This document shows, piece by piece, positions 1 to 64,000 of a stretch of DNA of 64,000 nucleotides; position 1 is the stretch's first letter, and every line of letters starts with the position of its first letter. The stretch spans positions 1 to 64,000 of the forward strand of contig SPQJ01000015.1 in assembly GCA_004570425.1 (NCBI GenBank). The letters are read 5' to 3'. The stretch is from Bacillus sp. AZ43 (GTDB lineage Bacteria > Actinomycetota > Actinomycetes > Mycobacteriales > Geodermatophilaceae). Under the pieces are notes generated by a model, which was not told the origin of the DNA, did no database searches, and was given only the letters and a program-made list of their open reading frames with translations. The translations under genes and the position numbers were made by a program.

Positions 1-796
1 GATCTGCCGAGGGGTCGCCGGGCGCGGGCGCGGCGCACGCGGCCGGGACGGGGCCCAGGGCGTCGGCGCCGTCGACGGCCGGTCCGCCCGCGCAGGTGAG
101 CGCCGTCCGGAGGTCGTCGGTGCGGGCGCCGATGTCGGCCAGCAGGGTCAGGGACCGGCCGACCGCGTCGGCGGCGTCACCGGGGACGACGGCCTGCAGC
201 CCGGAGAGGCCACCGGACTGGCCGGCGGCCCAGCCGGAGAGGACGTCGAGCGGCCCGCCGTCACCGGTGTCGACCGCCCGGTCGGCCAGCCAGGCCGCGC
301 CCTCGCGGGTCTGCGCGTCCATCGTCCGCAGGGTCTCGACGACCAGCGTCGGGTCGGCCTCCCCGTCCCGGACCAGCTGCTCGACCTCGTGGAACCGGGT
401 GGTGGCGAAGTCGAGCAGGGTCCGGCCGCGGGCGTCGCCGGCCAGCGCGAGCTGGGTCTGCTCGGTGCCCCGCTTCAGGTCGTAGAGGGGGTCACCGGGA
501 CGGGCGCCGTCGGCCACCGCGACGAGACCGGCCAGCGCGGTGATCGCCATGGCCCCGCCGGCCAGGGCGGCGGTGAGGCGGCCCCGCCAGCGGGGAGGCG
601 GGCCGTCGGGGGCGCGGACGGCCAGCAGCCGGCGCAGACCCGTCGCGGGCTCGGGCTCGGGCGTGCGGACGGCGGCCATCGCGACCAGCCGGGCCCGGGT
701 GGCGGCGCGGAACGCCGGGTCGGGCTCCCCGTCGAGCGCGGGCCCGAGCTCCTGGAGGCGCGCGACGAGGGCGTCCTCGCGGTCTCGCACGCTCAT
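1..796 (-). CDS. DUF5667-type, RsbN-like putative anti-sigma factor (3' end outside window)
   Basis: Starts at ATG 796 with a good ribosome site (GGAGG, about 7 bases upstream). The C-terminus lies beyond base 1. The N-terminus is charged and helical (MSVRDREDALVARLQELGP). One hydrophobic segment (around LTAALAGGAMAITALAGLVA) is followed by DGARPGDPLYDLKRGTEQ, the hallmark of DUF5667 proteins, and then a long helical extracytoplasmic part. In Streptomyces the membrane protein RsbN has this layout, is encoded beside sigma BldN and holds it inactive. Here it lies directly downstream of a BldN-like sigma gene on the same strand, so an anti-sigma role is inferred from family and position. Membership is judged by eye. 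Confidence 0.8.
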   Translation of the reverse strand, partial: MSVRDREDALVARLQELGPALDGEPDPAFRAATRARLVAMAAVRTPEPEPATGLRRLLAVRAPDGPPPRWRGRLTAALAGGAMAITALAGLVAVADGARPGDPLYDLKRGTEQTQLALAGDARGRTLLDFATTRFHEVEQLVRDGEADPTLVVETLRTMDAQTREGAAWLADRAVDTGDGGPLDVLSGWAAGQSGGLSGLQAVVPGDAADAVGRSLTLLADIGARTDDLRTALTCAGGPAVDGADALGPVPAACAAPAPGDPSAD

Positions 797-911
797 GCCC
801 TGCCTCCGGTCCCCGTACGTCCCCAGCGGTGGGCGATCGGCGCACCCCGCTGCGGACGGTCCAACGAGGGCGCAGGGTATTCGGTTACGGCCCCGACGAA
901 GCGCATTCCGC

Positions 912-1607
912 TCACCGCAGACCGTCCGGCAGCAGACCGGCGAGGCGTCGCACGGCGCGGTGCTGCAGCGCCTTGATGGCGCCGTCCTTCTTGCCCATGA
1001 TCTGCGCGGTCTCCGACACCGACAGACCGTGGATGAAGCGCAGCACGATGCACTCCTGCTGCTCGCTCCCGAGCTGCTGCACGCAGGCCAGCAGCTCCCG
1101 GTTGGTGAGGTGGGCCACCACGGCGTCCTCGGGACCGTCGGTGGCCCGGTCGGCGTCGCGCATGTCGGCCGTCGCGACCTCCAGCCGGAACCGGCTGCTC
1201 TTCACGTGGTCGCGGATGATGTTGCGCGCGATCGTGACCAGCCACGCGCCCACGTCCCGGCCCTGGAAGGACAGCGAGTCGATCCGGCGTAGCGCCCGCA
1301 CGAACGTCTCGCTGGTCACGTCCTCGGCCGTCGCCCGGTCGCCCACCCGGTGGTAGACGTAGCGGTGGACCATGGTCACGTAGTGGTCGTAGAGCCGGCC
1401 GAACGCCTCGGCGTCACCCTGCTGCGCCTGGTGCACCAGCCCCCACACGTCCACGCCGGCCGGGTCGGGGGCGACACCGGCCAGGTCGGCGTCCACCTCC
1501 GCGGCGGGGAGGGCCTCCGCGCTCGCCCGCGGGAACGGCGTCGGCCGTGCCGGTGCGGGAGGGGACGTGGCGGCGGGCGGCCGCTCCGCGTCCAGGGGGT
1601 GCGGCAT
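912..1607 (-). CDS. BldN-like ECF RNA polymerase sigma factor
   Basis: A sigma-70 family factor of 231 residues that redirects RNA polymerase. Start chosen at ATG 1607 (MPHPLDAERPP); the open frame further upstream has no sigma-like sequence. An unstructured Pro/Ala N-terminus of about 60 residues precedes sigma region 2 (AFGRLYDHYVTMVHRYVYHR, TAEDVTSETFVRALRRI, GAWLVTIARNIIRDHVKSS). Region 4 follows (LGSEQQECIVLRFIHGLSVS, then ETAQIMGKKDGAIKALQHRA). From memory, these segments closely resemble Streptomyces BldN, including its N-terminal extension. The next gene on the strand is a DUF5667/RsbN-like protein, which fits a sigma/anti-sigma pair. Targets cannot be read from the sequence. Confidence 0.9.
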   Translation of the reverse strand: MPHPLDAERPPAATSPPAPARPTPFPRASAEALPAAEVDADLAGVAPDPAGVDVWGLVHQAQQGDAEAFGRLYDHYVTMVHRYVYHRVGDRATAEDVTSETFVRALRRIDSLSFQGRDVGAWLVTIARNIIRDHVKSSRFRLEVATADMRDADRATDGPEDAVVAHLTNRELLACVQQLGSEQQECIVLRFIHGLSVSETAQIMGKKDGAIKALQHRAVRRLAGLLPDGLR

Positions 1608-1806
1608 GCGGGCGATCGACCTCCTCGTCGGCCCGCGTACCTCGACCGTTTCCCCCGCGCGTCCGGCGGGGAACGGGCGCACGATGCTGCAGGGCTGCCC
1701 CCATGGTGACAACATCGCCCCAGCCCGTCCACGCCAGCTTGCCCGAACGGACCCATCGGTGCCGGTCGGGGCGCCGGCGCCGCAGACCAGCTCCAACGGA
1801 GGAGAC

Positions 1807-3363
1807 GTGGAACAGGCAGGGACCTCGCTCGCCGAGCTCGTGCGGGCCGCCGCCCGGCGGCGCCCCGAGGCACCCGCCGTCGTGGCCGGCGACCGGCGGC
1901 TGACCTGGGCCGAGCTCGACGCCGACGTCGACCGCGTCGCGGCCGGGTTCGCCGGTCGCGACCTGGCCCGGGGCGACCGCGTCGCCATCCAGCTGCCCAA
2001 CGGCCTGGACTGGTTGCGCGCCGCCCTCGGCGCGCTGCGCGCCGGGATGGTCGTCGTCCCGGTCAACACCGCCTACACCGACCCCGAGCTCGAGTACGTC
2101 CTCACCGACTCCGGCGCGCGGCTGTTCATCACCGCCGCCGACCGCGAGGAACTGGCCGGAGTGCCGGTGTGCCCCGGCCCGCCGGAGGCCGACGGGCCGC
2201 CGCCCGAGGTGGTGGCCGACCCGGCCGCGCCGTCGTTCCTGGCCTACACCAGCGGGACGACGGGCCGTCCGCGCGGCGCGATCCTGACCGCCGGGGCGCT
2301 GCGGGCCAACCAGGAGCAGTGCCTGGCGATGACGCCGCCGCCGGTGCGCGAGGACGACCGCGTGCTCCTCGTCCTGCCGCTGTTCCACGTCTACGGGCTC
2401 AACGCCGGCTTCGGACTGGTGGCGGCGACCGGGGCGTGCGCGGTGCTCCAGGAGACCTTCGACCCCCGCGGCTCGCTGGCGCTGATGGCCGAGGAGCAGG
2501 TGACCGCCGTCCCCGGCGCCCCGCCGATGTTCCAGGCGTGGCTCGCCGCCGCGGACGCGCTCGGCAGCGACGCCGAGCTGCGCCGCGGCTTCGCCGCGAT
2601 GCGCATGGCCTCCTCCGGCGCCGCCCCGCTGCCCGAGGAGGTCTGGACGGCGATGCGCGAGCGCGCGGCGGTCACCGTCTGGGAGGGCTACGGGCTCACC
2701 GAGGCATCCCCGGTGGTGGCCAGCACGCTGGTGACCGGGCGGGCGAAGCCGAACTGCATCGGCGCCCCGCTGCCCGGTCTGGAGCTGCAGCTGCGGGACA
2801 CGGCCACGACCGACCACGACCGCGACACCGAGGAGGAGGACCCGGACGACGACTCCCTGGAGGGTCCCGGCGAGATCTGGCTGCGCGGCCCCAACCTGTT
2901 CGCCGGCTACTGGCCCGACGGTGCCGACGGCCCGGACGCCGACGGCTGGCTGGGCACCGGCGACCTCGCCTACCGCGACGCCGAGGGCGACCTGCACCTG
3001 GTCGACCGGCGCAGCGACCTGATCCTGGTGAGCGGGTTCAACGTCTACCCCGCCGAGGTGGAGCGCGTCCTCGACACCCACCCCGCCGTCGCGGAGAGCG
3101 CCGTCATCGGCATCCCGGACCCCCGCACCGGTGCGGCCGTCCGCGCGGTCGTCGTCGTCCGGCCGGGGGAGCGGCTCACCTTCGAGGAGCTCCGGGCGCA
3201 CGCCGCGGAGTCCCTGGCCCGCTACAAGGTGCCGACGTCGGTGCACTTCCTGGCCTCGTTGCCGCACTCCCTGACCGGCAAGGTCAGCCGGGCCCGGCTG
3301 CGGGAGCTCGGCCTCACCGGTCAGGACAGCGCCGAGGAGGTCGGGGTGGCCGCCGGTGGGTGA
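1807..3363 (+). CDS. AMP-dependent acyl-CoA synthetase/ligase
   Basis: Adenylate-forming enzyme of 518 residues that probably activates a fatty or other carboxylic acid to its CoA thioester through an acyl-AMP. GTG 1807 was chosen because GGAGGA lies just upstream and the reading starts in typical N-terminal sequence (VEQAGTSLAELVRAAARRRP). The P-loop-like motif YTSGTTGRPRGA is near residue 145, GYGLTEASPVV near 294, and GTGDLAYRD then DRRSDLILVSGFNVYPAEVE near 383-415. The catalytic lysine is in SLTGKVSR near 492. An acidic insert (DTEEEDPDDDSLEG) near 338 is not typical. The glutaredoxin-like gene overlaps its 3' end by 8 bases. Substrate is unknown. Confidence 0.9.
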   Translation: MEQAGTSLAELVRAAARRRPEAPAVVAGDRRLTWAELDADVDRVAAGFAGRDLARGDRVAIQLPNGLDWLRAALGALRAGMVVVPVNTAYTDPELEYVLTDSGARLFITAADREELAGVPVCPGPPEADGPPPEVVADPAAPSFLAYTSGTTGRPRGAILTAGALRANQEQCLAMTPPPVREDDRVLLVLPLFHVYGLNAGFGLVAATGACAVLQETFDPRGSLALMAEEQVTAVPGAPPMFQAWLAAADALGSDAELRRGFAAMRMASSGAAPLPEEVWTAMRERAAVTVWEGYGLTEASPVVASTLVTGRAKPNCIGAPLPGLELQLRDTATTDHDRDTEEEDPDDDSLEGPGEIWLRGPNLFAGYWPDGADGPDADGWLGTGDLAYRDAEGDLHLVDRRSDLILVSGFNVYPAEVERVLDTHPAVAESAVIGIPDPRTGAAVRAVVVVRPGERLTFEELRAHAAESLARYKVPTSVHFLASLPHSLTGKVSRARLRELGLTGQDSAEEVGVAAGG

Positions 3364-3607
3364 ACCGGTCCCGCGGCTGCAGCTGCTGACCCGCGCCGGC
3401 TGCCACCTGTGCGAGACGGCGGCCGAGACCCTGGCGCGGATCGCCGGGGAGGCCGGGCTGGTGCCCGCGGCGGTCGACGTCGACGCCGACCCCGAGCTCC
3501 GGGCCGAGTACGGCGACCGGGTGCCGGTGGTGCTGCTCGACGGCCGGGAGCACTCCTACTTCACCGTCGACGTGGTCCGCCTGCGACGGGATCTCGGCCT
3601 CGCCTAG
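3356..3607 (+). CDS. glutaredoxin-like small thiol-redox protein
   Basis: 83 residues with a thioredoxin/glutaredoxin fold. The redox-active pair is near residue 16 in LLTRAGCHLCETA, and the cis-proline segment is DRVPVVLLDGRE. It belongs by eye to the short glutaredoxin-like (DUF836-type) proteins common in actinobacteria. The GTG start overlaps the end of the acyl-CoA ligase by 8 bases, suggesting translational coupling. Partner and substrate cannot be told from the sequence. The Rex-controlled heme operon begins about 100 bases downstream. Confidence 0.85.
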   Translation: MGEPVPRLQLLTRAGCHLCETAAETLARIAGEAGLVPAAVDVDADPELRAEYGDRVPVVLLDGREHSYFTVDVVRLRRDLGLA

Positions 3608-3706
3608 ACCCCTCGACGGGGCGGCGCCCGGGCGTCGTTAGGGTGGTCCTCACCACAGCTCCACCCGAACGGGCCCGGTCAGCGGCCCGAACGGCGTCGA
3701 CGGACT

Positions 3707-3735
3707 TTGTTCCGGCGTTCACAAGCGGCTACCGT
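3707..3735 (+). promoter_or_regulatory. rex-hem promoter with overlapping Rex operator
   Basis: TTGTTCCGGCGTTCACAA at 3707-3724 matches the published actinobacterial Rex operator TTGTGAA-N4-TTCACAA perfectly in the right arm and at TTGT of the left arm; three left-arm bases (TCC for GAA) differ. It overlaps a plausible promoter: -35 TTGTTC (3707-3712), 17-base spacer, -10 TACCGT (3730-3735). In Streptomyces Rex represses its own rex-hem operon through such a site. Autoregulation is therefore inferred, with lower affinity expected from the weak arm. Confidence 0.75.
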
Positions 3736-3815
3736 GGCCGACGCGGGCGAGCTACGCCCGCGTCCCTTTCTGTTCCGCGCCCTGCCCGCTCGGGCGCGAT
3801 CGCTGTGGAGAGCCC

Positions 3816-4475
3816 GTGATCCAGCCGCGGCCCCGGACCATCCCGGAGGCCACCGTCGCCCGCCTGGCCGTGTACCTCCGGGTGCTGACGGCGCTGGCCG
3901 ACGGCGGTCGGAGCACCGTCGCCTCGGGCGAGCTGGCCGCGGCCGCGGGGGTGAACCCCGCCGGCCTGCGCAAGGACCTCTCGCACCTGGGTCCGTGCGG
4001 CGTGCGCGGGGTCGGCTACGAGGTCCGCACCCTGCGCGACCGCATCTCCCGCGTGCTCGGCGTCGAGCGGTCCCGGGCCTGCGTGCTGGTCGGCATCGGG
4101 AACCTCGGGGCGGCGCTCGCCGACTACGCCGGCTTCGGCTCCCGCGGCTTCGAGTTCGTCGGTCTGTTCGACGCGGCACCGGCCCGGGTGGGGCAGCGGA
4201 TCGGCGGGCACGTCGTCCGCCCGGTGGACGAGCTGGAGGAGGTCGTCACGGCGACCCGGGCCTCCATCGGGGTCATCACGACACCGGCCGAGGTGGCCCA
4301 GTCGGTCTGCGACCGGCTGGCCGCGGCCGGGGTGAGGAGCATCTTGAACTTCGCGCCCGTGACCCTCACGGCGCCCCCCGGGGTCGACGTCCGCAAGGTC
4401 GACCTGTCGGTGGAGCTGCAGGTGCTGGCCTTCCTCGGCCAGCAGCGCCTCGTGTCGGTGGAGGAGCCGGCATGA
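3816..4475 (+). CDS. rex: redox-sensing transcriptional repressor Rex
   Basis: 219-residue dimeric repressor that binds NADH or NAD+ in a Rossmann domain and leaves DNA when NADH is high. The winged-helix DNA-binding part covers about residues 1-85 ([35 protein letters not shown]). The nucleotide-binding motif is [16 protein letters not shown] near residue 90. The domain-swapped C-terminal helix ends in [14 protein letters not shown]. Family members usually have KDLS(Y/H)FGEFG..G; the Gly-Pro-Cys here is a local variant. GTG 3816 has GGAG upstream. The stop overlaps the hemA start (ATGA). A near-consensus Rex operator lies ahead of it and a perfect one lies at 32085, before the reductase-nuo block. 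Confidence 0.95.
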
Positions 4476-5818
4476 GCCTCCTGGCGGTGGGGATCTCCCA
4501 CCAGACGGCGCCGGTGGCGCTGCTCGAGCAGTTCGCCATGGGCCCCGACGACCGGGTCAAGGCGCTGCACGAGCTGGTCGAGAGCGATCACGTCACCGAG
4601 GCGCTGGTGCTCGCCACCTGCAACCGGATCGAGGTCTTCGCGGAGGTCGCGAAGTTCCACGGCGGCGTCACCGACGTCAGCCGGGTGCTCGCCCGGCAGG
4701 CCGGGGCCACGGTCGAGGAGCTCTCGCCCTACGTCACCGTCCACTACGAGGACCAGGCCGTCGCGCACCTGTTCACCGTGGCCGCGGGCCTGGACTCGAT
4801 GGTCGTGGGCGAGACGCAGGTGCTCGGCCAGCTGCGCGCCGCCTACGCCCTCGCCCGCGAGGAGGGCACCGTCGGCCGCGCGCTGCACCCGGTCGCCCAG
4901 CGGGCGCTGCGGGTCGGCAAGCGGGTGCACACCGAGACCGGCATCGACCGGGCCGGCGCCTCGCTGGTGACCGTCGCGCTGGAGCGGGCCGAGGCGGCCG
5001 TCGGCTCCCTGCGCGGCCGCACCGTGCTCGTGGTCGGCGCCGGCTCCATGGGGGCGCTCGCCGCCACCACCCTCGCGCGCCACGGCGCCTCGGTCGTGGT
5101 GACCAGCCGCACCGAGGCCACCGCCGCGCGGCTGGCCGACGGCCTGGGCGGCCGCGCCGCGCCGATGGCCGACCTCCCGGCGGAGCTCGCCGCCGCCGAC
5201 GCCCTGGTCACCTGCACCGGCGCGACCGGCCTGGTCATCTCCACCGAGGTGGTGGCCGACGCCATGCGCGGCCGGGAGCGGCCGCTGGCCGTGGTGGACC
5301 TGGCCCTGCCGCGCGACGTCGACCCCGGTGTGGCCGGTATCCCCGGCGTGCACGTCGTCGATCTCGCCCTGCTGCAGGGCGAGCGGTCGGCCACCCCGGG
5401 GCGGCCCACCGCCGGCCCGGTCGCGGTCGACGACATCGCCGCCGCGCACGCCCTCGTCGAGGCCGAGACCGCGCTGCTGCGCGCCGAGCGGCAGGCCGCC
5501 GCGGTGGCACCCACGGTGTCCGCCCTGCGCAGCCAGGCCGCCGAGGTCGTCGACGCCGAGCTGCTGCGCCTCTACACCCGGCTGCCCGACCTCGACGCGC
5601 GCGCCCGTGCCGAGATCGCCCGCACCGTCCGTCGCGTCGTCGACAAGCTGCTGCACGAGCCGACGGTCCGCGTGAAGGAGCTGGCCGCCGGTCCCGGTGG
5701 CACCGACTACGCGGGCGCGCTGCGCGCGCTGTTCGGCCTGGGCATCGACACCCCGGTCGAGGACCTGTCCGACGCCGTGACCGTCGACCCGGAGCTGCGG
5801 GCGGGGGAGGTCTCGTGA
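4472..5818 (+). CDS. hemA: glutamyl-tRNA reductase
   Basis: Reduces glutamyl-tRNA(Glu) with NADPH to glutamate-1-semialdehyde, the first committed step of C5-pathway heme synthesis. 448 residues, a normal length. The start ATG 4472 overlaps the rex stop and gives the family N-terminus [15 protein letters not shown]. The catalytic cysteine is Cys50 in [11 protein letters not shown]. The signature [20 protein letters not shown] spans the catalytic-to-NADPH region, and the NADPH-binding motif is [16 protein letters not shown]-terminal dimerisation domain follows. The stop overlaps hemC. As the second gene of the rex transcript it should respond to redox state through Rex. Confidence 0.97.
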
Positions 5819-6756
5819 CCACCTCCACCGTCACCGGCACCCTGCGGCTGGGCACCCGGGGCAGCGCCCTGGCCCGCACCCAGTCGCAGACGGTCGCCGA
5901 CGCCATCACCGCCGCCACCGGCGCGCCGGTCGAGCTCGTGCCGATCGTGACCGAGGGCGACCGCTCGTCGGCCGCCATCGCCCAGCTCGGCGGCACCGGC
6001 GTGTTCGTGGCCGCGCTGCGGGAGGCCCTGCTGGCCGGCGAGGTGGACCTCGCCGTGCACAGCTACAAGGACCTGCCGACGGCGGCCGCGCCGGGGCTCA
6101 CCATCGCGGCGGTGCCCGGTCGCGAGGACCCGCGCGACGCCCTGGTCGCCCGCGACGGGCTCACCCTCGGTGAGCTGCCCGCGGGCTCGCGGATCGGCAC
6201 CGGCGCCCCGCGCCGGATCGCCCAGCTGCGCGCGCTCGGCCTGGGCCTGGAGATCGTCCCGATCCGGGGCAACGTCGACACCCGGCTGGCCCGGGTCGCC
6301 CCGGGCGACCTGGACGCCGTCGTGCTCGCCCGGGCGGGGCTCAGCCGGCTGGGACGCCTGGGCGCGGTCACCGAGACCCTCGACCCGCTCCAGGTGCTGC
6401 CGGCCCCGGCGCAGGGGGCGCTCGCTGTGGAGTGCCGCGCCAGCGACGCCCGCACCCGCGAGCTGGTCGGCCGCCTCGAAGCCCCCAGCGTGCGGGCCTG
6501 CGTGCAGGCCGAGCGCACCGTGCTCGCCGCGCTGGAGGCCGGCTGCAGCGCGCCGGTCGCTGCCTACGCCGAGGTGGCCGACGGCGAGACCGGCCCCGAA
6601 CTGTTCCTCCGCGCCTCGGTCACCGCGCTGGACGGCGGCGACGCCGTCCGCGGCTCGGTGAGCGGTGCCCCCGGCGACGCCGCGGCCCTGGGCCGCGAGC
6701 TGGCCGCGGACCTGCTCGACCGCGGTGCCGCCGAGCTGATGGCGGTCCTGCCATGA
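5815..6756 (+). CDS. hemC: hydroxymethylbilane synthase (porphobilinogen deaminase)
   Basis: Joins four porphobilinogen units into linear hydroxymethylbilane. 313 residues, typical. GTG 5815 overlaps the hemA stop. Visible motifs are [16 protein letters not shown] at the N-terminus, HSYKDLPT near residue 82, GTGAPRR and [10 protein letters not shown] in the middle, and [15 protein letters not shown]. The cofactor-anchoring cysteine is in [15 protein letters not shown], Cys about 244. The gene sits between hemA and hemD in the usual actinobacterial order. Its stop overlaps the start of a 27-codon reading frame that bridges to hemD. Confidence 0.97.
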
Positions 6757-6836
6757 GCGCGGCCGTGCGCACCCCGGACCCCCAGACCCCAACAGACGCC
6801 CGACACGTTCGGGCCGAGATCAGGAGCACGTCATGA
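6753..6836 (+). CDS. 27-residue bridging ORF between hemC and hemD (uncertain)
   Basis: ATG 6753 overlaps the hemC stop (ATGA), and the TGA at 6834-6836 overlaps the hemD ATG at 6833 (ATGA). Ribosomes ending hemC could reinitiate, read 27 codons ([14 protein letters not shown] and on) and reinitiate again at hemD. The predicted peptide is polar, without recognisable features. A short inverted repeat (GCCCGA, 5-base loop, TCGGGC) lies inside it at about 6798-6814. A role in translational coupling is inference. It may simply be a spacer that happens to be open. Confidence 0.35.
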
Positions 6837-8377
6837 CGCGCAACCGCGCGACGGCAGGCCAGGCCGGCCGGGTCGTCTTCGTCGGAGCAGGCCCGGGCGA
6901 CCCCGGCATGCTCACCGCCCGGGCGACCGCGGCGCTGGCCGAGGCCGCACTCGTCCTCGTCGATCCCGACGTCTCGGGCGCCGTGCAGGACGCCGTCCGC
7001 GAGGCCCACCCGGCGCTCGAGGTGGAGACCGCCACCGGCGAGCCGACCGAGATCGCCAAGGCCGCCGTGGCCGCCGCCAAGAACGGCTCGGTCGTCGTCC
7101 GGCTCGTCGCCGGCGACCCGTACGCCGCCGACGCCGTGGTCAAGGAGGTGCTGGCCGTGGGCCGCACCTCGGTGGCCTTCGACGTCGTCCCCGGCGTCGC
7201 GACCGCCACCGCCGTGCCCGCTTACGCCGGCGTGGCCACCGGTGGGACCGCGGTGACCGCGGACCTGCGCAGCGGGGTCGACGTGACCGCGCTGGCCGGC
7301 GCGACCGCGGCCACCGGCGGCACGCTGGTGCTGCAGGGCGACGCCGCCGACCTCCCCGACGCCGCGGTGCGGCTCGTCGAGGGCGGCCTCTCCGGCAGCA
7401 CCCCGGTCGTCGTCACCACCGGTGGCTCGGGCACGGCGCAGAAGAGCGTCGTCGCCAAGCTGGCCGCCGTCGCCGAGAAGACCGCCGGCCTCGACTCGTT
7501 CACCGGGCCGGTCGTGGCCACCGTCGGCACCGCCGTCGACAAGCGCGCGCGGCTGTCCTGGTGGGAGAGCCGGCCGCTGTTCGGCTGGCGGGTGCTCGTG
7601 CCGCGCACCAAGGACCAGGCCGGCGAGATGAGCGACCGGCTGCGGGCCTACGGCGCGGTCCCGGTCGAGGTGCCGACCATCGCCGTCGAGCCGCCGCGCA
7701 GCCCCGCGCAGATGGACCGGGCCATCAAGGGCCTGGTCACCGGCCGGTACGGCTGGATCGCGTTCACCTCGGTGAACGCGGTGAAGGCCGTCCGCGAGAA
7801 GTTCGCCGAGCTGGGCCTCGACGCCCGCGCGTTCGCCGGCGTCAAGGTCGCCTGCGTCGGCGAGCAGACCGCCCAGGCCGTGCGCGACTTCGGCATCGTG
7901 CCGGAGCTGGTGCCCGCGGGTGAGCAGTCCAGCCAGGGCCTGCTCGCCGACTTCCCGGAGTTCGACGACGTCCTCGACCCGATCAACCGGGTGCTGCTGC
8001 CGCACGCGGACATCGCGACCGAGACGCTGGCCGCCGGCCTCGTCGAGCGCGGCTGGGAGGTCGACGACGTCACCGCCTACCGCACCGTGCGCGCCGCGCC
8101 GCCGGCCGCGTCGGTCCGCGAGGCGATCAAGGGCGGCGGCTTCGACGCCGTCTGCTTCACCTCGTCGAGCACCGTGCGCAACCTGGTCGGCATCGCCGGC
8201 AAGCCGCACGCCAAGACCGTCGTCGCGGTGATCGGCCCCGCCACCGCCGCCAGCGCGCAGGAGTTCGGCCTGCGCGTCGACGTCCAGCCGGAGACGGCCG
8301 CCATCGGCCCGCTGGTCGACGCGCTCGCCGAGTTCGCGGCGGCGCGTCGTGCCGAGGAGGAGGGCGAGGGCAAGTGA
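6833..8377 (+). CDS. hemD: uroporphyrinogen-III synthase fused to a degenerate uroporphyrinogen methyltransferase domain
   Basis: 514 residues in two parts. Residues 1-250 have the fold of S-adenosylmethionine uroporphyrinogen-III methyltransferase: VVFVGAGPGDPGMLT is intact and VVPGVATATAVPAYAG is recognisable. The usual GGDPFVFGRGGEE segment reads VAGDPYAADAVVKE, and the later donor-site motifs are eroded. Residues about 255-500 are the HemD synthase, which closes hydroxymethylbilane to uroporphyrinogen III (GWRVLVPRTKDQAGEMS, GWIAFTSVNAVKAV, FDAVCFTSSSTVRNLVG). Such fusions are common in actinobacterial heme operons. Synthase activity is well supported. Methyltransferase activity is doubtful because of the altered motifs. 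The stop overlaps the hemB start. Confidence 0.93.
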   Translation: MTRNRATAGQAGRVVFVGAGPGDPGMLTARATAALAEAALVLVDPDVSGAVQDAVREAHPALEVETATGEPTEIAKAAVAAAKNGSVVVRLVAGDPYAADAVVKEVLAVGRTSVAFDVVPGVATATAVPAYAGVATGGTAVTADLRSGVDVTALAGATAATGGTLVLQGDAADLPDAAVRLVEGGLSGSTPVVVTTGGSGTAQKSVVAKLAAVAEKTAGLDSFTGPVVATVGTAVDKRARLSWWESRPLFGWRVLVPRTKDQAGEMSDRLRAYGAVPVEVPTIAVEPPRSPAQMDRAIKGLVTGRYGWIAFTSVNAVKAVREKFAELGLDARAFAGVKVACVGEQTAQAVRDFGIVPELVPAGEQSSQGLLADFPEFDDVLDPINRVLLPHADIATETLAAGLVERGWEVDDVTAYRTVRAAPPAASVREAIKGGGFDAVCFTSSSTVRNLVGIAGKPHAKTVVAVIGPATAASAQEFGLRVDVQPETAAIGPLVDALAEFAAARRAEEEGEGK

Positions 8378-9366
8378 GCTCCGCCGGTTCCACCCCGGGC
8401 TTCGCGCGCGGGCGCCGGCTGCGGTCGACGCCCGCGCTGCGGCGGCTCACCGCCCAGACGCGGGTGGCGCCGGCGGACCTCGTGCTGCCGGTGTTCGTCA
8501 AGGAGGGCATCGACGAGCCGGTCGCGATCAGCTCGATGCCGGGCGTCGTCCAGCACACCTCCGACTCGCTGCGGAAGGCCGCGCACGAGGCGGCGGAGGC
8601 CGGTATCGGCGGGCTCATGCTGTTCGGCATCCCGGGCGACAAGGACCCGGTCGGCTCGCAGGCCGACGCCGCCGACGGCGTGGTCAACGTCGCGCTGCAG
8701 CAGCTGCGCGCCGACCTCGGCGACGAGCTCGTGCTCATGGCCGACCTGTGCCTGTGCGAGTACACCGACCACGGGCACTGCGGCGTGGTCACCCCGGCCG
8801 GCGTCGTCGACAACGACCCCACGCTGGACCGCTACGCGGCGGTGGCGATCGCGCAGGCGCAGGCCGGCGCCCACGTCATCGCGCCCAGCGGGATGATGGA
8901 CGGCCAGGTCGCGGCGATCCGCGCGGCCCTGGACGGCGCGGCCTTCACCGAGACGCCGATCCTGGCCTACGCCGCCAAGTACGCGTCGGGTTTCTACGGG
9001 CCCTTCCGCGAGGCCGCCGAGGGGGCGCCGCGGTTCGGCGACCGCTCGACCTACCAGATGGACCCGCCCAACGCCGACGAGGCGCTGCGCGAGGTGGCCC
9101 AGGACCTGGCCGAGGGCGCGGACGCGGTCATGGTGAAGCCGGCCCTGCCCTACCTGGACATCATCACGCGGGTCGCCGACGCGGTGCACGTGCCGGTGAG
9201 CGCCTACCAGGTGAGCGGCGAGTACGCGATGGTCGAGGCCGCCGCCGCCAACGGCTGGGTGGACCGCGAGCGGGCGATCCTCGAGACGCTCACCGCCATC
9301 CGCCGCGCCGGCGCGGGCACGGTGCTCACGTACTGGGCCGTCGAGGCGGCGCGCCTCCTGCGGTGA
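8374..9366 (+). CDS. hemB: delta-aminolevulinic acid dehydratase (porphobilinogen synthase)
   Basis: Condenses two 5-aminolevulinates to porphobilinogen. 330 residues. GTG 8374 overlaps the hemD stop. The metal site is the cysteine-rich zinc type: [15 protein letters not shown] supplies three cysteines. The two active-site lysines are in [18 protein letters not shown] (about Lys202) and [14 protein letters not shown] (about Lys255, the Schiff-base lysine). The substrate-binding [13 protein letters not shown] and [12 protein letters not shown] are also present. The next gene starts inside its stop (GTGA), so it is part of the tightly packed heme operon. Confidence 0.97.
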
Positions 9367-9809
9367 CGTACGTCGAGCACGGGGGGACGTGGCGGCCGCT
9401 GTGGATCGTGGCCGCGGCGCTGGTGGTCTTCCTCGCGTTCGACCTGGCCCTGCCCGGCGGCGACGTCCCCCCTCTCCTCTGGCTGGTCGCGATCGCGGCC
9501 GTGCTGGGGGTGGTCGGCCTGGGCTGCCTGTCGGCCCGGCGGGTCTGGACGGTCCGCGTGGACGACGAGAGCCTGACCGTCGGGCGGGAGACCGTGCGCC
9601 GCGCCGACGTCGACGCCGACCACCTGCGCGCCGTCGAGTCCGGGGTGGACGCAGGGGCGCCCGTCCTGGGCGGCGGGTGGTCGCTGCCGCGCGGGCGCAC
9701 CGGCCTGCCGCTGCGGCTCACCGACGGCCGGACCGTGCTCGTTCCCACACGCGACCCCGCGGCCCTGCGGGCGGCGCTGCTCGGGGGAGAGGGGACACTG
9801 GAGCCGTGA
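9363..9809 (+). CDS. small two-helix membrane protein, DUF3093-like topology
   Basis: 148 residues, function not recognised. Two adjacent hydrophobic segments (about residues 12-27 and 37-57) precede a soluble beta-rich tail resembling bacterial PH-like domains ([35 protein letters not shown], then a helix [11 protein letters not shown]-like). That order of two helices plus a small domain is seen in actinobacterial DUF3093 proteins; the match is by layout, not confirmed. GTG 9363 overlaps the hemB stop and its own stop overlaps the hemL start. It is therefore embedded in the heme operon and may take part in heme synthesis at the membrane, which is inference. Confidence 0.7.
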
Positions 9810-11170
9810 CCTCGCTGGACAGCACCTACACCTACGAGGCCCCGGTCTCGGCCGAGCTCTTCGCGCGAGGGCAGGAGATCACGCCGGGCGGCGTGAACAG
9901 CCCGGTCCGCGCGTTCCGCGCCGTCGGCGGCACCCCGCGGTTCATGGTCGAGGGCTCGGGTCCCTGGATCACCGACGCCGACGGGCGCCGCTACGTGGAC
10001 CTGGTCAGCTCCTGGGGTCCCATGATCCTGGGTCACGCGCACCCCGCCGTCGTCGAGGCGGTGACCGCCGCCGCCCGGCGCGGCTTCTCCTTCGGCGCCC
10101 CGACCGAGGGGGAGCTCGACCTCGCCGAGGAGATCAGCGCCCGCATGGCCCCGGTCGAGCGGGTGCGGCTGGTCAACTCCGGCACCGAGGCGGTGCTCTC
10201 CGCCGTGCGCCTGGCCCGCGGCGTCACCGGTCGCCCGGTGGTCGTGAAGTTCGCCGGCAACTACCACGGGCACGTCGACGCACTGCTCGCCTCCGCGGGC
10301 TCCGGCGTCGCCACCCTCGGCCTGCCCGACACCCCCGGCGTCACGACCGGCGCGGCCGCCGACACCGTCGTGCTGCCCTACAACGACGTGGCCGCCGTCG
10401 AGGCGGTGTTCGCCGAGCGCGGCGGCGAGATCGCCTGCGTGATCAGCGAGGCGGCCGCCGGCAACATGGGCGTGGTCCCGCCCCTGGACGGTTTCAACGC
10501 CGCGCTGCGCCGGATCACCGCCGCGCACGGCGCGCTGCTGATCCTCGACGAGGTCATGACCGGCTTCCGCGTCTCGCGGTCGGGCTGGTACGGCCTGGAC
10601 CCGGTCGACGCCGACCTGTTCACCTTCGGCAAGGTCATGGGCGGCGGGCTGCCGGCCGCGGCGTTCGGCGGCCGCGCCGACCTGATGGACCAGCTCGCCC
10701 CGCTCGGCCCGGTGTACCAGGCGGGCACGCTCTCGGGGAACCCGGTCGCCGTGGCCGCCGGGCTGACGACGCTGCGGCACTGCACCGACGAGGTGTACGC
10801 GGCCTGCGACGAGGTGGCGGCGGTCCTCCGCGGCGCCGCGAGCGCCGCGCTGTTCGCCGCCGGGGTGCCGCACCGGGTGCAGCAGGCCGGCAACATGTTC
10901 TCGGTCTTCTTCGTCCCCGACGAGCGCCAGGTGCGCGACTACGACGACGCGAAGTCGCAGGACGTGGACCGGTACACCGCCTTCTTCCACGCCATGCTCG
11001 CCCGCGGGGTCTACCTGCCCCCGTCGGCCTTCGAGGCGTGGTTCGTCAACGCGGCGCTGACCGGCGAGGCGCTCGACCGGGTGCTCGAGGCGCTGCCCGC
11101 CGCCGCGCAGGCGGCCGCGGCCGCCGAGGGGCGGGCCACGGGTCCCGACGCCAGCGAGCGGTCCTCGTGA
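9806..11170 (+). CDS. hemL: glutamate-1-semialdehyde 2,1-aminomutase
   Basis: PLP enzyme that moves the amino group of glutamate-1-semialdehyde to give 5-aminolevulinate, completing the C5 route started by HemA. 454 residues. GTG 9806 overlaps the preceding stop. Motifs: [13 protein letters not shown] at the N-terminus, [56 protein letters not shown]. The PLP lysine is in [19 protein letters not shown] (about Lys276). Its position downstream of hemB rather than beside hemA is common in actinobacteria. The histidine-phosphatase gene overlaps its stop. Confidence 0.97.
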
Positions 11171-11802
11171 GCGAGCGGACCGTCGTTCACCTCCTGCGGC
11201 ACGGCGAGGTGCACAACCCGGGCAAGATCCTCTACGGCCGGCTGCCGGGCTACCGGCTGTCCACCACCGGCGAGGCGATGGCCGTCGCCGCCGCCGAGTG
11301 GTTCCGCGGCCACGACGTCACGCACCTGGTGTCCAGCCCGCTGGAGCGCGCGCGGCAGACCGCGGCGCCGCTGGCCGAGCAGCTGGGGCTGCCCGTCGGC
11401 ACCGACGAGCGGCTGATCGAGGCGGGGAACGCCTTCGAGGGCATGGCCGTGGCCGGTGGCTCCGGGGTGTTCCGGGCCCCGCGCAACTGGTGGAAGCTGC
11501 GCAACCCGTTCCAGCCGTCGTGGGGCGAGCCCTACGTCGAGATCGCCGCGCGGATGCTCGCCGCCGTCGAGGCCGCCCGCGACGCCGCCCGCGGGCACGA
11601 GGCCGTGCTGGTCAGTCACCAGCTGCCGATCTGGACGGTCCGGCTGCACCTGGAGGGACGCCGCTACCTGCACGACCCGCGGCGCCGCGAGTGCGCCCTG
11701 GCCAGCGTCACCTCGATCACCTACGACGGCGACCGCTTCGAGACCCTGTCCTACGCCGAGCCGGCCGGCGCCACCGACCCCGACGCGGTGCCCGGGGCAT
11801 GA
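11167..11802 (+). CDS. histidine phosphatase family protein
   Basis: 211 residues of the phosphoglycerate-mutase-like superfamily. The phospho-accepting motif [11 protein letters not shown] is at residues 8-18. The second part [19 protein letters not shown] and the distal histidine in [14 protein letters not shown] are present. The insertion [20 protein letters not shown] is typical of the actinobacterial genes found between hemL and the cytochrome c maturation genes. Substrate is unknown. GTG 11167 overlaps the hemL stop, and its own stop overlaps the next gene (ATGA), so it is co-transcribed. Confidence 0.88.
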
Positions 11803-12371
11803 GGCGCGCGCTGCTCGCGGTCCTCACCGCCGTCCTCCTCGCCGGGTGCTCCGCCGGCGAGGACCGCGTCGACGTCAACGACGGCGGCGAGTTCCGGTTC
11901 GTCGAGGCGACCCCGTCCGGCGAGGTCATCCCGCCGGACCGGCGGGCGACCGCCCCCGAGTTCGCCGGCACGCTGCTCGGCGGCGGGGAGTTCACCTCCG
12001 ACGAGCTGGCCGGCGACGTCGCCGTCCTCAACTTCTGGGGCTCCTGGTGCGGGCCGTGCCGCGTGGAGACCCCGGCGTTCCAGGAGGTCTACGCCGAGGT
12101 CCGCGACGACGGCGTGCAGTTCCTCGGGCTGAACGTGAAGGAGACGAGCGACCAGTTCGCGCTGGCCTTCGTCGAGCGGTTCGGCATCGAGTTCCCCTCG
12201 CTGTACGACCCCCGGGGCGAGGTCGCGCTGGCGTTCCGGGACTACCCGGCGAACGCCATCCCGTCCACGATCGTGCTCGACCGCGAGGGCCGGGTGGCCG
12301 CGGTCTACACCGGTGAGATCTCCCAGGAGGACCTCCGCCGGGTGATCGACCGGGTGCTGGGGGAGGTCTGA
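11799..12371 (+). CDS. TlpA/ResA-like thioredoxin lipoprotein
   Basis: 190 residues. The N-terminus is a lipoprotein signal ([20 protein letters not shown]; lipobox LAGC). A thioredoxin fold follows with NFWGSWCGPCRVETP (Cys84 and Cys87) and a cis-proline in YPANAIPSTIVLDREGRV. Proteins of this type sit outside the membrane and reduce the apocytochrome c CXXCH cysteines before heme attachment. CcdA, ResB and ResC genes follow immediately, which supports this role. ATG 11799 overlaps the previous stop. CcdA starts two bases after its stop. Confidence 0.92.
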   Translation: MRRALLAVLTAVLLAGCSAGEDRVDVNDGGEFRFVEATPSGEVIPPDRRATAPEFAGTLLGGGEFTSDELAGDVAVLNFWGSWCGPCRVETPAFQEVYAEVRDDGVQFLGLNVKETSDQFALAFVERFGIEFPSLYDPRGEVALAFRDYPANAIPSTIVLDREGRVAAVYTGEISQEDLRRVIDRVLGEV

Positions 12372-12372
12372 C

Positions 12373-13179
12373 GTGGGGGAGACCTTCGCCGGCCTCGTCA
12401 CCGACGGGCCGCTGCTCGTCGCGGCCGCCGTCGCCGCGCTCGTCGGGCTGATCAGCTTCGCCTCGCCCTGCGTCCTGCCGCTGGTGCCGGGCTACCTCTC
12501 CTACGTCACCGGGCTGGTGGGCAGCGGGGCGCCGGCGTCCCGCCCGTCGGGCTCCGGCGGGACGGCGACCGCCGTCCGCACGGAGGTGCCCCCGCGGGCG
12601 CGGATGGTGCTCGGTGCCTCGCTGTTCGTCCTCGGCTTCACCGCCGTGTTCGTGGCCTTCGGCGCGGCGTTCGGCGGGCTGGGCCGGCTGCTGCTGCAGC
12701 ACGCCGACCTGCTCAACCGCGTCTTCGGCGTCGTCACGATCGTCGTCGGGCTGGGCTTCCTCGGCTGGCTGCCGCTGCTGCAGCGCACCAAGCGGCTGAC
12801 CGTCCGCCCCGCCGTCGGGCTGGCCGGGGCGCCGCTGCTCGGCATCGTGTTCGGCCTCGGCTGGACGCCGTGCCTCGGGCCGACCCTGTCGGCGGTCTAC
12901 TCGCTGGCCTTCTCGGAGGCGACGGCGACCCGCGGCGCGATCCTCAGCGTCGCCTACTGCATCGGCCTCGGTGTTCCGTTCGTGCTCGTCGCGCTCGGCG
13001 CCCGGTGGGCCGTGGGGGCGACGTCGTTCCTCCGCCGGCACGCCCGATCGGTCACCCGGTTCGGCGGGGCGGTGCTGGTGCTCGTCGGGTTGCTGCTGCT
13101 CACCGGCGCCTGGACCGAGCTCATGCAGTGGCTGCGCTCGTGGCTGGCCGCCACCGGGTTCGCGGAGACGTCGCTGTGA
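12373..13179 (+). CDS. ccdA: cytochrome c biogenesis membrane protein CcdA (DsbD-like)
   Basis: 268-residue, six-helix membrane protein that passes electrons from cytoplasmic thioredoxin to the extracytoplasmic thioredoxin lipoprotein encoded just upstream. The two redox cysteines in helices 1 and 4 are visible: FASPCVLPLVPGYLSYVTG (about Cys33) and LGWTPCLGPTLSAVYS (about Cys167). A variable loop (about residues 52-75) separates helices 1 and 2. GTG 12373 lies just after the upstream stop. ResB overlaps its end (GTGA). Confidence 0.93.
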   Translation: MGETFAGLVTDGPLLVAAAVAALVGLISFASPCVLPLVPGYLSYVTGLVGSGAPASRPSGSGGTATAVRTEVPPRARMVLGASLFVLGFTAVFVAFGAAFGGLGRLLLQHADLLNRVFGVVTIVVGLGFLGWLPLLQRTKRLTVRPAVGLAGAPLLGIVFGLGWTPCLGPTLSAVYSLAFSEATATRGAILSVAYCIGLGVPFVLVALGARWAVGATSFLRRHARSVTRFGGAVLVLVGLLLLTGAWTELMQWLRSWLAATGFAETSL

Positions 13180-14777
13180 CCGTCGCCGCGCCCCCGAGGC
13201 CGCCGGCCTCCGCGCCCCCACCGCCGTCGGCACCCCGTCGCGGGGCGGGGCTGCTCCTGCGCTGGTGGCGGCGGCTGACCGCCATGCGGACGGCGATCGT
13301 GCTGCTGTTCCTGCTCGCGCTCGCCGCCGTCCCCGGGTCGCTGCTGCCGCAGCGGTCGCTGTCGCAGAACAGCGTGCGGCAGTACTTCACCGACCACCCG
13401 GACCTCGCGCCGGTCCTCGACCGGCTGTACCTCTTCGACGTCTTCAGCTCCCCGTGGTTCGCCGCGGTCTACCTGCTGCTGTTCGTCTCGCTCATCGGCT
13501 GCGTCCTGCCGCGCGCGGTGGAGCACTACCGCTCGCTGCGGGCGGCCCCGCCGCGGGCGCCGCGCAACCTGCGGCGGCTACCGGACTCCGGCGAGCTGCC
13601 CACCGCGCTGGCCCCCGCCGCCGCGCTGGACGCGGTGGAGGAGGAGCTGCGGGTCCGGCGCTACCGGGTGGCCCGCCGCGAGGGGGAGCTCTCCGCGGAG
13701 AAGGGCTACCTCAAGGAGACCGGCAACCTGGTCTTCCACCTCTCGCTGGTGGCGCTCCTGCTGGGTCTCGCGGGCGGGAAGCTCTGGGGCTACGAGGGCA
13801 GCATCCTGGTCACCGAGGGCCAGGGGTTCTGCAACTCCTTCCAGCAGTACGACACCTACTCGCAGGGCACGCTGGTCGACAGCGGTGACCTCACGCCGCT
13901 GTGCATCGACCTCGAGGACTTCCGCGCGGAGTACGAGGAGAACCTCACCGCCTCCTCGTTCACCGCCGACATCCGGTACGGGCCCCCGGGCGAGGAGGGG
14001 CGGACGACCACCATCGGCGTCAACGACCCCCTGCGCCTGGACGGCGACCGGATCTACGTGACCGGCCACGGCTTCAGCCCGACGTTCAGCGTCACCCGGC
14101 CGGACGGGACCTCGCTCGACGACGTCTCCGTCCCGTTCCTGCCCTCGGACCAGTCGACGCTGGCCAGCCAGGGGGCGCTCAAGGTGCCCGACCTCGGCAC
14201 GGACAGCGACGACCAGCTCGCGCTGGAGGGCTTCTTCGCCCCCACCGGGCTGGTCCAGGGCGGCATCCTCACCTCGGTCGACCCCCGGCCGCTCGCCCCG
14301 CAGGTGGCGCTGGTGGCCTACCAGGGCTACCTCGGCCTGGACTCCGGCATCCCGCAGTCGGTGTACTCGCTGGACGCCTCGCAGATCGACCGCGGCCGGC
14401 TCACCGAGGTCGCCTCGGCCAATCTCGCGGCCGGGGAGTCCATGACGCTGCCCGACGGGACGACGATCACGTTCAGCGGCTTTCGCGAGTTCGCGGCCCT
14501 GCAGTACTCCCACGACCCCGGCCAGGTCTGGGTGCTGGTGTCCTCGATCGCGCTGCTCACCGGCCTGCTCGGCATGCTCCTGCTGCGGCGTGAGCGGGTC
14601 TTCGCCCGGGTCGGGCCCGCGCCGGACGGCGGCGGTACCGTGCTGACGCTGGCCTCGCTCTCCCGGGGCAGCGGTGAGAACGCGCCCCGGTTCGCCGCCC
14701 TGACCGACGATCTCGCGGACGTGCTCGCCGAGCGTGCCCGTGCCCACCACCCGGAGGACCCCTCGCGTGACTCCTGA
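13176..14777 (+). CDS. resB: cytochrome c biogenesis protein ResB (Ccs1)
   Basis: 533 residues. With ResC it forms the system II heme delivery and ligation complex for c-type cytochromes. A Pro/Ala-rich cytoplasmic N-terminus leads into helix 1 (TAIVLLFLLALAAVPGSLLP), then helix 2 (AVYLLLFVSLIGCVLPRAVE), helix 3 (GNLVFHLSLVALLLGLAGG), a large extracytoplasmic domain and a last helix (VLVSSIALLTGLLGMLLL). GTG 13176 overlaps the ccdA stop. The C-terminus overlaps the ResC start by 11 bases. The order thioredoxin-ccdA-resB-resC is the standard actinobacterial one. Confidence 0.94.
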   Translation: MTVAAPPRPPASAPPPPSAPRRGAGLLLRWWRRLTAMRTAIVLLFLLALAAVPGSLLPQRSLSQNSVRQYFTDHPDLAPVLDRLYLFDVFSSPWFAAVYLLLFVSLIGCVLPRAVEHYRSLRAAPPRAPRNLRRLPDSGELPTALAPAAALDAVEEELRVRRYRVARREGELSAEKGYLKETGNLVFHLSLVALLLGLAGGKLWGYEGSILVTEGQGFCNSFQQYDTYSQGTLVDSGDLTPLCIDLEDFRAEYEENLTASSFTADIRYGPPGEEGRTTTIGVNDPLRLDGDRIYVTGHGFSPTFSVTRPDGTSLDDVSVPFLPSDQSTLASQGALKVPDLGTDSDDQLALEGFFAPTGLVQGGILTSVDPRPLAPQVALVAYQGYLGLDSGIPQSVYSLDASQIDRGRLTEVASANLAAGESMTLPDGTTITFSGFREFAALQYSHDPGQVWVLVSSIALLTGLLGMLLLRRERVFARVGPAPDGGGTVLTLASLSRGSGENAPRFAALTDDLADVLAERARAHHPEDPSRDS

Positions 14778-15726
14778 CCAGCTGGCCAGCCTGTCGGACA
14801 CCTTCTTCTCGATCAGCGTGGCGCTGTACTCGCTCGCCGTCGTCGCCTTCTGCGCCCAGCTGGCGTTCGGCCGCCGCCCGGTGCGGCAGCGCGAGCTCGT
14901 CGGGGCGGGCGGGCCGGCGGTCGCCGAGCCGGAGACCGGGACCCCGGCCGAGGACACCCGCGGCCGCCGCTGGGGCGTCGTCGCCCTCGTGCTGACCGGT
15001 CTCGGCGCGCTCACCCACGCCGGCGTGCTGGTCGCCCGCGGGATGGCGACCGACCGGCTGCCGTGGGGCAACATGTACGAGTTCTCGACGGCGACCGTGC
15101 TCGTCGCCGTCGTCGCCTTCCTGGGCTTCGCCGTGAAGACCCCGGGGCTGCGCCACATCGGCCTGTTCGTGCTGGCGCCGGTCGTGCTCTGCATGGTCGC
15201 CATCGGGCTGCGGCTCTACGCGGAGGCCGGCCCGGTGGTCGCGGCGCTGCGCTCGTCCTGGCTCGCCATCCACGTGAGCACCGCGATCATCGGCTTCGGC
15301 GTCTTCTTCGTCAGCGGCATCGCCAGCGTGCTCTACCTGCTGAAGACGCGGCACGAGGCGCGGGTGGCCGCGGGCGAGGCCGGCTCGGAGGGCGTCCTCG
15401 CCCGCCTGCCCGGGGCCGCGGCGCTGGACCGCGTCGCCCACCGCACCGCCGTCTTCGGCTTCCCGATCTGGACCTTCGCGGTGATCGCGGGCGCCATCTG
15501 GGCCGAGGCGGCCTGGGGCCGGTTCTGGGGCTGGGACCCCAAGGAGACCTGGGCGTTCGTGGCCTGGGTGGTCTACGCCGCCTACCTGCACGCGCGCACG
15601 ACCGCCGGGTGGCGTGGCCGGCCCGCGGCGTGGGTGAACGTCGTCGGCCTCGGCGTGATGATCTTCAACCTGACGTTCGTGAACATGGTGTCCACCGGCC
15701 TGCACAGCTACGCGGGCGTCAGCTGA
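14767..15726 (+). CDS. ccsB: cytochrome c biogenesis protein ResC/CcsA (CcsB in actinobacteria)
   Basis: 319-residue multi-helix heme-handling partner of ResB. GTG 14767 was chosen over an upstream in-frame start because GGAGG lies at 14753-14757, about nine bases before it. The tryptophan-rich heme-binding WWD signature is visible as EAAWGRFWGWDPKETWAFV near residue 255. Conserved histidines occur in THAGVLVARG, LAIHVSTAIIGFG and AAYLHARTT. The conserved end is VNMVSTGLHSYAG. This is the last gene of the heme/cytochrome block; about 120 bases without a gene follow. Confidence 0.94.
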   Translation: MTPDQLASLSDTFFSISVALYSLAVVAFCAQLAFGRRPVRQRELVGAGGPAVAEPETGTPAEDTRGRRWGVVALVLTGLGALTHAGVLVARGMATDRLPWGNMYEFSTATVLVAVVAFLGFAVKTPGLRHIGLFVLAPVVLCMVAIGLRLYAEAGPVVAALRSSWLAIHVSTAIIGFGVFFVSGIASVLYLLKTRHEARVAAGEAGSEGVLARLPGAAALDRVAHRTAVFGFPIWTFAVIAGAIWAEAAWGRFWGWDPKETWAFVAWVVYAAYLHARTTAGWRGRPAAWVNVVGLGVMIFNLTFVNMVSTGLHSYAGVS

Positions 15727-15850
15727 GACCGATTCGGTCACGCACGGTGATCGGACCATGGAGCCGGCCGCGTTCGGAACGGTGACGGATCCGGGCGATC
15801 CGTGCTTCCATGCCTTGAGCAGTCCGGTCGACGCCTCGCGGGGGTTCACT

Positions 15851-16144
15851 GTGGGTAAGCACGAAGCAGCTGACGGTTCCACGCCCGACCCGATCGTCGC
15901 CGAGGCGCTGGCGCACCGGCCGACCGGCGCGGTGCACCACGCGGCCGACGCCGCCGAGACCCCCGCCACCGAGACCCCCGCCGCGGAGACCCCCGCCGCC
16001 GAGACCCCAGCGGCGGAGAGCCCGGTGGGTTGGCCGGGCGCCCCCGCGCCGGAGGGCGGCGGACTCGGCTGGCCGGCCGACGCGACGGCCGCGCCGGCTC
16101 CGCGGGGCTGGCGCCGGCTCTTCGGTCTCTCGCGCGTCGCCTAG
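15851..16144 (+). CDS. small low-complexity protein with PAAET repeats, function unknown
   Basis: 97 residues from GTG 15851. An upstream in-frame ATG at 15758 is possible but reads through non-conserved-looking sequence. The middle is a tandem run of about five (T/A)PA(A/T)E units, encoded by near-identical 15-base repeats at about 15950-16025. The C-terminus is basic and aromatic (PRGWRRLFGLSRVA), which could be a membrane or protein contact. No family recognised. A terminator-like hairpin follows at 16153. Confidence 0.5.
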   Translation: MGKHEAADGSTPDPIVAEALAHRPTGAVHHAADAAETPATETPAAETPAAETPAAESPVGWPGAPAPEGGGLGWPADATAAPAPRGWRRLFGLSRVA

Positions 16145-16152
16145 GGAGAGGA

Positions 16153-16172
16153 CCCCGCCCTCCTGGGCGGGG
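16153..16172. terminator. hairpin between convergent genes
   Basis: CCCCGCCC (16153-16160), loop TCCT, GGGCGGGG (16165-16172): a perfect 8-bp GC stem between a plus-strand gene ending at 16144 and a minus-strand gene ending at 16201. No T-run follows, as is common in high-GC actinobacteria. It can serve either strand. Confidence 0.7.
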
Positions 16173-16200
16173 CCGCAGCGCGAACCCGAACAGGGTTCTC

Positions 16201-16422
16201 TCAGGCGGGGGAGCCGTCGTCCCGTCGGGTGCGCCGGTCCAGCTCGCGCAGGAACTCGGGGTCGTCGTCCGGCGCCAGGGGCCGGGTCGGCCCCTGCGGG
16301 CGCGGCCGGCGGGGCGCGCGCGGCGCACCGAGCCCACCACCCGGACGCCCCGGGGCGGCAGCCGCCCGCATGACCAGCACGACGACCGCCACCGCGATCA
16401 CGAGTACCACCAGGAACACCAC
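16201..16422 (-). CDS. small single-helix membrane protein, function unknown
   Basis: 73 residues. GTG 16422 opens straight into a transmembrane helix (VFLVVLVIAVAVVVLVMRA). A basic, Gly/Pro/Arg-rich linker and a charged end (DDDPEFLRELDRRTRRDDG) follow. A GAGGGGG-like ribosome site lies about eight bases upstream. The larger open frame extending further upstream runs antisense to the Lrp/AsnC gene and is not used. It is divergently placed from that regulator. No family recognised. Confidence 0.6.
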   Translation of the reverse strand: MVFLVVLVIAVAVVVLVMRAAAAPGRPGGGLGAPRAPRRPRPQGPTRPLAPDDDPEFLRELDRRTRRDDGSPA

Positions 16423-16500
16423 TGTCCGACCCCCTCGTCGGCATCCAGCGTACGTCCGCGGCGATACTCGGTGCCGGATCAACCGAAACCGAGGGACGGA

Positions 16501-16947
16501 GTGCGTGCCATCGACGCCGTGGACCGGCAGCTGATCGACCTGCTGCGCGCCAACGGGCGGGCCAGCTACGCCGAGCTCGCCCGCCAGGTCGGCCTCTCCT
16601 CGCCCGCCGTGCACGAGCGCGTGGGCAAGCTGGAGGCCGCCGGCGTCATCACCGGCTACCGCGCCGTCGTCGACCCCGCGTCGCTGGGGCTCGACGTCAC
16701 GGCGCTGGTGAGCGTCATCGAGAGCGACATGGTCGACGACACCGGCGTCGAGGCGGCCATGCGCGAGGTCCCCGGGATCGAGGACTGCTGGCGGGTGGCC
16801 GGCAGCGAGGGCTACGTGCTCAAGGTGCGCGTGACCGACATCCCGGCACTCGAGGCCACCATCGACGCGTTGAACCGGATCAGGGGTGTGGCGCGCACCC
16901 GCACCACCGTGGTGCTCTCGACGAAGTGGGAAGGCCGGCATGGCTGA
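16501..16947 (+). CDS. Lrp/AsnC family transcriptional regulator
   Basis: 148 residues. An N-terminal AsnC-type helix-turn-helix (IDAVDRQLIDLLRANGRASY, AELARQVGLSSPAVHERVGK) is followed by the ligand-binding RAM domain (about residues 65-140), ending RTTVVLSTKWEGR. Such proteins form octamers that bind amino acids or related ligands. The ligand here is unknown. GTG 16501 follows a purine-rich stretch. The next gene overlaps its end by eight bases. The tiny membrane protein upstream is divergent and shares the intergenic region. Confidence 0.93.
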   Translation: MRAIDAVDRQLIDLLRANGRASYAELARQVGLSSPAVHERVGKLEAAGVITGYRAVVDPASLGLDVTALVSVIESDMVDDTGVEAAMREVPGIEDCWRVAGSEGYVLKVRVTDIPALEATIDALNRIRGVARTRTTVVLSTKWEGRHG

Positions 16948-17248
16948 GAACGGATCGGTCCCTGCGAGCCCCTCGGGCGGCCGCGCGACGCCGCCGCGGA
17001 TCCTGCCGTGGCTGCTGATGTACACCGTGGGCCGGCTGTCCATCGCCGCCGCCCTCGTGCTCATCCTCTGGCTGGTCGGGCTGGACTTCTGGTCGGGCCT
17101 GCTGTTCGGCCTGCTGCTGTCGATGCCCGTGTCCTACCTGCTGCTCCGGCCCTCCCGCGAGCGGCTCAACGAGTCGCTCGCGGCCCGCGCGGTCGCCCGC
17201 CGCGCGGCCAAGGAGGACCTCCGCAGCCGCCTGAGCGGCACGGAGTAG
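16940..17248 (+). CDS. DUF4229 small membrane protein
   Basis: 102 residues. Two hydrophobic helices (LLMYTVGRLSIAAALVLILW and FWSGLLFGLLLSMPVSYLLL) precede a basic helical tail (LNESLAARAVARRAAKED). This layout and the Y.vGR start match the actinobacterial DUF4229 family, often encoded beside menaquinone genes. ATG 16940 overlaps the AsnC-type regulator by eight bases. It is convergent with menA. Function unknown. Confidence 0.8.
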   Translation: MAENGSVPASPSGGRATPPRILPWLLMYTVGRLSIAAALVLILWLVGLDFWSGLLFGLLLSMPVSYLLLRPSRERLNESLAARAVARRAAKEDLRSRLSGTE

Positions 17249-18118
17249 TCAGCTCAGCGCGAGCCCCGCGCCGAGGAGGACCCCGGTCGCGAGGGTGAGC
17301 CGGCCCGTGTCGGCCAGCGCGGCGATCAGCTCCGGCCCCCGGGCCCCCCGCAGCACCGTGCGGGCCGGGGGGACGGCGAGCGGGGCGGCGAGCAGCCCGA
17401 GCAGCGCCCCGGGGCGCCCGACGCCGATCGCCAGCACGACGACGAAGGCGACGACGAACAGGCCGGCGAACAGCACCCGCGTCCGGTGATCGCCGAGCAC
17501 CACGGCCAGGGTCCGCTTGCCGGCGACCGCGTCGCCGTCGATGTCGCGCAGGTTGTTCACGACCAGGATCGCCACGATGAGCAGCCCCACCGGCACCGTC
17601 GCCGCCCACGCCAGGCCGGCGAGCGTGCCGGTCTGCACGAAGGTCGTCCCGACGACGGCGACCGGGCCGAAGAAGACGAAGACGAAGACCTCGCCCAGCG
17701 CGCGGTAGCCGTAGGGGAGCGGGCCGCCGGTGTAGGTCCACGCCGCGGCCATGCAGACGGCGCCGACGGCGACCAGCCACCAGCTCGACAGGGCGGCCAG
17801 GGCCAGCCCGGCGACGCCCGCGACGGCGAAGGACAGGAGGGCGGCGACGAGGACCTGCCGGGCCGTGGCGGTGCCGGAGCCGACCAGCCGCATGGGCCCG
17901 ACGCGGTCGGCGTCGGTGCCGCGCCGGCCGTCGGAGTAGTCGTTGGCGTAGTTCACCCCCACCTGCAGGGCCAGGGCCACCAGCAGCGCGAGGAGCGCCG
18001 CCGCGAGGTCGAAGCCGTCGAGGGCGACCGCGGCGCCGGTGCCGACCAGGACCGGGGCGAGCGCGGCCGGGAGGGTCCGCGGCCGGGCGCCGGCGAGCCA
18101 CTGGGCAGGGGTGGCCAT
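17249..18118 (-). CDS. menA: 1,4-dihydroxy-2-naphthoate polyprenyltransferase MenA
   Basis: 289-residue UbiA-type integral membrane enzyme that attaches the polyprenyl tail to 1,4-dihydroxy-2-naphthoate, giving demethylmenaquinone. The first aspartate-rich motif is VNYANDYSDGRRGTDAD and the second is NNLRDIDGDAVAGKRTLAV. About eight hydrophobic segments are visible. ATG 18118 overlaps the stop of menE upstream on the same strand (ATGA), so the two are coupled. The polyprenyl diphosphate could come from the synthase at 49726. Confidence 0.95.
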   Translation of the reverse strand: MATPAQWLAGARPRTLPAALAPVLVGTGAAVALDGFDLAAALLALLVALALQVGVNYANDYSDGRRGTDADRVGPMRLVGSGTATARQVLVAALLSFAVAGVAGLALAALSSWWLVAVGAVCMAAAWTYTGGPLPYGYRALGEVFVFVFFGPVAVVGTTFVQTGTLAGLAWAATVPVGLLIVAILVVNNLRDIDGDAVAGKRTLAVVLGDHRTRVLFAGLFVVAFVVVLAIGVGRPGALLGLLAAPLAVPPARTVLRGARGPELIAALADTGRLTLATGVLLGAGLALS

Positions 18119-19233
18119 CAGACCTCCGGGGTCAGCGCCGCGACGGCGCGACGGTCGGGCTTGCCGGTGTGCAGCAGCGGCAGGGCGTCGAGGACGTGCA
18201 ACTGGCGGGGCGCCGCGGCGCGACCCAGCCGCCCGGCCACCCACTCGCGCAGCGGGCCGAGGTCCGGCGCGGCCCCGGGCGCGGGGACGACGGCGGCGAC
18301 CACGCGCTGCCCCCACTCCGCGTCGGGCCGGCCGAACACGACGGCGTCGGCAACGTCGGGGTGCTCGCGCAGCGCGGCCTCGACGGCCGCCGGCGCGACG
18401 TTCACCCCGCCGCTGATCACGACGTCGTCCAGCCGGCCGGCGACGGTCAGGCGGCCGTCGGCGTCCAGCGCGCCGGCGTCCCGGGTGCGGAACCAGCCGC
18501 CGGCGAAGGCGGCCTCGGTGGCGGCCGGGTCGAGCCGGTAGCCCAGCGCGAGGGTCGGTCCGGCCAGTTCGACGCCATCGGTGACCCGTACGCGGACGCC
18601 GTCGAGCGGCCGCCCGTCGTACACGCAGCCGCCCGCCGTCTCGGTCATGCCGTAGGTGGTGACGACCGGGACGCCGGCCGCGCGGGCCCGGTCGAGGAGC
18701 GCGGGGTCGGTCGCCGCGCCGCCGACGAGGACCGCGTCGAGGGAGCGGAGCGCGTCGAGGTCGTCGTCCAGGTGACGGCGCAGCTGCGTGGGCACCATCG
18801 AGGCGTACCGCCGGCCCACGGGCATCCGGCCCACCGCCGCCGCCAGCGGCTCACCCTTTCCCAGCACCTCGGCGCGAGTGCCGGCCAGGAGGCTGCGGCA
18901 CAGCACCTGCAGCCCGGCGATGGAGGAGACCGGGAGGGCCAGCAGCCAGCTCCCCCGTCCGCCGATGCGGTCGTGCGTGGCGGCCGCCGACGCCTCGACC
19001 GCGGACGCGGCGAGCAGCACGGCCCGGCCGCTCCCGGTCGACCCGGAGGTGACGACCACGAGGTCGGCGCCGGGCTCCAGGGGCTCGTCGGGGCGCAGCG
19101 CCGCGAGGGCGGCGTCGACCACCGCCGGCGGCCCCTCGGGGACGACGGCCAGCGGAGCGGTTCCCGCGAGCGCGGCGCGCACGTGGTCGGGGGTGAGGTC
19201 GGCCGCGGGCACGGGGGTGAGGTGCCTGGCCAC
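18118..19233 (-). CDS. menE: o-succinylbenzoate-CoA ligase MenE
   Basis: Adenylating enzyme that converts o-succinylbenzoate to its CoA ester. About 371 residues from GTG 19233; a TTG three codons earlier (19242) is an alternative. It is shorter than typical ligases, as actinobacterial MenE usually is. Motifs: VVVTSGSTGSGRAVLLAAS, TTYGMTETAGGCVYDGRPL, WFRTRDAGALDADGRLTVAG, DDVVISGGVNVAPAAVEAAL and the catalytic lysine in LLHTGKPDRRAV. It is divergent from menC, with about 40 bases between, and overlaps menA. Confidence 0.94.
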   Translation of the reverse strand: MARHLTPVPAADLTPDHVRAALAGTAPLAVVPEGPPAVVDAALAALRPDEPLEPGADLVVVTSGSTGSGRAVLLAASAVEASAAATHDRIGGRGSWLLALPVSSIAGLQVLCRSLLAGTRAEVLGKGEPLAAAVGRMPVGRRYASMVPTQLRRHLDDDLDALRSLDAVLVGGAATDPALLDRARAAGVPVVTTYGMTETAGGCVYDGRPLDGVRVRVTDGVELAGPTLALGYRLDPAATEAAFAGGWFRTRDAGALDADGRLTVAGRLDDVVISGGVNVAPAAVEAALREHPDVADAVVFGRPDAEWGQRVVAAVVPAPGAAPDLGPLREWVAGRLGRAAAPRQLHVLDALPLLHTGKPDRRAVAALTPEV

Positions 19234-19273
19234 GAGGGGCAAGCCTACGGCGGCCTTCTTCTAGGCTGGCGTC

Positions 19274-20197
19274 GTGATCACCGCCGTGTACCGGGTGCCG
19301 ATGCGCACCCGGTTCCGCGGCATCGACGTCCGCGACGGCGTGCTCGTGCGGGGCCCGTCCGGCTGGGGGGAGTTCTCCCCGTTCTGGGACTACGACGTCG
19401 CCGAGAGCCGCCGCTGGTGGTCCGCGGCGGTCGAGGCGGCCACCGGGGACTGGCCCGCGCCGGTGCGCGACTCCGTGCCGGTGAACGTCACCGTGCCCGC
19501 GATCGACGCCGAGCGGGCGCACGCGATCGTGACGTCGTCCGGGTGCCGCACGGCCAAGGTGAAGGTCGCCGAGCGGGGGCAGAACGCCGCCGACGACCTC
19601 GCCCGCGTGGAGGCGGTGCGCGACGCCCTCGGCCCGGCCGGCGCGATCCGGGTGGACGCCAACGCGGCGTGGGACGTCGACACCGCCGCCGCCCGCATCG
19701 CCGAGCTGGACCGGGTGGGCCTGGAGTACGTCGAGCAGCCGTGCGCGACCCTCGAGGAGCTGGCGGCGCTGCGCCGGCGGATCGACGTGCGGATCGCCGC
19801 GGACGAGGTGGTCCGCCGGTCGGCCGACCCGCTGCGGGTCGACCTGCGCGAGGCCTGCGACGTCGTCGTCCTCAAGGTGCAGCCGCTGGGCGGTGTGCGG
19901 GCCGCGCTGGAGGTCGCGGAGGCGCACGGGCTGCCGTGCGTCGTGTCGTCGGCGCTGGAGTCCTCGGTCGGGATCGCCGCCGGGGTGGCCCTGGCCGCCG
20001 CGCTGCCCGAGCTCCCGTTCGCCTGCGGGCTGGCCACCGTGGCGCTGCTCGACGGCGACGTCACGTCGTCCCCGCTGCTGCCGGTCGACGGCGCGCTGCC
20101 GGTGCGACGCCCGGAGCCCGACCGGCGCGACGCCGTCGCGGCCGACCCGGACACCGACGCCCGCTGGCGGGCCCGCCTCGACGCGGTGCGCGCGTGA
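19274..20197 (+). CDS. menC: o-succinylbenzoate synthase MenC
   Basis: Enolase-superfamily dehydratase that makes o-succinylbenzoate, the substrate of the divergently encoded MenE. 307 residues. The TAKVKVAE catalytic lysine region, the metal-binding residues in IRVDANAAWD, YVEQPC and IAADEVVRR, and the second lysine in DVVVLKVQPLGG are present. GTG 19274 follows closely on the divergent promoter. The stop overlaps menD. Confidence 0.95.
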   Translation: MITAVYRVPMRTRFRGIDVRDGVLVRGPSGWGEFSPFWDYDVAESRRWWSAAVEAATGDWPAPVRDSVPVNVTVPAIDAERAHAIVTSSGCRTAKVKVAERGQNAADDLARVEAVRDALGPAGAIRVDANAAWDVDTAAARIAELDRVGLEYVEQPCATLEELAALRRRIDVRIAADEVVRRSADPLRVDLREACDVVVLKVQPLGGVRAALEVAEAHGLPCVVSSALESSVGIAAGVALAAALPELPFACGLATVALLDGDVTSSPLLPVDGALPVRRPEPDRRDAVAADPDTDARWRARLDAVRA

Positions 20198-21843
20198 ACC
20201 CGTCCACCGCGTTCGCCCGGGTGCTGGTCGACGAGCTGGTCCGCGGCGGCGTGACCGACGCCGTGCTGGCGCCCGGCTCGCGCTCCGCGCCCGTGGCGCT
20301 CGCCCTCGCCGCGGCGGAGCGGGACGGCCGGATCCGGCTGCACGTGCGCATCGACGAGCGGACGGCGGCCTTCCTGGCCCTCGGCCTGGCGAAGGCGTCG
20401 GGCCGTCCGGTGCCGGTCCTGACGACGTCGGGCACCGCCGCCGCCCACCTGCACGCCGCGGTGCTGGAGGCCGACGCGAGCGGCGTGCCGCTGCTGGCGC
20501 TCACCGCGGACCGCCCGCCGGAGCTGCGGGCCACCGGCGCCAACCAGACGATCGAGCAGGCGGGTCTCTACGGCGGCGCGGTGCGCTGGGCGGCCGACGT
20601 CGGCGTGCCGGAGGCATCGCGCGAGGAGGCGCAGAACCGGTACTGGCGCTCGCTGGTCGCCAAGGCGCTGCTCACCGCCCGGGGCGTGCTGTCGGGCGAC
20701 CCGGGGCCGGTCCACCTGAACCTGGCCCTGCGCGAACCGCTGCTGCCCGACGACGACGATCCCGCGCTGACCGGCCCGTGGGCCGGCCGGCCGGACGGTG
20801 CCCCGTGGACGCGGGCGGAGGCCGCCGTCGACGGTCCGCGGGCCGAGCGCCCCGGCGGTCGCGTGCTCGTCGTCGCCGGGGACGGGCCGGCTCCGCGGCT
20901 CGGCGACCTGCCGGTCGTCGCCGAGCCCACGAGCGGGACCTGGGGCGCCGGTTCGCTCCGCGGTGGCGCGCTGCTGCTCGGCGTCCCCGGCTGGCTGGAC
21001 GCACACCTGCCCGACCGCGTGCTCGTCGTCGGCCGCCCGACGCTCTCCCGGCCGGTCACCCGGCTGCTGGCCGACGCGCGGGTCGTCGTCGAGACGGTGG
21101 CCGCCGCGCCCCGGTGGGCCGACGCCACCCGTTCCACGTCGGTCATCGGACGCGGCGTCGGCGCCGCCGCTCCGGCCGACGGGCCGTGGTCCCGGGCCTG
21201 GCAGGACGCGTCCGACCGGGTCGGTGCCGCCGTGGACGCCGCGCTCGACGGCTCGCCGGTGCTCACCGCCGCGCGGTTGGCGCGCGACGTCGTCGCGGCA
21301 CTGCCGGCGGGTGCGCTGCTGGTGCTCGGGTCGTCGACCCCGGTCCGCGACGTCGACCGGCTGGCCGTGCCCCGCGCGGACCTCACCGTGCTCGCCAACC
21401 GCGGCGTGGCCGGCATCGACGGAACGATCTCGACGGCGGTCGGCGCGGCCGCGGTGCACGGCGGTCCGGCGTTCGCCCTGATGGGTGACCTCACCTTCCT
21501 GCACGACCTCACCGGGCTCCTCCTCGGCGAGGGGGAGCCCTCGCCCGACCTCACCGTCGTCGTCCCCGACAACGACGGCGGCGGGATCTTCGCCCAGCTC
21601 GAGCCGGGGGAGGACCGGCACGCCCGCGACTACCGGCGGGTGTTCGGGACGCCGCACGGCCGCGACCTGGTCGCCGTCGCGGAGTCCCTCGGCTGGGCGG
21701 CGACGCGGATCTCGGCGGCCTCCGAGCTGCCGGGTGCGCTGGCCCTCGGCGGCCCGCGGGTCGTCCTCGTCCCGACCGACCAGCGCGCGGAGGCGGACCT
21801 GGCCCGGCAGCTGCGCAAGGCGGCCGGACACGCGCTCGGCTGA
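20194..21843 (+). CDS. menD: SEPHCHC synthase MenD
   Basis: Thiamine-diphosphate enzyme that adds a 2-oxoglutarate-derived unit to isochorismate, the first committed menaquinone step. 549 residues. GTG 20194 overlaps the menC stop and begins VNPSTAFARVLVDELVRGGV. Visible motifs are APGSRSAPVALALA and RIDERTAAFLALGLAKASG at the N-terminus, TADRPPELRATGANQTI, and the thiamine-binding block LMGDLTFLHDLTGLLLGEGE followed by VVVPDNDGGGIFAQLEPG. Isochorismate would come from the synthase at 22700. Confidence 0.96.
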   Translation: MNPSTAFARVLVDELVRGGVTDAVLAPGSRSAPVALALAAAERDGRIRLHVRIDERTAAFLALGLAKASGRPVPVLTTSGTAAAHLHAAVLEADASGVPLLALTADRPPELRATGANQTIEQAGLYGGAVRWAADVGVPEASREEAQNRYWRSLVAKALLTARGVLSGDPGPVHLNLALREPLLPDDDDPALTGPWAGRPDGAPWTRAEAAVDGPRAERPGGRVLVVAGDGPAPRLGDLPVVAEPTSGTWGAGSLRGGALLLGVPGWLDAHLPDRVLVVGRPTLSRPVTRLLADARVVVETVAAAPRWADATRSTSVIGRGVGAAAPADGPWSRAWQDASDRVGAAVDAALDGSPVLTAARLARDVVAALPAGALLVLGSSTPVRDVDRLAVPRADLTVLANRGVAGIDGTISTAVGAAAVHGGPAFALMGDLTFLHDLTGLLLGEGEPSPDLTVVVPDNDGGGIFAQLEPGEDRHARDYRRVFGTPHGRDLVAVAESLGWAATRISAASELPGALALGGPRVVLVPTDQRAEADLARQLRKAAGHALG

Positions 21844-21850
21844 GCAGCCG

Positions 21851-21894
21851 TCTTGCGGTTCTCTTGCGGTTCTCCGGGGCCCGGCCTGCGGTTC
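21851..21894 (+). promoter_or_regulatory. 11-bp phased direct repeats upstream of a small secreted protein
   Basis: TCTTGCGGTTC occurs twice without a gap (21851-21861 and 21862-21872). TGCGGTTC returns at 21887, exactly 22 bases after its place in the second copy, so three copies lie on an 11-base period. This spacing, one helical turn, is typical of winged-helix response-regulator sites. No specific regulator is recognised. Confidence 0.45.
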
Positions 21895-21953
21895 GGCCCG
21901 CAGAGTCGTCCGTGACGCGGGACCGGCCCGCACGGATCGAGGAGACATCCGAG

Positions 21954-22202
21954 ATGAGCAGCATCCTCCGCAGCATCCGCCTGGTGGGCGTCACCGCCGC
22001 GGTGGCCGCCGGCATCGCCGGCTTCGCGACCGTCGAGGCCTCCGCTCCGGCCGAGGTCGTCGTCGTCGAGGCCGCCAAGGGCGGCGTGCCGGCGCAGCAG
22101 GCGTGCGACAACGCCTCCGACACCGCGCGTGGCAAGGCCTTCGCGCACTGCCGCGTGATCGGCGACGAGGGACCCATCGGGGGCGCGCCGATCTTCTCCT
22201 GA
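21954..22202 (+). CDS. small secreted protein with two cysteines, function unknown
   Basis: 82 residues from ATG 21954, with GAGGAG about ten bases upstream. A cleavable signal peptide is likely (MSSILRSIRLVGVTAAVAAG then IAGFATVEASA). The mature part is about 50 residues: a valine-rich strand, then QQACDNASDTARGKAFAHCR with two cysteines 15 residues apart that could form a disulfide. No family recognised. It is followed by a second secreted protein on the same strand. Confidence 0.6.
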   Translation: MSSILRSIRLVGVTAAVAAGIAGFATVEASAPAEVVVVEAAKGGVPAQQACDNASDTARGKAFAHCRVIGDEGPIGGAPIFS

Positions 22203-22248
22203 GGCAGTCCGCGCCATCGTCCGACGCCCGACCGAGAGGAGGCCCGCC

Positions 22249-22692
22249 GTGCACGACGCCGTTCCCGTTCGCCGCGCTCGTATCCAGGGGCTCCTGGTCG
22301 TGGTCCTGCTGGCCGCCGGGCTGGTCGGGGCCTCGGCCATGCCGTCGTGGGCGTCCTTCGTCGACCAGGCCACGGTGACGACGACCGTCGCCACCCCGGT
22401 CGTCCCCGCCCCGGGCGACCTCGTCGCCCGGGCGTCCTGCAAGGGCCGGACCGTGACGGTGTCGCTCGACTGGACCGACAGCGCCGCTCCCCGCGTCTCG
22501 GGCTACCTCGTGCGCCTGTACCTCAACAACGCGTGGCAGGACCAGGCGACGGTCGCCCCCGGCGCGGGGAAGTGGGGCGGCAGCGCCGACTCGTCGTACG
22601 TCACGAACTACACGATGACGTTCACCGTCACCACGCTCACCGAGTACGGCTGGACGGCGGAGTCACCGCGGACGGCGCGCATCGTCTGCTGA
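22249..22692 (+). CDS. secreted protein with an FnIII-like domain, SipW-type signal region
   Basis: 147 residues from GTG 22249, with a strong AGGAGG about six bases upstream. A signal anchor (GLLVVVLLAAGLVGASAM) is followed by PSWASFVDQATV, which resembles the processing region of SipW-dependent TasA/CalY-type exported proteins. The rest is a beta-rich domain of fibronectin III style (VTVSLDWTDSAAPRVSGYLV, TEYGWTAESPRTARIVC), with Cys near 65 and the C-terminal Cys probably paired. It may be a cell-surface or fibre component. SipW dependence is a guess from the motif. Confidence 0.6.
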   Translation: MHDAVPVRRARIQGLLVVVLLAAGLVGASAMPSWASFVDQATVTTTVATPVVPAPGDLVARASCKGRTVTVSLDWTDSAAPRVSGYLVRLYLNNAWQDQATVAPGAGKWGGSADSSYVTNYTMTFTVTTLTEYGWTAESPRTARIVC

Positions 22693-22699
22693 GCGGCGG

Positions 22700-23950
22700 T
22701 CAGCCCTCCAGGGCCGCCTGGAACGCCGCGAACTTCGACTGCGTCTCGGCGAGCTCGGAGGCCGGGTCCGACCCCGCGACGATGCCGCAGCCGGCGAACA
22801 GGCGGGCGCCGTCGTCCCCCAGGAGCTCCGCGCAGCGGAGCGCGAGACCGAACTCGCCGTCGCCGCGGGCGTCCAGCCAGCCGACCGGGCCGGCGTAGCG
22901 TCCCCGGTCCATGCCCTCCAGCTCCCCGATGAGGGTGCCGGCCTCCGCCCGGGGGGTGCCGCACACGGCGGCCGTGGGGTGCACCGCGCCGACGAGCTCG
23001 AGGAGCCCGGCGCCGGGTCGCTGGGTGGCGGTGACGTCGGTGGCCAGGTGGCGGACGTTGGCCAGGGTGAGCAGCTCCGGCTCGGTGGGCGCGTCCAGCG
23101 TCGCACAGAACGGCTCGAGCGCCCGGACGACGGACTCGACCGCGAGCGCGTGCTCGGCGCGGTCCTTCGCCGACGCGATGAGCGCGGCCGCCAGGCGGTC
23201 GTCGTCGGCACCGGCGCCGCGAGGTGCCGTGCCGGCGAGCACGCGGGAGGACAGCTGCCGGCCCTCGCGGCGCAGCAGCAGCTCCGGGGTGGCGCCCAGG
23301 AGCCCGTCGACGGCGAAGGTCCAGCAGTCGGGGAAGCGGGCGGCCAGCTTCCGCAGCAGGCGGCGCGGGTCCAGCGGGACGTCGGAGGACACCAGCAGGT
23401 CCCGCGCCAGGACGACCTTCTGCAGGTCGCCGTCGCCGATCCGTGCCACCGCCGCGGCCACGGCGGCGCACCACGACGCGGGGTCGAGGGCGCCGTCGGC
23501 GTAGCGCAGCCGCGGAGCCGGGCCGTCGTCCACGCGCTTCCGGAGGAGCACCTCGCGCGGGTCGACGTCGCCGACCGTGGTGAGCCACGAGACGCCGCCC
23601 CGGCGGCCGAGGACCACCTCGGGGACGACGAAGACCGACGTCCCCACCGCCGGGTCGAAGGCGATGCTGGCGAACAGCACGGGACCGGAGCCGGCGACGC
23701 CGAGGGCGTCGTCGGTGTCGAGGCCGGTGGTCCAGGCGGCCCACCAGTCGGCCGCCTCCTGCAGGGCCCGGGGGCCGGTGACCTCCAGCCGCGCGGCCTC
23801 GCCCCAGCCGACCAGGCCCTCGCCGCGGCGCACCCAGGACAGCGCGCCCTCGGCCGGCAGGCGGTCCAGCAGCTCGGCCGCGGCCTCCGTGCGGACCGTC
23901 GTCACGGTGCGCGCGGCCGCCTCGGGGGAGCCCAGCGCAGCCGCAGTCAC
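22700..23950 (-). CDS. menF: isochorismate synthase (MenF/EntC family)
   Basis: 416-residue chorismate-binding enzyme that isomerises chorismate to isochorismate. Conserved blocks: [15 protein letters not shown] (general base lysine), [65 protein letters not shown] and the magnesium-binding [20 protein letters not shown]. It sits within the menaquinone cluster, convergent with the secreted-protein genes and divergent from menG, so menaquinone rather than siderophore synthesis is the likely role. No siderophore genes are present in the window. Confidence 0.92.
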
Positions 23951-23985
23951 CTGCCCAGCGTAGGAGGCCTTGTAGCGTCGATGTC

Positions 23986-24705
23986 GTGGGAGACCGGGGA
24001 GAGAACGCGCACAGGACCGGTCTCAGGGCCGGGCTGGACAAGCAGCCGGCCGACGTCGCGGCCATGTTCGACCGCGTCGCGCGCCGCTACGACGTCACCA
24101 ACACCGTGCTCTCCGCCGGGCTGGACGCCTCCTGGCGCCGGGCCACCCGGGAGGCGCTGGGGGCGCGCCCGGGGCAGACCGTGCTCGACGTCGCGGCCGG
24201 GACCGCGGTGTCGACCGTCGAGCTCGCCGCCGGAGGGGTGACCGCGATCGCCTGCGACTTCTCCCAGGGCATGCTCCGGGCCGGGGCGTCGCGGCCGGTG
24301 CCCAAGGTCGCCGGGGACGCGATGGCGCTGCCGCTGGCCGACGAGAGCGTCGACGGCGTGGTGATCTCCTTCGGCCTGCGCAACGTGGCCGACCCCGACG
24401 CGGCGCTGCGCGAGTTCCGCCGGGTGACCCGGCCGGGCGGGACCCTCGTGGTCTGCGAGTTCTCCTCGCCGACCTGGTCGCCGTTCCGCACGGTCTACAC
24501 CGAGTACCTCATGAAGGCCCTGCCGCGGATCGCGCGGGCGGTCTCCAGCAACCCGGAGGCCTACGTCTACCTGGCGGAGTCGATCCGCGCGTGGCCCGAC
24601 CAGGCCGAGCTGGCGGGGCGCGTCCAGGCCGCCGGCTGGGGTGACGTCGCCTGGCAGAACCTGACCGGCGGCATCGTCGCCCTGCACCGCGCCCACCGCG
24701 CCTGA
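23986..24705 (+). CDS. menG: demethylmenaquinone methyltransferase MenG/UbiE
   Basis: 239-residue S-adenosylmethionine enzyme for the final methylation of menaquinone. [20 protein letters not shown] is the family N-terminal signature. The SAM site is [20 protein letters not shown] and [12 protein letters not shown]. The second UbiE signature appears as [20 protein letters not shown]. The tail [19 protein letters not shown] is also typical. GTG 23986 is the most upstream sensible start; a start nearer GLDKQPADV is possible. It is the last chromosomal core gene before the island. Confidence 0.94.
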
Positions 24706-24915
24706 CCTGCGGAAACCGTCGAACCCCGTACGACTGCGGCGGTCGCACCGGCTGCGACAACCTGACCAGTCGGGAATACACCCCCCCTTCCTCCTGTAGC
24801 GTCACTCGTCGATTGCGGTCCGCAACGTCCGCAGTCGCGGGGGGAGGCCGCGCGCTTGCGCAGGACTTTCGGTCAGTGCGTGTGAACGTGAGTCAAGCTG
24901 TAGGCGGAGGCCACT

Positions 24916-25794
24916 GTGTCCCTGTTCGAAATTCTCAGCTGGATAGCCGGTGTGGCCTCCATCGTGGGTCTGCTGTATGCCGTCCTCGCCTGGAACAGGG
25001 ACCGGGCTCGGGAAAAGCGCCTGGTCTTCGACACACGTGGCGGTCCGCCGCTTGCCCGGAGTCGCTCCCTTGGTGACTATGAACTAAAGATCCTTTTTAA
25101 ACACGGCGACGTGGCTGAGGAGGTGAACTCAGCCTTCGTGACTTATGGCCTACTGGCCAACCTGGGCCGTGAACCCATCCGCCGAAACGATATCGCCCCA
25201 GCGAATCCTCTGATGCTTCGAGTGCAGGGCGCTCGCGTGCTCTCGATGGAAATCGACCGGAGCACGCGAGACGTCTGCCAAATTGCGTTAGGCGATGCCG
25301 CGACGCAAGATGAGTCAGTCGGTTATCCATTGACGTTCGATTTCCTTGATGGAGGCGACGGTGCCCTCATCACTATTCTGACCGATGGGCGACCTAAATC
25401 AGTAGATCTGCAGGGCGACATCATCGGCATGCCGGCCGGAGTGCGAAAGGCACCCAGGCCCAGTAAGGACAAGCCGTGGAAACGGGTTGTCAAGACCCTT
25501 GCATACTGGACGATCTTCCTCGGCCCTCAAGCGCTGATCGGCTACTGGTTCCATCAGCTAACCGAGCGGCCTATTTTCTTGTTGTGGTTGATTGCGCCGC
25601 TCGCGGCTTTGGTGCTATCCGTCATGCTTGCGATCGCGCTTGATACCGCCACCGCGCCATCGGGCGAGCGTTTTAAGTTCCCGAAGTCGTTGATTCCTCC
25701 GCACGCGAGACACCTGATAGTCCACTCCGACGGTCATCGAGAAAGCTTAATGATGGACCTGCTTGAGGAGAAAGACTCAGTCGAGGAGGATTAA
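24916..25794 (+). CDS. island membrane protein, function unknown
   Basis: 292 residues from GTG 24916, with GGCGGAGG about six bases upstream. An N-terminal helix (LFEILSWIAGVASIVGLLYA) is followed by a soluble, beta-rich domain of about 150 residues. Two further helices come near residues 190-235 (TLAYWTIFLGPQALIGYWF and LLWLIAPLAALVLSVMLAIA), then an acidic cytoplasmic tail (LLEEKDSVEED). It contains TTA leucine codons (for example in CQIALGD and ESLMMD) and AT-rich third positions, unlike the flanking genes, so transfer is likely. No family recognised. Confidence 0.75.
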   Translation: MSLFEILSWIAGVASIVGLLYAVLAWNRDRAREKRLVFDTRGGPPLARSRSLGDYELKILFKHGDVAEEVNSAFVTYGLLANLGREPIRRNDIAPANPLMLRVQGARVLSMEIDRSTRDVCQIALGDAATQDESVGYPLTFDFLDGGDGALITILTDGRPKSVDLQGDIIGMPAGVRKAPRPSKDKPWKRVVKTLAYWTIFLGPQALIGYWFHQLTERPIFLLWLIAPLAALVLSVMLAIALDTATAPSGERFKFPKSLIPPHARHLIVHSDGHRESLMMDLLEEKDSVEED

Positions 25795-25934
25795 TCGAGG
25801 GCGACTTAAGATCTGCAGGGCTGGGCGCTGGAGTAGGTGCAAGATTGCGGCGGGTAAGAACGGTCTCGCACCCTTGCAATCCATGGGGCCCTCCTGCTTT
25901 CCCTGACTTCGGCGGGTTTTCGGCGGCGACTTCG

Positions 25935-26741
25935 CTACGGCGTCCGCGCTCCTAGTTCGTCCAGTCGGTGAAAGCCGTAGGCAACGAAGTCGTACGCGCA
26001 GAAATAGGCGTTGGCCACGTCTAAGAGTGATGGGCCGGTCACGAAAGTCCCCATGCCGTCGCCCAGCGGCGTCCGGTCGTGCTGCCGGGTGAGGATCGAC
26101 CAACCCAACGCGTGGGCGTCGCCGCTGCCTGCCTGCCAGAGCGCCGCCGTCTGCGCGGCCCGCACTTCATCACCGGTCCAAATCTCAGCATTCGCCTGAG
26201 TGATCGCGTCGGTCGTCTTCAGGCGACCGCGCGGCTTGCGGCTCTCGCGCAGCATGGCAACCTGCGCCGCTCGACCCTCGACGTGACGGATCTGATCCTC
26301 GTGCCGCTCCCGATCGACGGCATAGTTCCGCATGCCTTTCGCCCACCGGAGGTGATTCGCGTACCAGTCAGCGGCCACCGTGAGGCTTCGCCCCGTGCGG
26401 ACGTCGACGTGATCAGAGGTCAGTACCCATGAGGCGATCGCACCCCCGACGAGGGCTCCTCGCAGGAGGCTGAACGTAGCGATCGGGAAGAGGCCCGGCC
26501 GCGCGTCGGGATCGGGCGCATCGTTCGCCAGCCACCACGCGCGGAAGCCCTTCAGGTGATCCTGGGCTGCCACGAGGCCCTGCCACGCGATATCGGCGGT
26601 GGAGAGCCAAGGAAAAACGGCGTCATCCTCCGCGAGGGAACTTCCGGGCTCCGGTTCGAACGCCTCACGAACGCGGTCGCCCCAGAGGGTCAGCTGTGCG
26701 AACGAGTGACGGATCTGCGCTTCTAGGTTGGTCGCGGCCAC
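25935..26741 (-). CDS. helical protein of unknown function in a two-gene island unit
   Basis: 268 residues, predicted largely alpha-helical and soluble. The middle segment FSLLRGALVGGAIASWVLTS resembles, in style, actinobacterial hypothetical proteins with an LLRaAlE-like helix (DUF5677-type); this is only a resemblance. GTG 26741 lies seven bases after the stop of the HEPN-like gene on the same strand, so the two are almost certainly co-transcribed with the HEPN gene first. That arrangement would suit a toxin/antitoxin or defence pair, but no direct evidence shows it. Confidence 0.7.
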   Translation of the reverse strand: MAATNLEAQIRHSFAQLTLWGDRVREAFEPEPGSSLAEDDAVFPWLSTADIAWQGLVAAQDHLKGFRAWWLANDAPDPDARPGLFPIATFSLLRGALVGGAIASWVLTSDHVDVRTGRSLTVAADWYANHLRWAKGMRNYAVDRERHEDQIRHVEGRAAQVAMLRESRKPRGRLKTTDAITQANAEIWTGDEVRAAQTAALWQAGSGDAHALGWSILTRQHDRTPLGDGMGTFVTGPSLLDVANAYFCAYDFVAYGFHRLDELGARTP

Positions 26742-26748
26742 GGGCGGT

Positions 26749-27609
26749 TCACCCCGTCCCTTCGTTCGGCGTCAGCCGGGCCGAGATCTGGTCGATAATG
26801 AGGACTCCCACGCTAGTCAGGAGTCGGCGATCCGCCTCCGCTTCCTCGGGCGTAGCCGTCAGATCCGAACCTGGCTGCATGCCATGACGCCGCCCGTACT
26901 CCGCCGACGCCCTGCCATTGTTGTGAACAATCAGATTCCGACGATCACGCAGCTGTTGTAGTCGCGCAAAGTCGATGGTTGGACTACCTTGCACGTCCAC
27001 CTTGAACGACTTGGCAAGGTACTCCAACTGAGCCTCCAAGCTCCCGTACATGAGACTTAGCACTCGGCGACGCGCGAGTTCTTCTATGAGATCTTCGCGG
27101 GAGGGATAGTTCAAGGCCTCGCTATAGGTGAGGGTGGCGTTCGTCCTGAGGGCGTCTGGACGCGACCGGAACACCGTCATGAGCACGTCGGACAACAGCC
27201 CGTCGAAGAGGGAGAATGAATGCGACAGGGCCATGTTGAGCAGCATTTGCGGATGGGTGTCGTATAGCTGTCGATGCTGGCGCACTACATCCTGAAGGAA
27301 GCCCAGACTCTCCATGTCTAGTCTGAGGCTGAGTGAACCGTCAGCGTTGCGTTCGACAGATGGCACTTCCTCATCGCTGGGCACCTCGAGGGCCTGCGGC
27401 GACTCAACCACCTCGACAAGTCGGTCAACCTCGCCCTTGTTCTGCGAGATGGACTTGAGTGACTCGCCCACGAACACTTCCAAGGCGCGACAGGCTTCTT
27501 TGTACTTCGCCGCGAGCGTTCGTAGATCGCCTTGCAAAGGATCGGGCTTGCGGCCTTGGTCAGCTTCTGTCGACACGCGATCGTTGTCCCGTCGTTCCAT
27601 CGGTCCCAT
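26749..27609 (-). CDS. HEPN-domain protein (RiboL-PSP-HEPN-like), putative ribonuclease
   Basis: 286 residues from ATG 27609; ATG 27600 is equally possible. The N-terminal third is charged and coiled-coil-like (LRTLAAKYKEACRALEVFVG). The C-terminal part has the pattern of HEPN proteins: ALSHSFSLFDGLLSDVLMTV, then EELARRRVLSLMYGSLEAQL, then LQQLRDRRNLIVHNNGRASA. The segment RNLIVH fits the HEPN catalytic signature R-x4-6-H. Family members act as RNases in toxin-antitoxin, abortive infection and CRISPR contexts, but some are inactive. Domain assignment is by eye. It is followed by the helical gene seven bases on. Confidence 0.7.
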   Translation of the reverse strand: MGPMERRDNDRVSTEADQGRKPDPLQGDLRTLAAKYKEACRALEVFVGESLKSISQNKGEVDRLVEVVESPQALEVPSDEEVPSVERNADGSLSLRLDMESLGFLQDVVRQHRQLYDTHPQMLLNMALSHSFSLFDGLLSDVLMTVFRSRPDALRTNATLTYSEALNYPSREDLIEELARRRVLSLMYGSLEAQLEYLAKSFKVDVQGSPTIDFARLQQLRDRRNLIVHNNGRASAEYGRRHGMQPGSDLTATPEEAEADRRLLTSVGVLIIDQISARLTPNEGTG

Positions 27610-28246
27610 TGGCAAGACGATGTCCGCTACGCAACCCACACCCGCGGCCGACCACCGGGCGCGCGGTGCGAGTGCCGCCGGGCATGAGGGTGGAGGCATG
27701 ACGAGCGCCGGGCGTAGCCCGGCGTACTTGACTTGAAGAAGCAACATAACTCGTAGAGCCTCTGCGCTCCGTCCTTCGTTCACCTTCCTCCTGGCGTCCT
27801 CCCCATAGGTGCGGGTGCAGGGCTGGGGGGAGTCGGTCAAGGGCGCGTAGCGGCGGGGCGGACCCTTGACCGGCGGAGGACGGGCCGAAGACTGCGCCGC
27901 CGGGGTGGGCGCTTCCTGGCCACGGGCTGTTACTCGGGCGGTGGTTTGACGACGTGTCGGTTGGCCTGACACAGTCCGTGGCGCGAGACCGGCTCTCTGG
28001 TTTGCCACCGCGCCAGGGACATAGACACGAGCGGGTTGCCACCCCACCGGGCACGATCATGATTGCCCGGATGCCTGAGGCCGTGCCGGTAGATGAGATG
28101 ACGCGGAAGCCGCTTTAGACCGGGGCAGTGATTCCCCGGGGGCGGCAGGTGGCTAGGCCCCTCGTTTCGTTACGTGGCTCTAGCTGACCCGTGATCGTCG
28201 CGCGTGGGGCTGACATTCCCTGTCGGCTCGTCTCCGGGATCGTCTC
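27610..28246. other. gene-free stretch with three inverted repeats (candidate origin/regulatory region)
   Basis: No convincing gene in about 640 bases between the HEPN-like gene and the Rep gene. It holds CGCCGGGC-GTA-GCCCGGCG at 27706-27724; CGGTCAAGGG (27834-27843) with CCCTTGACCG (27863-27872); an imperfect 20-base palindrome at 28049-28068; and CCGGGG/CCCCGG at 28120-28139. Rolling-circle elements keep their double-strand origin as a hairpin near rep, so one of these could be the nick site. The stretch must also hold the promoters of the HEPN unit and of rep. Confidence 0.5.
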
Positions 28247-28999
28247 TTGCCTGTTCGTGTTCCTCCGGTGCCGCCGCGTGCGGCCTGGCAACTCTCGCTC
28301 TATCCCACCGCCGGTGAGGCTGGCGGCTGCTTCCGGGCCCCTCGTCAGCCGATCCGAGATTGGGTGCCCGGACGCCCAGCCGCTGATCCGGAACGCGCCC
28401 GAAGTGAAGCGGCTCGGCGTGCTCGGGCCAGGGTCCGCCGGTACTGCGCGGGCAACCTGCTCAACCGGTTCGGCACCCTGACCTACGCCGGTAGCGGGTG
28501 CCACGATCCTGCGCAGCTACGCGCTGATCTCGCCGCGTTCTTCCGTGCGCTGCGGACCGCTCTCGGTGGTCAGCCGTTGCCGTATGTCTGGGTGCCGGAG
28601 TGGCACAAGACAGACCACGGCCTGCACGCCCATTTCGCGCTGTGTCGCTACGTCAACTACCGGCTGATCCGGTCCACCTGGGGCCACGGCAACATCTCCA
28701 TCAAGCTGCTGTCAGACCTGCCGGTCGGCTCGTCCAAGCGGGACGAGGCACGGCGCGCGGCGGGGTACCTGTCGAAGTACGTCAGCAAGACCTTCGATGC
28801 GCCGCATCTGTTCGGCCGTCACCGCTACGACGTCGCTCAAGGGTTCCAGCCTCCGGTCCGGCGGTTGGCCGGTCGCAGCGCTGAAGACGTGCTCGACCAG
28901 GCGTGCGCGGTCATGGATTCCGAGCCAGTCCGCTCATGGTCCTCAGCGCAGGTCGAGGACTGGGACCGGCCACCGGCGGTGTGGTTCGCATGGGCGTGA
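28247..28999 (+). CDS. HUH-superfamily rolling-circle replication initiator-like protein
   Basis: Up to 250 residues; the 5' end is uncertain and TTG 28247 is only the most upstream possibility. Rep motif 1 is FGTLTYAG (about 75-82). The metal-binding HUH motif is HGLHAHFAL (His127/His129). The tyrosine motif is AAGYLSKYVSKTF (Tyr174 and Tyr178). The end VDVAQGF-like RYDVAQGFQPPVRR and WSSAQVEDWDRPPAVWF is typical of Rep-like proteins on actinobacterial integrative elements. It would nick and rejoin element DNA. The first 60 residues look poorly conserved, so a shorter start is likely. Confidence 0.78.
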   Translation: MPVRVPPVPPRAAWQLSLYPTAGEAGGCFRAPRQPIRDWVPGRPAADPERARSEAARRARARVRRYCAGNLLNRFGTLTYAGSGCHDPAQLRADLAAFFRALRTALGGQPLPYVWVPEWHKTDHGLHAHFALCRYVNYRLIRSTWGHGNISIKLLSDLPVGSSKRDEARRAAGYLSKYVSKTFDAPHLFGRHRYDVAQGFQPPVRRLAGRSAEDVLDQACAVMDSEPVRSWSSAQVEDWDRPPAVWFAWA

Positions 29000-29256
29000 C
29001 CCCGGAACAGGTCGCGGCCTGGCTCGCGGCTTCCTGCGCTGAACAGGGCCTGTCGGTCCAGGTCACTGATCCGCATGTCCTCGCGGACGTGGTGGCGCTG
29101 TTGTCGGCACAGGGCGGCTCCGGACCCGCGCGGAGCGCGGGGAGGGGGCGGCCTGCGGAGGCCTCAGACCCGCCAGACGGCTCGGACTCGGGCCGGGTCC
29201 AGGGCGCGACTGCCGCTCTGTCCGGGGTCGACGATGCCGTGGTCGAGGATCGCTGA
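28990..29256 (+). CDS. small protein after Rep, function unknown
   Basis: 88 residues from ATG 28990, overlapping the last ten bases of the Rep gene. The first half forms a compact helical unit (MGVTPEQVAAWLAASCAEQG, LADVVALLSAQGG); the rest is polar and disordered. Its last 93 bases overlap, tail to tail, the 3' end of the serine recombinase on the other strand. Translational coupling to Rep supports it as real. No family recognised. Confidence 0.55.
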   Translation: MGVTPEQVAAWLAASCAEQGLSVQVTDPHVLADVVALLSAQGGSGPARSAGRGRPAEASDPPDGSDSGRVQGATAALSGVDDAVVEDR

Positions 29257-30564
29257 AACGATCGCCGCCTGGCGGGTGAGGTTCAGGGTCGGCCACTGGT
29301 CGCGTAGCTGGCTGCCGTTGCCGGGCAGACCGGCCAGGGCATCGGTTTGCGTCATGGTCCGAAGCTGTCGCTGCCGCTCGTTCTTCCGGCGCTCAATCGG
29401 TTCACGCGCCACCCGCCACTCCCGGGCGCTGATCTCCTGCTTCCCGAACATGTCCGCGAGCTCGTCCAGCTGACTCTGATCGGCGGCCAGACCGTCGCTG
29501 AGCGCGGCGGCGAGGCTGTCCCCGTCCTTGCCACTCATCGCATCGGCCAGAGCTGGGCTGTCCAGTCGCTGCAGGATCGCCTCGGTCAGCATCTGCTCGA
29601 GCGGCTCGGCCGTGACGGTCAGGCGACCGCAGCCCCCGCCGTGGTCGGGACCGGAGATGCAGACGTACCGGCGACGGTCGCCTCGCGGGGAGGAGTAGAG
29701 CTTGCCTCCGCACTTCCCGCAGCGCAGCAGCCCGGACAGCAGGTAACGGCGCGGGCTGCGTCGGCCGGTGACTGCCTGGTCAGCCATGCGGGCCAGGACG
29801 CGGTCCCGCTGCGCGGGGGTAATGATCGCGTCCCAGATCGCTGGCCCGATGATCTCGCCGTGGTGCTCCCGCAGTCCGGCGATGCGGCCGGATTTGAGCA
29901 CCCCGCGCAGGGACGGACTGTGCCACTGGACGCCGGTGGTGGTCCGGACCCCGTTGTCCTCCAGCCACATGCACAGTGAGCGCAGGCTTTCGCCGGCCAG
30001 GTAGCGGGCGACGAGCTGTCGGATGATCTCGGCCTCGTCCTGGCGGACGGTGATGCGGTCGTTCTCGTAGCCAAACGGCCGCCGGTTGCCCCCGTGCGGT
30101 CGCCCTTCGGCGGCGTTGGCCTGCATCTTGCGCATCACCCGTGCAGATCGGCGCCCAGACTCCTTCGCCGCCCATGCCGCGAACATCCGGGCCATGAATA
30201 GGCCGTCGTCGTTCCCTAGGTCGATGTCCACGGTCACCGTGGCCAGCTCCCGGACACCGGCAGCCTGACAGGTCTCGGCGAACTGCTCTAGCTCCATAGG
30301 CCGTCGGGTGAGTCGATCGAGGTTGTAGACCACGACCGCGTCGCGGAGGCCGTCGCGCAGATCGGCCACCATCCGCTTGTAGGCGGGGCGCGCCTTCCCG
30401 CTGTAGGCAGACAGGTCGTTGTCGACGTACTCCTCCGCGACAGTCCAGCCTCTGTCGGCGGCAAGCTTCCGACAGTCCTCCAACTGGCGCCCAACTCCCA
30501 GTCCGGTGCCGTCATGGTCGCTACTGATCCGCGCGTAGATCGCGGCGCTGCGGACTGGCGACAT
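29164..30564 (-). CDS. large serine recombinase (site-specific integrase)
   Basis: 466 residues. A resolvase-type catalytic domain carries the nucleophile serine in AAIYARISSDHDGTG (Ser14 or 15), a later arginine in YNLDRLTRRPMELEQF and the long E helix. A recombinase domain (PFGYENDRITVRQDEAEIIR) follows, then a zinc ribbon with CGKCGGKL, YVCISG and GGGCGRL, and a coiled-coil-rich C-terminus. Such enzymes integrate and excise elements between att sites usually next to the gene, so the attachment site is expected in 30565-30590. ATG 30564. It is convergent with the Rep operon. Confidence 0.95.
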   Translation of the reverse strand: MSPVRSAAIYARISSDHDGTGLGVGRQLEDCRKLAADRGWTVAEEYVDNDLSAYSGKARPAYKRMVADLRDGLRDAVVVYNLDRLTRRPMELEQFAETCQAAGVRELATVTVDIDLGNDDGLFMARMFAAWAAKESGRRSARVMRKMQANAAEGRPHGGNRRPFGYENDRITVRQDEAEIIRQLVARYLAGESLRSLCMWLEDNGVRTTTGVQWHSPSLRGVLKSGRIAGLREHHGEIIGPAIWDAIITPAQRDRVLARMADQAVTGRRSPRRYLLSGLLRCGKCGGKLYSSPRGDRRRYVCISGPDHGGGCGRLTVTAEPLEQMLTEAILQRLDSPALADAMSGKDGDSLAAALSDGLAADQSQLDELADMFGKQEISAREWRVAREPIERRKNERQRQLRTMTQTDALAGLPGNGSQLRDQWPTLNLTRQAAIVSAILDHGIVDPGQSGSRALDPARVRAVWRV

Positions 30565-30583
30565 GGGGGCAGACTAGCGATGG

Positions 30584-30795
30584 GTGGGTAACCTGTGCTG
30601 CCTGTGCCGCACCCACCACCGGCCCGAGACCTTCGCCCGCGACTGGCGCTTCGAGCTCAGCCCGACGGCACGCTGCAGGTCACCACCCCGTCCGGGATCA
30701 CCCGCACCACCCGGCCACCGGGCCTGCGCCTCGCGCACCACCAGCCGGCGCTGCCCGCACCACCGCCACCACCGCAGGAACCCCCGCCGGTCTAG
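30584..30795 (+). pseudogene. 3' remnant of a 13E12/DUF222-type HNH endonuclease gene
   Basis: The C-terminal HNH core GNLCCLCRTHHRPETFARDW is read in one frame to about 30660. The family's following segment DGTLQVTTPSGITRTTRPPG continues in another frame to the stop at 30793-30795. A one-base loss near 30661 (AGC CC GAC where AGC CCC GAC is expected) explains the shift. The N-terminal DUF222 part is missing and is not found near menG. The fragment is therefore dead, cut at the junction with the island. Confidence 0.75.
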
Positions 30796-30805
30796 CGTTC
30801 GGTGC

Positions 30806-31150
30806 ATGCCCGTGGACCTGTTCGCCGGCCTGCCCGTCACGGACTACCAGCGCGCGCTCTCCTGGTACGAGCGGCTCCTCGGCTCGGAGCCGGGTTTCGT
30901 GCCCAACGACGTGGAGGCGGTGTGGGAGCTGGCCGAGCACCGGTACCTGTTCATCGAGGTGCGGCCCGAGCACGCCGGCCACGCGATGCACACGGTGTTC
31001 GTGGACGACCTCGACGACCGGGTGCGCGGCATCACCGACCGGGGGATCGAGCCCGTCCAGCGGGAGACGTACGGCAACGGCGTGCGGAAGGTGACCTACC
31101 GCGATCCCGACGGCAACGAGATCGGCTTCGGCGGCGCCCCCGCCGGTTGA
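30806..31150 (+). CDS. VOC (glyoxalase-fold) family protein
   Basis: 114 residues from ATG 30806, one vicinal-oxygen-chelate unit. It has the usual start PVTDYQRALSWYERLLGSEP, the middle ELAEHRYLFIEVR and the end YGNGVRKVTYRDPDGNEIGF. The metal-ligand glutamate near the C-terminus (NEIGF) is present, but no histidine is seen at the first ligand position, so it may not be a metalloenzyme. Substrate unknown. It lies just past the HNH remnant and is a normal-composition chromosomal gene. Confidence 0.85.
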   Translation: MPVDLFAGLPVTDYQRALSWYERLLGSEPGFVPNDVEAVWELAEHRYLFIEVRPEHAGHAMHTVFVDDLDDRVRGITDRGIEPVQRETYGNGVRKVTYRDPDGNEIGFGGAPAG

Positions 31151-31189
31151 GGGGTTCCGGGCCGGGGGAGCCGGTCGTAGCGTCGCTCC

Positions 31190-31333
31190 ATGACCGTGCC
31201 GCCCTCCCCGCAGCCGCCGTCGCCCTCCCCGTCGCCCACTGATCCGGTCCCGCCACCCGAGCCCGCGCCCTACCCCACGCCGGACCCGGGCGACCCCCTC
31301 GCGCCGCCGCCGACGGGACCCCAGCCCGTCTGA
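31190..31333 (+). CDS. 47-residue proline-rich ORF (uncertain)
   Basis: ATG 31190 opens a frame in which nearly half of the residues are proline (MTVPPSPQPPSPSPSPTDP and so on to GPQPV). It ends 12 bases before the phosphoribosyltransferase start. Such short Pro/Ser ORFs occur in these genomes as separate genes. Compositional bias could also keep the frame open by chance. No signal peptide or family. Confidence 0.35.
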   Translation: MTVPPSPQPPSPSPSPTDPVPPPEPAPYPTPDPGDPLAPPPTGPQPV

Positions 31334-31345
31334 CCGCCTGTCCCC

Positions 31346-32017
31346 GTGTCCCGCTCGCGCTTCGCCGACCGGGCGGCAGCCGGTCGCGCCCTGGGCGCCG
31401 TCGTGGCCGAGCAGGCCGGCCTCGCCGCGGGGGACCGGTCCGTGGTCCTCGGCCTGCCGCGCGGGGGAGTGGTCGTCGCGGTCGAGGTGGCCGCGACGCT
31501 CGGGACGCCGCTCGACGTCCTCGTCGTCCGCAAGCTCGGCCTGCCGGCCCAACCCGAGCTCGCCATGGGAGCCATCGCGGCCGTGGGTGACTCCGTCGAG
31601 ACCGTGCGGGTCGATTCGGTGATCGTGTCGGCCGGCGTCGACGACGTGACCTTCGCGGCGGTGCGGGACCGCGAGCTCGTCGAGCTGCGCCGGCGCGAGC
31701 ACGCCTACCGCGCCGGTCGGCCCGCGCTGGACGTCGCCGGCCGGCAGGTCCTCCTCGTGGACGACGGACTGGCGACCGGCGCCACCATGCGTGCTGCCGT
31801 CCGGGCCGCCCGGGGCGCCGGCGCGGCGGTCGTCACCGTGGCGGTCCCGATCGGCTCGCCGCGCGCCGTCGCCGCGCTCGCCCCGCTCGCCGACGGCGTG
31901 GTCTGCCCGGCCGCGCCCGAGGACTTCCGCTCCGTGGGGCAGGCCTACCGCGACTTCGGCCAGACGTCCGACGACGAGGTGCGCCGGGCCTTGTCGGAGC
32001 GCCGCAGCGACATGTGA
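31346..32017 (+). CDS. phosphoribosyltransferase family protein
   Basis: 223 residues. The PRPP-binding loop is RQVLLVDDGLATGATMRAAV (near residue 135). The N-terminal half LGLPRGGVVVAVEVAATLG and VLVVRKLGLPAQPELAMGAI is typical of the stand-alone family sometimes fused to dienelactone-hydrolase-like domains. The hood region DDVTFAAVRDRELVELRRRE is helical. Substrate base unknown. GTG 31346. It lies directly upstream of the Rex-operator promoter, and its end is about 70 bases from that site. Confidence 0.85.
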   Translation: MSRSRFADRAAAGRALGAVVAEQAGLAAGDRSVVLGLPRGGVVVAVEVAATLGTPLDVLVVRKLGLPAQPELAMGAIAAVGDSVETVRVDSVIVSAGVDDVTFAAVRDRELVELRRREHAYRAGRPALDVAGRQVLLVDDGLATGATMRAAVRAARGAGAAVVTVAVPIGSPRAVAALAPLADGVVCPAAPEDFRSVGQAYRDFGQTSDDEVRRALSERRSDM

Positions 32018-32064
32018 CGAAGCCCACCGGCGGGGGTCGCTGTCAGCTTGGTCACACCCGGGCC

Positions 32065-32102
32065 TAGACTCGGAACTGCCGACTTTGTGAACCAATTCAC
32101 AA
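32065..32102 (+). promoter_or_regulatory. perfect Rex operator with promoter, ahead of the reductase-nuo block
   Basis: TTGTGAACCAATTCACAA at 32085-32102 is an exact copy of the published Rex operator consensus TTGTGAA-N4-TTCACAA. A -10-like TAGACT lies at 32065-32070, so transcription would begin near 32077 and the operator would cover about +8 to +25, a repressing position. It sits 21 bases before the reductase ATG. In Streptomyces Rex controls nuo and other respiratory operons. Control here is inferred from the exact match and the rex gene in this window. Confidence 0.88.
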
Positions 32103-32123
32103 GCACCGACGGAGGAGCGCCGC

Positions 32124-33404
32124 ATGCCCGGCACGACCCCAGCACCGCTCGGCGCCGCCGCGCGCGCTGACGTGGTCGTGGTCGGCGCCGGACCCGCCGG
32201 GTCGAGCGCCGCCTGGTGGCTGGCGCGGGCCGGCCTCGACGTCGTCGTCCTCGAGAAGGCCGCCTTCCCGCGCGAGAAGGTCTGCGGTGACGGGCTCACC
32301 CCCCGCGGCGTGAAGGCCCTCGACGACATGGGTGTCGACACCTCCGGCTGGGTCCGGCACGCCGGCCTGCGGGTGCACGGGGGCGGCCGGGTCGTCGAGG
32401 TCGACTGGCCGCGGCTGACGCACTGGCCGCACCACAGCCTGGTCTGCCGCCGCAGCGAGCTGGACGCCCGCCTGGCCGACCACGCCCGGGCGGCCGGCGC
32501 GCGTGTGCACACCGAGGTCACGGTCACCGAACCGCTGCTCGACGAGGCCGGCCGCGTCGCCGGCGTGCGCTTCACCGCCGGCCCCGACCGCGAGCCGGGG
32601 CTGGTCACCGCCCGCCTCGTCGTCTCGGCCGAGGGCGTGTCGGGCCGGCTGGCCAAGGCGCTCGGTCTGGCCCGCCGGGAGGACCGCCCGCTGGGGGTCG
32701 CCGTCCGGCGCTACGTCGAGAGCCCGCGCAGCTCCGACCGCTACCTCGACATCTCCTTCGACCTCGCCCCCGGCGGGCCCACGGCCGAGTCGATGCCGGG
32801 GTACGGCTGGATCTTCGGGATGGGCGACGGCACGGCCAACGTGGGGTTCGGCCTGCTCGACACCCGCCGGGCCGAGGGGGGTGACCACCGGGCGGTGCTC
32901 CGCCGCTGGCTGGACACCTTCCCCGCCGAGGACCGGCTCGGCGAGGAGCACGCCGTCACGCCGCTGCGCGGCGCCGGGCTGCCCATGGCCCTGCACCGGC
33001 AGCCCGCCTACACCCGTGGCCTGCTGCTGACCGGGGACGCCGCCGGCACGGTCAACCCGTTCAACGGCGAGGGCATCAGCTACGCCATGGAGACCGGCCG
33101 CATGGCGGCCGAGACCGCGGCGGAGGCGCTCGCCGCGCCCGCGGGGCTCGGGAGGGAGCGGGTCCTGCGCCGCTACCCCGAGCGCCTCAAGGAGGCCTAC
33201 GGCCGGCACCACCGCCTCGGCGTCGGCTTCCTCGCGCTGCTCCGCCGTCCGGACGTCGTCCGGTTCGCCACCGCGCACGGCCTTCCGCGGCCGGCCCTGG
33301 TGGACGCGGCGCTCCGGCTGATGGGCAACCTCAGCGACGGCCGGGACGGCGACGCCGTCGACCGCGCCATCGCCGTCCTCACCCGTCTGGCCCCGGCGGT
33401 CTGA
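32124..33404 (+). CDS. geranylgeranyl reductase family flavoprotein (MenJ-like)
   Basis: 426-residue FAD enzyme that saturates isoprenoid double bonds. The FAD motif is VGAGPAGSSAAWWLA near residue 18, then CGDGLTPRGVKALDDMGVDT, the family's substrate-side motif PGYGWIFGMGDGTANVGFG, and the second FAD motif LLLTGDAAGTVNPFNGEGIS. In mycobacteria the homologue MenJ reduces one double bond of the menaquinone tail. The setting, between menaquinone genes and complex I, supports the same role. ATG 32124 follows the perfect Rex box. It may be co-transcribed with nuo; 87 bases separate it from nuoA. Confidence 0.9.
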   Translation: MPGTTPAPLGAAARADVVVVGAGPAGSSAAWWLARAGLDVVVLEKAAFPREKVCGDGLTPRGVKALDDMGVDTSGWVRHAGLRVHGGGRVVEVDWPRLTHWPHHSLVCRRSELDARLADHARAAGARVHTEVTVTEPLLDEAGRVAGVRFTAGPDREPGLVTARLVVSAEGVSGRLAKALGLARREDRPLGVAVRRYVESPRSSDRYLDISFDLAPGGPTAESMPGYGWIFGMGDGTANVGFGLLDTRRAEGGDHRAVLRRWLDTFPAEDRLGEEHAVTPLRGAGLPMALHRQPAYTRGLLLTGDAAGTVNPFNGEGISYAMETGRMAAETAAEALAAPAGLGRERVLRRYPERLKEAYGRHHRLGVGFLALLRRPDVVRFATAHGLPRPALVDAALRLMGNLSDGRDGDAVDRAIAVLTRLAPAV

Positions 33405-33441
33405 CATGCGCCGACCGACCGCCGCCGACACGCTCCGTGAG

Positions 33442-33463
33442 CGTTCCGTTTCTGCACGGAACG
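33442..33463. promoter_or_regulatory. 8-bp inverted repeat upstream of nuoA
   Basis: CGTTCCGT (33442-33449) and ACGGAACG (33456-33463) form a perfect inverted repeat with a 6-base spacer, in the only sizeable gap (87 bases) between the reductase and nuoA. It could be an operator for an unknown dimeric regulator, or a weak stem that lowers read-through. It does not match the Rex consensus. Confidence 0.45.
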
Positions 33464-33491
33464 TGACCGGCCTCACCGTAGGGTGCCGCTG

Positions 33492-33854
33492 ATGCTCTCG
33501 ACCTACGTCCCGATCGTCGGGCTGTTCGCCCTGGCCGCGGCGTTCGCGCTGTTCTCGGTCACCCTGGCGCCCTACGTGGGCCCGCGCCGGTACAACCGGG
33601 CCAAGCTCGAGGCCTACGAGTGCGGCATCGAGCCGGTCGACCAGCCGCTCACCGGCGGCCGTTTCCCGGTGAAGTACTACCTGACGGCGATGCTCTTCAT
33701 CGTCTTCGACATCGAGATCGTCTTCCTCTACCCGTGGGCCGTGCACAACGACGCGCTGGGCCTGTTCGGGCTGGTCGAGATGGTCGTCTTCATCGCCACC
33801 GTGTTCATCGCCTACGCGTACGTCTGGCGACGCGGCGGATTGGAGTGGGACTGA
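33492..33854 (+). CDS. nuoA: NADH-quinone oxidoreductase subunit A
   Basis: 120-residue membrane subunit of complex I, three helices. ATG 33492 was chosen because AGGGTG lies six bases before it and the reading aligns with known NuoA starts; GTG 33483 is an in-frame alternative. The signature [10 protein letters not shown] on the cytoplasmic loop, [19 protein letters not shown] and the end [14 protein letters not shown] are conserved. First gene of a complete nuoA-N set. Confidence 0.96.
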
Positions 33855-33855
33855 C

Positions 33856-34548
33856 ATGGGACTCGAGGAGAAGCTGCCGAGCGGCGTCCTGCTCACCAGC
33901 GTGGAGAAGCTGGTCAACTGGACCCGCAAGTCGTCGCTGTGGCCGGCCACCTTCGGCCTGGCCTGCTGCGCCATCGAGATGATGGCGTCCGGTGCCGGCC
34001 GCTACGACCTGGCCCGCTTCGGCATGGAGGTCTTCCGCGCCTCCCCGCGCCAGGCCGACCTGATGATCGTGGCCGGGCGGGTGAGCCAGAAGATGGCCCC
34101 GGTCCTGCGCCAGATCTACGACCAGATGCCCGAGCCGCGCTGGGTGCTCGCCATGGGCGTCTGCGCCAGCTCCGGCGGCATGTTCAACAACTACGCGATC
34201 GTCCAGGGCGTCGACCACATCGTCCCGGTGGACATGTACCTGCCCGGCTGCCCGCCGCGGCCGGAGATGCTCATGGACGCGATCCTCAAGCTGCACCACA
34301 AGATCCAGCACGAGCCGCTGGGCGCCAAGCGGGAACGGCAGATGGAGCGGGCCCGCGAGGACGGGACGGCGAAGGACCTCCTCGTCGAGATGCCCTCGAC
34401 CGTGCGCGCGGACAAGGAGGCCCGGCGGGCCTACGAGGCGGCCGCCGCCGAGGGGCGCACCGGCCAGTTCGCCATCGAGCGGCGCGGCGGCAACGCCGTC
34501 CTGCTGCCGGAGGAGCGGCCGTCGGGCCAGGGGAAGGCCTGGCGATGA
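33856..34548 (+). CDS. nuoB: NADH-quinone oxidoreductase subunit B
   Basis: 230 residues. It holds iron-sulfur cluster N2, which passes electrons to quinone. The ligands are visible in [14 protein letters not shown] (adjacent cysteines), [17 protein letters not shown] and [17 protein letters not shown]. The chain is longer than in many bacteria because of a charged C-terminal tail of about 60 residues ([20 protein letters not shown]). ATG 33856, one base after the nuoA stop. Confidence 0.97.
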
Positions 34549-34561
34549 GGGGGACGCAGCG

Positions 34562-35314
34562 ATGAGCAACGACGGCGGCTCGAACCTGGTCCCCGGCCGC
34601 GAGGAGGCCGGCTACGACGACGCGACGGCGGCCTCCGGCGGGTTCCGCAAGGGCGCGTTCGGGGTCTCCGGCAGCGGCGACACCTCCGGCTTCGGCGGCC
34701 TGGTCCGCGTGGAGCCCGGCGGCGCGGTCGCCCTGCACTCCACCGACCGGCCCTACGGCGGGTACTTCGACGAGGTCACCGATGCGCTGATCGAGTCGGT
34801 CGGCGAGGCGACCTACGCCGCGGCCGTGCAGCGGGTGCTGGTCGACCGCGGCGAGATCACCTACTTCGTCGCCCGGGAGCACCTGCTCACCCTCGTCCAG
34901 GCGCTCCGGGACGACGAGGCGCTGCGCTTCGAGCTCTGCAGCAGCGTCTCCGGCGTGGACTACCTCGACAGCGGCGGCCCGGCGGCCTCGCCGGATCGGC
35001 CCCGGCTGCACGTCGTCTACCACCTGACGTCGATGACCTACCGGCGCCGCATCCGGCTCGAGGTCGCCGTCACCGCGCAGGACCCGCACGTGCCGTCGAT
35101 CGTCGGGGTCTACCCGACGGCGGACTGGCACGAGCGCGAGACGTGGGACATGTTCGGCGTCGTCTTCGACGGCCACCCGTCGCTCACCCGGATCCTCATG
35201 CCCGACGACTGGGACGGGCACCCGCAGCGCAAGGACTACCCCCTCGGCGGCGTCCCCGTGGAGTACCACGGCGCGACCATCCCCCCGCCCGACACCAGGA
35301 GGGCGTACCGATGA
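34562..35314 (+). CDS. nuoC: NADH-quinone oxidoreductase subunit C
   Basis: 250 residues. The peripheral-arm 30-kDa-type subunit. An N-terminal extension of about 70 residues precedes the domain. The signature appears as [20 protein letters not shown] and [20 protein letters not shown], then [23 protein letters not shown] 34562 follows nuoB by 13 bases and its stop overlaps nuoD. It is separate from nuoD, unlike the fused form in E. coli. Confidence 0.96.
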
Positions 35315-36630
35315 CGACCACCCAGGACCCCTACGCCGGCTCGCGGGAGACCACCGAGGGCCGCGTCTACACCGTCACCGGCGGCGACTGGGACCTCACC
35401 TTCGCCGACCCGCACGGCGAGGAGCGCCTCGTCGTCAACATGGGGCCGCAGCACCCGTCGACCCACGGCGTCCTCCGGCTGGTCCTCGACCTCGAGGGCG
35501 AGACGGTGACCAAGGCGCGGGTGACCATCGGCTACCTGCACACCGGGATCGAGAAGAACACCGAGTACCGCAACTGGACGCAGGGCACGACGTTCGTGAC
35601 CCGCATGGACTACCTGGCCCCGCTGTACAACGAGGCCGCGTACTGCATGGCGGTCGAGAAGCTCCTGGGCATCGAGATCCCGCAGCGGGCGGCGACGATC
35701 CGGGTGCTGGTCATGGAGATCAACCGGATCGCCAGCCACCTCGTCGGCCTGGCGACCGGCGGCATGGAGCTCGGCGCGCTGACCGCGATGACGAACGGGT
35801 TCCGCGAGCGGGAGATGTGCCTCGACCTGCTCGAGGAGATCACCGGCCTGCGGATGAACCACGCCTACATCCGCCCCGGCGGGCTGGCCCAGGACCTCCC
35901 GGAGACGGCGGTCGCCTCGATCCGCCAGTTCCTGGAGGTCATGCCGAAGCGGATCGCCGACTACCACCGGATGCTCACCGGCCAGCCGATCTGGCAGCGG
36001 CGGCTCAAGGACGTCGGTTACCTCGACGTCTCCGGCTGCCTGGCGCTCGGCGTCACAGGGCCGGTGCTCCGCTCGGCCGGCCTGCCGTGGGACCTCCGCA
36101 AGACCGAGCCGTACCTGGGCTACGAGACCTACGACTTCGAGGTGCCGACGGCCGACACCGCCGACGCCTGGGGCCGCTACCTGGTCCGGATGGCCGAGAT
36201 CAACGAGTCGCTCAAGCTGATCGCGCAGGCGCTCGACCGGCTCGAGCCCGGCCCCGTCATGGTGGAGGACAGGAAGATCGCCTGGCCCGCGCAGCTGTCC
36301 CTGGGCGCCGACGGCATGGGCAACTCGCTCGACCACGTGCGGCACATCATGGGCCAGTCGATGGAGGCGCTGATCCACCACTTCAAGCTGGTCACCGAGG
36401 GCTTCCGGGTGCCGGCCGGCCAGGTGTACGTGCCGATCGAGTCGCCCCGCGGCGAGCTGGGCTACCACGTCGTGAGCGACGGCAGCACCCGGCCGTGGCG
36501 CGTCCACGTGCGCGACCCCAGCTTCGTGAACCTGCAGGCCACGGCGGCGATGAGCGAGGGCGGCATGATCGCCGACGTCATCGCCGCGATCGCTTCGATC
36601 GACCCGGTCATGGGGGGCGTCGACAGATGA
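35311..36630 (+). CDS. nuoD: NADH-quinone oxidoreductase subunit D
   Basis: 439 residues. The 49-kDa-type subunit lining the quinone pocket with NuoB. The conserved [20 protein letters not shown] near residue 48 carries the quinone-facing histidine; [16 protein letters not shown] and the end [11 protein letters not shown] are also diagnostic. ATG 35311 overlaps the nuoC stop and its own stop overlaps nuoE. Confidence 0.97.
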
Positions 36631-37679
36631 GTGCACTTCCGGGAAGCGCCGAGGGAACGGCGGTCACCGGGCTCGACTCGAGCCCGGTCGAGCCCGCGCC
36701 GGCCGACCTGCCGCCGCTGACCGAGCAGACCCGCCTCGAGGCGCGCGAGATCATCGCCCGCTACCCGGTGGCCCGCTCGGCGCTGCTGCCGATGCTCCAC
36801 CTGGTGCAGTCGGTGCAGGGCTACGTGTCGCCCGAGGGCGTCGCGTTCTGCGCCGAGGAGCTCGGCCTGACCAAGGCCGAGGTGGGCGCGGTCGCGACGT
36901 TCTACACGATGTACAAGCGGCGGCCCACCGGGCGGCACCTGGTCAGCGTCTGCACCAACACGCTGTGCAGCGTGCTGGGCGGCCAGCGGATCATGGACGC
37001 GCTCTCGGCCGACCTCGGCGTCCACCACGACGAGACGACGGCCGACGGCTCGATCACGCTCGAGCACGCCGAGTGCCTGGCCGCCTGCGACTACGCGCCG
37101 GTGGTCACCGTCGACTACGAGTTCTACGACCAGCAGGACGTCGAGAGCGCCCGCGCGCTGGTCGCCGCCCTGCGCCGCGGTGAGAAGCCGCTGCCCACCC
37201 GCGGCGCCCCGCTCACCGACTTCAAGGGGATCTCCCGGCAGCTCGCCGGCTTCTCCCAGCACCCGGACGCCGGGGCCGCGGCCGCCGCGGTCGACGCGCC
37301 GGGTGCGCTCGGGCCCACGCTCGCCGGGCTGCGGCTGGCCGCCGAGCGGGGGGAGTCGGCCCCGCCGATGCCGCGCCGTCCCGACGCCCCCGCGCCGGAC
37401 GCGGACGAGCCGGCCGCCACGGTCGCGCCCTCCGGGACGACGGGGGAGACCCCCGGGCGCGAGGCGGCCGACGCCCGCGTCGCCGCCGCCGACACCCCGG
37501 CCGAGCGGGCCGGCGCCGCCGGCTTCCACCCCGACGCCCCCGAGCCGTCGGGCAGGTCGCTGGCCGACGAGGACGACGGCACGGAGACCCCCGCCGGGCA
37601 GGAGCCGGGGACCGAGTCCCAGGCGCCCGGCACCGGCCGGGTCATCGACGCCGGCCACACCCCGAAGCGGAAGGGCTGA
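36627..37679 (+). CDS. nuoE: NADH-quinone oxidoreductase subunit E with long C-terminal extension
   Basis: 350 residues, against about 160-250 in most bacteria. Residues 1-200 are the 24-kDa thioredoxin-like subunit with a 2Fe-2S cluster: [11 protein letters not shown] near 108 and [13 protein letters not shown] near 148 give the four cysteines. Residues about 200-350 are an Ala/Pro/Glu-rich, disordered-looking tail ([20 protein letters not shown] and on). Such tails vary among actinobacteria; its role is unknown. ATG 36627 overlaps the nuoD stop. Confidence 0.95.
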
Positions 37680-37682
37680 GCC

Positions 37683-39011
37683 ATGCCCCTCACTCCCGTG
37701 CTGACCACCCGCTGGGGCGCCGAGCGGTCCTGGCGGCTGGACACCTACGAGTCCATGGAGGGCTACTCGGCCCTGCGCACGGCCCTGTCGATGACGCCGG
37801 ACGAGCTGGTCACGATGGTCAAGGACTCCGGCCTGCGCGGCCGCGGCGGCGCCGGCTTCCCGACCGGCATGAAGTGGAGCTTCATCCCGCAGCCCAAGCC
37901 GGGCGAGACCCCGACCGGACCGGCCGCGATGCCCAAGTACCTCGTCGTCAACGCCGACGAGGGCGAGCCGGGCACCTGCAAGGACCTCCCGCTGATGATG
38001 GCCGACCCGCACTCGCTCATCGAGGGCGTGATCATCTCGGCCTACGCCATCCGCTCGCACTTCGCCGCGATCTACGTGCGCGGCGAGGCGGTGCACGCCC
38101 ATCGCCGGCTGATGGCCGCCGTCGAGGAGGCCTACGCGGCCGGGTACCTCGGCACCGACATCCTCGGGTCGGGCTACGACCTCGAGCTGGTCGTGCACGC
38201 CGGCGCCGGCGCCTACATCTGCGGCGAGGAGACGGCGCTGCTCGAGTCGCTGGAGGGCTACCGCGGCCAGCCCCGGCTCAAGCCGCCGTTCCCCGCGGTC
38301 GCGGGGCTCTACGGCTCGCCGACCGTCATCAACAACGTGGAGACCCTGGCCAGCGTGCCGTTCGTCGTCCGGGGCGGCGCCGACTGGTTCAAGGAGTTCG
38401 GCCCGGAGAAGTCGCCCGGCCCGAAGATCTACTCGCTGTCGGGTCGCGTCGTCCGCCCCGGCCAGTACGAGGCCCCCATGGGGACGACGATGCGCGAGCT
38501 GCTCGAGATGGCCGGCGGGATCCGCCCGGGCCACGAGCTGAAGTTCTGGACGCCGGGCGGCTCGTCGACGCCGTACTTCACCGCCGAGCACCTCGACGTC
38601 CCGCTGGACTTCGACTCGGTGGCGGCGGCCGGCTCCATGCTCGGCACCACCGCGCTGATGGTGTTCGACGAGACCGACTCGATCGTCGAGGCCACCCTCC
38701 GGTTCACCGAGTTCTACGCGCACGAGAGCTGCGGGAAGTGCACCCCGTGCCGCGAGGGCACCTACTGGCTGGTGCAGATCCTCGACCGGATCGCGCACGG
38801 CCGCGGCACCGCCCAGGACCTCGACCTGCTGACCGACACCTGCGACAACATCCTGGGCCGCTCGTTCTGCGCCCTCGGTGACGGCGCGACCAGCTGCATC
38901 GCCAGCTCGCTGAAGTACTTCCGGGACGACTACGTCGCCCTGCTGCCGCCGGAGGAGCAGGCCCGGCTGGGCCGCTCGCTCCGGATCGAGCCCGTGGGGG
39001 TGGCCTCGTGA
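37683..39011 (+). CDS. nuoF: NADH-quinone oxidoreductase subunit F
   Basis: 442 residues. It binds NADH and FMN and the N3 4Fe-4S cluster, where electrons enter complex I. The glycine-rich FMN/NADH site is [19 protein letters not shown] and the second site [20 protein letters not shown]. The cluster ligands are in [15 protein letters not shown] and [14 protein letters not shown] 37683, three bases after nuoE. The stop overlaps the nuoG start. Confidence 0.97.
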
Positions 39012-41494
39012 CTCTGACGAACCCGACGCCGGCGCCGGCCGTCCCGCCCGGGACGCCCGGCCCGCACACGCCGCCGGACGCCGTGCACTGCACGATCGAC
39101 GGCTTCGACGTCGCCGTCCCGAAGGGGACGCTGATCATCCGCGCCGCCGAGCAGATCGGCGTCTTCATCCCGCGGTTCTGCGACCACCCGCTGCTCGAGC
39201 CGGTCGGCGCCTGCCGCCAGTGCCTCGTCGAGGTCGAGGGCCAGCGCAAGCCCGTCGCCTCCTGCACGATGCCGGTGACCGACGGCATGGCGGTGAAGAC
39301 GCAGCTCACCAGCCCCCAGGCCGACAAGGCGCAGCAGGGCACGATGGAGCTGCTGCTGATCAACCACCCGCTCGACTGCCCCACCTGCGACAAGGGCGGG
39401 GAGTGCCCGCTGCAGAACCAGGCGATGGGCCACGGTCGCACCGAGAGCCGGTTCGTCGACGAGAAGCGGACCTACCCCAAGCCGCTGCCGATCAGCAGCG
39501 AGATCCTGCTCGACCGCGAGCGCTGCGTCCTCTGCGCCCGGTGCACGCGGTTCTCCCAGCAGGTGGCCGGCGACCCGTTCATCGAGCTGTTCGAGCGCGG
39601 CGCGCTGGAGCAGGTCGCGATCTACGAGGACGAGCCGTTCGAGTCCTACTTCTCCGGCAACACCACCCAGATCTGCCCCGTCGGCGCGCTGACCAGCGCC
39701 CAGTACCGCTTCCGCGCCCGGCCGTTCGACCTGCGCAGCGAGGCGAGCGTCTGCGAGCACTGCGCGTCGGGCTGCGCGCAGCGCACCGACTACCGGCGCG
39801 GCAAGGTCACCCGCCGGCAGGCCGGCGAGGATCCGGCGGTCAACGAGGAGTGGAACTGCGACAAGGGGCGCTACGCGTTCCGCTACGTCACCTCCAACCA
39901 GCGGCTGACCACGCCGCTGGTCCGGCGGGACGGCGAGCTGCAGCCCGCGTCCTGGCCCGAGGCCTGGGCCGCCGCGGCGGCCGGCCTGCGGCAGGCCCGC
40001 GAGGACGGCGGCGTCGGCGTGCTGCCCGGCGGCCGGCTGACGGTCGAGGACGCCTACGCCTACGCCAAGTTCGCCCGCGTGGCGCTGGGCACCAACGACG
40101 TCGACTCCCGCGCTCGTGCGCACTCGGCCGAGGAGCTCGCGTTCCTGGCCGCTCAGGTGGCCGGCACCGGCCCGGGCCGCGGCGGGGTCACCTACGACGA
40201 GCTGGGCGCGGCGCCTGCGGTCCTGCTGGCCGGATTCGAGCCGGAGGAGGAGTCGCCGATCGTCTTCCTGCGGCTGCGCCGGGCCGTGCGCACGCGGCAG
40301 CTGCCGGTCTTCGACCTGGCGCCGTTCGCCACCCGGGCGGCGGAGAAGCTGCAGGCCACCGTGCTCACCACGCTCCCCGGCGCGGAGGCCCGGTCGCTGC
40401 GGGCGCTGGCCGACGGCAGCTGGGGCGGCCCGGCCGTCGAGGCCCTCCGGCAGCCCGGCGCGATCGTCCTCGCCGGTGAGCGGCTGGCCGAGGTCCCCGG
40501 CGCCTTCTCCGCCCTGCTCGCCCTGTCGCGCGCCACCGGTGCCCGGGTCGCCTGGGTGCCCCGACGGGCGGGGGAGCGCGGCGCGGTCGAGGCCGGTGCG
40601 CTGCCCGCGCTGCTGCCCGGCGGCCGCGGTGTCGGCGACGCCACCGCCCGGGCGGACGTGGCGGCGCTCTGGGGTGCCGAGATCCCGGCCACCCCCGGCC
40701 GCGACCTCACCGGCATCCTCACCGCGGTCCGCGACGGCCACCTGCCCGGCCTGCTGGTCGGCGGCGTGGACCCCTGCGACCTTCCCGACCCGGCGCTCGC
40801 CGAGTCCGCGCTGGCCAGCGCCGCCTTCGTGGTGAGCCTGGAGATGTTCCCGACCGTGGTCACCGAGTGGGCCGACGTCGTCCTGCCGGTGGCCGCGGCT
40901 CCGGAGAAGGCCGGCACCTACCTCGACTGGGAGGGCCGCCCGCGCCCGTTCGACGCCACCCTGCACGGCACCGGCCAGCTGACCGACGGCCGTGTCCTGC
41001 ACGGCCTGGCCGACGAGCTCGACGTCGACCTGCGGCTGCCCACCGTCGAGGCGGCGCGGGCCGAGCTCGCGGCGCTCGGGGCGGCCCGCCGTCCGGGGGA
41101 GGGGACGGGGCTCGACGTCGCGCCGCCCCCGGCCCCCGACCTCCGGCCGGACGAGGCCCTGCTCGCCTCGTGGCGGCAGCTCATCGACACCGGCACCCTG
41201 CAGCGGGACGAGCCCGAGCTCGCGGGCACGGCGCGGCAGCCGGTGGCCCGCATCGGCGTGGAGGCGGCCGCCCGGCTCGGCGTCGCGGACGGCGACCGGA
41301 TCACCGTCAGCGGCTCGACGGGCTCGGTCAGCCTGCCCGTCCGCGTCACCGCGATGCCCGACCAGGTGGTGTGGCTGCCGATGAGGTCACCGGGCAGCGA
41401 CGTGCGCTCCGACCTGGGCACCGGCCCGGGCGGCGTCGTCCGGCTCAGCGCTGCGTCGTCCCCCGCCCCGACCACCCCGGCAGGCCTGGCATGA
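39008..41494 (+). CDS. nuoG: NADH-quinone oxidoreductase subunit G
   Basis: 828 residues. The 75-kDa-type subunit with several iron-sulfur clusters. The N-terminal 2Fe-2S ferredoxin part is [19 protein letters not shown]. The His/Cys cluster is in [19 protein letters not shown]. Two 4Fe-4S sites are in [12 protein letters not shown] with [13 protein letters not shown] further cysteine set, [17 protein letters not shown] with [10 protein letters not shown], matches the additional N7 site of some bacteria. The rest is a degenerate molybdopterin-oxidoreductase domain. GTG 39008. Confidence 0.97.
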
Positions 41495-42960
41495 ACCTGC
41501 TGACGAGCCCCGACCAGCCGACGCTGGAGGACTTCGGGCACGACGTCTGGTGGATCGTGCTCATCAAGATCGTGGGCATCTTCGTGGTGCTGGTCCTGAT
41601 GACGCTGTTCGCCATCGTGTTCGAGCGCAAGGTCGTCGCCCGGATGCAGCAGCGGATCGGACCCAACCGGGTCGGCCCGCGCGGCTACCTGCAGAGCCTC
41701 GCCGACGGGCTGAAGCTGGCGTTCAAGGAAGACATCATGCCGGCCCTGGCGGACAAGCCGGTCTACTTCCTGGCGCCGGTCATCGCCGCGATCCCGGCCT
41801 TCCTCGCCTTCTCCGTGATCCCGCTCGGCCCGACGGTCAGCATCTTCGGCGAGCGGACGCCGCTGCAGCTCACCGACGCCCCGATCGGCGTCCTCGTCGT
41901 CCTGGCCTGCTCGGCCATGGGCGTCTACGGGATCGTGCTGGCCGGCTGGGCGTCGGGCTCCACCTACCCGCTGCTCGGCGGCCTGCGCAGCGCCGCCCAG
42001 ATGGTCAGCTACGAGATCGCGATGGGCCTGTCGATCGTCGCGGTGTTCCTCTACGCCGGGACCATGTCGACCTCGGAGATCGTGGCCGCACAGGCCGACG
42101 GCAACCAGCTGTCGTTCTTCGGCTGGGAGTTCACCGGGCCCAGCTGGTTCGCCGTCCTGCTGCCGGTCTCGTTCGTCATCTACGCGATCGCCGTCGTCGG
42201 CGAGACCAACCGGGCGCCGTTCGACCTCCCCGAGGCCGAGAGCGAGCTGGTCGGCGGCTTCCACACCGAGTACTCGTCGCTGAAGTTCGCCCTGTTCTTC
42301 CTGGCCGAGTACATCAACATGGTCACCGTCTCCGCGCTGGCCGCGACGCTGTTCCTCGGTGGCTGGCGGGCGCCGTGGCCGATCTCGATCTGGGACGGCG
42401 CCAACACCGGCTGGTGGCCGATGCTCTGGTTCTTCCTCAAGGTCGTGCTCGCGCTGTTCGTCTTCATCTGGCTGCGCGGCACGCTGCCCCGCCTGCGCTA
42501 CGACCAGTTCATGCGGTTCGGCTGGAAGGTGCTGGTCCCCACCGCGCTGGTGTGGATCGTCGTCGTCGCCACCATGCGCACCGTGTCCCGGGAGGCCGAC
42601 CTCTCCACCGGCGAGGTCGCGCTCTACGTCGGCGTCCCGGCCGCGCTGCTCGTGCTCATCGGGTTGGCGATCGCGAGCCGCACGGCGAACCGGGACACCC
42701 GGCTCATGGCCGAGGAGGCCGCGGCCGGCGGGATCCACGCGGTCGACCCCGAGCCCGACGTCCTGCCGCCGGCCGGGCCGCGGCGCCGGCCCACCGGTGG
42801 CCCGAGCCGGGCCGAGGGCGGCTTCCCGATCCCCCCGATGGACCTGAAGGTGCCGCCGTCGCCCCGGCTGCGGCGCGAGCCGGTGAGCACCGACGGCGCC
42901 CCCGTCGTCGGCACCGGACGCCGGGGACCCGCTCCCGTCCAGGAGGACGACAGTGTCTGA
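41491..42960 (+). CDS. nuoH: NADH-quinone oxidoreductase subunit H with C-terminal extension
   Basis: 489 residues; the family core is about 330-400. The heel subunit joins the membrane arm to the quinone site. Conserved loops: [58 protein letters not shown] and [12 protein letters not shown]. About 80 residues after the last helix are a hydrophilic tail with [20 protein letters not shown], a segment like tails in other actinobacterial NuoH. ATG 41491 overlaps the nuoG stop. Confidence 0.96.
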
Positions 42961-43543
42961 GATCGAGCGCTCCACCGGGGCGCGCAACCGGCCGGCGGTG
43001 CGCGACAGCATCCTGCCCGCGCCGTCGCAGGGGTTCGGCGTCACCTTCGCGCAGATCTTCCGCAAGGTGACCACCGAGCAGTACCCGTACGAGCCGAAGG
43101 TGACCAAGCCGCGCTACCACGGCCGGCACGTGCTCAACCGGCACCCCGACGGGCTGGAGAAGTGCGTCGGCTGCGAGCTGTGCGCGTGGGCCTGCCCCGC
43201 CGACGCCATCTACGTCGAGGGCGGCGACAACACCGAGGACGCCCGCTTCTCGCCCGGCGAGCGGTACGGCGCGGTCTACCAGATCAACTACCTGCGGTGC
43301 ATCTTCTGCGGGCTGTGCATCGAGGCCTGCCCGACCCGCTCGCTGACGATGAGCAACGACTTCGAGCTGGCCGACGACAACCGCCAGGACCTGATCTACA
43401 CCAAGGAACAGCTGATGGCGCCGCTGCTCCCCGGGATGGAGCAGCCCCCGCACCCCATGCGGCTCGGGGACGACGAGAAGGACTACTACCTGCGGACGCC
43501 GGGCTCCTCCGCGGCGGAGCCGGTGCAGGGGGAGCGGGTATGA
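42953..43543 (+). CDS. nuoI: NADH-quinone oxidoreductase subunit I
   Basis: 196 residues. It carries two 4Fe-4S clusters (N6a/N6b) linking NuoG to Nuo[17 protein letters not shown] and [16 protein letters not shown]. The N-terminus positions it on the membrane ([20 protein letters not shown]). GTG 42953 overlaps nuoH by eight bases. The stop overlaps nuoJ. Confidence 0.97.
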
Positions 43544-44352
43544 CCGAGACCCTCGGCGGCGGCGAGACCGTCGTCTTCTGGATCCTCGGCCCCGTCGCGC
43601 TAGCCGGGGCGCTGGGCATGGTGTTCAGCCGGAACGCGGTGCACTCCGCGCTGTGGCTGGTCAACACGATGCTCGCCCTGGGCGTCTTCTACGTCGTCCA
43701 GGAGGCGCCGTTCCTCGGCGCGGTGCAGATCATCGTCTACACCGGCGCGATCATGATCCTGTTCCTCTTCGTGCTCATGCTCGTCGGCCGCGACTCCTCG
43801 GACTCGGTGGTCGAGACGCTGCGCGGGCAGCGGATCGCGGCGACCGTCCTGGGGCTCGGGTTCGCGGCGCTGGTGGGCGCCGGCATCGCGCGGGCCACGC
43901 AGGACCTCCCCGCCACCGGCCTGGACGCCGTGCAGGGCGAGGAGGGCAACATCGCCGCGATCGCCGAGTCGCTGTTCACCGACTACCTGCTCGCCTTCGA
44001 GGTCACCAGCGCGCTGCTGATCACCGCCGCGGTGGGCGCGATGGTCCTGGCGCACATCGAGAAGGAGCCCGGCAGCCGCCGCACGCAGAAGGAGCTCTCC
44101 CGGGCGCGGTTCCTCACCACCGACCGGCCGCAGACGCTGCCCGGGCCCGGGGTCTTCGCGCGGGCCAACTCGGTCGCGGTGCCGGCGATCCTCCCCGACG
44201 GCACCGTCGCGGAGGACAGCCTCGCGACCGGCATCGACCCGCAGGTCCCCGACGAGATGCCCCGGCCCACCGGGCGCGAGCAGCTCGGCTCGCCCGACGC
44301 CGCTCTCGGCACGCTGGACCCCGCCCCGAGCGACAGGAGCGCCGACCGGTGA
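43540..44352 (+). CDS. nuoJ: NADH-quinone oxidoreductase subunit J
   Basis: 270 residues, five membrane helices and a C-terminal tail of about 90 residues. The core motif [20 protein letters not shown] and the flexible third helix [20 protein letters not shown] are conserved. The tail ([20 protein letters not shown] and beyond) is polar. ATG 43540 overlaps the nuoI stop. The stop overlaps nuoK. Confidence 0.96.
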
Positions 44353-44648
44353 CGCTGACCTACTACCTGGTGCTCGCCGCCATCCTGTTCACGATCGGCG
44401 CGGTCGGCGTCCTGGTCCGGCGCAACGCGATCGTCGTGTTCATGTGCGTCGAGCTGATGCTCAACTCGGTGAACCTCACCCTGGTCACCTTCGCGCGGGC
44501 CACCGGCACGGTCGACGGCCAGATCATGGCGTTCTTCGTCATGGTCGTCGCCGCGGCCGAGGTCGTCGTCGGCCTCGCCATCATCATGTCGATCTACCGG
44601 ACCCGGCGGTCCGCCTCGGTCGACGACGCCAACCTGCTGAAGTACTGA
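44349..44648 (+). CDS. nuoK: NADH-quinone oxidoreductase subunit K
   Basis: 99 residues, three helices, MrpC-like. The two buried acidic residues of proton transfer are visible in [17 protein letters not shown] and [19 protein letters not shown]. The end [10 protein letters not shown] is the usual one. GTG 44349 overlaps the nuoJ stop. Confidence 0.97.
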
Positions 44649-44653
44649 CGGGG

Positions 44654-46558
44654 ATGGACACAGTGCCTGCTGATGGGCTGCTCGCTGCCTCCTGGCTGCT
44701 GATTGCGCTGCCGCTCCTCGGTGCCGCGGTGCTGCTGCTGGGTGGCCGGCGCACCGACCGCTGGGGCCACCTGCTGGGGACGGCGACCGTCGTCGCCGCC
44801 TTCGTGCTGGCCGTGCTGTGCACCGTGCAGCTGGCCGGGCTCGACGAGCGGTCGGTGGACGTCGACCTGTTCACCTTCATCTCGGCCGGGGAACTCGACG
44901 TCCGGGCGGGGCTGCTCTACGACCCGCTGTCGGCGGTGTTCGCCCTGCTGATCACCGGTGTCGGCTCGCTGATCCACGTCTACTCGATCGGCTACATGGC
45001 GCACGACCCCGCGCGCCGCCGGTTCTTCGCCTACCTGAACCTGTTCGTCGCGGCGATGCTGCTGCTGGTCCTCGGCAACAGCTTCGTGGCGCTCTACGTC
45101 GGCTGGGAGGGCGTGGGCCTCGCGTCCTACCTGCTCATCGCGTTCTGGTACACCCGCCCGGCGGCGGCCACGGCGGCCAAGAAGGCGTTCATCATGAACC
45201 GGGTCGGCGACGTCGGCCTGGCCCTGGCGATCTTCCTGATGTTCGCCCAGCTCGGGACCACGTCCTACGCCGGCGTGTTCGGCGGGATCGGCACCCTGGC
45301 CGGCGGCACGATCACCGCGATCGGCCTGCTGCTCCTGCTCGGCGCGTGCGGCAAGTCCGGCCAGTTCCCGCTGCAGGCCTGGCTGCCCGACGCGATGGAG
45401 GGCCCGACGCCGGTGTCGGCCCTCATCCACGCCGCCACCATGGTCACCGCCGGCGTCTACCTCATCGCCCGGTCGGCGCCGATCTACGACCTCACCGAGA
45501 CCGCGCGCACCGTCGTCATGGCCATCGGCGCGCTCACCCTGCTCATCGGGGCGATCGCCGGCTGCGCGTACGACGACATCAAGAAGGTGCTGGCGTACTC
45601 GACGGTCAGCCAGATCGGCTACATGTTCCTGGCCGTCGGGCTGGGGCCGGCCGGCTACGTGGCCGGCCTGGCGCACCTGCTGGCGCACGGGTTCTTCAAG
45701 GCCGGGCTCTTCCTCGGCGCCGGCTCGGTCATGCACGCCATGAACGACTCCGTCGACATGCGCCGGTTCGGTGCGCTCTGGCGGAAGCTGCCGGTCACCT
45801 TCGCGACCTTCGGGCTCGGCTACCTCGCGCTGATCGGCTTCCCGTTCCTGTCCGGGTACTTCACCAAGGACGCGATCATCGAGGCGACGTTCGACCGCGA
45901 CGACTGGCTGGGCTGGACCACCGGCGGCATCGCCGTCCTCGCCGCCGGGCTGACCGCCTTCTACATGACCCGGCTGATGCTGATGACCTTCTTCGGCCGG
46001 GCGCGGTGGGCGGACGGCGTGCACCCGCACGAGTCGCCGTCGGTGATGACGGTGCCGATGGTCGTGCTGGCCGTCGGCTCGGTGTTCTCCGGTGCCCTGC
46101 TGGTCTCGATCTTCCCGCTCAGCGACTGGCTGGAGCCGGTGTTCGGCGAGCCGGAGGAGGCCGCGCACGTGATCGCGCCGGCGACCATCGGCATCGGGCT
46201 CACCGTCGTCATGCTGCTCGGCGTCCTGGCCGCCTGGCTGTTCGTCGGCCGCCGCGAGGTGCCCGAGACCGCGCCGGTGCGCGTCTCGCCGGTCACCCGG
46301 GCGGCGCGCAACGCGCTCTACGCCGACGCGGTCAACGAGTCCCTGTTCATGCGCCCCGGCCAGTGGCTCACCCGCGCACTCGTGTGGGTGGACAACCGCG
46401 GGGTGGACGGAGCGGTCAACGGGCTGGCCGCCGGACTCGGCGGCTCGTCGGCGCGGCTGGGCCGCGCGCAGACCGGCTTCGTGCGCACCTACGCCCTCGG
46501 CATGCTCGGCGGCGCCGTGCTGGTCGCGGGCGCACTCCTGGCGGTGACGGCGGGATGA
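44654..46558 (+). CDS. nuoL: NADH-quinone oxidoreductase subunit L
   Basis: 634 residues. Antiporter-like proton-pumping subunit at the distal end of the membrane arm, with the lateral C-terminal helix. Conserved: LYVGWEGVGLASYLLIAFWY (glutamate of the first half-channel), ACGKSGQFPLQAWLPDAMEG (lysine), PTPVSALIHAATMVTAGVYL and HLLAHGFFKAGLFLGAGSVM. ATG 44654 follows nuoK by five bases. A 10-codon frame bridges it to nuoM. Confidence 0.97.
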   Translation: MDTVPADGLLAASWLLIALPLLGAAVLLLGGRRTDRWGHLLGTATVVAAFVLAVLCTVQLAGLDERSVDVDLFTFISAGELDVRAGLLYDPLSAVFALLITGVGSLIHVYSIGYMAHDPARRRFFAYLNLFVAAMLLLVLGNSFVALYVGWEGVGLASYLLIAFWYTRPAAATAAKKAFIMNRVGDVGLALAIFLMFAQLGTTSYAGVFGGIGTLAGGTITAIGLLLLLGACGKSGQFPLQAWLPDAMEGPTPVSALIHAATMVTAGVYLIARSAPIYDLTETARTVVMAIGALTLLIGAIAGCAYDDIKKVLAYSTVSQIGYMFLAVGLGPAGYVAGLAHLLAHGFFKAGLFLGAGSVMHAMNDSVDMRRFGALWRKLPVTFATFGLGYLALIGFPFLSGYFTKDAIIEATFDRDDWLGWTTGGIAVLAAGLTAFYMTRLMLMTFFGRARWADGVHPHESPSVMTVPMVVLAVGSVFSGALLVSIFPLSDWLEPVFGEPEEAAHVIAPATIGIGLTVVMLLGVLAAWLFVGRREVPETAPVRVSPVTRAARNALYADAVNESLFMRPGQWLTRALVWVDNRGVDGAVNGLAAGLGGSSARLGRAQTGFVRTYALGMLGGAVLVAGALLAVTAG

Positions 46559-46587
46559 CCTCCAACTCCGGAAAGGGCGACCAGTGA
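46555..46587 (+). CDS. 10-residue bridging ORF between nuoL and nuoM (uncertain)
   Basis: ATG 46555 overlaps the nuoL stop (ATGA). The frame reads MTSNSGKGDQ and its TGA (46585-46587) overlaps the nuoM GTG at 46584 (GTGA). It also contains the GGAAAGGG that serves nuoM as a ribosome site. It could keep ribosomes moving from nuoL to nuoM. It matches in form the bridge between hemC and hemD. A function for the peptide itself is not implied. Confidence 0.3.
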   Translation: MTSNSGKGDQ

Positions 46588-48161
46588 GCGACCTGCCGTT
46601 CCTGCTGCTCATGATCGCCGTGCCGGCGATCGGGGCGGCCGCCGTCGCGGCGCTGCCGAAGGACCGCGACCTGCTCGCCAAGCAGGTCTCCCTCGGCGTC
46701 AGCCTCGTCGTCCTGCTGCTCGCCGTGCTGGCGACGATCGCCTTCGACGCCGGCGGCGACCGGTTCCAGCTGACCAGCTCGTGGACCTGGATCGCCGACT
46801 TCGGGGTCTCCTTCGCCCTCGGCGTCGACGGCATCGCGCTGGTGATGCTGCTGCTGATCGGCGTGCTGGTGCCGGTGGTCATCGGCGCCTCGTGGCACGA
46901 GCAGGTGCCCGGCCGGTCGATGACGGCCTTCTTCGCCTGGCTGCTGCTGCTCGAGGCCATGATGGTCGGCGTCTTCGCCGCGACCGACGTCTTCCTGTTC
47001 TACGTCTTCTTCGAGGCGATGCTCGTCCCGATGTACTTCCTGATCGGGAGCTTCGGCGGCCCGCGCCGCCAGTACGCCGCGGTGAAGTTCTTCCTCTACA
47101 GCCTGGTCGGCGGGCTGGTCATGCTCGCCGCCGTCATCGGCCTGTACGTGGTGAGCAACAGCCAGCTCGGCGAGGGCACGTTCGCCTTCGACGCGCTCCG
47201 GCAGCTGGAGATCGACCCCGGCGCGCAGAAGCTGCTGTTCCTCGGCTTCTTCATCGCCTTCGCGATCAAGGCGCCGCTGGTGCCGTTCCACACCTGGCTG
47301 CCCGACTCCGGTTCCGAGGCGCCGATCGGCGCCTCGGTCCTGCTGGTCGGCGTCCTCGACAAGGTGGGCACGTTCGGCTTCCTGCGCTACTGCCTGCCGC
47401 TGTTCCCCGACGCGTCCCGCTTCTTCGCGCCGTTCGTGCTGGTGCTGGCGGTGATCGGCATCCTCTACGCCGCGCTGCTCGCGATGGGCCAGAGCGACAT
47501 GAAGCGGCTGGTGTCCTACACGTCCATCTCGCACTTCGGCTTCATCGCGCTGGGCATCTTCGCCTTCACCACGGAGGCGGCCACCGGCGCGGTGCTCTAC
47601 ATGGTCAACCACGGCATCGCGACGGGTCTGCTCTTCCTCGTCGTCGGGATGCTGATCGCGCGCGGCGGCTCCCGGCAGATCGGCGACTACGGCGGCGTGG
47701 CCGCCAAGGCCCCGCTGCTGGCCGGTGCGTTCCTCGTGGCGGGCCTGGCCTCGCTGGCGCTGCCGGGGACCAACAGCTTCGTCAGCGAGTTCCTCGTGCT
47801 GATCGGCTCGTTCCCGGAGGAGCCGGTCTTCACGATCATCGCGACCACCGGCATCATCCTGGCCGCGCTCTACATCCTCCTGATGTACCAGCGCACCATG
47901 CACGGCCCGGCCCGCGGTGTGCTGCTGCAGGAGGACCCCGCCGAGCCGGTTCCCGGCGCGGGTGGCGCCACCGCCACCGCCACCCTCACCGCGCCGGCCC
48001 GCACGCTGCGCGTGCTGGACCTGGACCGCCGCGAGCTGGCGGTCGCGGCACCGCTGGTCGCGCTGATCATCGTGCTGGGCGTGTACCCGCAGCCGCTGCT
48101 CGACCTGATCGAGCCCGCCGTCAGCGCCACCCTGAGCGACCTTGGAGGAGTCGACCGATGA
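46584..48161 (+). CDS. nuoM: NADH-quinone oxidoreductase subunit M
   Basis: 525 residues, antiporter-like proton-pumping subunit. Conserved acidic and basic residues appear in LFYVFFEAMLVPMYFLIGSF, AFAIKAPLVPFHTWLPDSGS and EAPIGASVLLVGVLDKVGTF. The histidine/glycine segment SYTSISHFGFIALGIFAFT is typical. GTG 46584 with GGAAAGGG upstream. A loop of about 35 residues near 455 (DPAEPVPGAGGATATATLTA) is local. nuoN overlaps its stop. Confidence 0.97.
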   Translation: MSDLPFLLLMIAVPAIGAAAVAALPKDRDLLAKQVSLGVSLVVLLLAVLATIAFDAGGDRFQLTSSWTWIADFGVSFALGVDGIALVMLLLIGVLVPVVIGASWHEQVPGRSMTAFFAWLLLLEAMMVGVFAATDVFLFYVFFEAMLVPMYFLIGSFGGPRRQYAAVKFFLYSLVGGLVMLAAVIGLYVVSNSQLGEGTFAFDALRQLEIDPGAQKLLFLGFFIAFAIKAPLVPFHTWLPDSGSEAPIGASVLLVGVLDKVGTFGFLRYCLPLFPDASRFFAPFVLVLAVIGILYAALLAMGQSDMKRLVSYTSISHFGFIALGIFAFTTEAATGAVLYMVNHGIATGLLFLVVGMLIARGGSRQIGDYGGVAAKAPLLAGAFLVAGLASLALPGTNSFVSEFLVLIGSFPEEPVFTIIATTGIILAALYILLMYQRTMHGPARGVLLQEDPAEPVPGAGGATATATLTAPARTLRVLDLDRRELAVAAPLVALIIVLGVYPQPLLDLIEPAVSATLSDLGGVDR

Positions 48162-49729
48162 TCGAGGCCCCGGACCTCTCCTTCGCCTCGCTGGCGCCGC
48201 TGCTCTTCGTCCTCGGCGCGGCCTGCGTCGGCGTCCTCGTCGAGGCGTTCTGGCCGCGCGACACCCGGCACCCGGTCCAGGTGACGGTCGCGCTCGTGGG
48301 CACGGTGGGTGCGCTCGCGTCCACGCTGCTCCTGACCAGGGACTTCCAGCGGAGCACCACCGCCGGGGGTGCGCTCGCCGTCGACGGCCCCGGGCTGTTC
48401 CTGCAGGCCACGATCGCCGGCCTCGGTGCGCTGGCGATCCTGCTGTTCGCCGAGCGGTCCCTCGACCCGGCGCGGTCGGCGTTCGTGGTGTCGGCCGCGG
48501 TGCCCGCCGGCAGCCCGCGCGACCGCGAGCTGCTCACCGTCCCCCGCGTGCAGACCGAGGTCTACCCGCTGGCCAGCTTCGCCATCGGCGGCATGATGCT
48601 GTTCGTCACGGCGAACGACCTGCTGATCATGTTCGTGGCCCTCGAGGTGCTCAGCCTGCCGCTCTACCTGATCTGCGGGATGTCGCGCCGCCGGCGGCTG
48701 CTGTCGCAGGAGGCGGCGGTCAAGTACTTCCTGCTGGGCGCCTTCGCGTCGGCGTTCTTCCTGTACGGCCTGGCGCTGGTCTACGGCGCCACCGGCAGCG
48801 TCCGCCTGGCCGCGATCCGGGAGGCGAGCCTCGCCGAGGGCAGCGACGTCCTGCTCGTCCTCGGGCTGGCGCTGCTCGTCGTCGGCCTGCTGTTCAAGGC
48901 CAGCGTCGCCCCGTTCCACACCTGGACGCCGGACGTCTACCAGGGCGCCCCCACGCCGGTGACCGCGTTCATGGCCGCGTGCACGAAGGTCGCGGCGTTC
49001 GGCGCCATCCTGCGGCTGCTCTACGTCTCGTTCGGCACCGCCGAGTGGACCTGGCGGCCGCTGGTCTACGGGGTGGCGATCGTGTCGATGGTCGTCGGCG
49101 CGGTGCTCGGCCTCACCCAGACCGACCTCAAGCGGATGCTCGCCTACTCCTCGATCGCCCACGCCGGTTTCCTCCTCACCGGCGTGATCGGTCTCGGCGA
49201 GTTCAGCGAGGGCGGCGGGGGATCGGGCCTCGCGGCCACGATGTTCTACCTGCTCACCTACGGGCTGACCACGCTGGGCGCGTTCGCCGTCCTGACCCTC
49301 GTGCGGGACGGCGACGGTGAGGCGACGCACCTGTCGCAGTGGGCCGGGCTGGCCTCGCGCTCACCGCTGACCGCGGCGGTGATGACGCTGTTCCTGCTCG
49401 CGCTCGCCGGCATCCCGCTGACCGCCGGGTTCACCGGGAAGTTCGCGGTGTTCCGGGCGGCGATCGAGGAAGGCGCCTGGCCCCTGGCCCTGGTGGCCCT
49501 CCTGGCCAGCGCCGTCGCCGCGTTCTTCTACCTCCGGGTCATCGTGCTCATGTACTTCTCGCCGGTGGCCACGGGCGCCGACGGCGGGCAGGGGCCGACG
49601 GTCGGCGTGCCGGGGCTGCCCACGGTCCTGGTGCTCGCGATCACCGCGACGGCGACCCTGGTCCTCGGGATCCTCCCCGGGTCGGTGCTCGACCTCGCCG
49701 AGCAGGCGGCTAGATTCGTCGTTCGATGA
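48158..49729 (+). CDS. nuoN: NADH-quinone oxidoreductase subunit N
   Basis: 523 residues, third antiporter-like subunit. Conserved features: MFVALEVLSLPLYLICGMSR, SQEAAVKYFLLGAFASAFFL, LLFKASVAPFHTWTPDVYQG and LKRMLAYSSIAHAGFLLTGV. ATG 48158 overlaps the nuoM stop. The polyprenyl synthase start overlaps its own stop, so side-chain synthesis is translationally tied to complex I. Confidence 0.97.
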   Translation: MIEAPDLSFASLAPLLFVLGAACVGVLVEAFWPRDTRHPVQVTVALVGTVGALASTLLLTRDFQRSTTAGGALAVDGPGLFLQATIAGLGALAILLFAERSLDPARSAFVVSAAVPAGSPRDRELLTVPRVQTEVYPLASFAIGGMMLFVTANDLLIMFVALEVLSLPLYLICGMSRRRRLLSQEAAVKYFLLGAFASAFFLYGLALVYGATGSVRLAAIREASLAEGSDVLLVLGLALLVVGLLFKASVAPFHTWTPDVYQGAPTPVTAFMAACTKVAAFGAILRLLYVSFGTAEWTWRPLVYGVAIVSMVVGAVLGLTQTDLKRMLAYSSIAHAGFLLTGVIGLGEFSEGGGGSGLAATMFYLLTYGLTTLGAFAVLTLVRDGDGEATHLSQWAGLASRSPLTAAVMTLFLLALAGIPLTAGFTGKFAVFRAAIEEGAWPLALVALLASAVAAFFYLRVIVLMYFSPVATGADGGQGPTVGVPGLPTVLVLAITATATLVLGILPGSVLDLAEQAARFVVR

Positions 49730-50781
49730 ACGGAGCCCGTGCCGCAGTCGAGGGCACCATCCCCGACGTCCAGCGCCGGATCTCCACCCCGGCGTCGACG
49801 ATCGGCCCGTGGCTGCCCGACGGCGAGCTCGGCACGGCGCTCGCCGAGGGGCTCGCCCGCGTCGAGGCCGCGCTGGCCGACGCCGTGGGCAGCGAGCACG
49901 CCTTCATCCGGGAGGCCGCCGGGCACCTCATGTCCGCCGGGGGCAAGCGGTTCCGGCCGATGCTCGCGCTGCTCGCCGCCCAGCTGGGCGACCCGGGCGC
50001 GCCCGGCGTCACGGAGTCCGCCGTCGTCTGCGAGCTCACCCACCTGGCGACCCTCTACCACGACGACGTCATGGACGAGGCCGCCGTGCGGCGCGGCGCC
50101 CCCAGCGCCAACAGCCGCTGGTCGAACAGCATCGCCATCCTCACCGGCGACCTGCTCTTCGCCCGCGCCTCGGACCTGCTGGCCGACCTCGGTCCCGAGG
50201 CGGTGCGCATCCAGGCGCAGACCTTCGAGCGGCTGGTGACCGGGCAGATCCGCGAGACCGTGGGTGCCGAGCCCGGCGTCGACCCCGTCGCCCACTACCT
50301 CGACGTGCTGGCCGACAAGACCGGCTCGCTGGTGGCCACCTCGGCGCGGTTCGGCGCGAGCTTCGCCGGCGTCGACCCCGCGCTCGTCGCCGAGCTGACC
50401 GCGTTCGGCGAGGAGGTCGGGGTCGCCTTCCAGCTGTCCGACGACCTGCTCGACATCGTCAGCCAGGGCGGGACCTCCGGGAAGTCGCCCGGCACCGACC
50501 TGCGCGAGGGCATCGCCACGCTGCCGGCCCTGTTCGCGCTCGCCGGCGACGACCCGGCCGAGGCGCGGCTGCGCGAGCTGGTCTCCCGCCCGGTGACCGA
50601 TGACGACGAGCACGCCGAGGCCCTCGAGCTGCTGCGGTCCTCGGCGTCGCTCGCGCGGGCCGAGGACGTGCTGGCCCGGTACGCCGACCGTGCGCGGGCC
50701 CGGCTGGCTGCGGTGCCGGAGGGCGACGTCCGCGAGGCGCTCTCCGCCCTGTGCGACTACGTGGTCACGCGCACCAGTTGA
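49726..50781 (+). CDS. polyprenyl diphosphate synthase (menaquinone side chain, probable)
   Basis: 351-residue all-helical trans-prenyltransferase. The first aspartate-rich motif is TLYHDDVMDEAAVRRG (Asp about 113) and the second QLSDDLLDIVSQGG (near 239). SAGGKRFRPMLALLAA and DKTGSLVATSARFGA are family blocks. Residues before the first motif set chain length; these look like those of medium/long-chain synthases, but length cannot be fixed by eye. ATG 49726 overlaps the nuoN stop. Position at the end of nuo suggests it makes the tail used by MenA. Confidence 0.92.
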   Translation: MNGARAAVEGTIPDVQRRISTPASTIGPWLPDGELGTALAEGLARVEAALADAVGSEHAFIREAAGHLMSAGGKRFRPMLALLAAQLGDPGAPGVTESAVVCELTHLATLYHDDVMDEAAVRRGAPSANSRWSNSIAILTGDLLFARASDLLADLGPEAVRIQAQTFERLVTGQIRETVGAEPGVDPVAHYLDVLADKTGSLVATSARFGASFAGVDPALVAELTAFGEEVGVAFQLSDDLLDIVSQGGTSGKSPGTDLREGIATLPALFALAGDDPAEARLRELVSRPVTDDDEHAEALELLRSSASLARAEDVLARYADRARARLAAVPEGDVREALSALCDYVVTRTS

Positions 50782-50790
50782 CGGACCCCC

Positions 50791-51933
50791 ATGCCCCCCA
50801 CCGCTCGCACGCTCACGGCGGGGTCCTGCATGGGGGCCGCACTGACGGCCGTCGTCCTGGTCGGGTGCACCGAGACCGCTGAGGTCGAGACGCCCACGCC
50901 GGCGACCGCGCCGGCCGCCACCGCGCCCGCGCTCGACGTCGCCGTGGTCGCCGACGGGCTCGAGCACCCCTGGGACGTCGTCCGGGCGCCGGACGGCACG
51001 TTGCTGCTCGACGAGCGCGGAGGCGGGTTCACCGCCGTCCTCCCGGACGGGTCGACGCGGGACGTCGCCGCCGACCTCGACGACCTGTTCGCGGACGGCG
51101 AGACCGGTCTCATGGGGCTGGCCCTGGACCCGGGCTTTGCGGAGAACCGCCGGTTCTACAGCTGCCAGGGCCGTCAGCAGGGGGAGATCGCCGTCCTCGC
51201 CTGGACGGCGGCGCCGGACTGGTCGTCGGCCACCCGCGTGGCCGACCCGCTCGTGGGCGGTCTGCCGCTGAACGAGCGCTCGGGCCGGCACGGCGGCTGC
51301 CGGCTGGCCGTCGCCCCCGACGGAGCGCTGCTGGTCGGGACCGGAGACACCGCCGACGGCACCCTGCCCCAGGACCCGCGGTCGCTGGGCGGCAAGGTGC
51401 TGCGGGTGGACCCGGCCACCGGCGAGCGGGAGGTCTGGACCCTCGGGCACCGCAACGTGCAGGGGCTGGCCGTGCGGCCCGGGACGAACCAGGTGTTCGC
51501 CGTCGAGCACGGGCCCGACCGCGACGACGAGGTCAACCTGCTGCGCGACGGCGGGAACTACGGCTGGGACCCCGACGGCGGGGGCTCGTACGACGAGAGC
51601 GTGCCGATGACCGATCCGGCGATCGCCGGCGCCGTCCCGGCGGTGTGGTCCTCCGGCGAGCCGACGCTGGCCACCAGCGGCGCGACCTTCCTCGACGGCG
51701 AGCAGTGGGGCGCCTACGACGGGCTGCTGCTGGTCGCGCTGCTCAAGGCCCAAGGCGTGCTGGCCCTGCGGCTCGCCGAGGACGGCGCCGTCGTCGAGGA
51801 GTTCCGGCTGCCGGAGCTGGAGGGCGCGTTCGGGCGGATCCGCAGCGTCGTCCAGGGCGGCGACGGGGCGCTGTACGTGACCACCGACAACGGAGGCGGG
51901 GAGGACGCGCTGCTGCGCGTCACTCCCCGCTAG
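50791..51933 (+). CDS. PQQ-dependent sugar dehydrogenase-like lipoprotein
   Basis: 380 residues. A lipoprotein signal (MGAALTAVVLVGC, lipobox LVGC) and a Thr/Pro/Ala linker lead into a six-bladed propeller of the glucose/sorbosone dehydrogenase family: LEHPWDVVRAPDGTLLLDER, LMGLALDPGFAENRRFY, GGKVLRVDPATGE, LGHRNVQGLAVRPGTNQVFA and GPDRDDEVNLLRDGGNYGWD. The family uses PQQ, but no PQQ-synthesis genes are in the window and the substrate is unknown. ATG 50791, ten bases after the preceding stop. Confidence 0.87.
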   Translation: MPPTARTLTAGSCMGAALTAVVLVGCTETAEVETPTPATAPAATAPALDVAVVADGLEHPWDVVRAPDGTLLLDERGGGFTAVLPDGSTRDVAADLDDLFADGETGLMGLALDPGFAENRRFYSCQGRQQGEIAVLAWTAAPDWSSATRVADPLVGGLPLNERSGRHGGCRLAVAPDGALLVGTGDTADGTLPQDPRSLGGKVLRVDPATGEREVWTLGHRNVQGLAVRPGTNQVFAVEHGPDRDDEVNLLRDGGNYGWDPDGGGSYDESVPMTDPAIAGAVPAVWSSGEPTLATSGATFLDGEQWGAYDGLLLVALLKAQGVLALRLAEDGAVVEEFRLPELEGAFGRIRSVVQGGDGALYVTTDNGGGEDALLRVTPR

Positions 51934-51951
51934 GGCCTCCGGACGGGCCCT
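51932..51951. terminator. short hairpin between convergent genes
   Basis: AGGGCC (51932-51937) pairs with GGCCCT (51946-51951) across an 8-base loop, exactly between the stop at 51933 and the korB stop at 51955. A weak but well-placed bidirectional terminator. Confidence 0.45.
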
Positions 51952-51954
51952 TCC

Positions 51955-53049
51955 TCAGCCTTCGACGGTCCAGGTGTCGTTGCCGGACAGCAGGGCGTCG
52001 AGGTCGGCGGGCTCCTGCACGCGGGCGACGTCGAGCTGCTCGGCCATCATCGCCTCGTAGGTCGGCTTCTGGACGGAGCGGAAGACACCCATCGGCGTGT
52101 AGCGCAGGTCCTGGCTGGAGAGCCGGGACAGCGCGAACGCGTAGGCGGGGTTCTCCCGGTGCGCGTCGTGCACCACGATCTCCGACGGGTCGACCTGGTT
52201 GGTCTCGGCGATCCGCAGCCCGCCGAAGTCGTCGCGCACGACGCACGAGGCGCCGTCGGGTCCGAAGACCAGCGGCTCGCCGTGCACCATCGGGATCGAC
52301 CACTGGGTGCCCGTCGTCGGGTCCTTGAGCAGCTCGAAGGCGCCGTCGTTGAAGATGTTGCAGTTCTGGTAGATCTCGACCAGCGACGTGCCCTTGTGCT
52401 CCGCGGCCTGCCGCAGCACCTCGGTGAGGCCCTTGCGGTCGGAGTCCATCGCCCGGCCCACGAACGTCGCGTCGGCGCCGATCGCCAGCGACACCGGGTT
52501 GAACGGGTGGTCCAGCGAACCCATCGGCGTGGACTTGGTGACCTTGCCGACCTCGGAGGTGGGCGAGTACTGACCCTTGGTGAGCCCGTAGATCCGGTTG
52601 TTGAACAGCAGGATCGTCATGTTCACGTTGCGGCGCAGCGCGTGGATCAGGTGGTTGCCGCCGATCGACAGGGCGTCGCCGTCACCGGTGACGACCCAGA
52701 CCGAGAGGTCGGGACGCGAGGCGGCCAGGCCGGTGGCGATCGCCGGCGCGCGGCCGTGGATCGAGTGCATCCCGTAGGTGTTCATGTAGTACGGGAAGCG
52801 CGACGAGCAGCCGATGCCCGAGACGATGACCATGTCCTCGCGGGCGATGCCGAGGCTGGGCAGGAAGCTCTGGACCGCGTTGAGGATGACGTAGTCACCG
52901 CACCCGGGGCACCAGCGCACCTCCTGGTCGGTCTTGAAGTCCTTGCCCTTGAGCTCGGTCTGCTTGGGACCGTGCGCCTCGAGGGAGCGGGCGATCGCGG
53001 CGTCGATCGGGGTCGGCGCGTCCGGCATGCCGATGTCCACGGTGGTCAC
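51955..53049 (-). CDS. korB: 2-oxoacid:ferredoxin oxidoreductase, beta subunit
   Basis: 364 residues. Thiamine-diphosphate half of a 2-oxoglutarate-type ferredoxin oxidoreductase. The cluster cysteines are in VRWCPGCGDYVIL, VSGIGCSSRFPYYM and YQNCNIFNDGAFE. The thiamine site is VVTGDGDALSIGGNHLIHAL and LLFNNRIYGLTKGQYSPTSE. GTG 53049 overlaps the korA stop, as is usual for the actinobacterial korAB pair. Together they oxidise a 2-oxoacid, most likely 2-oxoglutarate, and reduce ferredoxin. No ferredoxin gene is adjacent. Confidence 0.95.
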   Translation of the reverse strand: MTTVDIGMPDAPTPIDAAIARSLEAHGPKQTELKGKDFKTDQEVRWCPGCGDYVILNAVQSFLPSLGIAREDMVIVSGIGCSSRFPYYMNTYGMHSIHGRAPAIATGLAASRPDLSVWVVTGDGDALSIGGNHLIHALRRNVNMTILLFNNRIYGLTKGQYSPTSEVGKVTKSTPMGSLDHPFNPVSLAIGADATFVGRAMDSDRKGLTEVLRQAAEHKGTSLVEIYQNCNIFNDGAFELLKDPTTGTQWSIPMVHGEPLVFGPDGASCVVRDDFGGLRIAETNQVDPSEIVVHDAHRENPAYAFALSRLSSQDLRYTPMGVFRSVQKPTYEAMMAEQLDVARVQEPADLDALLSGNDTWTVEG

Positions 53050-55001
53050 TGCATTGCTCCGTTCCCGGCCTCGCTCAGCGCGCTGGCGGCCGGCTCGGTG
53101 GTGCCGTCGATGACGTCCTGGATCACCGCGGCGAGCTCCGCGGCACGGAAGGGCAGCCCCCGGACCTGGGTGTGGCTCTGCACGTCCACGAGGTACTTGG
53201 CCCGCAGCAGCAGCGCGAGCTGGCCCAGGTTCATCTCGGGGCAGACGACGCGGTCGTAGCGGCGCAGGACCTCGCCGAGGTCGGCGGGCATGGGGTTGAC
53301 GTGCCGCAGGTGGATCTGGGCCACCGAGCGGCCCGACCGGCGGATCCGGCGGCACGCGGCGCCGATCGGCCCGTAGGTCGAGCCCCAGCCGATGACGGCG
53401 ACCCGCGCGTCGCCGTCCGGGTCGTCGACCTCGGTCGGGGGCAGGTCGGCGGCGATGCCGTCGACCTTGGCCTGCCGGGTACGCGTCATGAAGTCGTGGT
53501 TGGCCGGGTCGTAGGAGATGTTGCCGGTCCGGTCGGCCTTCTCCAGCCCGCCGATGCGGTGCTGCATGCCGGCCGTGCCGGGGATGGCCCACGGCCGGGC
53601 GAGGGTCTCCTCGTCGCGCAGGTACGGGAGGAACTCGCCGTCCGCGCCGTTGGGCTCGGTCGCGAACCGCACGTCCTGGCTCAGGTCGGGGAGCGCGTCC
53701 ACCGCCGGGATGGCCCACGGCTCCGCGCCGTTGGCCAGGTACCCGTCGGAGAGCAGGATGACCGGGGTCCGGTACTTCAGCGCGATGCGGCACGCCTCGA
53801 TGGCGGCGTCGAAGCAGTCGCCGGGGGAGCGGGGCGCGATCACCGGGATCGGGGCCTCGCCGTTGCGCCCGAACATCGCCTGCAGCAGGTCCGACTGCTC
53901 GGTCTTGGTGGGCAGGCCGGTCGAGGGGCCGCCGCGCTGGACGTCGACGACGACCAGCGGCAGCTCGGTCATCACCGCGAGGCCCATGGCCTCCGACTTC
54001 AGCGAGACGCCCGGCCCGGACGTCGTCGTCACGCCGAGGGCGCCGCCGAAGGAGGCGCCGATGGCCGACGCGATGCCGGCGATCTCGTCCTCGGCCTGGA
54101 ACGTCCGCACGTCGAAGGACTTGTGCTTGGACAGCTCGTGGAGGATGTCGGACGCCGGGGTGATCGGGTACGCGCCGAGGAACATCGGCAGCCTCGAGCG
54201 GTGCGCCGCGGCCACGAGGCCCAGCGCCAGCGCCTGGTTGCCCGAGATGTTGCGGTAGCGGCCGGGCGCCATGGGAGCCGGCTTGATCTCGTAGGAGACC
54301 GCGAAGGCCTCCGTCGTCTCGCCGTAGTTGTAGCCGGCGCGGAAGGCCGCGATGTTGGCGGCGGCGATCTCCGGCTTGCGGCGGAACGTGCGCTCGAGGA
54401 AGCGGATCGTCCCCTCGGTGGGCCGGTGGTACATCCAGCTCAGCAGGCCGAGGGTGAACATGTTCTTCGAGCGCTCGGCCTCCTTCTTGCCCAGGCCGGA
54501 GTCCGCGAGCGCGTCGAGGGTCATGGAGGTCAGCGGCACGCTGACGGTCTGCCAGCCCTCGAGGGAGCCGTCCTCGATCGGGTTCGTCGCGTAGCCGACC
54601 TTGGCCAGGTTGCGCGGGGTGAACTCGTCGGAGTCGAGGATGAGCAGCCCGCCGCCGGGGAGGTCGGCGAGGTTGGCCTTGAGCGCGGCCGGGTTCATCG
54701 CCACCAGGACGTCGGGCGCGTCGCCCGGCGTCATGATGTCGTGGTCGGCGAAGTGCAGCTGGAAGGAGCTGACGCCGGGCAGGGTGCCCGTCGGCGCCCG
54801 GATCTCGGCCGGGAAGTTGGGCAGCGTCGAGAGGTCGTTGCCGAAGCTCGCCGTCTCGCTGGTGAACCGGTTGCCGGTGAGCTGCATGCCGTCGCCGGAG
54901 TCGCCGGCGAGCCGGATGACGACGCGGTCGAGCTCGACGACGCTCTTCACCAGCCCGCCGGGAGCCGAGCTGGCCGTCTCGGGCCGTTCGATCGCAGTCA
55001 T
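53046..55001 (-). CDS. korA: 2-oxoacid:ferredoxin oxidoreductase, alpha subunit (gamma-alpha fusion)
   Basis: 651 residues. The N-terminal third is the gamma-type domain (VVIRLAGDSGDGMQLTGNRF and so on). The rest is the pyrimidine-binding alpha domain (RLPMFLGAYPITPASDILHE, FQAEDEIAGIASAIGASFGG, TTSGPGVSLKSEAMGLAVMT, VDVQRGGPSTGLPTKTEQSD). The C-terminal part RYDRVVCPEMNLGQLALLLR is also typical. ATG 55001. A divergent gap to htpX of about 170 bases carries four GGATCCG sites. Confidence 0.95.
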   Translation of the reverse strand: MTAIERPETASSAPGGLVKSVVELDRVVIRLAGDSGDGMQLTGNRFTSETASFGNDLSTLPNFPAEIRAPTGTLPGVSSFQLHFADHDIMTPGDAPDVLVAMNPAALKANLADLPGGGLLILDSDEFTPRNLAKVGYATNPIEDGSLEGWQTVSVPLTSMTLDALADSGLGKKEAERSKNMFTLGLLSWMYHRPTEGTIRFLERTFRRKPEIAAANIAAFRAGYNYGETTEAFAVSYEIKPAPMAPGRYRNISGNQALALGLVAAAHRSRLPMFLGAYPITPASDILHELSKHKSFDVRTFQAEDEIAGIASAIGASFGGALGVTTTSGPGVSLKSEAMGLAVMTELPLVVVDVQRGGPSTGLPTKTEQSDLLQAMFGRNGEAPIPVIAPRSPGDCFDAAIEACRIALKYRTPVILLSDGYLANGAEPWAIPAVDALPDLSQDVRFATEPNGADGEFLPYLRDEETLARPWAIPGTAGMQHRIGGLEKADRTGNISYDPANHDFMTRTRQAKVDGIAADLPPTEVDDPDGDARVAVIGWGSTYGPIGAACRRIRRSGRSVAQIHLRHVNPMPADLGEVLRRYDRVVCPEMNLGQLALLLRAKYLVDVQSHTQVRGLPFRAAELAAVIQDVIDGTTEPAASALSEAGNGAMQ

Positions 55002-55056
55002 GAGTGGTGTACCTCCACCGGCCGAGATTACGTGCGTGTGTCAGCGGCCGGGATGT

Positions 55057-55171
55057 GGATCCGGACACTCAGGGCTTTGGGTGACCTAACAGGGAGGATC
55101 CGTTCCCCATTCCGGGGGATCCGCCACGGTTGCGGCAGGGAACGGCCGTCCGGCCACCGGCGTTGGATCCG
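55057..55171. promoter_or_regulatory. cluster of four GGATCCG sites between korA and htpX
   Basis: GGATCCG occurs at 55057-55063, 55096-55102, 55117-55123 and 55165-55171, all in one orientation around the palindrome GGATCC. All four lie in the 172-base divergent intergenic region; the last ends three bases before the htpX start. The middle two are 21 bases (two helical turns) apart. By chance one such heptamer would be expected in thousands of bases. They may be operator sites for korAB, htpX or both. No regulator is known to me for this motif. Confidence 0.5.
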
Positions 55172-55173
55172 AC

Positions 55174-56049
55174 GTGCAGCGCTGGAACAACGGACTCAAG
55201 ACGGCCGTCCTGCTCGGCCTCATGGGCGGGCTCATCCTGGCTGCCGGTTCGCTGATCGGCGGGCGGCAGGGCCTGGTCATCGCCCTCGTCGTCGCCCTGG
55301 GCGTCAACGGGTACGCCTACTTCAACTCGGACAAGCTGGCGCTGCGCGCCATGCGTGCCTTCCCGGTCACCGAGACGCAGGCGCCGCAGCTGTACGCGAT
55401 GGTCCGGGAGCTGGCCACCGAGGCCCGGCAGCCGATGCCCCGGCTCTACGTCAGCCCCACCAACCAGCCCAACGCGTTCGCGACCGGGCGCAACCCGCGC
55501 AATGCCGCGGTGTGCGTGACGCAGGGAATCCTCGAGCTCCTCGACCGCCGCGAGCTGCGCGGGGTGCTCGCGCACGAGCTGTCGCACGTCTACGACCGCG
55601 ACATCCTCATCAGCTCGGTCGCCGGCGCCATGGCCACGGTCATCACCTACCTGGCGCACATGGCGATGTTCGCCTCGATGTTCGGCGGGCGCTCGGACGA
55701 GCGCGGCGGGGGCAACGCGCTCGGCGGGCTGCTGCTCATGCTGCTCGGGCCGATCGCGGCCGGGGTGGTGCAGATGGCGGTCAGCCGGAGCCGCGAGTAC
55801 CAGGCCGATGCCTCGGGCGCCTACCTGTCGCAGGACCCGCTGGCGCTGGCCAGCGCGCTGCGCAAGATCGAGCGCGGGACGGCGGCTCTCCCGCTGCCGC
55901 AGGACGACCGGCTGGTCACCCAGAGCCACCTGATGATCGCCAACCCGTTCCGCGGCCAGGGAATGGCGTCGCTGTTCGCCTCCCACCCGCCGATGCCGCA
56001 GCGGATCGCCCGGCTCGAGGAGCTGGCCCGCGAGCTCGGCCAGCGCTGA
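55174..56049 (+). CDS. htpX: HtpX-like M48 family membrane zinc metalloprotease
   Basis: 291 residues. Membrane quality-control protease. Two N-terminal helices ([16 protein letters not shown] and [17 protein letters not shown]) and two later ones flank the active site. The zinc motif is [12 protein letters not shown] (HExxH near 134) and the third ligand is in [30 protein letters not shown] and the end [16 protein letters not shown] are family blocks. GTG 55174, divergent from korA. Confidence 0.95.
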
Positions 56050-56126
56050 GCGGGACGGCGCTGCCGGCCGGCGACCTGTGGGCGACGCCCGACCACGGTG
56101 TCCCCCCACGCCGCCGTTCCCCTGCG

Positions 56127-56618
56127 TCAGCGGTAGTTGTCGAACTGCAGGGCGACGTCGAGGTCGGCTCCGCGCAGCAGTTGCTGGACGGCCTGCAGGT
56201 CGTCGCGCTTCTTGCCGCTGACCCGCAGCTGGTCGCCCTGGATCTGCGCCTGGACGCCCTTGGGTCCCTCGTCGCGGATCAGCTTGGCGATCTTCTTGGC
56301 GACGTCGGACTCGATGCCCTGCTTGATCCGCGCGCCGATCTTGTACGTCTTGCCCGAGGCCTGCGGCTCGCCGGCGTCGAGGACCTTCAGCGAGATGTTC
56401 CGCTTGATCAGCTTCTCCTTGAACACCTCGAGCGCCGCGACGACGCGCTCCTCGGTGTCGGCCTGGAGGGTCACGCCGTCCTCGCCGGCCCACGCGATGG
56501 TGGCGTTGGTGCCGCGGAAGTCGAAGCGCTGCGAGAGTTCCTTGCCCGCCTGGTTGAGGGCGTTGTCGACCTCCTGGCGGTCGACCTTGCTGACGACGTC
56601 GAACGACGAATCGGCCAT
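56127..56618 (-). CDS. YajQ family nucleotide-binding protein
   Basis: 163 residues with two ferredoxin-like halves. Signature: [67 protein letters not shown]-like [20 protein letters not shown], and the end ALQFDNYR. Some family members bind cyclic di-GMP or other nucleotides; a ligand here is unproven, though a cyclic-di-GMP-type membrane protein is encoded at 60261. Convergent with htpX, divergent from the tRNA-Tyr gene. Confidence 0.92.
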
Positions 56619-56703
56619 GGCGTTCCCCTTCCACCGGCCGGCTCCGCTCGGGGCTCCGAGAGCGGCGGCGGCCGTCTTGTATTCTTCTCCGGTACCACCG
56701 CAC

Positions 56704-56785
56704 GGCGGGTTGCCCGAGTGGCCAATGGGAGCGGACTGTAAATCCGTCGGCTTAGCCTACGAAGGTTCGAATCCTTCACCCGCCA
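56704..56785 (+). tRNA. tRNA-Tyr (GTA)
   Basis: 82 bases. Acceptor GGCGGGT pairs with ACCCGCC, discriminator A56785. The anticodon loop CTGTAAA gives GTA (Tyr). A long variable arm (class II) and the T-arm AAGGTTCGAATCCTT are present. CCA is not encoded. A strong terminator follows within 12 bases. Confidence 0.97.
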
Positions 56786-56796
56786 CGCCCGGTACG

Positions 56797-56828
56797 AACG
56801 GCCCCCGGCCTCCTGGCCGGGGGCCGTT
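56797..56828. terminator. strong terminator after tRNA-Tyr
   Basis: AACGGCCCCCGGCC (56797-56810), loop TCCT, GGCCGGGGGCCGTT (56815-56828): a perfect 14-bp stem. It ends the tRNA transcript and also sits just past the stop of the minus-strand Tad-like gene (56836), so it may act in both directions. Confidence 0.85.
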
Positions 56829-56835
56829 CCCCGTC

Positions 56836-57261
56836 TCACGGGAGGGTCGGCGCCCGCGCGCTGGCGGTCGTGGTCCGCTCCAGCGGCTCGCCCCCGAGGA
56901 AGAGCCAGCCGAACGCGATCTCCACGTGCCGGGTGCACCGCACGGTGACCTCCGCCCCGTCGGTCTCGGCCGACCAGGAGTCCAGCGCCGTTCCGCCGTC
57001 GGCGAGCTGGTCGGCCACCGCGGCCTGGGCGGCGGCCCGCGTCAGCGGCAGGCTGTCGCCGACGCCGCGGGCGTAGACGAGGTCCTCCGCGGTGCGGTTC
57101 GCCGCCGCCAGCGCCGCCCCGTCGCACACCGACTGGACCTCCTGCTGTTCCAGGAAGGCGTCGGAGGCGGCGATCGCCCCGAAGGCCATGAGCGCCGCCA
57201 CCAGCCAGCACACGAGGACGAACGGCAGCGTCGAGCCCCGTTCCCCGTCGTCCCGCCGCAC
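56836..57261 (-). CDS. Tad-like (TadE/TadG N-terminal) secreted/pilus-type protein
   Basis: 141 residues from GTG 57261. A short basic start and a prepilin-like GERGSTLPFVLVCWLVAALM lead into the Tad helix, then FLEQQEVQSVCDGAALAAAN, the hallmark of the putative Flp pilus-assembly TadG/TadE N-terminal domain. A small domain with Cys near 113 ends the chain. In other actinobacteria such genes lie in a tad locus with an ATPase and membrane proteins; none are present here, so the gene is either an orphan or a distant part of that system. Confidence 0.75.
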   Translation of the reverse strand: MRRDDGERGSTLPFVLVCWLVAALMAFGAIAASDAFLEQQEVQSVCDGAALAAANRTAEDLVYARGVGDSLPLTRAAAQAAVADQLADGGTALDSWSAETDGAEVTVRCTRHVEIAFGWLFLGGEPLERTTTASARAPTLP

Positions 57262-57402
57262 GCCGGGAGCGTAGGAGTTGTCCACCGCCTGTGGACAGCG
57301 GCTGTGGACATTGTGGACACCCGATCGGGTGGCGCCCCGCCGCCCGCCCCGGCCTGTGGACGACGACCGGACGGGTCCCCCCGGTGGGGCGACACTGCGC
57401 GC

Positions 57403-57687
57403 ATGTCCATCGAGATGTCGGCCGCCGGGCTCCGCGAGCTCGCCGCCGCACTGCACGCCGTCGCCTCGGACGCCGAGGACATCGCCCCCCGGCTGGACCG
57501 GGCGGGGGACGTCGGGCCGGCCCTGCTGCCGGCGGTCGAGGCATTCCTCGAGGCCCACCGCGCCGCCGGCCGGGCACTGGCCGGGGAGCTGGGCTGGCTG
57601 GGCGCGACGGTCGAGGCGGCCGCCGACTCGTGGCTGGACCTCGACCGGGGCCTGCTCGCCTCGCACGGCCGGGCGCGTGCCGAATGA
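57403..57687 (+). CDS. small helical WXG100-like protein
   Basis: 94 residues, two predicted helices joined near the middle (GLRELAAALHAVASDAEDIA and LPAVEAFLEAHRAAGRALAG), ending in TVEAAADSWLDLDRGLLASH. Size and helical hairpin resemble ESX/WXG100-type partners; a true W-x-G is not seen at the turn, where the sequence is LDRAGDVGPALL. Its stop overlaps the start of a 709-residue protein, so they are a translationally coupled pair. Type VII secretion is only suggested; no ESX machinery is in the window. Confidence 0.55.
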   Translation: MSIEMSAAGLRELAAALHAVASDAEDIAPRLDRAGDVGPALLPAVEAFLEAHRAAGRALAGELGWLGATVEAAADSWLDLDRGLLASHGRARAE

Positions 57688-59813
57688 CGTACGCCTTGCC
57701 GCAGCCGATCGCCCTCGACATGCCGCCCGGCGACCCCGCCGAGGTCGAGGACCTCGTCAGGGACGTCGCGGGGGCGGCCTTCCGGCTGGCCGGTATCGGC
57801 GAGGTGCTCGCCGGGCGCGCGGGCGGCACGCCGGGCTGGCTCGGGGACGACGCGACGGCGGCCGAGGCCCAGCTGGACCGGGTCACCGGGATCGTGCGGG
57901 AGGCCGGTGCCGCGGTGCTCGCCGCCACCGGACGGCTCAGCGCCCACGGGGAGCTCCTCCGCGAGACCCGCCGGCAGGTGCGTGCCCTGCGCGAGGAGCA
58001 GGCGGAGGACTTCCGGCTGGCCCAGCGGCAGCTCCTGGAGACCGCGGACCCGCAGTACGCGGTCATGACCGGCGCGCTGTCCTGGGCGGGCACCGTCGCG
58101 GAGGTCGAGGCGGCCGAGGCCCGGCGGCGCCGGCGGCACGAGCTGCTCCTCGAGGAGCTGGCCGACGACGTCGCCGCGACCACGCGGGCGCTGGCCCAGG
58201 CGAGCCGCCCCGTCGGCGGGGCCGGCCGGCCGGGTGACGGCAGGCGCGTCCTCGCCCACCTGGCCGCCGCGCTGCCGGGCTGGGGCGACCCGGAGCTGGC
58301 CCACCGCGGGCTGGCGGCCGGCCGGGAGCTCGCCACCACGTCCATGACGCCGGAGGAGCGCATGGCCCTGGCGCGCGAGGTGGCGGCCTACGCGCACCTG
58401 CCGGCCTTCGCCTCCGCGTTCGTCCGTGGCCTCGACGTGGAGGGCGTGGGCGGGCTCCTCCACGTCGTGGGAGAGCACCCCGCCGGCCCGCTGGCGGGCG
58501 TGCTCGCGGCCGCCCTGGGCGGCGCGGTACCGGGGACGGCCCGCACGGACCGCGTCCGGGCCGTCCTGGAGGCGGACCACCTGCCCGCCGACGACACGTG
58601 GAGCGCCGACCGGCGGGCCGCCGGCATGGCCGCCGTCCTCCTGGCGGGAGCAGGGTCGGCGGCCCCGCGGACGGCGACCGTCGCGGAGTGGGCGCGGCAG
58701 CTCCTGGTGCACGAGCAGGCGACGGGGCGCCCGCCGGGGCTGCCCGCCGGAACGCCGGGCCGGGGGCCGGGCGAGCCCCACGACGCGGTGGAGGTGGCCG
58801 TCGCCGCGCTGGCACGGGAGGCGACGCCCACGGAGGCCGCGGTGTTCCTCGGCGGGCGCCGGACGTGGGAGATGCTGCTGGCCCGCCACTGGGCCGACGG
58901 CGGCGAGCTGCTCGGCGCGCTGGTCGGCACCGCGGCCGACGACGCCGGGCCCGACGGCGACCGCGCGGTTCGCCTCGGGCTGCAGACGATCGGCGCCGGT
59001 CTGTTCGCGGGCGACCCCTCCGGCTGGACGGTGGACCGCGGCACCGTCGCGGCGGTGGCGCCGGCGCTGGGGCACGCGGTGGCCGCCCACGTGGCCGCTG
59101 CGGCCGACGCGCTGGGCACGGCGGCGTCGGGCGCCGATGACGACGGCACCGGCCAGCAGGTGCGCGGCCTGGGTCTGGTGCTGCTCGACGGGGAGGCCCG
59201 AGCCGCCGTCCAGGGGGCGCTGGTCGACTGGTCGGTGACGCAGGTCCGGGACGGCGGGCGGAGCAGCCCCGAGAGCCCGCACCCCGCGATCGCCGTGACG
59301 AGCGCGTTCGTCGCCGTGCGGGAGCACGGCTACCGGCTCGATCACGCCCTGGACGGCCACGAGCTGCGGGAGCGGGCCGAGGATCGCGAGCAGTTCTGGA
59401 AGTGGACGGCCGGCCTGGTCCTGGAGCTCGCCTCCCACGCGCGCGCCACACCGCTCGCCGTCGTCGCCGAGGTCGCCGGCACCTACGCGCCGATGCTCCT
59501 CGACATGGACGGCACCTTCGACCTGGGCCCCGACCGTGCTCCACGCCTGGACGCCGACGACGCCGCCGCTCTCGCCCGGGGCGTCGTGCCGGCCGACCTC
59601 GCCGCACGAGTGCACGTCGTGGAGGCGCAGGCCCGGGCCGCCTTCGAGCGGACCGCCCGGCTCCTCGGCGGCGCGGATGCCCCGGTGTCCCCGCCGAAGG
59701 ACTACCGGGGTGCGACGTTCGACCTCGCGACCGACTGGTTGTCCGACCTCGCGATCGGCGAGGCGCGGGCTCGCGGCGGTGTCCGGGGCGGCGGCTCCTC
59801 ACCCGATCGGTGA
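57684..59813 (+). CDS. large helical protein with WXG-like N-terminus, function unknown
   Basis: 709 residues. Residues 1-160 look like a long WXG/LXG-type helical hairpin: VEDLVRDVAGAAFRLAGIGE, PGWLGDDATAAEAQLDRV (tryptophan-glycine-like turn), then LLRETRRQVRALREEQAEDF and a long charged helix. The rest is Ala/Gly/Leu-rich and helical, with a patterned core (GLLHVVGEHPAGPLAGVLAA, WEMLLARHWADGGELLGALV, YRLDHALDGHELRERAEDRE). It recalls actinobacterial DUF6571-style proteins, uncertainly. No toxin active site or signal peptide is seen. It follows the small partner with an ATGA overlap. Confidence 0.6.
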   Translation: MTYALPQPIALDMPPGDPAEVEDLVRDVAGAAFRLAGIGEVLAGRAGGTPGWLGDDATAAEAQLDRVTGIVREAGAAVLAATGRLSAHGELLRETRRQVRALREEQAEDFRLAQRQLLETADPQYAVMTGALSWAGTVAEVEAAEARRRRRHELLLEELADDVAATTRALAQASRPVGGAGRPGDGRRVLAHLAAALPGWGDPELAHRGLAAGRELATTSMTPEERMALAREVAAYAHLPAFASAFVRGLDVEGVGGLLHVVGEHPAGPLAGVLAAALGGAVPGTARTDRVRAVLEADHLPADDTWSADRRAAGMAAVLLAGAGSAAPRTATVAEWARQLLVHEQATGRPPGLPAGTPGRGPGEPHDAVEVAVAALAREATPTEAAVFLGGRRTWEMLLARHWADGGELLGALVGTAADDAGPDGDRAVRLGLQTIGAGLFAGDPSGWTVDRGTVAAVAPALGHAVAAHVAAAADALGTAASGADDDGTGQQVRGLGLVLLDGEARAAVQGALVDWSVTQVRDGGRSSPESPHPAIAVTSAFVAVREHGYRLDHALDGHELRERAEDREQFWKWTAGLVLELASHARATPLAVVAEVAGTYAPMLLDMDGTFDLGPDRAPRLDADDAAALARGVVPADLAARVHVVEAQARAAFERTARLLGGADAPVSPPKDYRGATFDLATDWLSDLAIGEARARGGVRGGGSSPDR

Positions 59814-60003
59814 CAGCTGGCTCAATATCACTCACGCAAAGTGACGACGCGAGGGCGCGTCACCCGGACATGATCATCGGTGCTTGTCCGGACGGGTGAC
59901 GGGAAGCAATGTCTCCCGCGCGGTCCGTACTGAACGACGCTCTGCCCCCGCGCGCGTAGGTGGCTGCCGCACAGCCGCAGTCAGTCATGCCTCGGGAGGC
60001 GTC
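59814..60003 (+). promoter_or_regulatory. structured leader upstream of the repeat peptide
   Basis: 190 bases without a gene. Three stems compete: TCACT (59828-59832) with AGTGA (59840-59844); GTGACG (59841-59846) with CGTCAC (59858-59863); and GTCACCCG (59859-59866) with CGGGTGAC (59893-59900). The first two share 59841-59844 and the last two share 59859-59863, so they cannot all form at once, as in attenuators. The last could also be the terminator of the upstream pair. The peptide's ribosome site GGGAGG lies just before its ATG. Confidence 0.45.
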
Positions 60004-60111
60004 ATGGGTAGCAACGTGCAGTCTGGTTCGACCTCGGTCCGCGGCGCGAAGTGGAACCGCGGCGCCAAGTGGAATCGCGGCGCCAAGTGGAACCGCGCCG
60101 TCGCCGTCTGA
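60004..60111 (+). CDS. 35-residue peptide with three RGAKWN repeats
   Basis: ATG 60004 with GGGAGG about six bases upstream. The peptide is MGSNVQSGSTSV, then RGAKWN three times, then RAVAV. The repeats come from three tandem 18-base units (60043-60060, 60061-60078, 60079-60096) that differ only at synonymous third positions (GCG/GCC, AAC/AAT), a sign that the peptide sequence is what is kept. It has no signal peptide. A 13-bp terminator follows, so it is a single-gene transcript. Tandem W-N-R motifs recall precursors of modified peptides, but no maturase is nearby. Function unknown. Confidence 0.7.
   Translation: MGSNVQSGSTSVRGAKWNRGAKWNRGAKWNRAVAV
60043..60096 (+). repeat. three tandem 18-bp coding repeats
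   Basis: Unit 1 GGCGCGAAGTGGAACCGC, unit 2 GGCGCCAAGTGGAATCGC, unit 3 GGCGCCAAGTGGAACCGC, without spacers. Each encodes GAKWNR. All differences are synonymous. Confidence 0.95.
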
Positions 60112-60135
60112 GCGAACGCGCACCAGCTGGAGGAT

Positions 60136-60166
60136 CGAGGCGGCCGGCCCTGTGCCGGCCGCCTCG
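60136..60166 (+). terminator. strong terminator after the repeat peptide
   Basis: CGAGGCGGCCGGC (60136-60148), loop CCTGT, GCCGGCCGCCTCG (60154-60166): a perfect 13-bp stem 24 bases after the peptide stop. A weaker stem (GCGACC with GGTCGC) follows at about 60177-60210. It separates the peptide transcript from the downstream GGDEF-EAL gene. Confidence 0.85.
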
Positions 60167-60260
60167 CTGCTTGCGGCGCGACCTCATCCCGTGGGGGCGG
60201 TGAGGGGTCGCAGGGCGCCTTTCCGCTGCTAGCCTTCGCGCGCCCGTCTTCCCAGGGGAA

Positions 60261-62807
60261 ATGCAGGTACGAGTGGCCGAGCAGAACGACCGCGCGCCGT
60301 CCCGGCCGTTGCGGCTCACCGCGTGGGCGGTCGCCTGGATCGGCCTCGCCGTCGCCGTGCCCGTCTCGCTCTGGGTCCTCTTCCCGCCCGGCGAGCCGGT
60401 CGAGCCGCTGCGGCTGATCGCGGTCTTCGTGGCCTTCGTCGCCGCCGAGTCGTTCAACGTCGACTTCGAGTTCCGCAAGCAGGGGTTCTCCTGGTCGGCG
60501 AGCGAGCTGGCGTTCGTGCTGGCGCTGGCCAGCGTGGGCGGCGCCTGGACGGCGGTCGCCTGGGGCTTCGCCGTCGCCATCGTGTCCCTCGCGCAGGGGT
60601 ACTCCCGGGCCAAGACGCTCTTCAACGTGACGGTCGTCGTGCTGGAGACGTGCGCGGCCGTCAGCGTCCTGGACGCCCTGCCGAAGGGCGAGATCACCGA
60701 CCCCGGCACGTGGCTGTCCTACCTGCTGGCGGTGCTCACCGCGAGCCTGCTCAGCGTCGTGCTCATCGCCGGCGCCATCGTGGCCACGCAGGGATATCCC
60801 GGCCGGGCGCTGTGGGCGTCCTTCCTCATCCCCGCGCTGATGATCGGGCCGGTCTCCGTGGTCGTCGGCCTCGCCGTCCTCCTGCTGGTCGGCGCCACGC
60901 CCTGGGCCTGGCTGCTGATCGCGCCGCTCGTCGTCGCGCTCGCGCTGCTCTACCGCCGCTTCGCCGCCGTGACCCAGGACGGCCACAGCGTGGAGCGGGT
61001 CTACGACTTCGCCCGTCGCGTGGAACAGGTCTCGCCCGACGAGGCGGGGACCCGGCAGATCGTCGCGGCCGTCCGCGAGCTGCTCAACGCCGACCGCGTG
61101 GCGCTGTGGCTGCCTCCCTACCTGGACGAGGAGCCCCGGCTGGTCGTCGTCGCCGACAACGGGGCCGTCTGGTACGACGGCCCCGGCGACCCGGACGACG
61201 TCTTCCGCCGTCGCGCGGTCTCGTCGCTGGACGGGCCCGTCCGGGTCTCCCTGGCCGACGCCGACGACGTCGAGGCCCAGGCGCTGCTGCGCCGCGGCGT
61301 CTCCGACCTGCTCGGCGCGGCCGTGATGACCGCCGCGGGCGAGCCCGGCTACCTCGAGGTGTGCGACCGGCGCAGCGACATCCACTCCTTCGGCGACAGC
61401 GACAGCGCCGCGCTGGACTCGATGCTCACCCACGTCAACGCGGCCATCCGGCACCAGCAGCTGCTCAGCCAGATCCGCTTCGACGCCGACCACGACCGCC
61501 TGACCGGGCTGCCCAACCGGCAGCGCCTCGCCGCCGAGATCGACGCGCTGCTCTGCGCGGACCCGGCCACCGCCCGGGCGGGGCTGATCCTGACCGCGCT
61601 CGGCAACTACACCGAGGTCACCGACACGCTCGGCCACGCCGCCAGCGACGAGCTCCTGCTGGTCACCGCCGGCCTGCTGCGCGAGCACGCCCCGCCGTCG
61701 GCGCTGGTGGCCCGGATGGAGGGCGAGCAGTTCGCCGTCCTGCTGCCCGGGCTGTCGCTCCAGGCGACCGAGCGCGCGGCCCGCAGGCTGCGGGAGGCGA
61801 CCTCCACCCGGGCGCGCGTCGCGGGGCTAGACCTGGAGGTCACGCTGACGATCGGCGTGGCCGCCGCGCCCGTGCACGGCACCGACGCGGGGATGCTCAT
61901 GCAGCGGGCCGACGTCGCGCTGCTCGCCGCGGCCGACTCCGGCGGGGTCGCCAGCTACCACCCGGTGCTCGACCAGCAGAGCCTGCGCCGCCTGCAGCTG
62001 GGCACCGAGCTCGAGCAGGCCATGGCCGACGGCCAGATCAGCGTGGTCTTCCAGCCGATCATCGACGCGCAGACCTCCGACATCGTGTCGGTGGAGACGC
62101 TGGTGCGCTGGGCCCACCCGCGCTACGGCGACATCCCGCCGGACGACTTCATCCACCTCGCCGAGCAGATCGGCCGGATCGGGGCGGTGACCGACCACGT
62201 CCTCGACCTGGCGCTGGCGCGCTGCCGGCGCTGGCTGGACCAGGACATCTCGCTGTCGGTCGCGGTGAACCTCTCGGCGCACTGCCTGACCGAGCCCGAC
62301 CTGGTCACCCGGGTGCGGCGGGCGCTGCAGCGGCACGACGTGCCCGGCGAGCTGCTCACCCTGGAGCTGACCGAGGGCAGCGTCGTGGACGACTCGGTGC
62401 GCGACAGCACCGTGCTCGCCGACCTCCACGGGCTGGGCCTGCGGCTGTCCATGGACGACTTCGGCACCGGCTACTCCTCGCTGTCCCAGCTGCGCCAGCT
62501 GCCGATCGACGAGGTGAAGATCGACAAGTCCTTCGTGCTGGGCATGTCGACCAGCCAGGGGGAGTCCTTCATCGCCCGCTCGATCATCGAGCTGGCCCAC
62601 AACCTGGGCCTGCGCGTGGTGGCGGAGGGCGTCGAGGACGAGCTGACCCGCAACCTGCTCGCCGAGATGGGCTGCGACAAGCTGCAGGGTTTCCTCGTGA
62701 GCCGGCCGCTGCCCGACGACCGGCTGGAGAGCTGGCTGCTGGCCCGGACGGGTGTCCGCAAGGCCGCCCCGGGTGCCACCCACCGGCGCCTGTTCGTCCG
62801 CACCTGA
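60261..62807 (+). CDS. membrane-bound GGDEF-EAL protein (probable c-di-GMP phosphodiesterase)
   Basis: Up to 848 residues; ATG 60261 or GTG 60273. Six or more N-terminal helices form a MASE-like membrane sensor (to about 235). A GAF-like domain follows (about 255-395), then a GGDEF-type domain whose active motif is degenerate (MEGEQF near 486 for GG(D/E)EF), so cyclase activity is unlikely. The EAL domain has ETLVRW near 612, VAVNLSAHCL, LELTEGSV, DDFGTGYSSLS near 732, KIDKSFV near 753 and VAEGVED near 787, so the catalytic glutamates, aspartates and lysine are kept. It should break down cyclic di-GMP. The signal it senses is unknown. Confidence 0.9.
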   Translation: MQVRVAEQNDRAPSRPLRLTAWAVAWIGLAVAVPVSLWVLFPPGEPVEPLRLIAVFVAFVAAESFNVDFEFRKQGFSWSASELAFVLALASVGGAWTAVAWGFAVAIVSLAQGYSRAKTLFNVTVVVLETCAAVSVLDALPKGEITDPGTWLSYLLAVLTASLLSVVLIAGAIVATQGYPGRALWASFLIPALMIGPVSVVVGLAVLLLVGATPWAWLLIAPLVVALALLYRRFAAVTQDGHSVERVYDFARRVEQVSPDEAGTRQIVAAVRELLNADRVALWLPPYLDEEPRLVVVADNGAVWYDGPGDPDDVFRRRAVSSLDGPVRVSLADADDVEAQALLRRGVSDLLGAAVMTAAGEPGYLEVCDRRSDIHSFGDSDSAALDSMLTHVNAAIRHQQLLSQIRFDADHDRLTGLPNRQRLAAEIDALLCADPATARAGLILTALGNYTEVTDTLGHAASDELLLVTAGLLREHAPPSALVARMEGEQFAVLLPGLSLQATERAARRLREATSTRARVAGLDLEVTLTIGVAAAPVHGTDAGMLMQRADVALLAAADSGGVASYHPVLDQQSLRRLQLGTELEQAMADGQISVVFQPIIDAQTSDIVSVETLVRWAHPRYGDIPPDDFIHLAEQIGRIGAVTDHVLDLALARCRRWLDQDISLSVAVNLSAHCLTEPDLVTRVRRALQRHDVPGELLTLELTEGSVVDDSVRDSTVLADLHGLGLRLSMDDFGTGYSSLSQLRQLPIDEVKIDKSFVLGMSTSQGESFIARSIIELAHNLGLRVVAEGVEDELTRNLLAEMGCDKLQGFLVSRPLPDDRLESWLLARTGVRKAAPGATHRRLFVRT

Positions 62808-62877
62808 ACACCCGCCGAACCCCCTGCCCGACGCGTCGACGGCGGTCAGGTACAGTTCTCGACGGCTCTTCGAGCAC

Positions 62878-62950
62878 GCCCCTTTAGCTCAGTCGGCAGA
62901 GCGTCTCCATGGTAAGGAGAAGGTCTACGGTTCGATTCCGTAAAGGGGCT
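62878..62950 (+). tRNA. tRNA-Thr (GGT)
   Basis: 73 bases. Acceptor GCCCCTT with AAGGGGC, discriminator T62950. The anticodon stem TCTCC/GGAGA encloses loop ATGGTAA, giving GGT (Thr). T-arm TACGGTTCGATTCCGTA. CCA not encoded. First of a tRNA-tRNA-rpmG group. Confidence 0.96.
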
Positions 62951-62997
62951 CTGTGACCAGCCGGTCCAGTCGCGAGACCGGGCCGCACGGTCATCCC

Positions 62998-63071
62998 GGC
63001 GGTGTAGCTCAGCCTGGTAGAGCAAGCGGCTCATAATCGCTGTGTCACCGGTTCAAGTCCGGTCACCGCTA
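62998..63071 (+). tRNA. tRNA-Met (CAT), elongator type
   Basis: 74 bases. Acceptor GGCGGTG with CACCGCT (first pair G-U), discriminator A63071. The anticodon loop CTCATAA gives CAT. The normal 5' end pairing and T-arm ACCGGTTCAAGTCCGGT indicate the elongator rather than initiator form. CCA not encoded. Confidence 0.95.
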
Positions 63072-63076
63072 CTCCC

Positions 63077-63103
63077 GACGGACCCCGCACCCCGGGGTCC
63101 GTC
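63077..63103 (+). terminator. hairpin between tRNA-Met and rpmG
   Basis: GACGGACCCCG (63077-63087), loop CACCC, CGGGGTCCGTC (63093-63103): a perfect 11-bp stem six bases after the tRNA. It probably ends or attenuates the tRNA transcript before rpmG, or marks processing. Confidence 0.75.
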
Positions 63104-63153
63104 ACCGTGTCGGCAGCCGCCGCCACGCCCGCACAAGGCTAGGAGCACTCCTC

Positions 63154-63318
63154 ATGGCAGCGACCGACATCCGTCCGAAGATCACCCTGGCCTGCCAGGA
63201 GTGCAAGAACCGCAACTACATCACCCGCAAGAACCGGCGGAACGACCCCGACCGGCTCGAGCTGATGAAGTACTGCCCGCGCGAGCGCAAGCACACGCTG
63301 CACCGCGAGACCCGCTGA
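63154..63318 (+). CDS. rpmG: 50S ribosomal protein L33
   Basis: 54 residues: [20 protein letters not shown], then [20 protein letters not shown] and [14 protein letters not shown]. The zinc ribbon is incomplete: CQEC is kept, but the second pair has only one cysteine (CPRE instead of CPxC). ATG 63154 with AGGAG about eight bases upstream. The order tRNA-Thr, tRNA-Met, rpmG, hadAB is the usual actinobacterial one, with secE-nusG expected nearby downstream. Confidence 0.96.
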
Positions 63319-63350
63319 CGCGGGCCCACTGCTGAGCCGAGGGCGGGAGC

Positions 63351-63797
63351 ATGGCGCTGGACCGGGAACTGGTCGGGCGCAGCTACCCGCCCTCAGCCGT
63401 CTACGAGGTCGGCCGCGCGAAGATCGCCGAGTTCGCCACCGCGATCGGTGCGGACGACCCCGTGCACCGGGACGCCGAGGCCGCCCGGGCCGCGGGTCAT
63501 CCCGACGTCATCGCGCCGCCGACGTTCGCCATCGTGGTGAGCCTGGAGGCGGCCATGGTGGTGCTCGACGACCCCGACGTCGCCATCGACTACGCCCGCG
63601 TCGTCCACGGCGAGCAGCGCTTCACCCACCACCGCCCGATCCGCGCGGGCGACCGGCTGGTCGCCACCACCACGATCGACGCCGCCCGCACGGTCGCCGG
63701 CAACGACATGCTCACCGCCCGGGTGGACCTCGCCACCGAGGACGGCGAACCGGTGTGCACCGCGACCTCGATGCTGGTGGCCCGGGGGGAGCCGTGA
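63351..63797 (+). CDS. hadA: (3R)-hydroxyacyl-ACP dehydratase subunit HadA-like (FAS1-like dehydratase)
   Basis: 148 residues, single hot-dog fold. YPPSAVYEVGRAKIAEFATA, ADDPVHRDAEAARAAGHPDV, IAPPTFAIVVSLEAA and VVHGEQRFTHHRPIRAGDRL are family blocks. In mycobacteria HadA lacks the catalytic pair and works as a heterodimer with HadB of fatty acid synthase II. ATG 63351; its stop overlaps the next gene, the HadB-like MaoC protein, as expected for a heterodimer. Confidence 0.9.
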   Translation: MALDRELVGRSYPPSAVYEVGRAKIAEFATAIGADDPVHRDAEAARAAGHPDVIAPPTFAIVVSLEAAMVVLDDPDVAIDYARVVHGEQRFTHHRPIRAGDRLVATTTIDAARTVAGNDMLTARVDLATEDGEPVCTATSMLVARGEP

Positions 63798-64000
63798 CCG
63801 TCGACGTGGGCACCGAGCTGCCCGAGCAGAGCTACCGCGTCACCCGCGCCGACCTCGTGCGCTACGCCGGCGCCTCGGGCGACTTCAACCCGATCCACTG
63901 GAACGACCGCACCGCCACCGCGGTCGGGCTGCCCGGCGTCATCGCGCACGGCATGTTCACCATGGCTCTGGCCGGCCGCGCGGTCACCGCCTGGACCGGT
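63794..64000 (+). CDS. hadB: (3R)-hydroxyacyl-ACP dehydratase subunit HadB-like, MaoC (3' end outside window)
   Basis: First 69 residues only. GTG 63794 overlaps the hadA stop. The hydratase-2 motif with the catalytic aspartate and histidine is complete: YAGASGDFNPIHWNDRTATA, then VIAHGMFTMALAGRAV. It is the catalytic partner of the HadA-like subunit. Confidence 0.93.
   Translation, partial: MTVDVGTELPEQSYRVTRADLVRYAGASGDFNPIHWNDRTATAVGLPGVIAHGMFTMALAGRAVTAWTG

Follow-up and report, generated by a model that had tools for sequence, protein, structure and literature searches.

A short gene on the plus strand of the 64-kb window (the whole stretch of DNA analyzed here), at positions 60004 to 60111, encodes a tandem-tryptophan-repeat peptide and lies upstream of a gene for a membrane GGDEF-EAL enzyme. 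Judged from its sequence and conservation, it is a real coding gene that had previously gone unnamed. We propose that the peptide and the enzyme form a two-gene signaling pair in which the repeat binds a membrane domain resembling the S components of ECF transporters, a reading to which we give an even chance. A broader reading, held somewhat more tentatively, is that the locus belongs to an undescribed actinobacteria-wide signaling pair. A membrane c-di-GMP enzyme would there have as its cognate ligand a tandem-Trp repeat, whether this forms the tail of a subtilase, belongs to a small secreted protein, or is a free peptide, and the unit and the S-component-like sensor would co-evolve, with exact repetition under selection. 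Each species would then, as a result of this co-evolution, possess its own repeat “word”.

The open reading frame (ORF) runs from ATG to TGA and specifies the 35-residue product MGSNVQSGSTSVRGAKWNRGAKWNRGAKWNRAVAV, which contains three RGAKWN units. A Shine-Dalgarno sequence, GGGAGG, is located at 59994-59999, 4 nt before the start codon, and the units are encoded by three tandem 18-nt stretches (60040-60057, 60058-60075, and 60076-60093; together 60040-60093) that differ from one another only synonymously. An earlier note on this DNA had described both the good ribosome site and the synonymous-only units, and both were confirmed. The repeat is not a chance product, as a scan of the window and of 380 kb of DNA from relatives for tandem Trp-containing repeats (at least three copies, units of 5 to 10 residues, Trp in the unit) found only this locus and its overlapping frames. 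The 35-residue peptide has no match in Pfam, NCBIfam, or PDB sequences, and the open-access literature on such repeats, GGDEF-EAL proteins, subtilases, and these genera yielded nothing relevant to the repeat. The earlier suggestion of an undescribed repeat peptide, plausibly with a signaling role, is supported.

Among 115 genomes of Geodermatophilaceae, including named Blastococcus and Geodermatophilus records, we found a syntenic orthologous ORF of 18 to 42 residues in 73, with one clear copy per genome. Most of these ORFs consist of two to five tandem R-G-x-(K/R)-W-x units preceded by 4 to 16 variable residues, and a few genomes carry degenerate versions. Across species there are 43 distinct units; all of them keep R and W, and their sixth position is occupied by S, G, N, T, or A. 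Within these 73 genomes, unit-to-unit codon differences number 434 synonymous versus 4 nonsynonymous, the latter all confined to one genome, and the start and TGA stop codons are preserved in all 72 sequences checked. The earlier note had looked to homologues in relatives, and to repeats free of frame-breaking substitutions, as marks of a genuine peptide gene, and both were found. The same counts speak against a chance ORF inside a conserved regulatory DNA element, a reading that we regard as having next to no probability even though the flanking noncoding DNA is strongly conserved too. Because the units are identical within a genome yet of 43 types between species, the codon pattern indicates that exact repetition itself is under selection; when a unit changes, the copies would be homogenized, and selection would afterwards hold them identical. 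A collection-wide pattern scan for RGxxW units outside Geodermatophilaceae gave, among the matches listed, junk-looking frames or unrelated repeats.

The downstream gene (60261 to 62807, plus strand) encodes a protein with a membrane domain followed by GAF, GGDEF, and EAL domains, as assigned from Pfam, sequence motifs, an AlphaFold model, Foldseek, and its constancy as a neighbor. In all 20 flanks examined, each 19 kb long, the gene directly 3′ of the peptide ORF is this same GAF-GGDEF-EAL gene, on the same strand. The peptide had been called an orphan, a description that no longer fits, since its ORF precedes a membrane GGDEF-EAL gene family-wide and the association recurs across actinobacteria. 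The EAL domain of the enzyme is matched in Pfam at E 4e-68. Its GGDEF motif is degenerate (EGEQF) and its EAL motifs are intact (ETL, NLS, ELTE, DDFGTGYSS, KID, and QGF), as they also are in most relatives checked; the enzyme is thus probably a c-di-GMP phosphodiesterase. The membrane domain comprises about seven transmembrane helices. In Foldseek, the closest resemblance of its AlphaFold model (pLDDT 72) is to ECF-transporter S components (probability 1.0, E 0.05), a likeness that we treat as a weak but consistent lead. On the 5′ side of the peptide gene, a 698-residue ORF (57717-59813) has no Pfam match, and a relative of it is found at the same place in only some relatives.

The DNA around the peptide gene points to separate transcription. 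Roughly 200 nt 5′ of the gene are conserved among relatives. This region includes a plus-strand array of GTGAC boxes (59810, 59841, and 59896) and a GTCAC box (59859), spanning 59805 to 59900, which is a probable operator region; box spacings of 10, 13, 18, 31, and 37 to 38 nt recur in 72 relatives. The conserved upstream palindrome, TCAC-N7-GTGA, which was the only one compared, has a spacing that misfits the N5 of the BldD box, TNAC-N5-GTNA (PMC4151990). The published MtrA half-site, at 7 bp, is too loose to discriminate. A strongly conserved plus-strand block, GGGAAGC-N12-GCGGTCCGTA (59900-59931), may contain promoter elements, ECF-like by eye only. The 5′ leader is probably structured, with conserved stems GCGCGG/CCGCGC (59918-59953) and GCUGC/GCAGU (59962-59982) lying within 59918 to 59982 on the plus strand, and with a short stem containing the Shine-Dalgarno sequence (59987-60002, plus strand; 93% of cells paired, double changes in one pair). 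Covariation support for this structure is moderate: the three-stem model, including the Shine-Dalgarno stem, pairs 92% of cells versus 25 to 52% when slid, and its double-change cells number 24 versus 10.4 in shuffled data (0 of 500 shuffles), whereas only 4 pairs show double changes, a count as high in 192 of 500 shuffles. RNAalifold by itself recovers the first stem only, and comparison of the leader with Rfam gave no relevant match.

Past the stop codon, a 12-bp GC hairpin with a perfect stem (60137-60148/60154-60165; 60137 to 60165, plus strand) is a probable terminator. The terminator proposed in the earlier note therefore stands as a hairpin, but with a stem of 12 rather than 13 bp that begins 25 rather than 24 nt past the stop, and with no clear U-tract. 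Relatives usually have a strong hairpin there as well, mostly 0 to 50 nt away. An extended −10 box of the downstream gene, TGCTAGCCT (60227-60235, plus strand), is kept in relatives: a TTAGCCT/CTAGCCT-like match occurs in 62 of 68, mostly about 30 nt 5′ of the enzyme start, and the rest mostly have, by eye, TTAACCT, TTACCTT, or similar. Since the upstream DNA is conserved, the leader structured, the stop followed by a hairpin, and the enzyme gene provided with its own −10 box, the peptide gene is most likely a separate transcription unit, as the earlier note had proposed. We also considered antitermination by pairing between leader and hairpin and rejected it, because the leader is constant where the hairpin arms differ (judged by eye only).

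These features also bear on whether the ORF is a leader peptide through which attenuation or ribosome stalling controls the GGDEF-EAL gene. Its position 150 nt 5′ of the enzyme gene, the structured 5′ leader, and the hairpin separating the two genes would all suit such a role. However, the conserved −10 box of the enzyme gene lies 3′ of the hairpin, stalling would not account for units that stay identical yet change in concert from species to species, and elsewhere a subtilase carries the repeat as its tail; we therefore consider a leader peptide improbable.

Evidence for the proposed pair extends beyond the family. Syntenic orthologues of the enzyme, recognized by downstream tRNA-Thr, tRNA-Met, rpmG, and maoC, carry tandem-Trp repeats upstream in three other families: short ORFs of (DGGSWTFA)x4 and (DGNTWTFV)x5 in two genomes of one, a (TSGALWGY)x2 repeat in a genome of the second, and a subtilase with a C-terminal (WASST)n in a genome of the third. 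Homology of these repeats across families was judged by position and architecture, as the sequences cannot be aligned. Of 94 related enzyme loci outside the family, 26 were flagged for a tandem-Trp ORF within 900 nt upstream, of which 2 are dubious and about 24 are left; the other 68, a majority that counts against the proposal, have no Trp repeat upstream. All 10 upstream proteins run together against Pfam are Peptidase_S8 proteins with a Trp tail, and a Pfam GETHR match is limited to some of the subtilase tails. Two further upstream proteins, with (TNAHRWDAKG)n and (TEARWMG)n, are small and have apparent signal peptides, and one stand-alone peptide, MSDTKTPGTGWHLITPGTGWHLITPGTGWHLITPGTGWH, is built of (TPGTGWHLI) units. 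One locus (L309, minus strand, ~540-1386) encodes a small protein that has an apparent signal peptide and around twenty (TNAHRWDAKG)-like repeats, and a GGDEF-EAL gene follows directly. Among tail units of other actinobacteria, differences again are overwhelmingly synonymous (190 versus 6 nonsynonymous).

The association is seen in both search directions. When 297 genomes of the class were searched with tail sequence alone, ignoring position, about 21 separate places had sufficient downstream DNA, and in 17 of these the next gene downstream encoded a membrane GGDEF-EAL protein; this is a recount of script rows (23 of 30) that included repeat hits and truncated contigs. Three exceptions (L371, L385, and L389) have no such enzyme downstream, and at the fourth (L384) a sensor-kinase-like ORF is present. 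The L389 protein has a GAKWS-type Trp tail and is followed by an ORF that by eye resembles a small heat shock protein, not GGDEF-EAL. The L384 ORF is histidine-kinase-like, with a MASE1-like N terminus by eye, and a Trp-repeat match lies close by in a different frame; the ORF may represent a second partner type or a spurious frame. Taken together, the comparisons suggest that a tandem-Trp repeat next to one enzyme class is what stays constant and that the carrier varies.

This variation also bears on the cyclophane-type modified peptide raised in the earlier note. Under that reading, the ORF would be the precursor of a ribosomally made modified peptide (RiPP), such as a W-x-R cyclophane, containing three cores and relying on a maturase gene located elsewhere. 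Like precursors of the radical-SAM triceptides, it is a short ORF of identical tandem units with an aromatic residue; units in Geodermatophilaceae are joined by a W-x-R step; and the genome has 11 radical-SAM matches. None of the 11 is on the contig of the locus, and the earlier note had seen no radical-SAM or other maturase in the window. Moreover, the residues before the repeat are too short and variable to represent a conserved leader, the motif varies between lineages such that the x-R step is lost (orthologous repeats of other families read W-T-F, W-G-Y, or W-A-S, not aromatic-x-basic), and most other lineages carry the repeat as a subtilase tail. The cyclophane reading thus found no support at the locus, and we assign a RiPP precursor little likelihood.

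Surface proteins can contain tandem aromatic repeats, and the peptide could instead be a cell-surface or membrane-active product (wall binding, adhesion, or antimicrobial), adjacent to the enzyme for regulatory reasons only, with the subtilase tails serving as wall anchors. The net charge of +4 to +9 in Geodermatophilaceae, combined with Trp, recalls cationic peptides, and at some loci the subtilase has a signal peptide. Yet orthologous repeats such as DGGSWTFA and TSGALWGY are neutral or acidic, so the repeats do not have charge in common, and a mere anchor would leave unexplained why one enzyme class adjoins 17 of the 21 tails. We consider a surface role unlikely.

Returning to the signaling pair, we compared unit distance with membrane-domain distance by partial Mantel tests. 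With the GAF domain controlled, the partial correlation was 0.30 (0 of 2,000 permutations, n = 67 genomes); with five controls jointly, it was 0.29 (p 0.001, n = 21 genomes); and with gene c4 as the sole control, p was 0.07. The co-divergence of unit and membrane domain is suggestive only, and it could come from a better clock instead of contact. Contact between the repeat and the membrane domain would nevertheless be the simplest mechanism. The tandem Trp repeat would be the working part of the peptide, contacting the S-component-like domain as a multivalent ligand or docking tag, and its binding would set c-di-GMP hydrolysis by the enzyme. Most other actinobacteria with the pair present the repeat as the C-terminal tail of a subtilase encoded directly upstream, exported where a signal peptide is visible; in Geodermatophilaceae, as in a small number of further lineages, it is reduced to a free peptide, most likely on its own transcript. 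Against the model, the Geodermatophilaceae peptide has no signal sequence, whereas several subtilase and small-protein versions have one. Repeat-enzyme binding, the direction of its effect, export of the peptide, and the route by which a signal-less peptide would reach its partner are elements of the model that we infer.

If the model is true, membrane c-di-GMP enzymes of a class whose input signals are, in general, not known would gain a natural partner. It would also be a rare instance of selection for exact repetition of a short unit that leaves the unit itself free to vary. A two-gene locus with a minimal version of 18 residues makes the ligand-sensor idea directly testable.

Several known systems share parts of this arrangement. 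Multicopy peptide pheromone precursors likewise hold identical copies of a species-specific unit, but here the proposed partner is a c-di-GMP enzyme and the peptide lacks a signal sequence. RmdB of Streptomyces is described as a membrane-bound GGDEF-EAL phosphodiesterase (PMC6205966) and, compared by architecture, resembles the window enzyme in that a GGDEF-EAL part bearing phosphodiesterase motifs comes after a membrane region; the accessible text of that report describes no Trp-repeat partner. Matches to the window enzyme at E 1e-90 or better occur in 4 of 60 genomes of one order, presumed Streptomycetales. The nearest analogy in logic is LapD-LapG, a membrane GGDEF-EAL receptor with an exported protease, as most pair-bearing lineages outside Geodermatophilaceae have a protease gene next to that for a membrane GGDEF-EAL protein, although the defining parts of that system are absent here. 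The upstream proteins examined are Peptidase_S8 and not LapG-type cysteine proteases, and in Geodermatophilaceae a peptide, not a protease, is encoded directly upstream of the enzyme. Pfam finds no LapD-type periplasmic sensor domain in the protein encoded at 60261-62807, whose membrane part is instead ECF S-component-like, and only its GGDEF motif is degenerate, the EAL motifs being intact. What is constant here is the tandem-Trp repeat.
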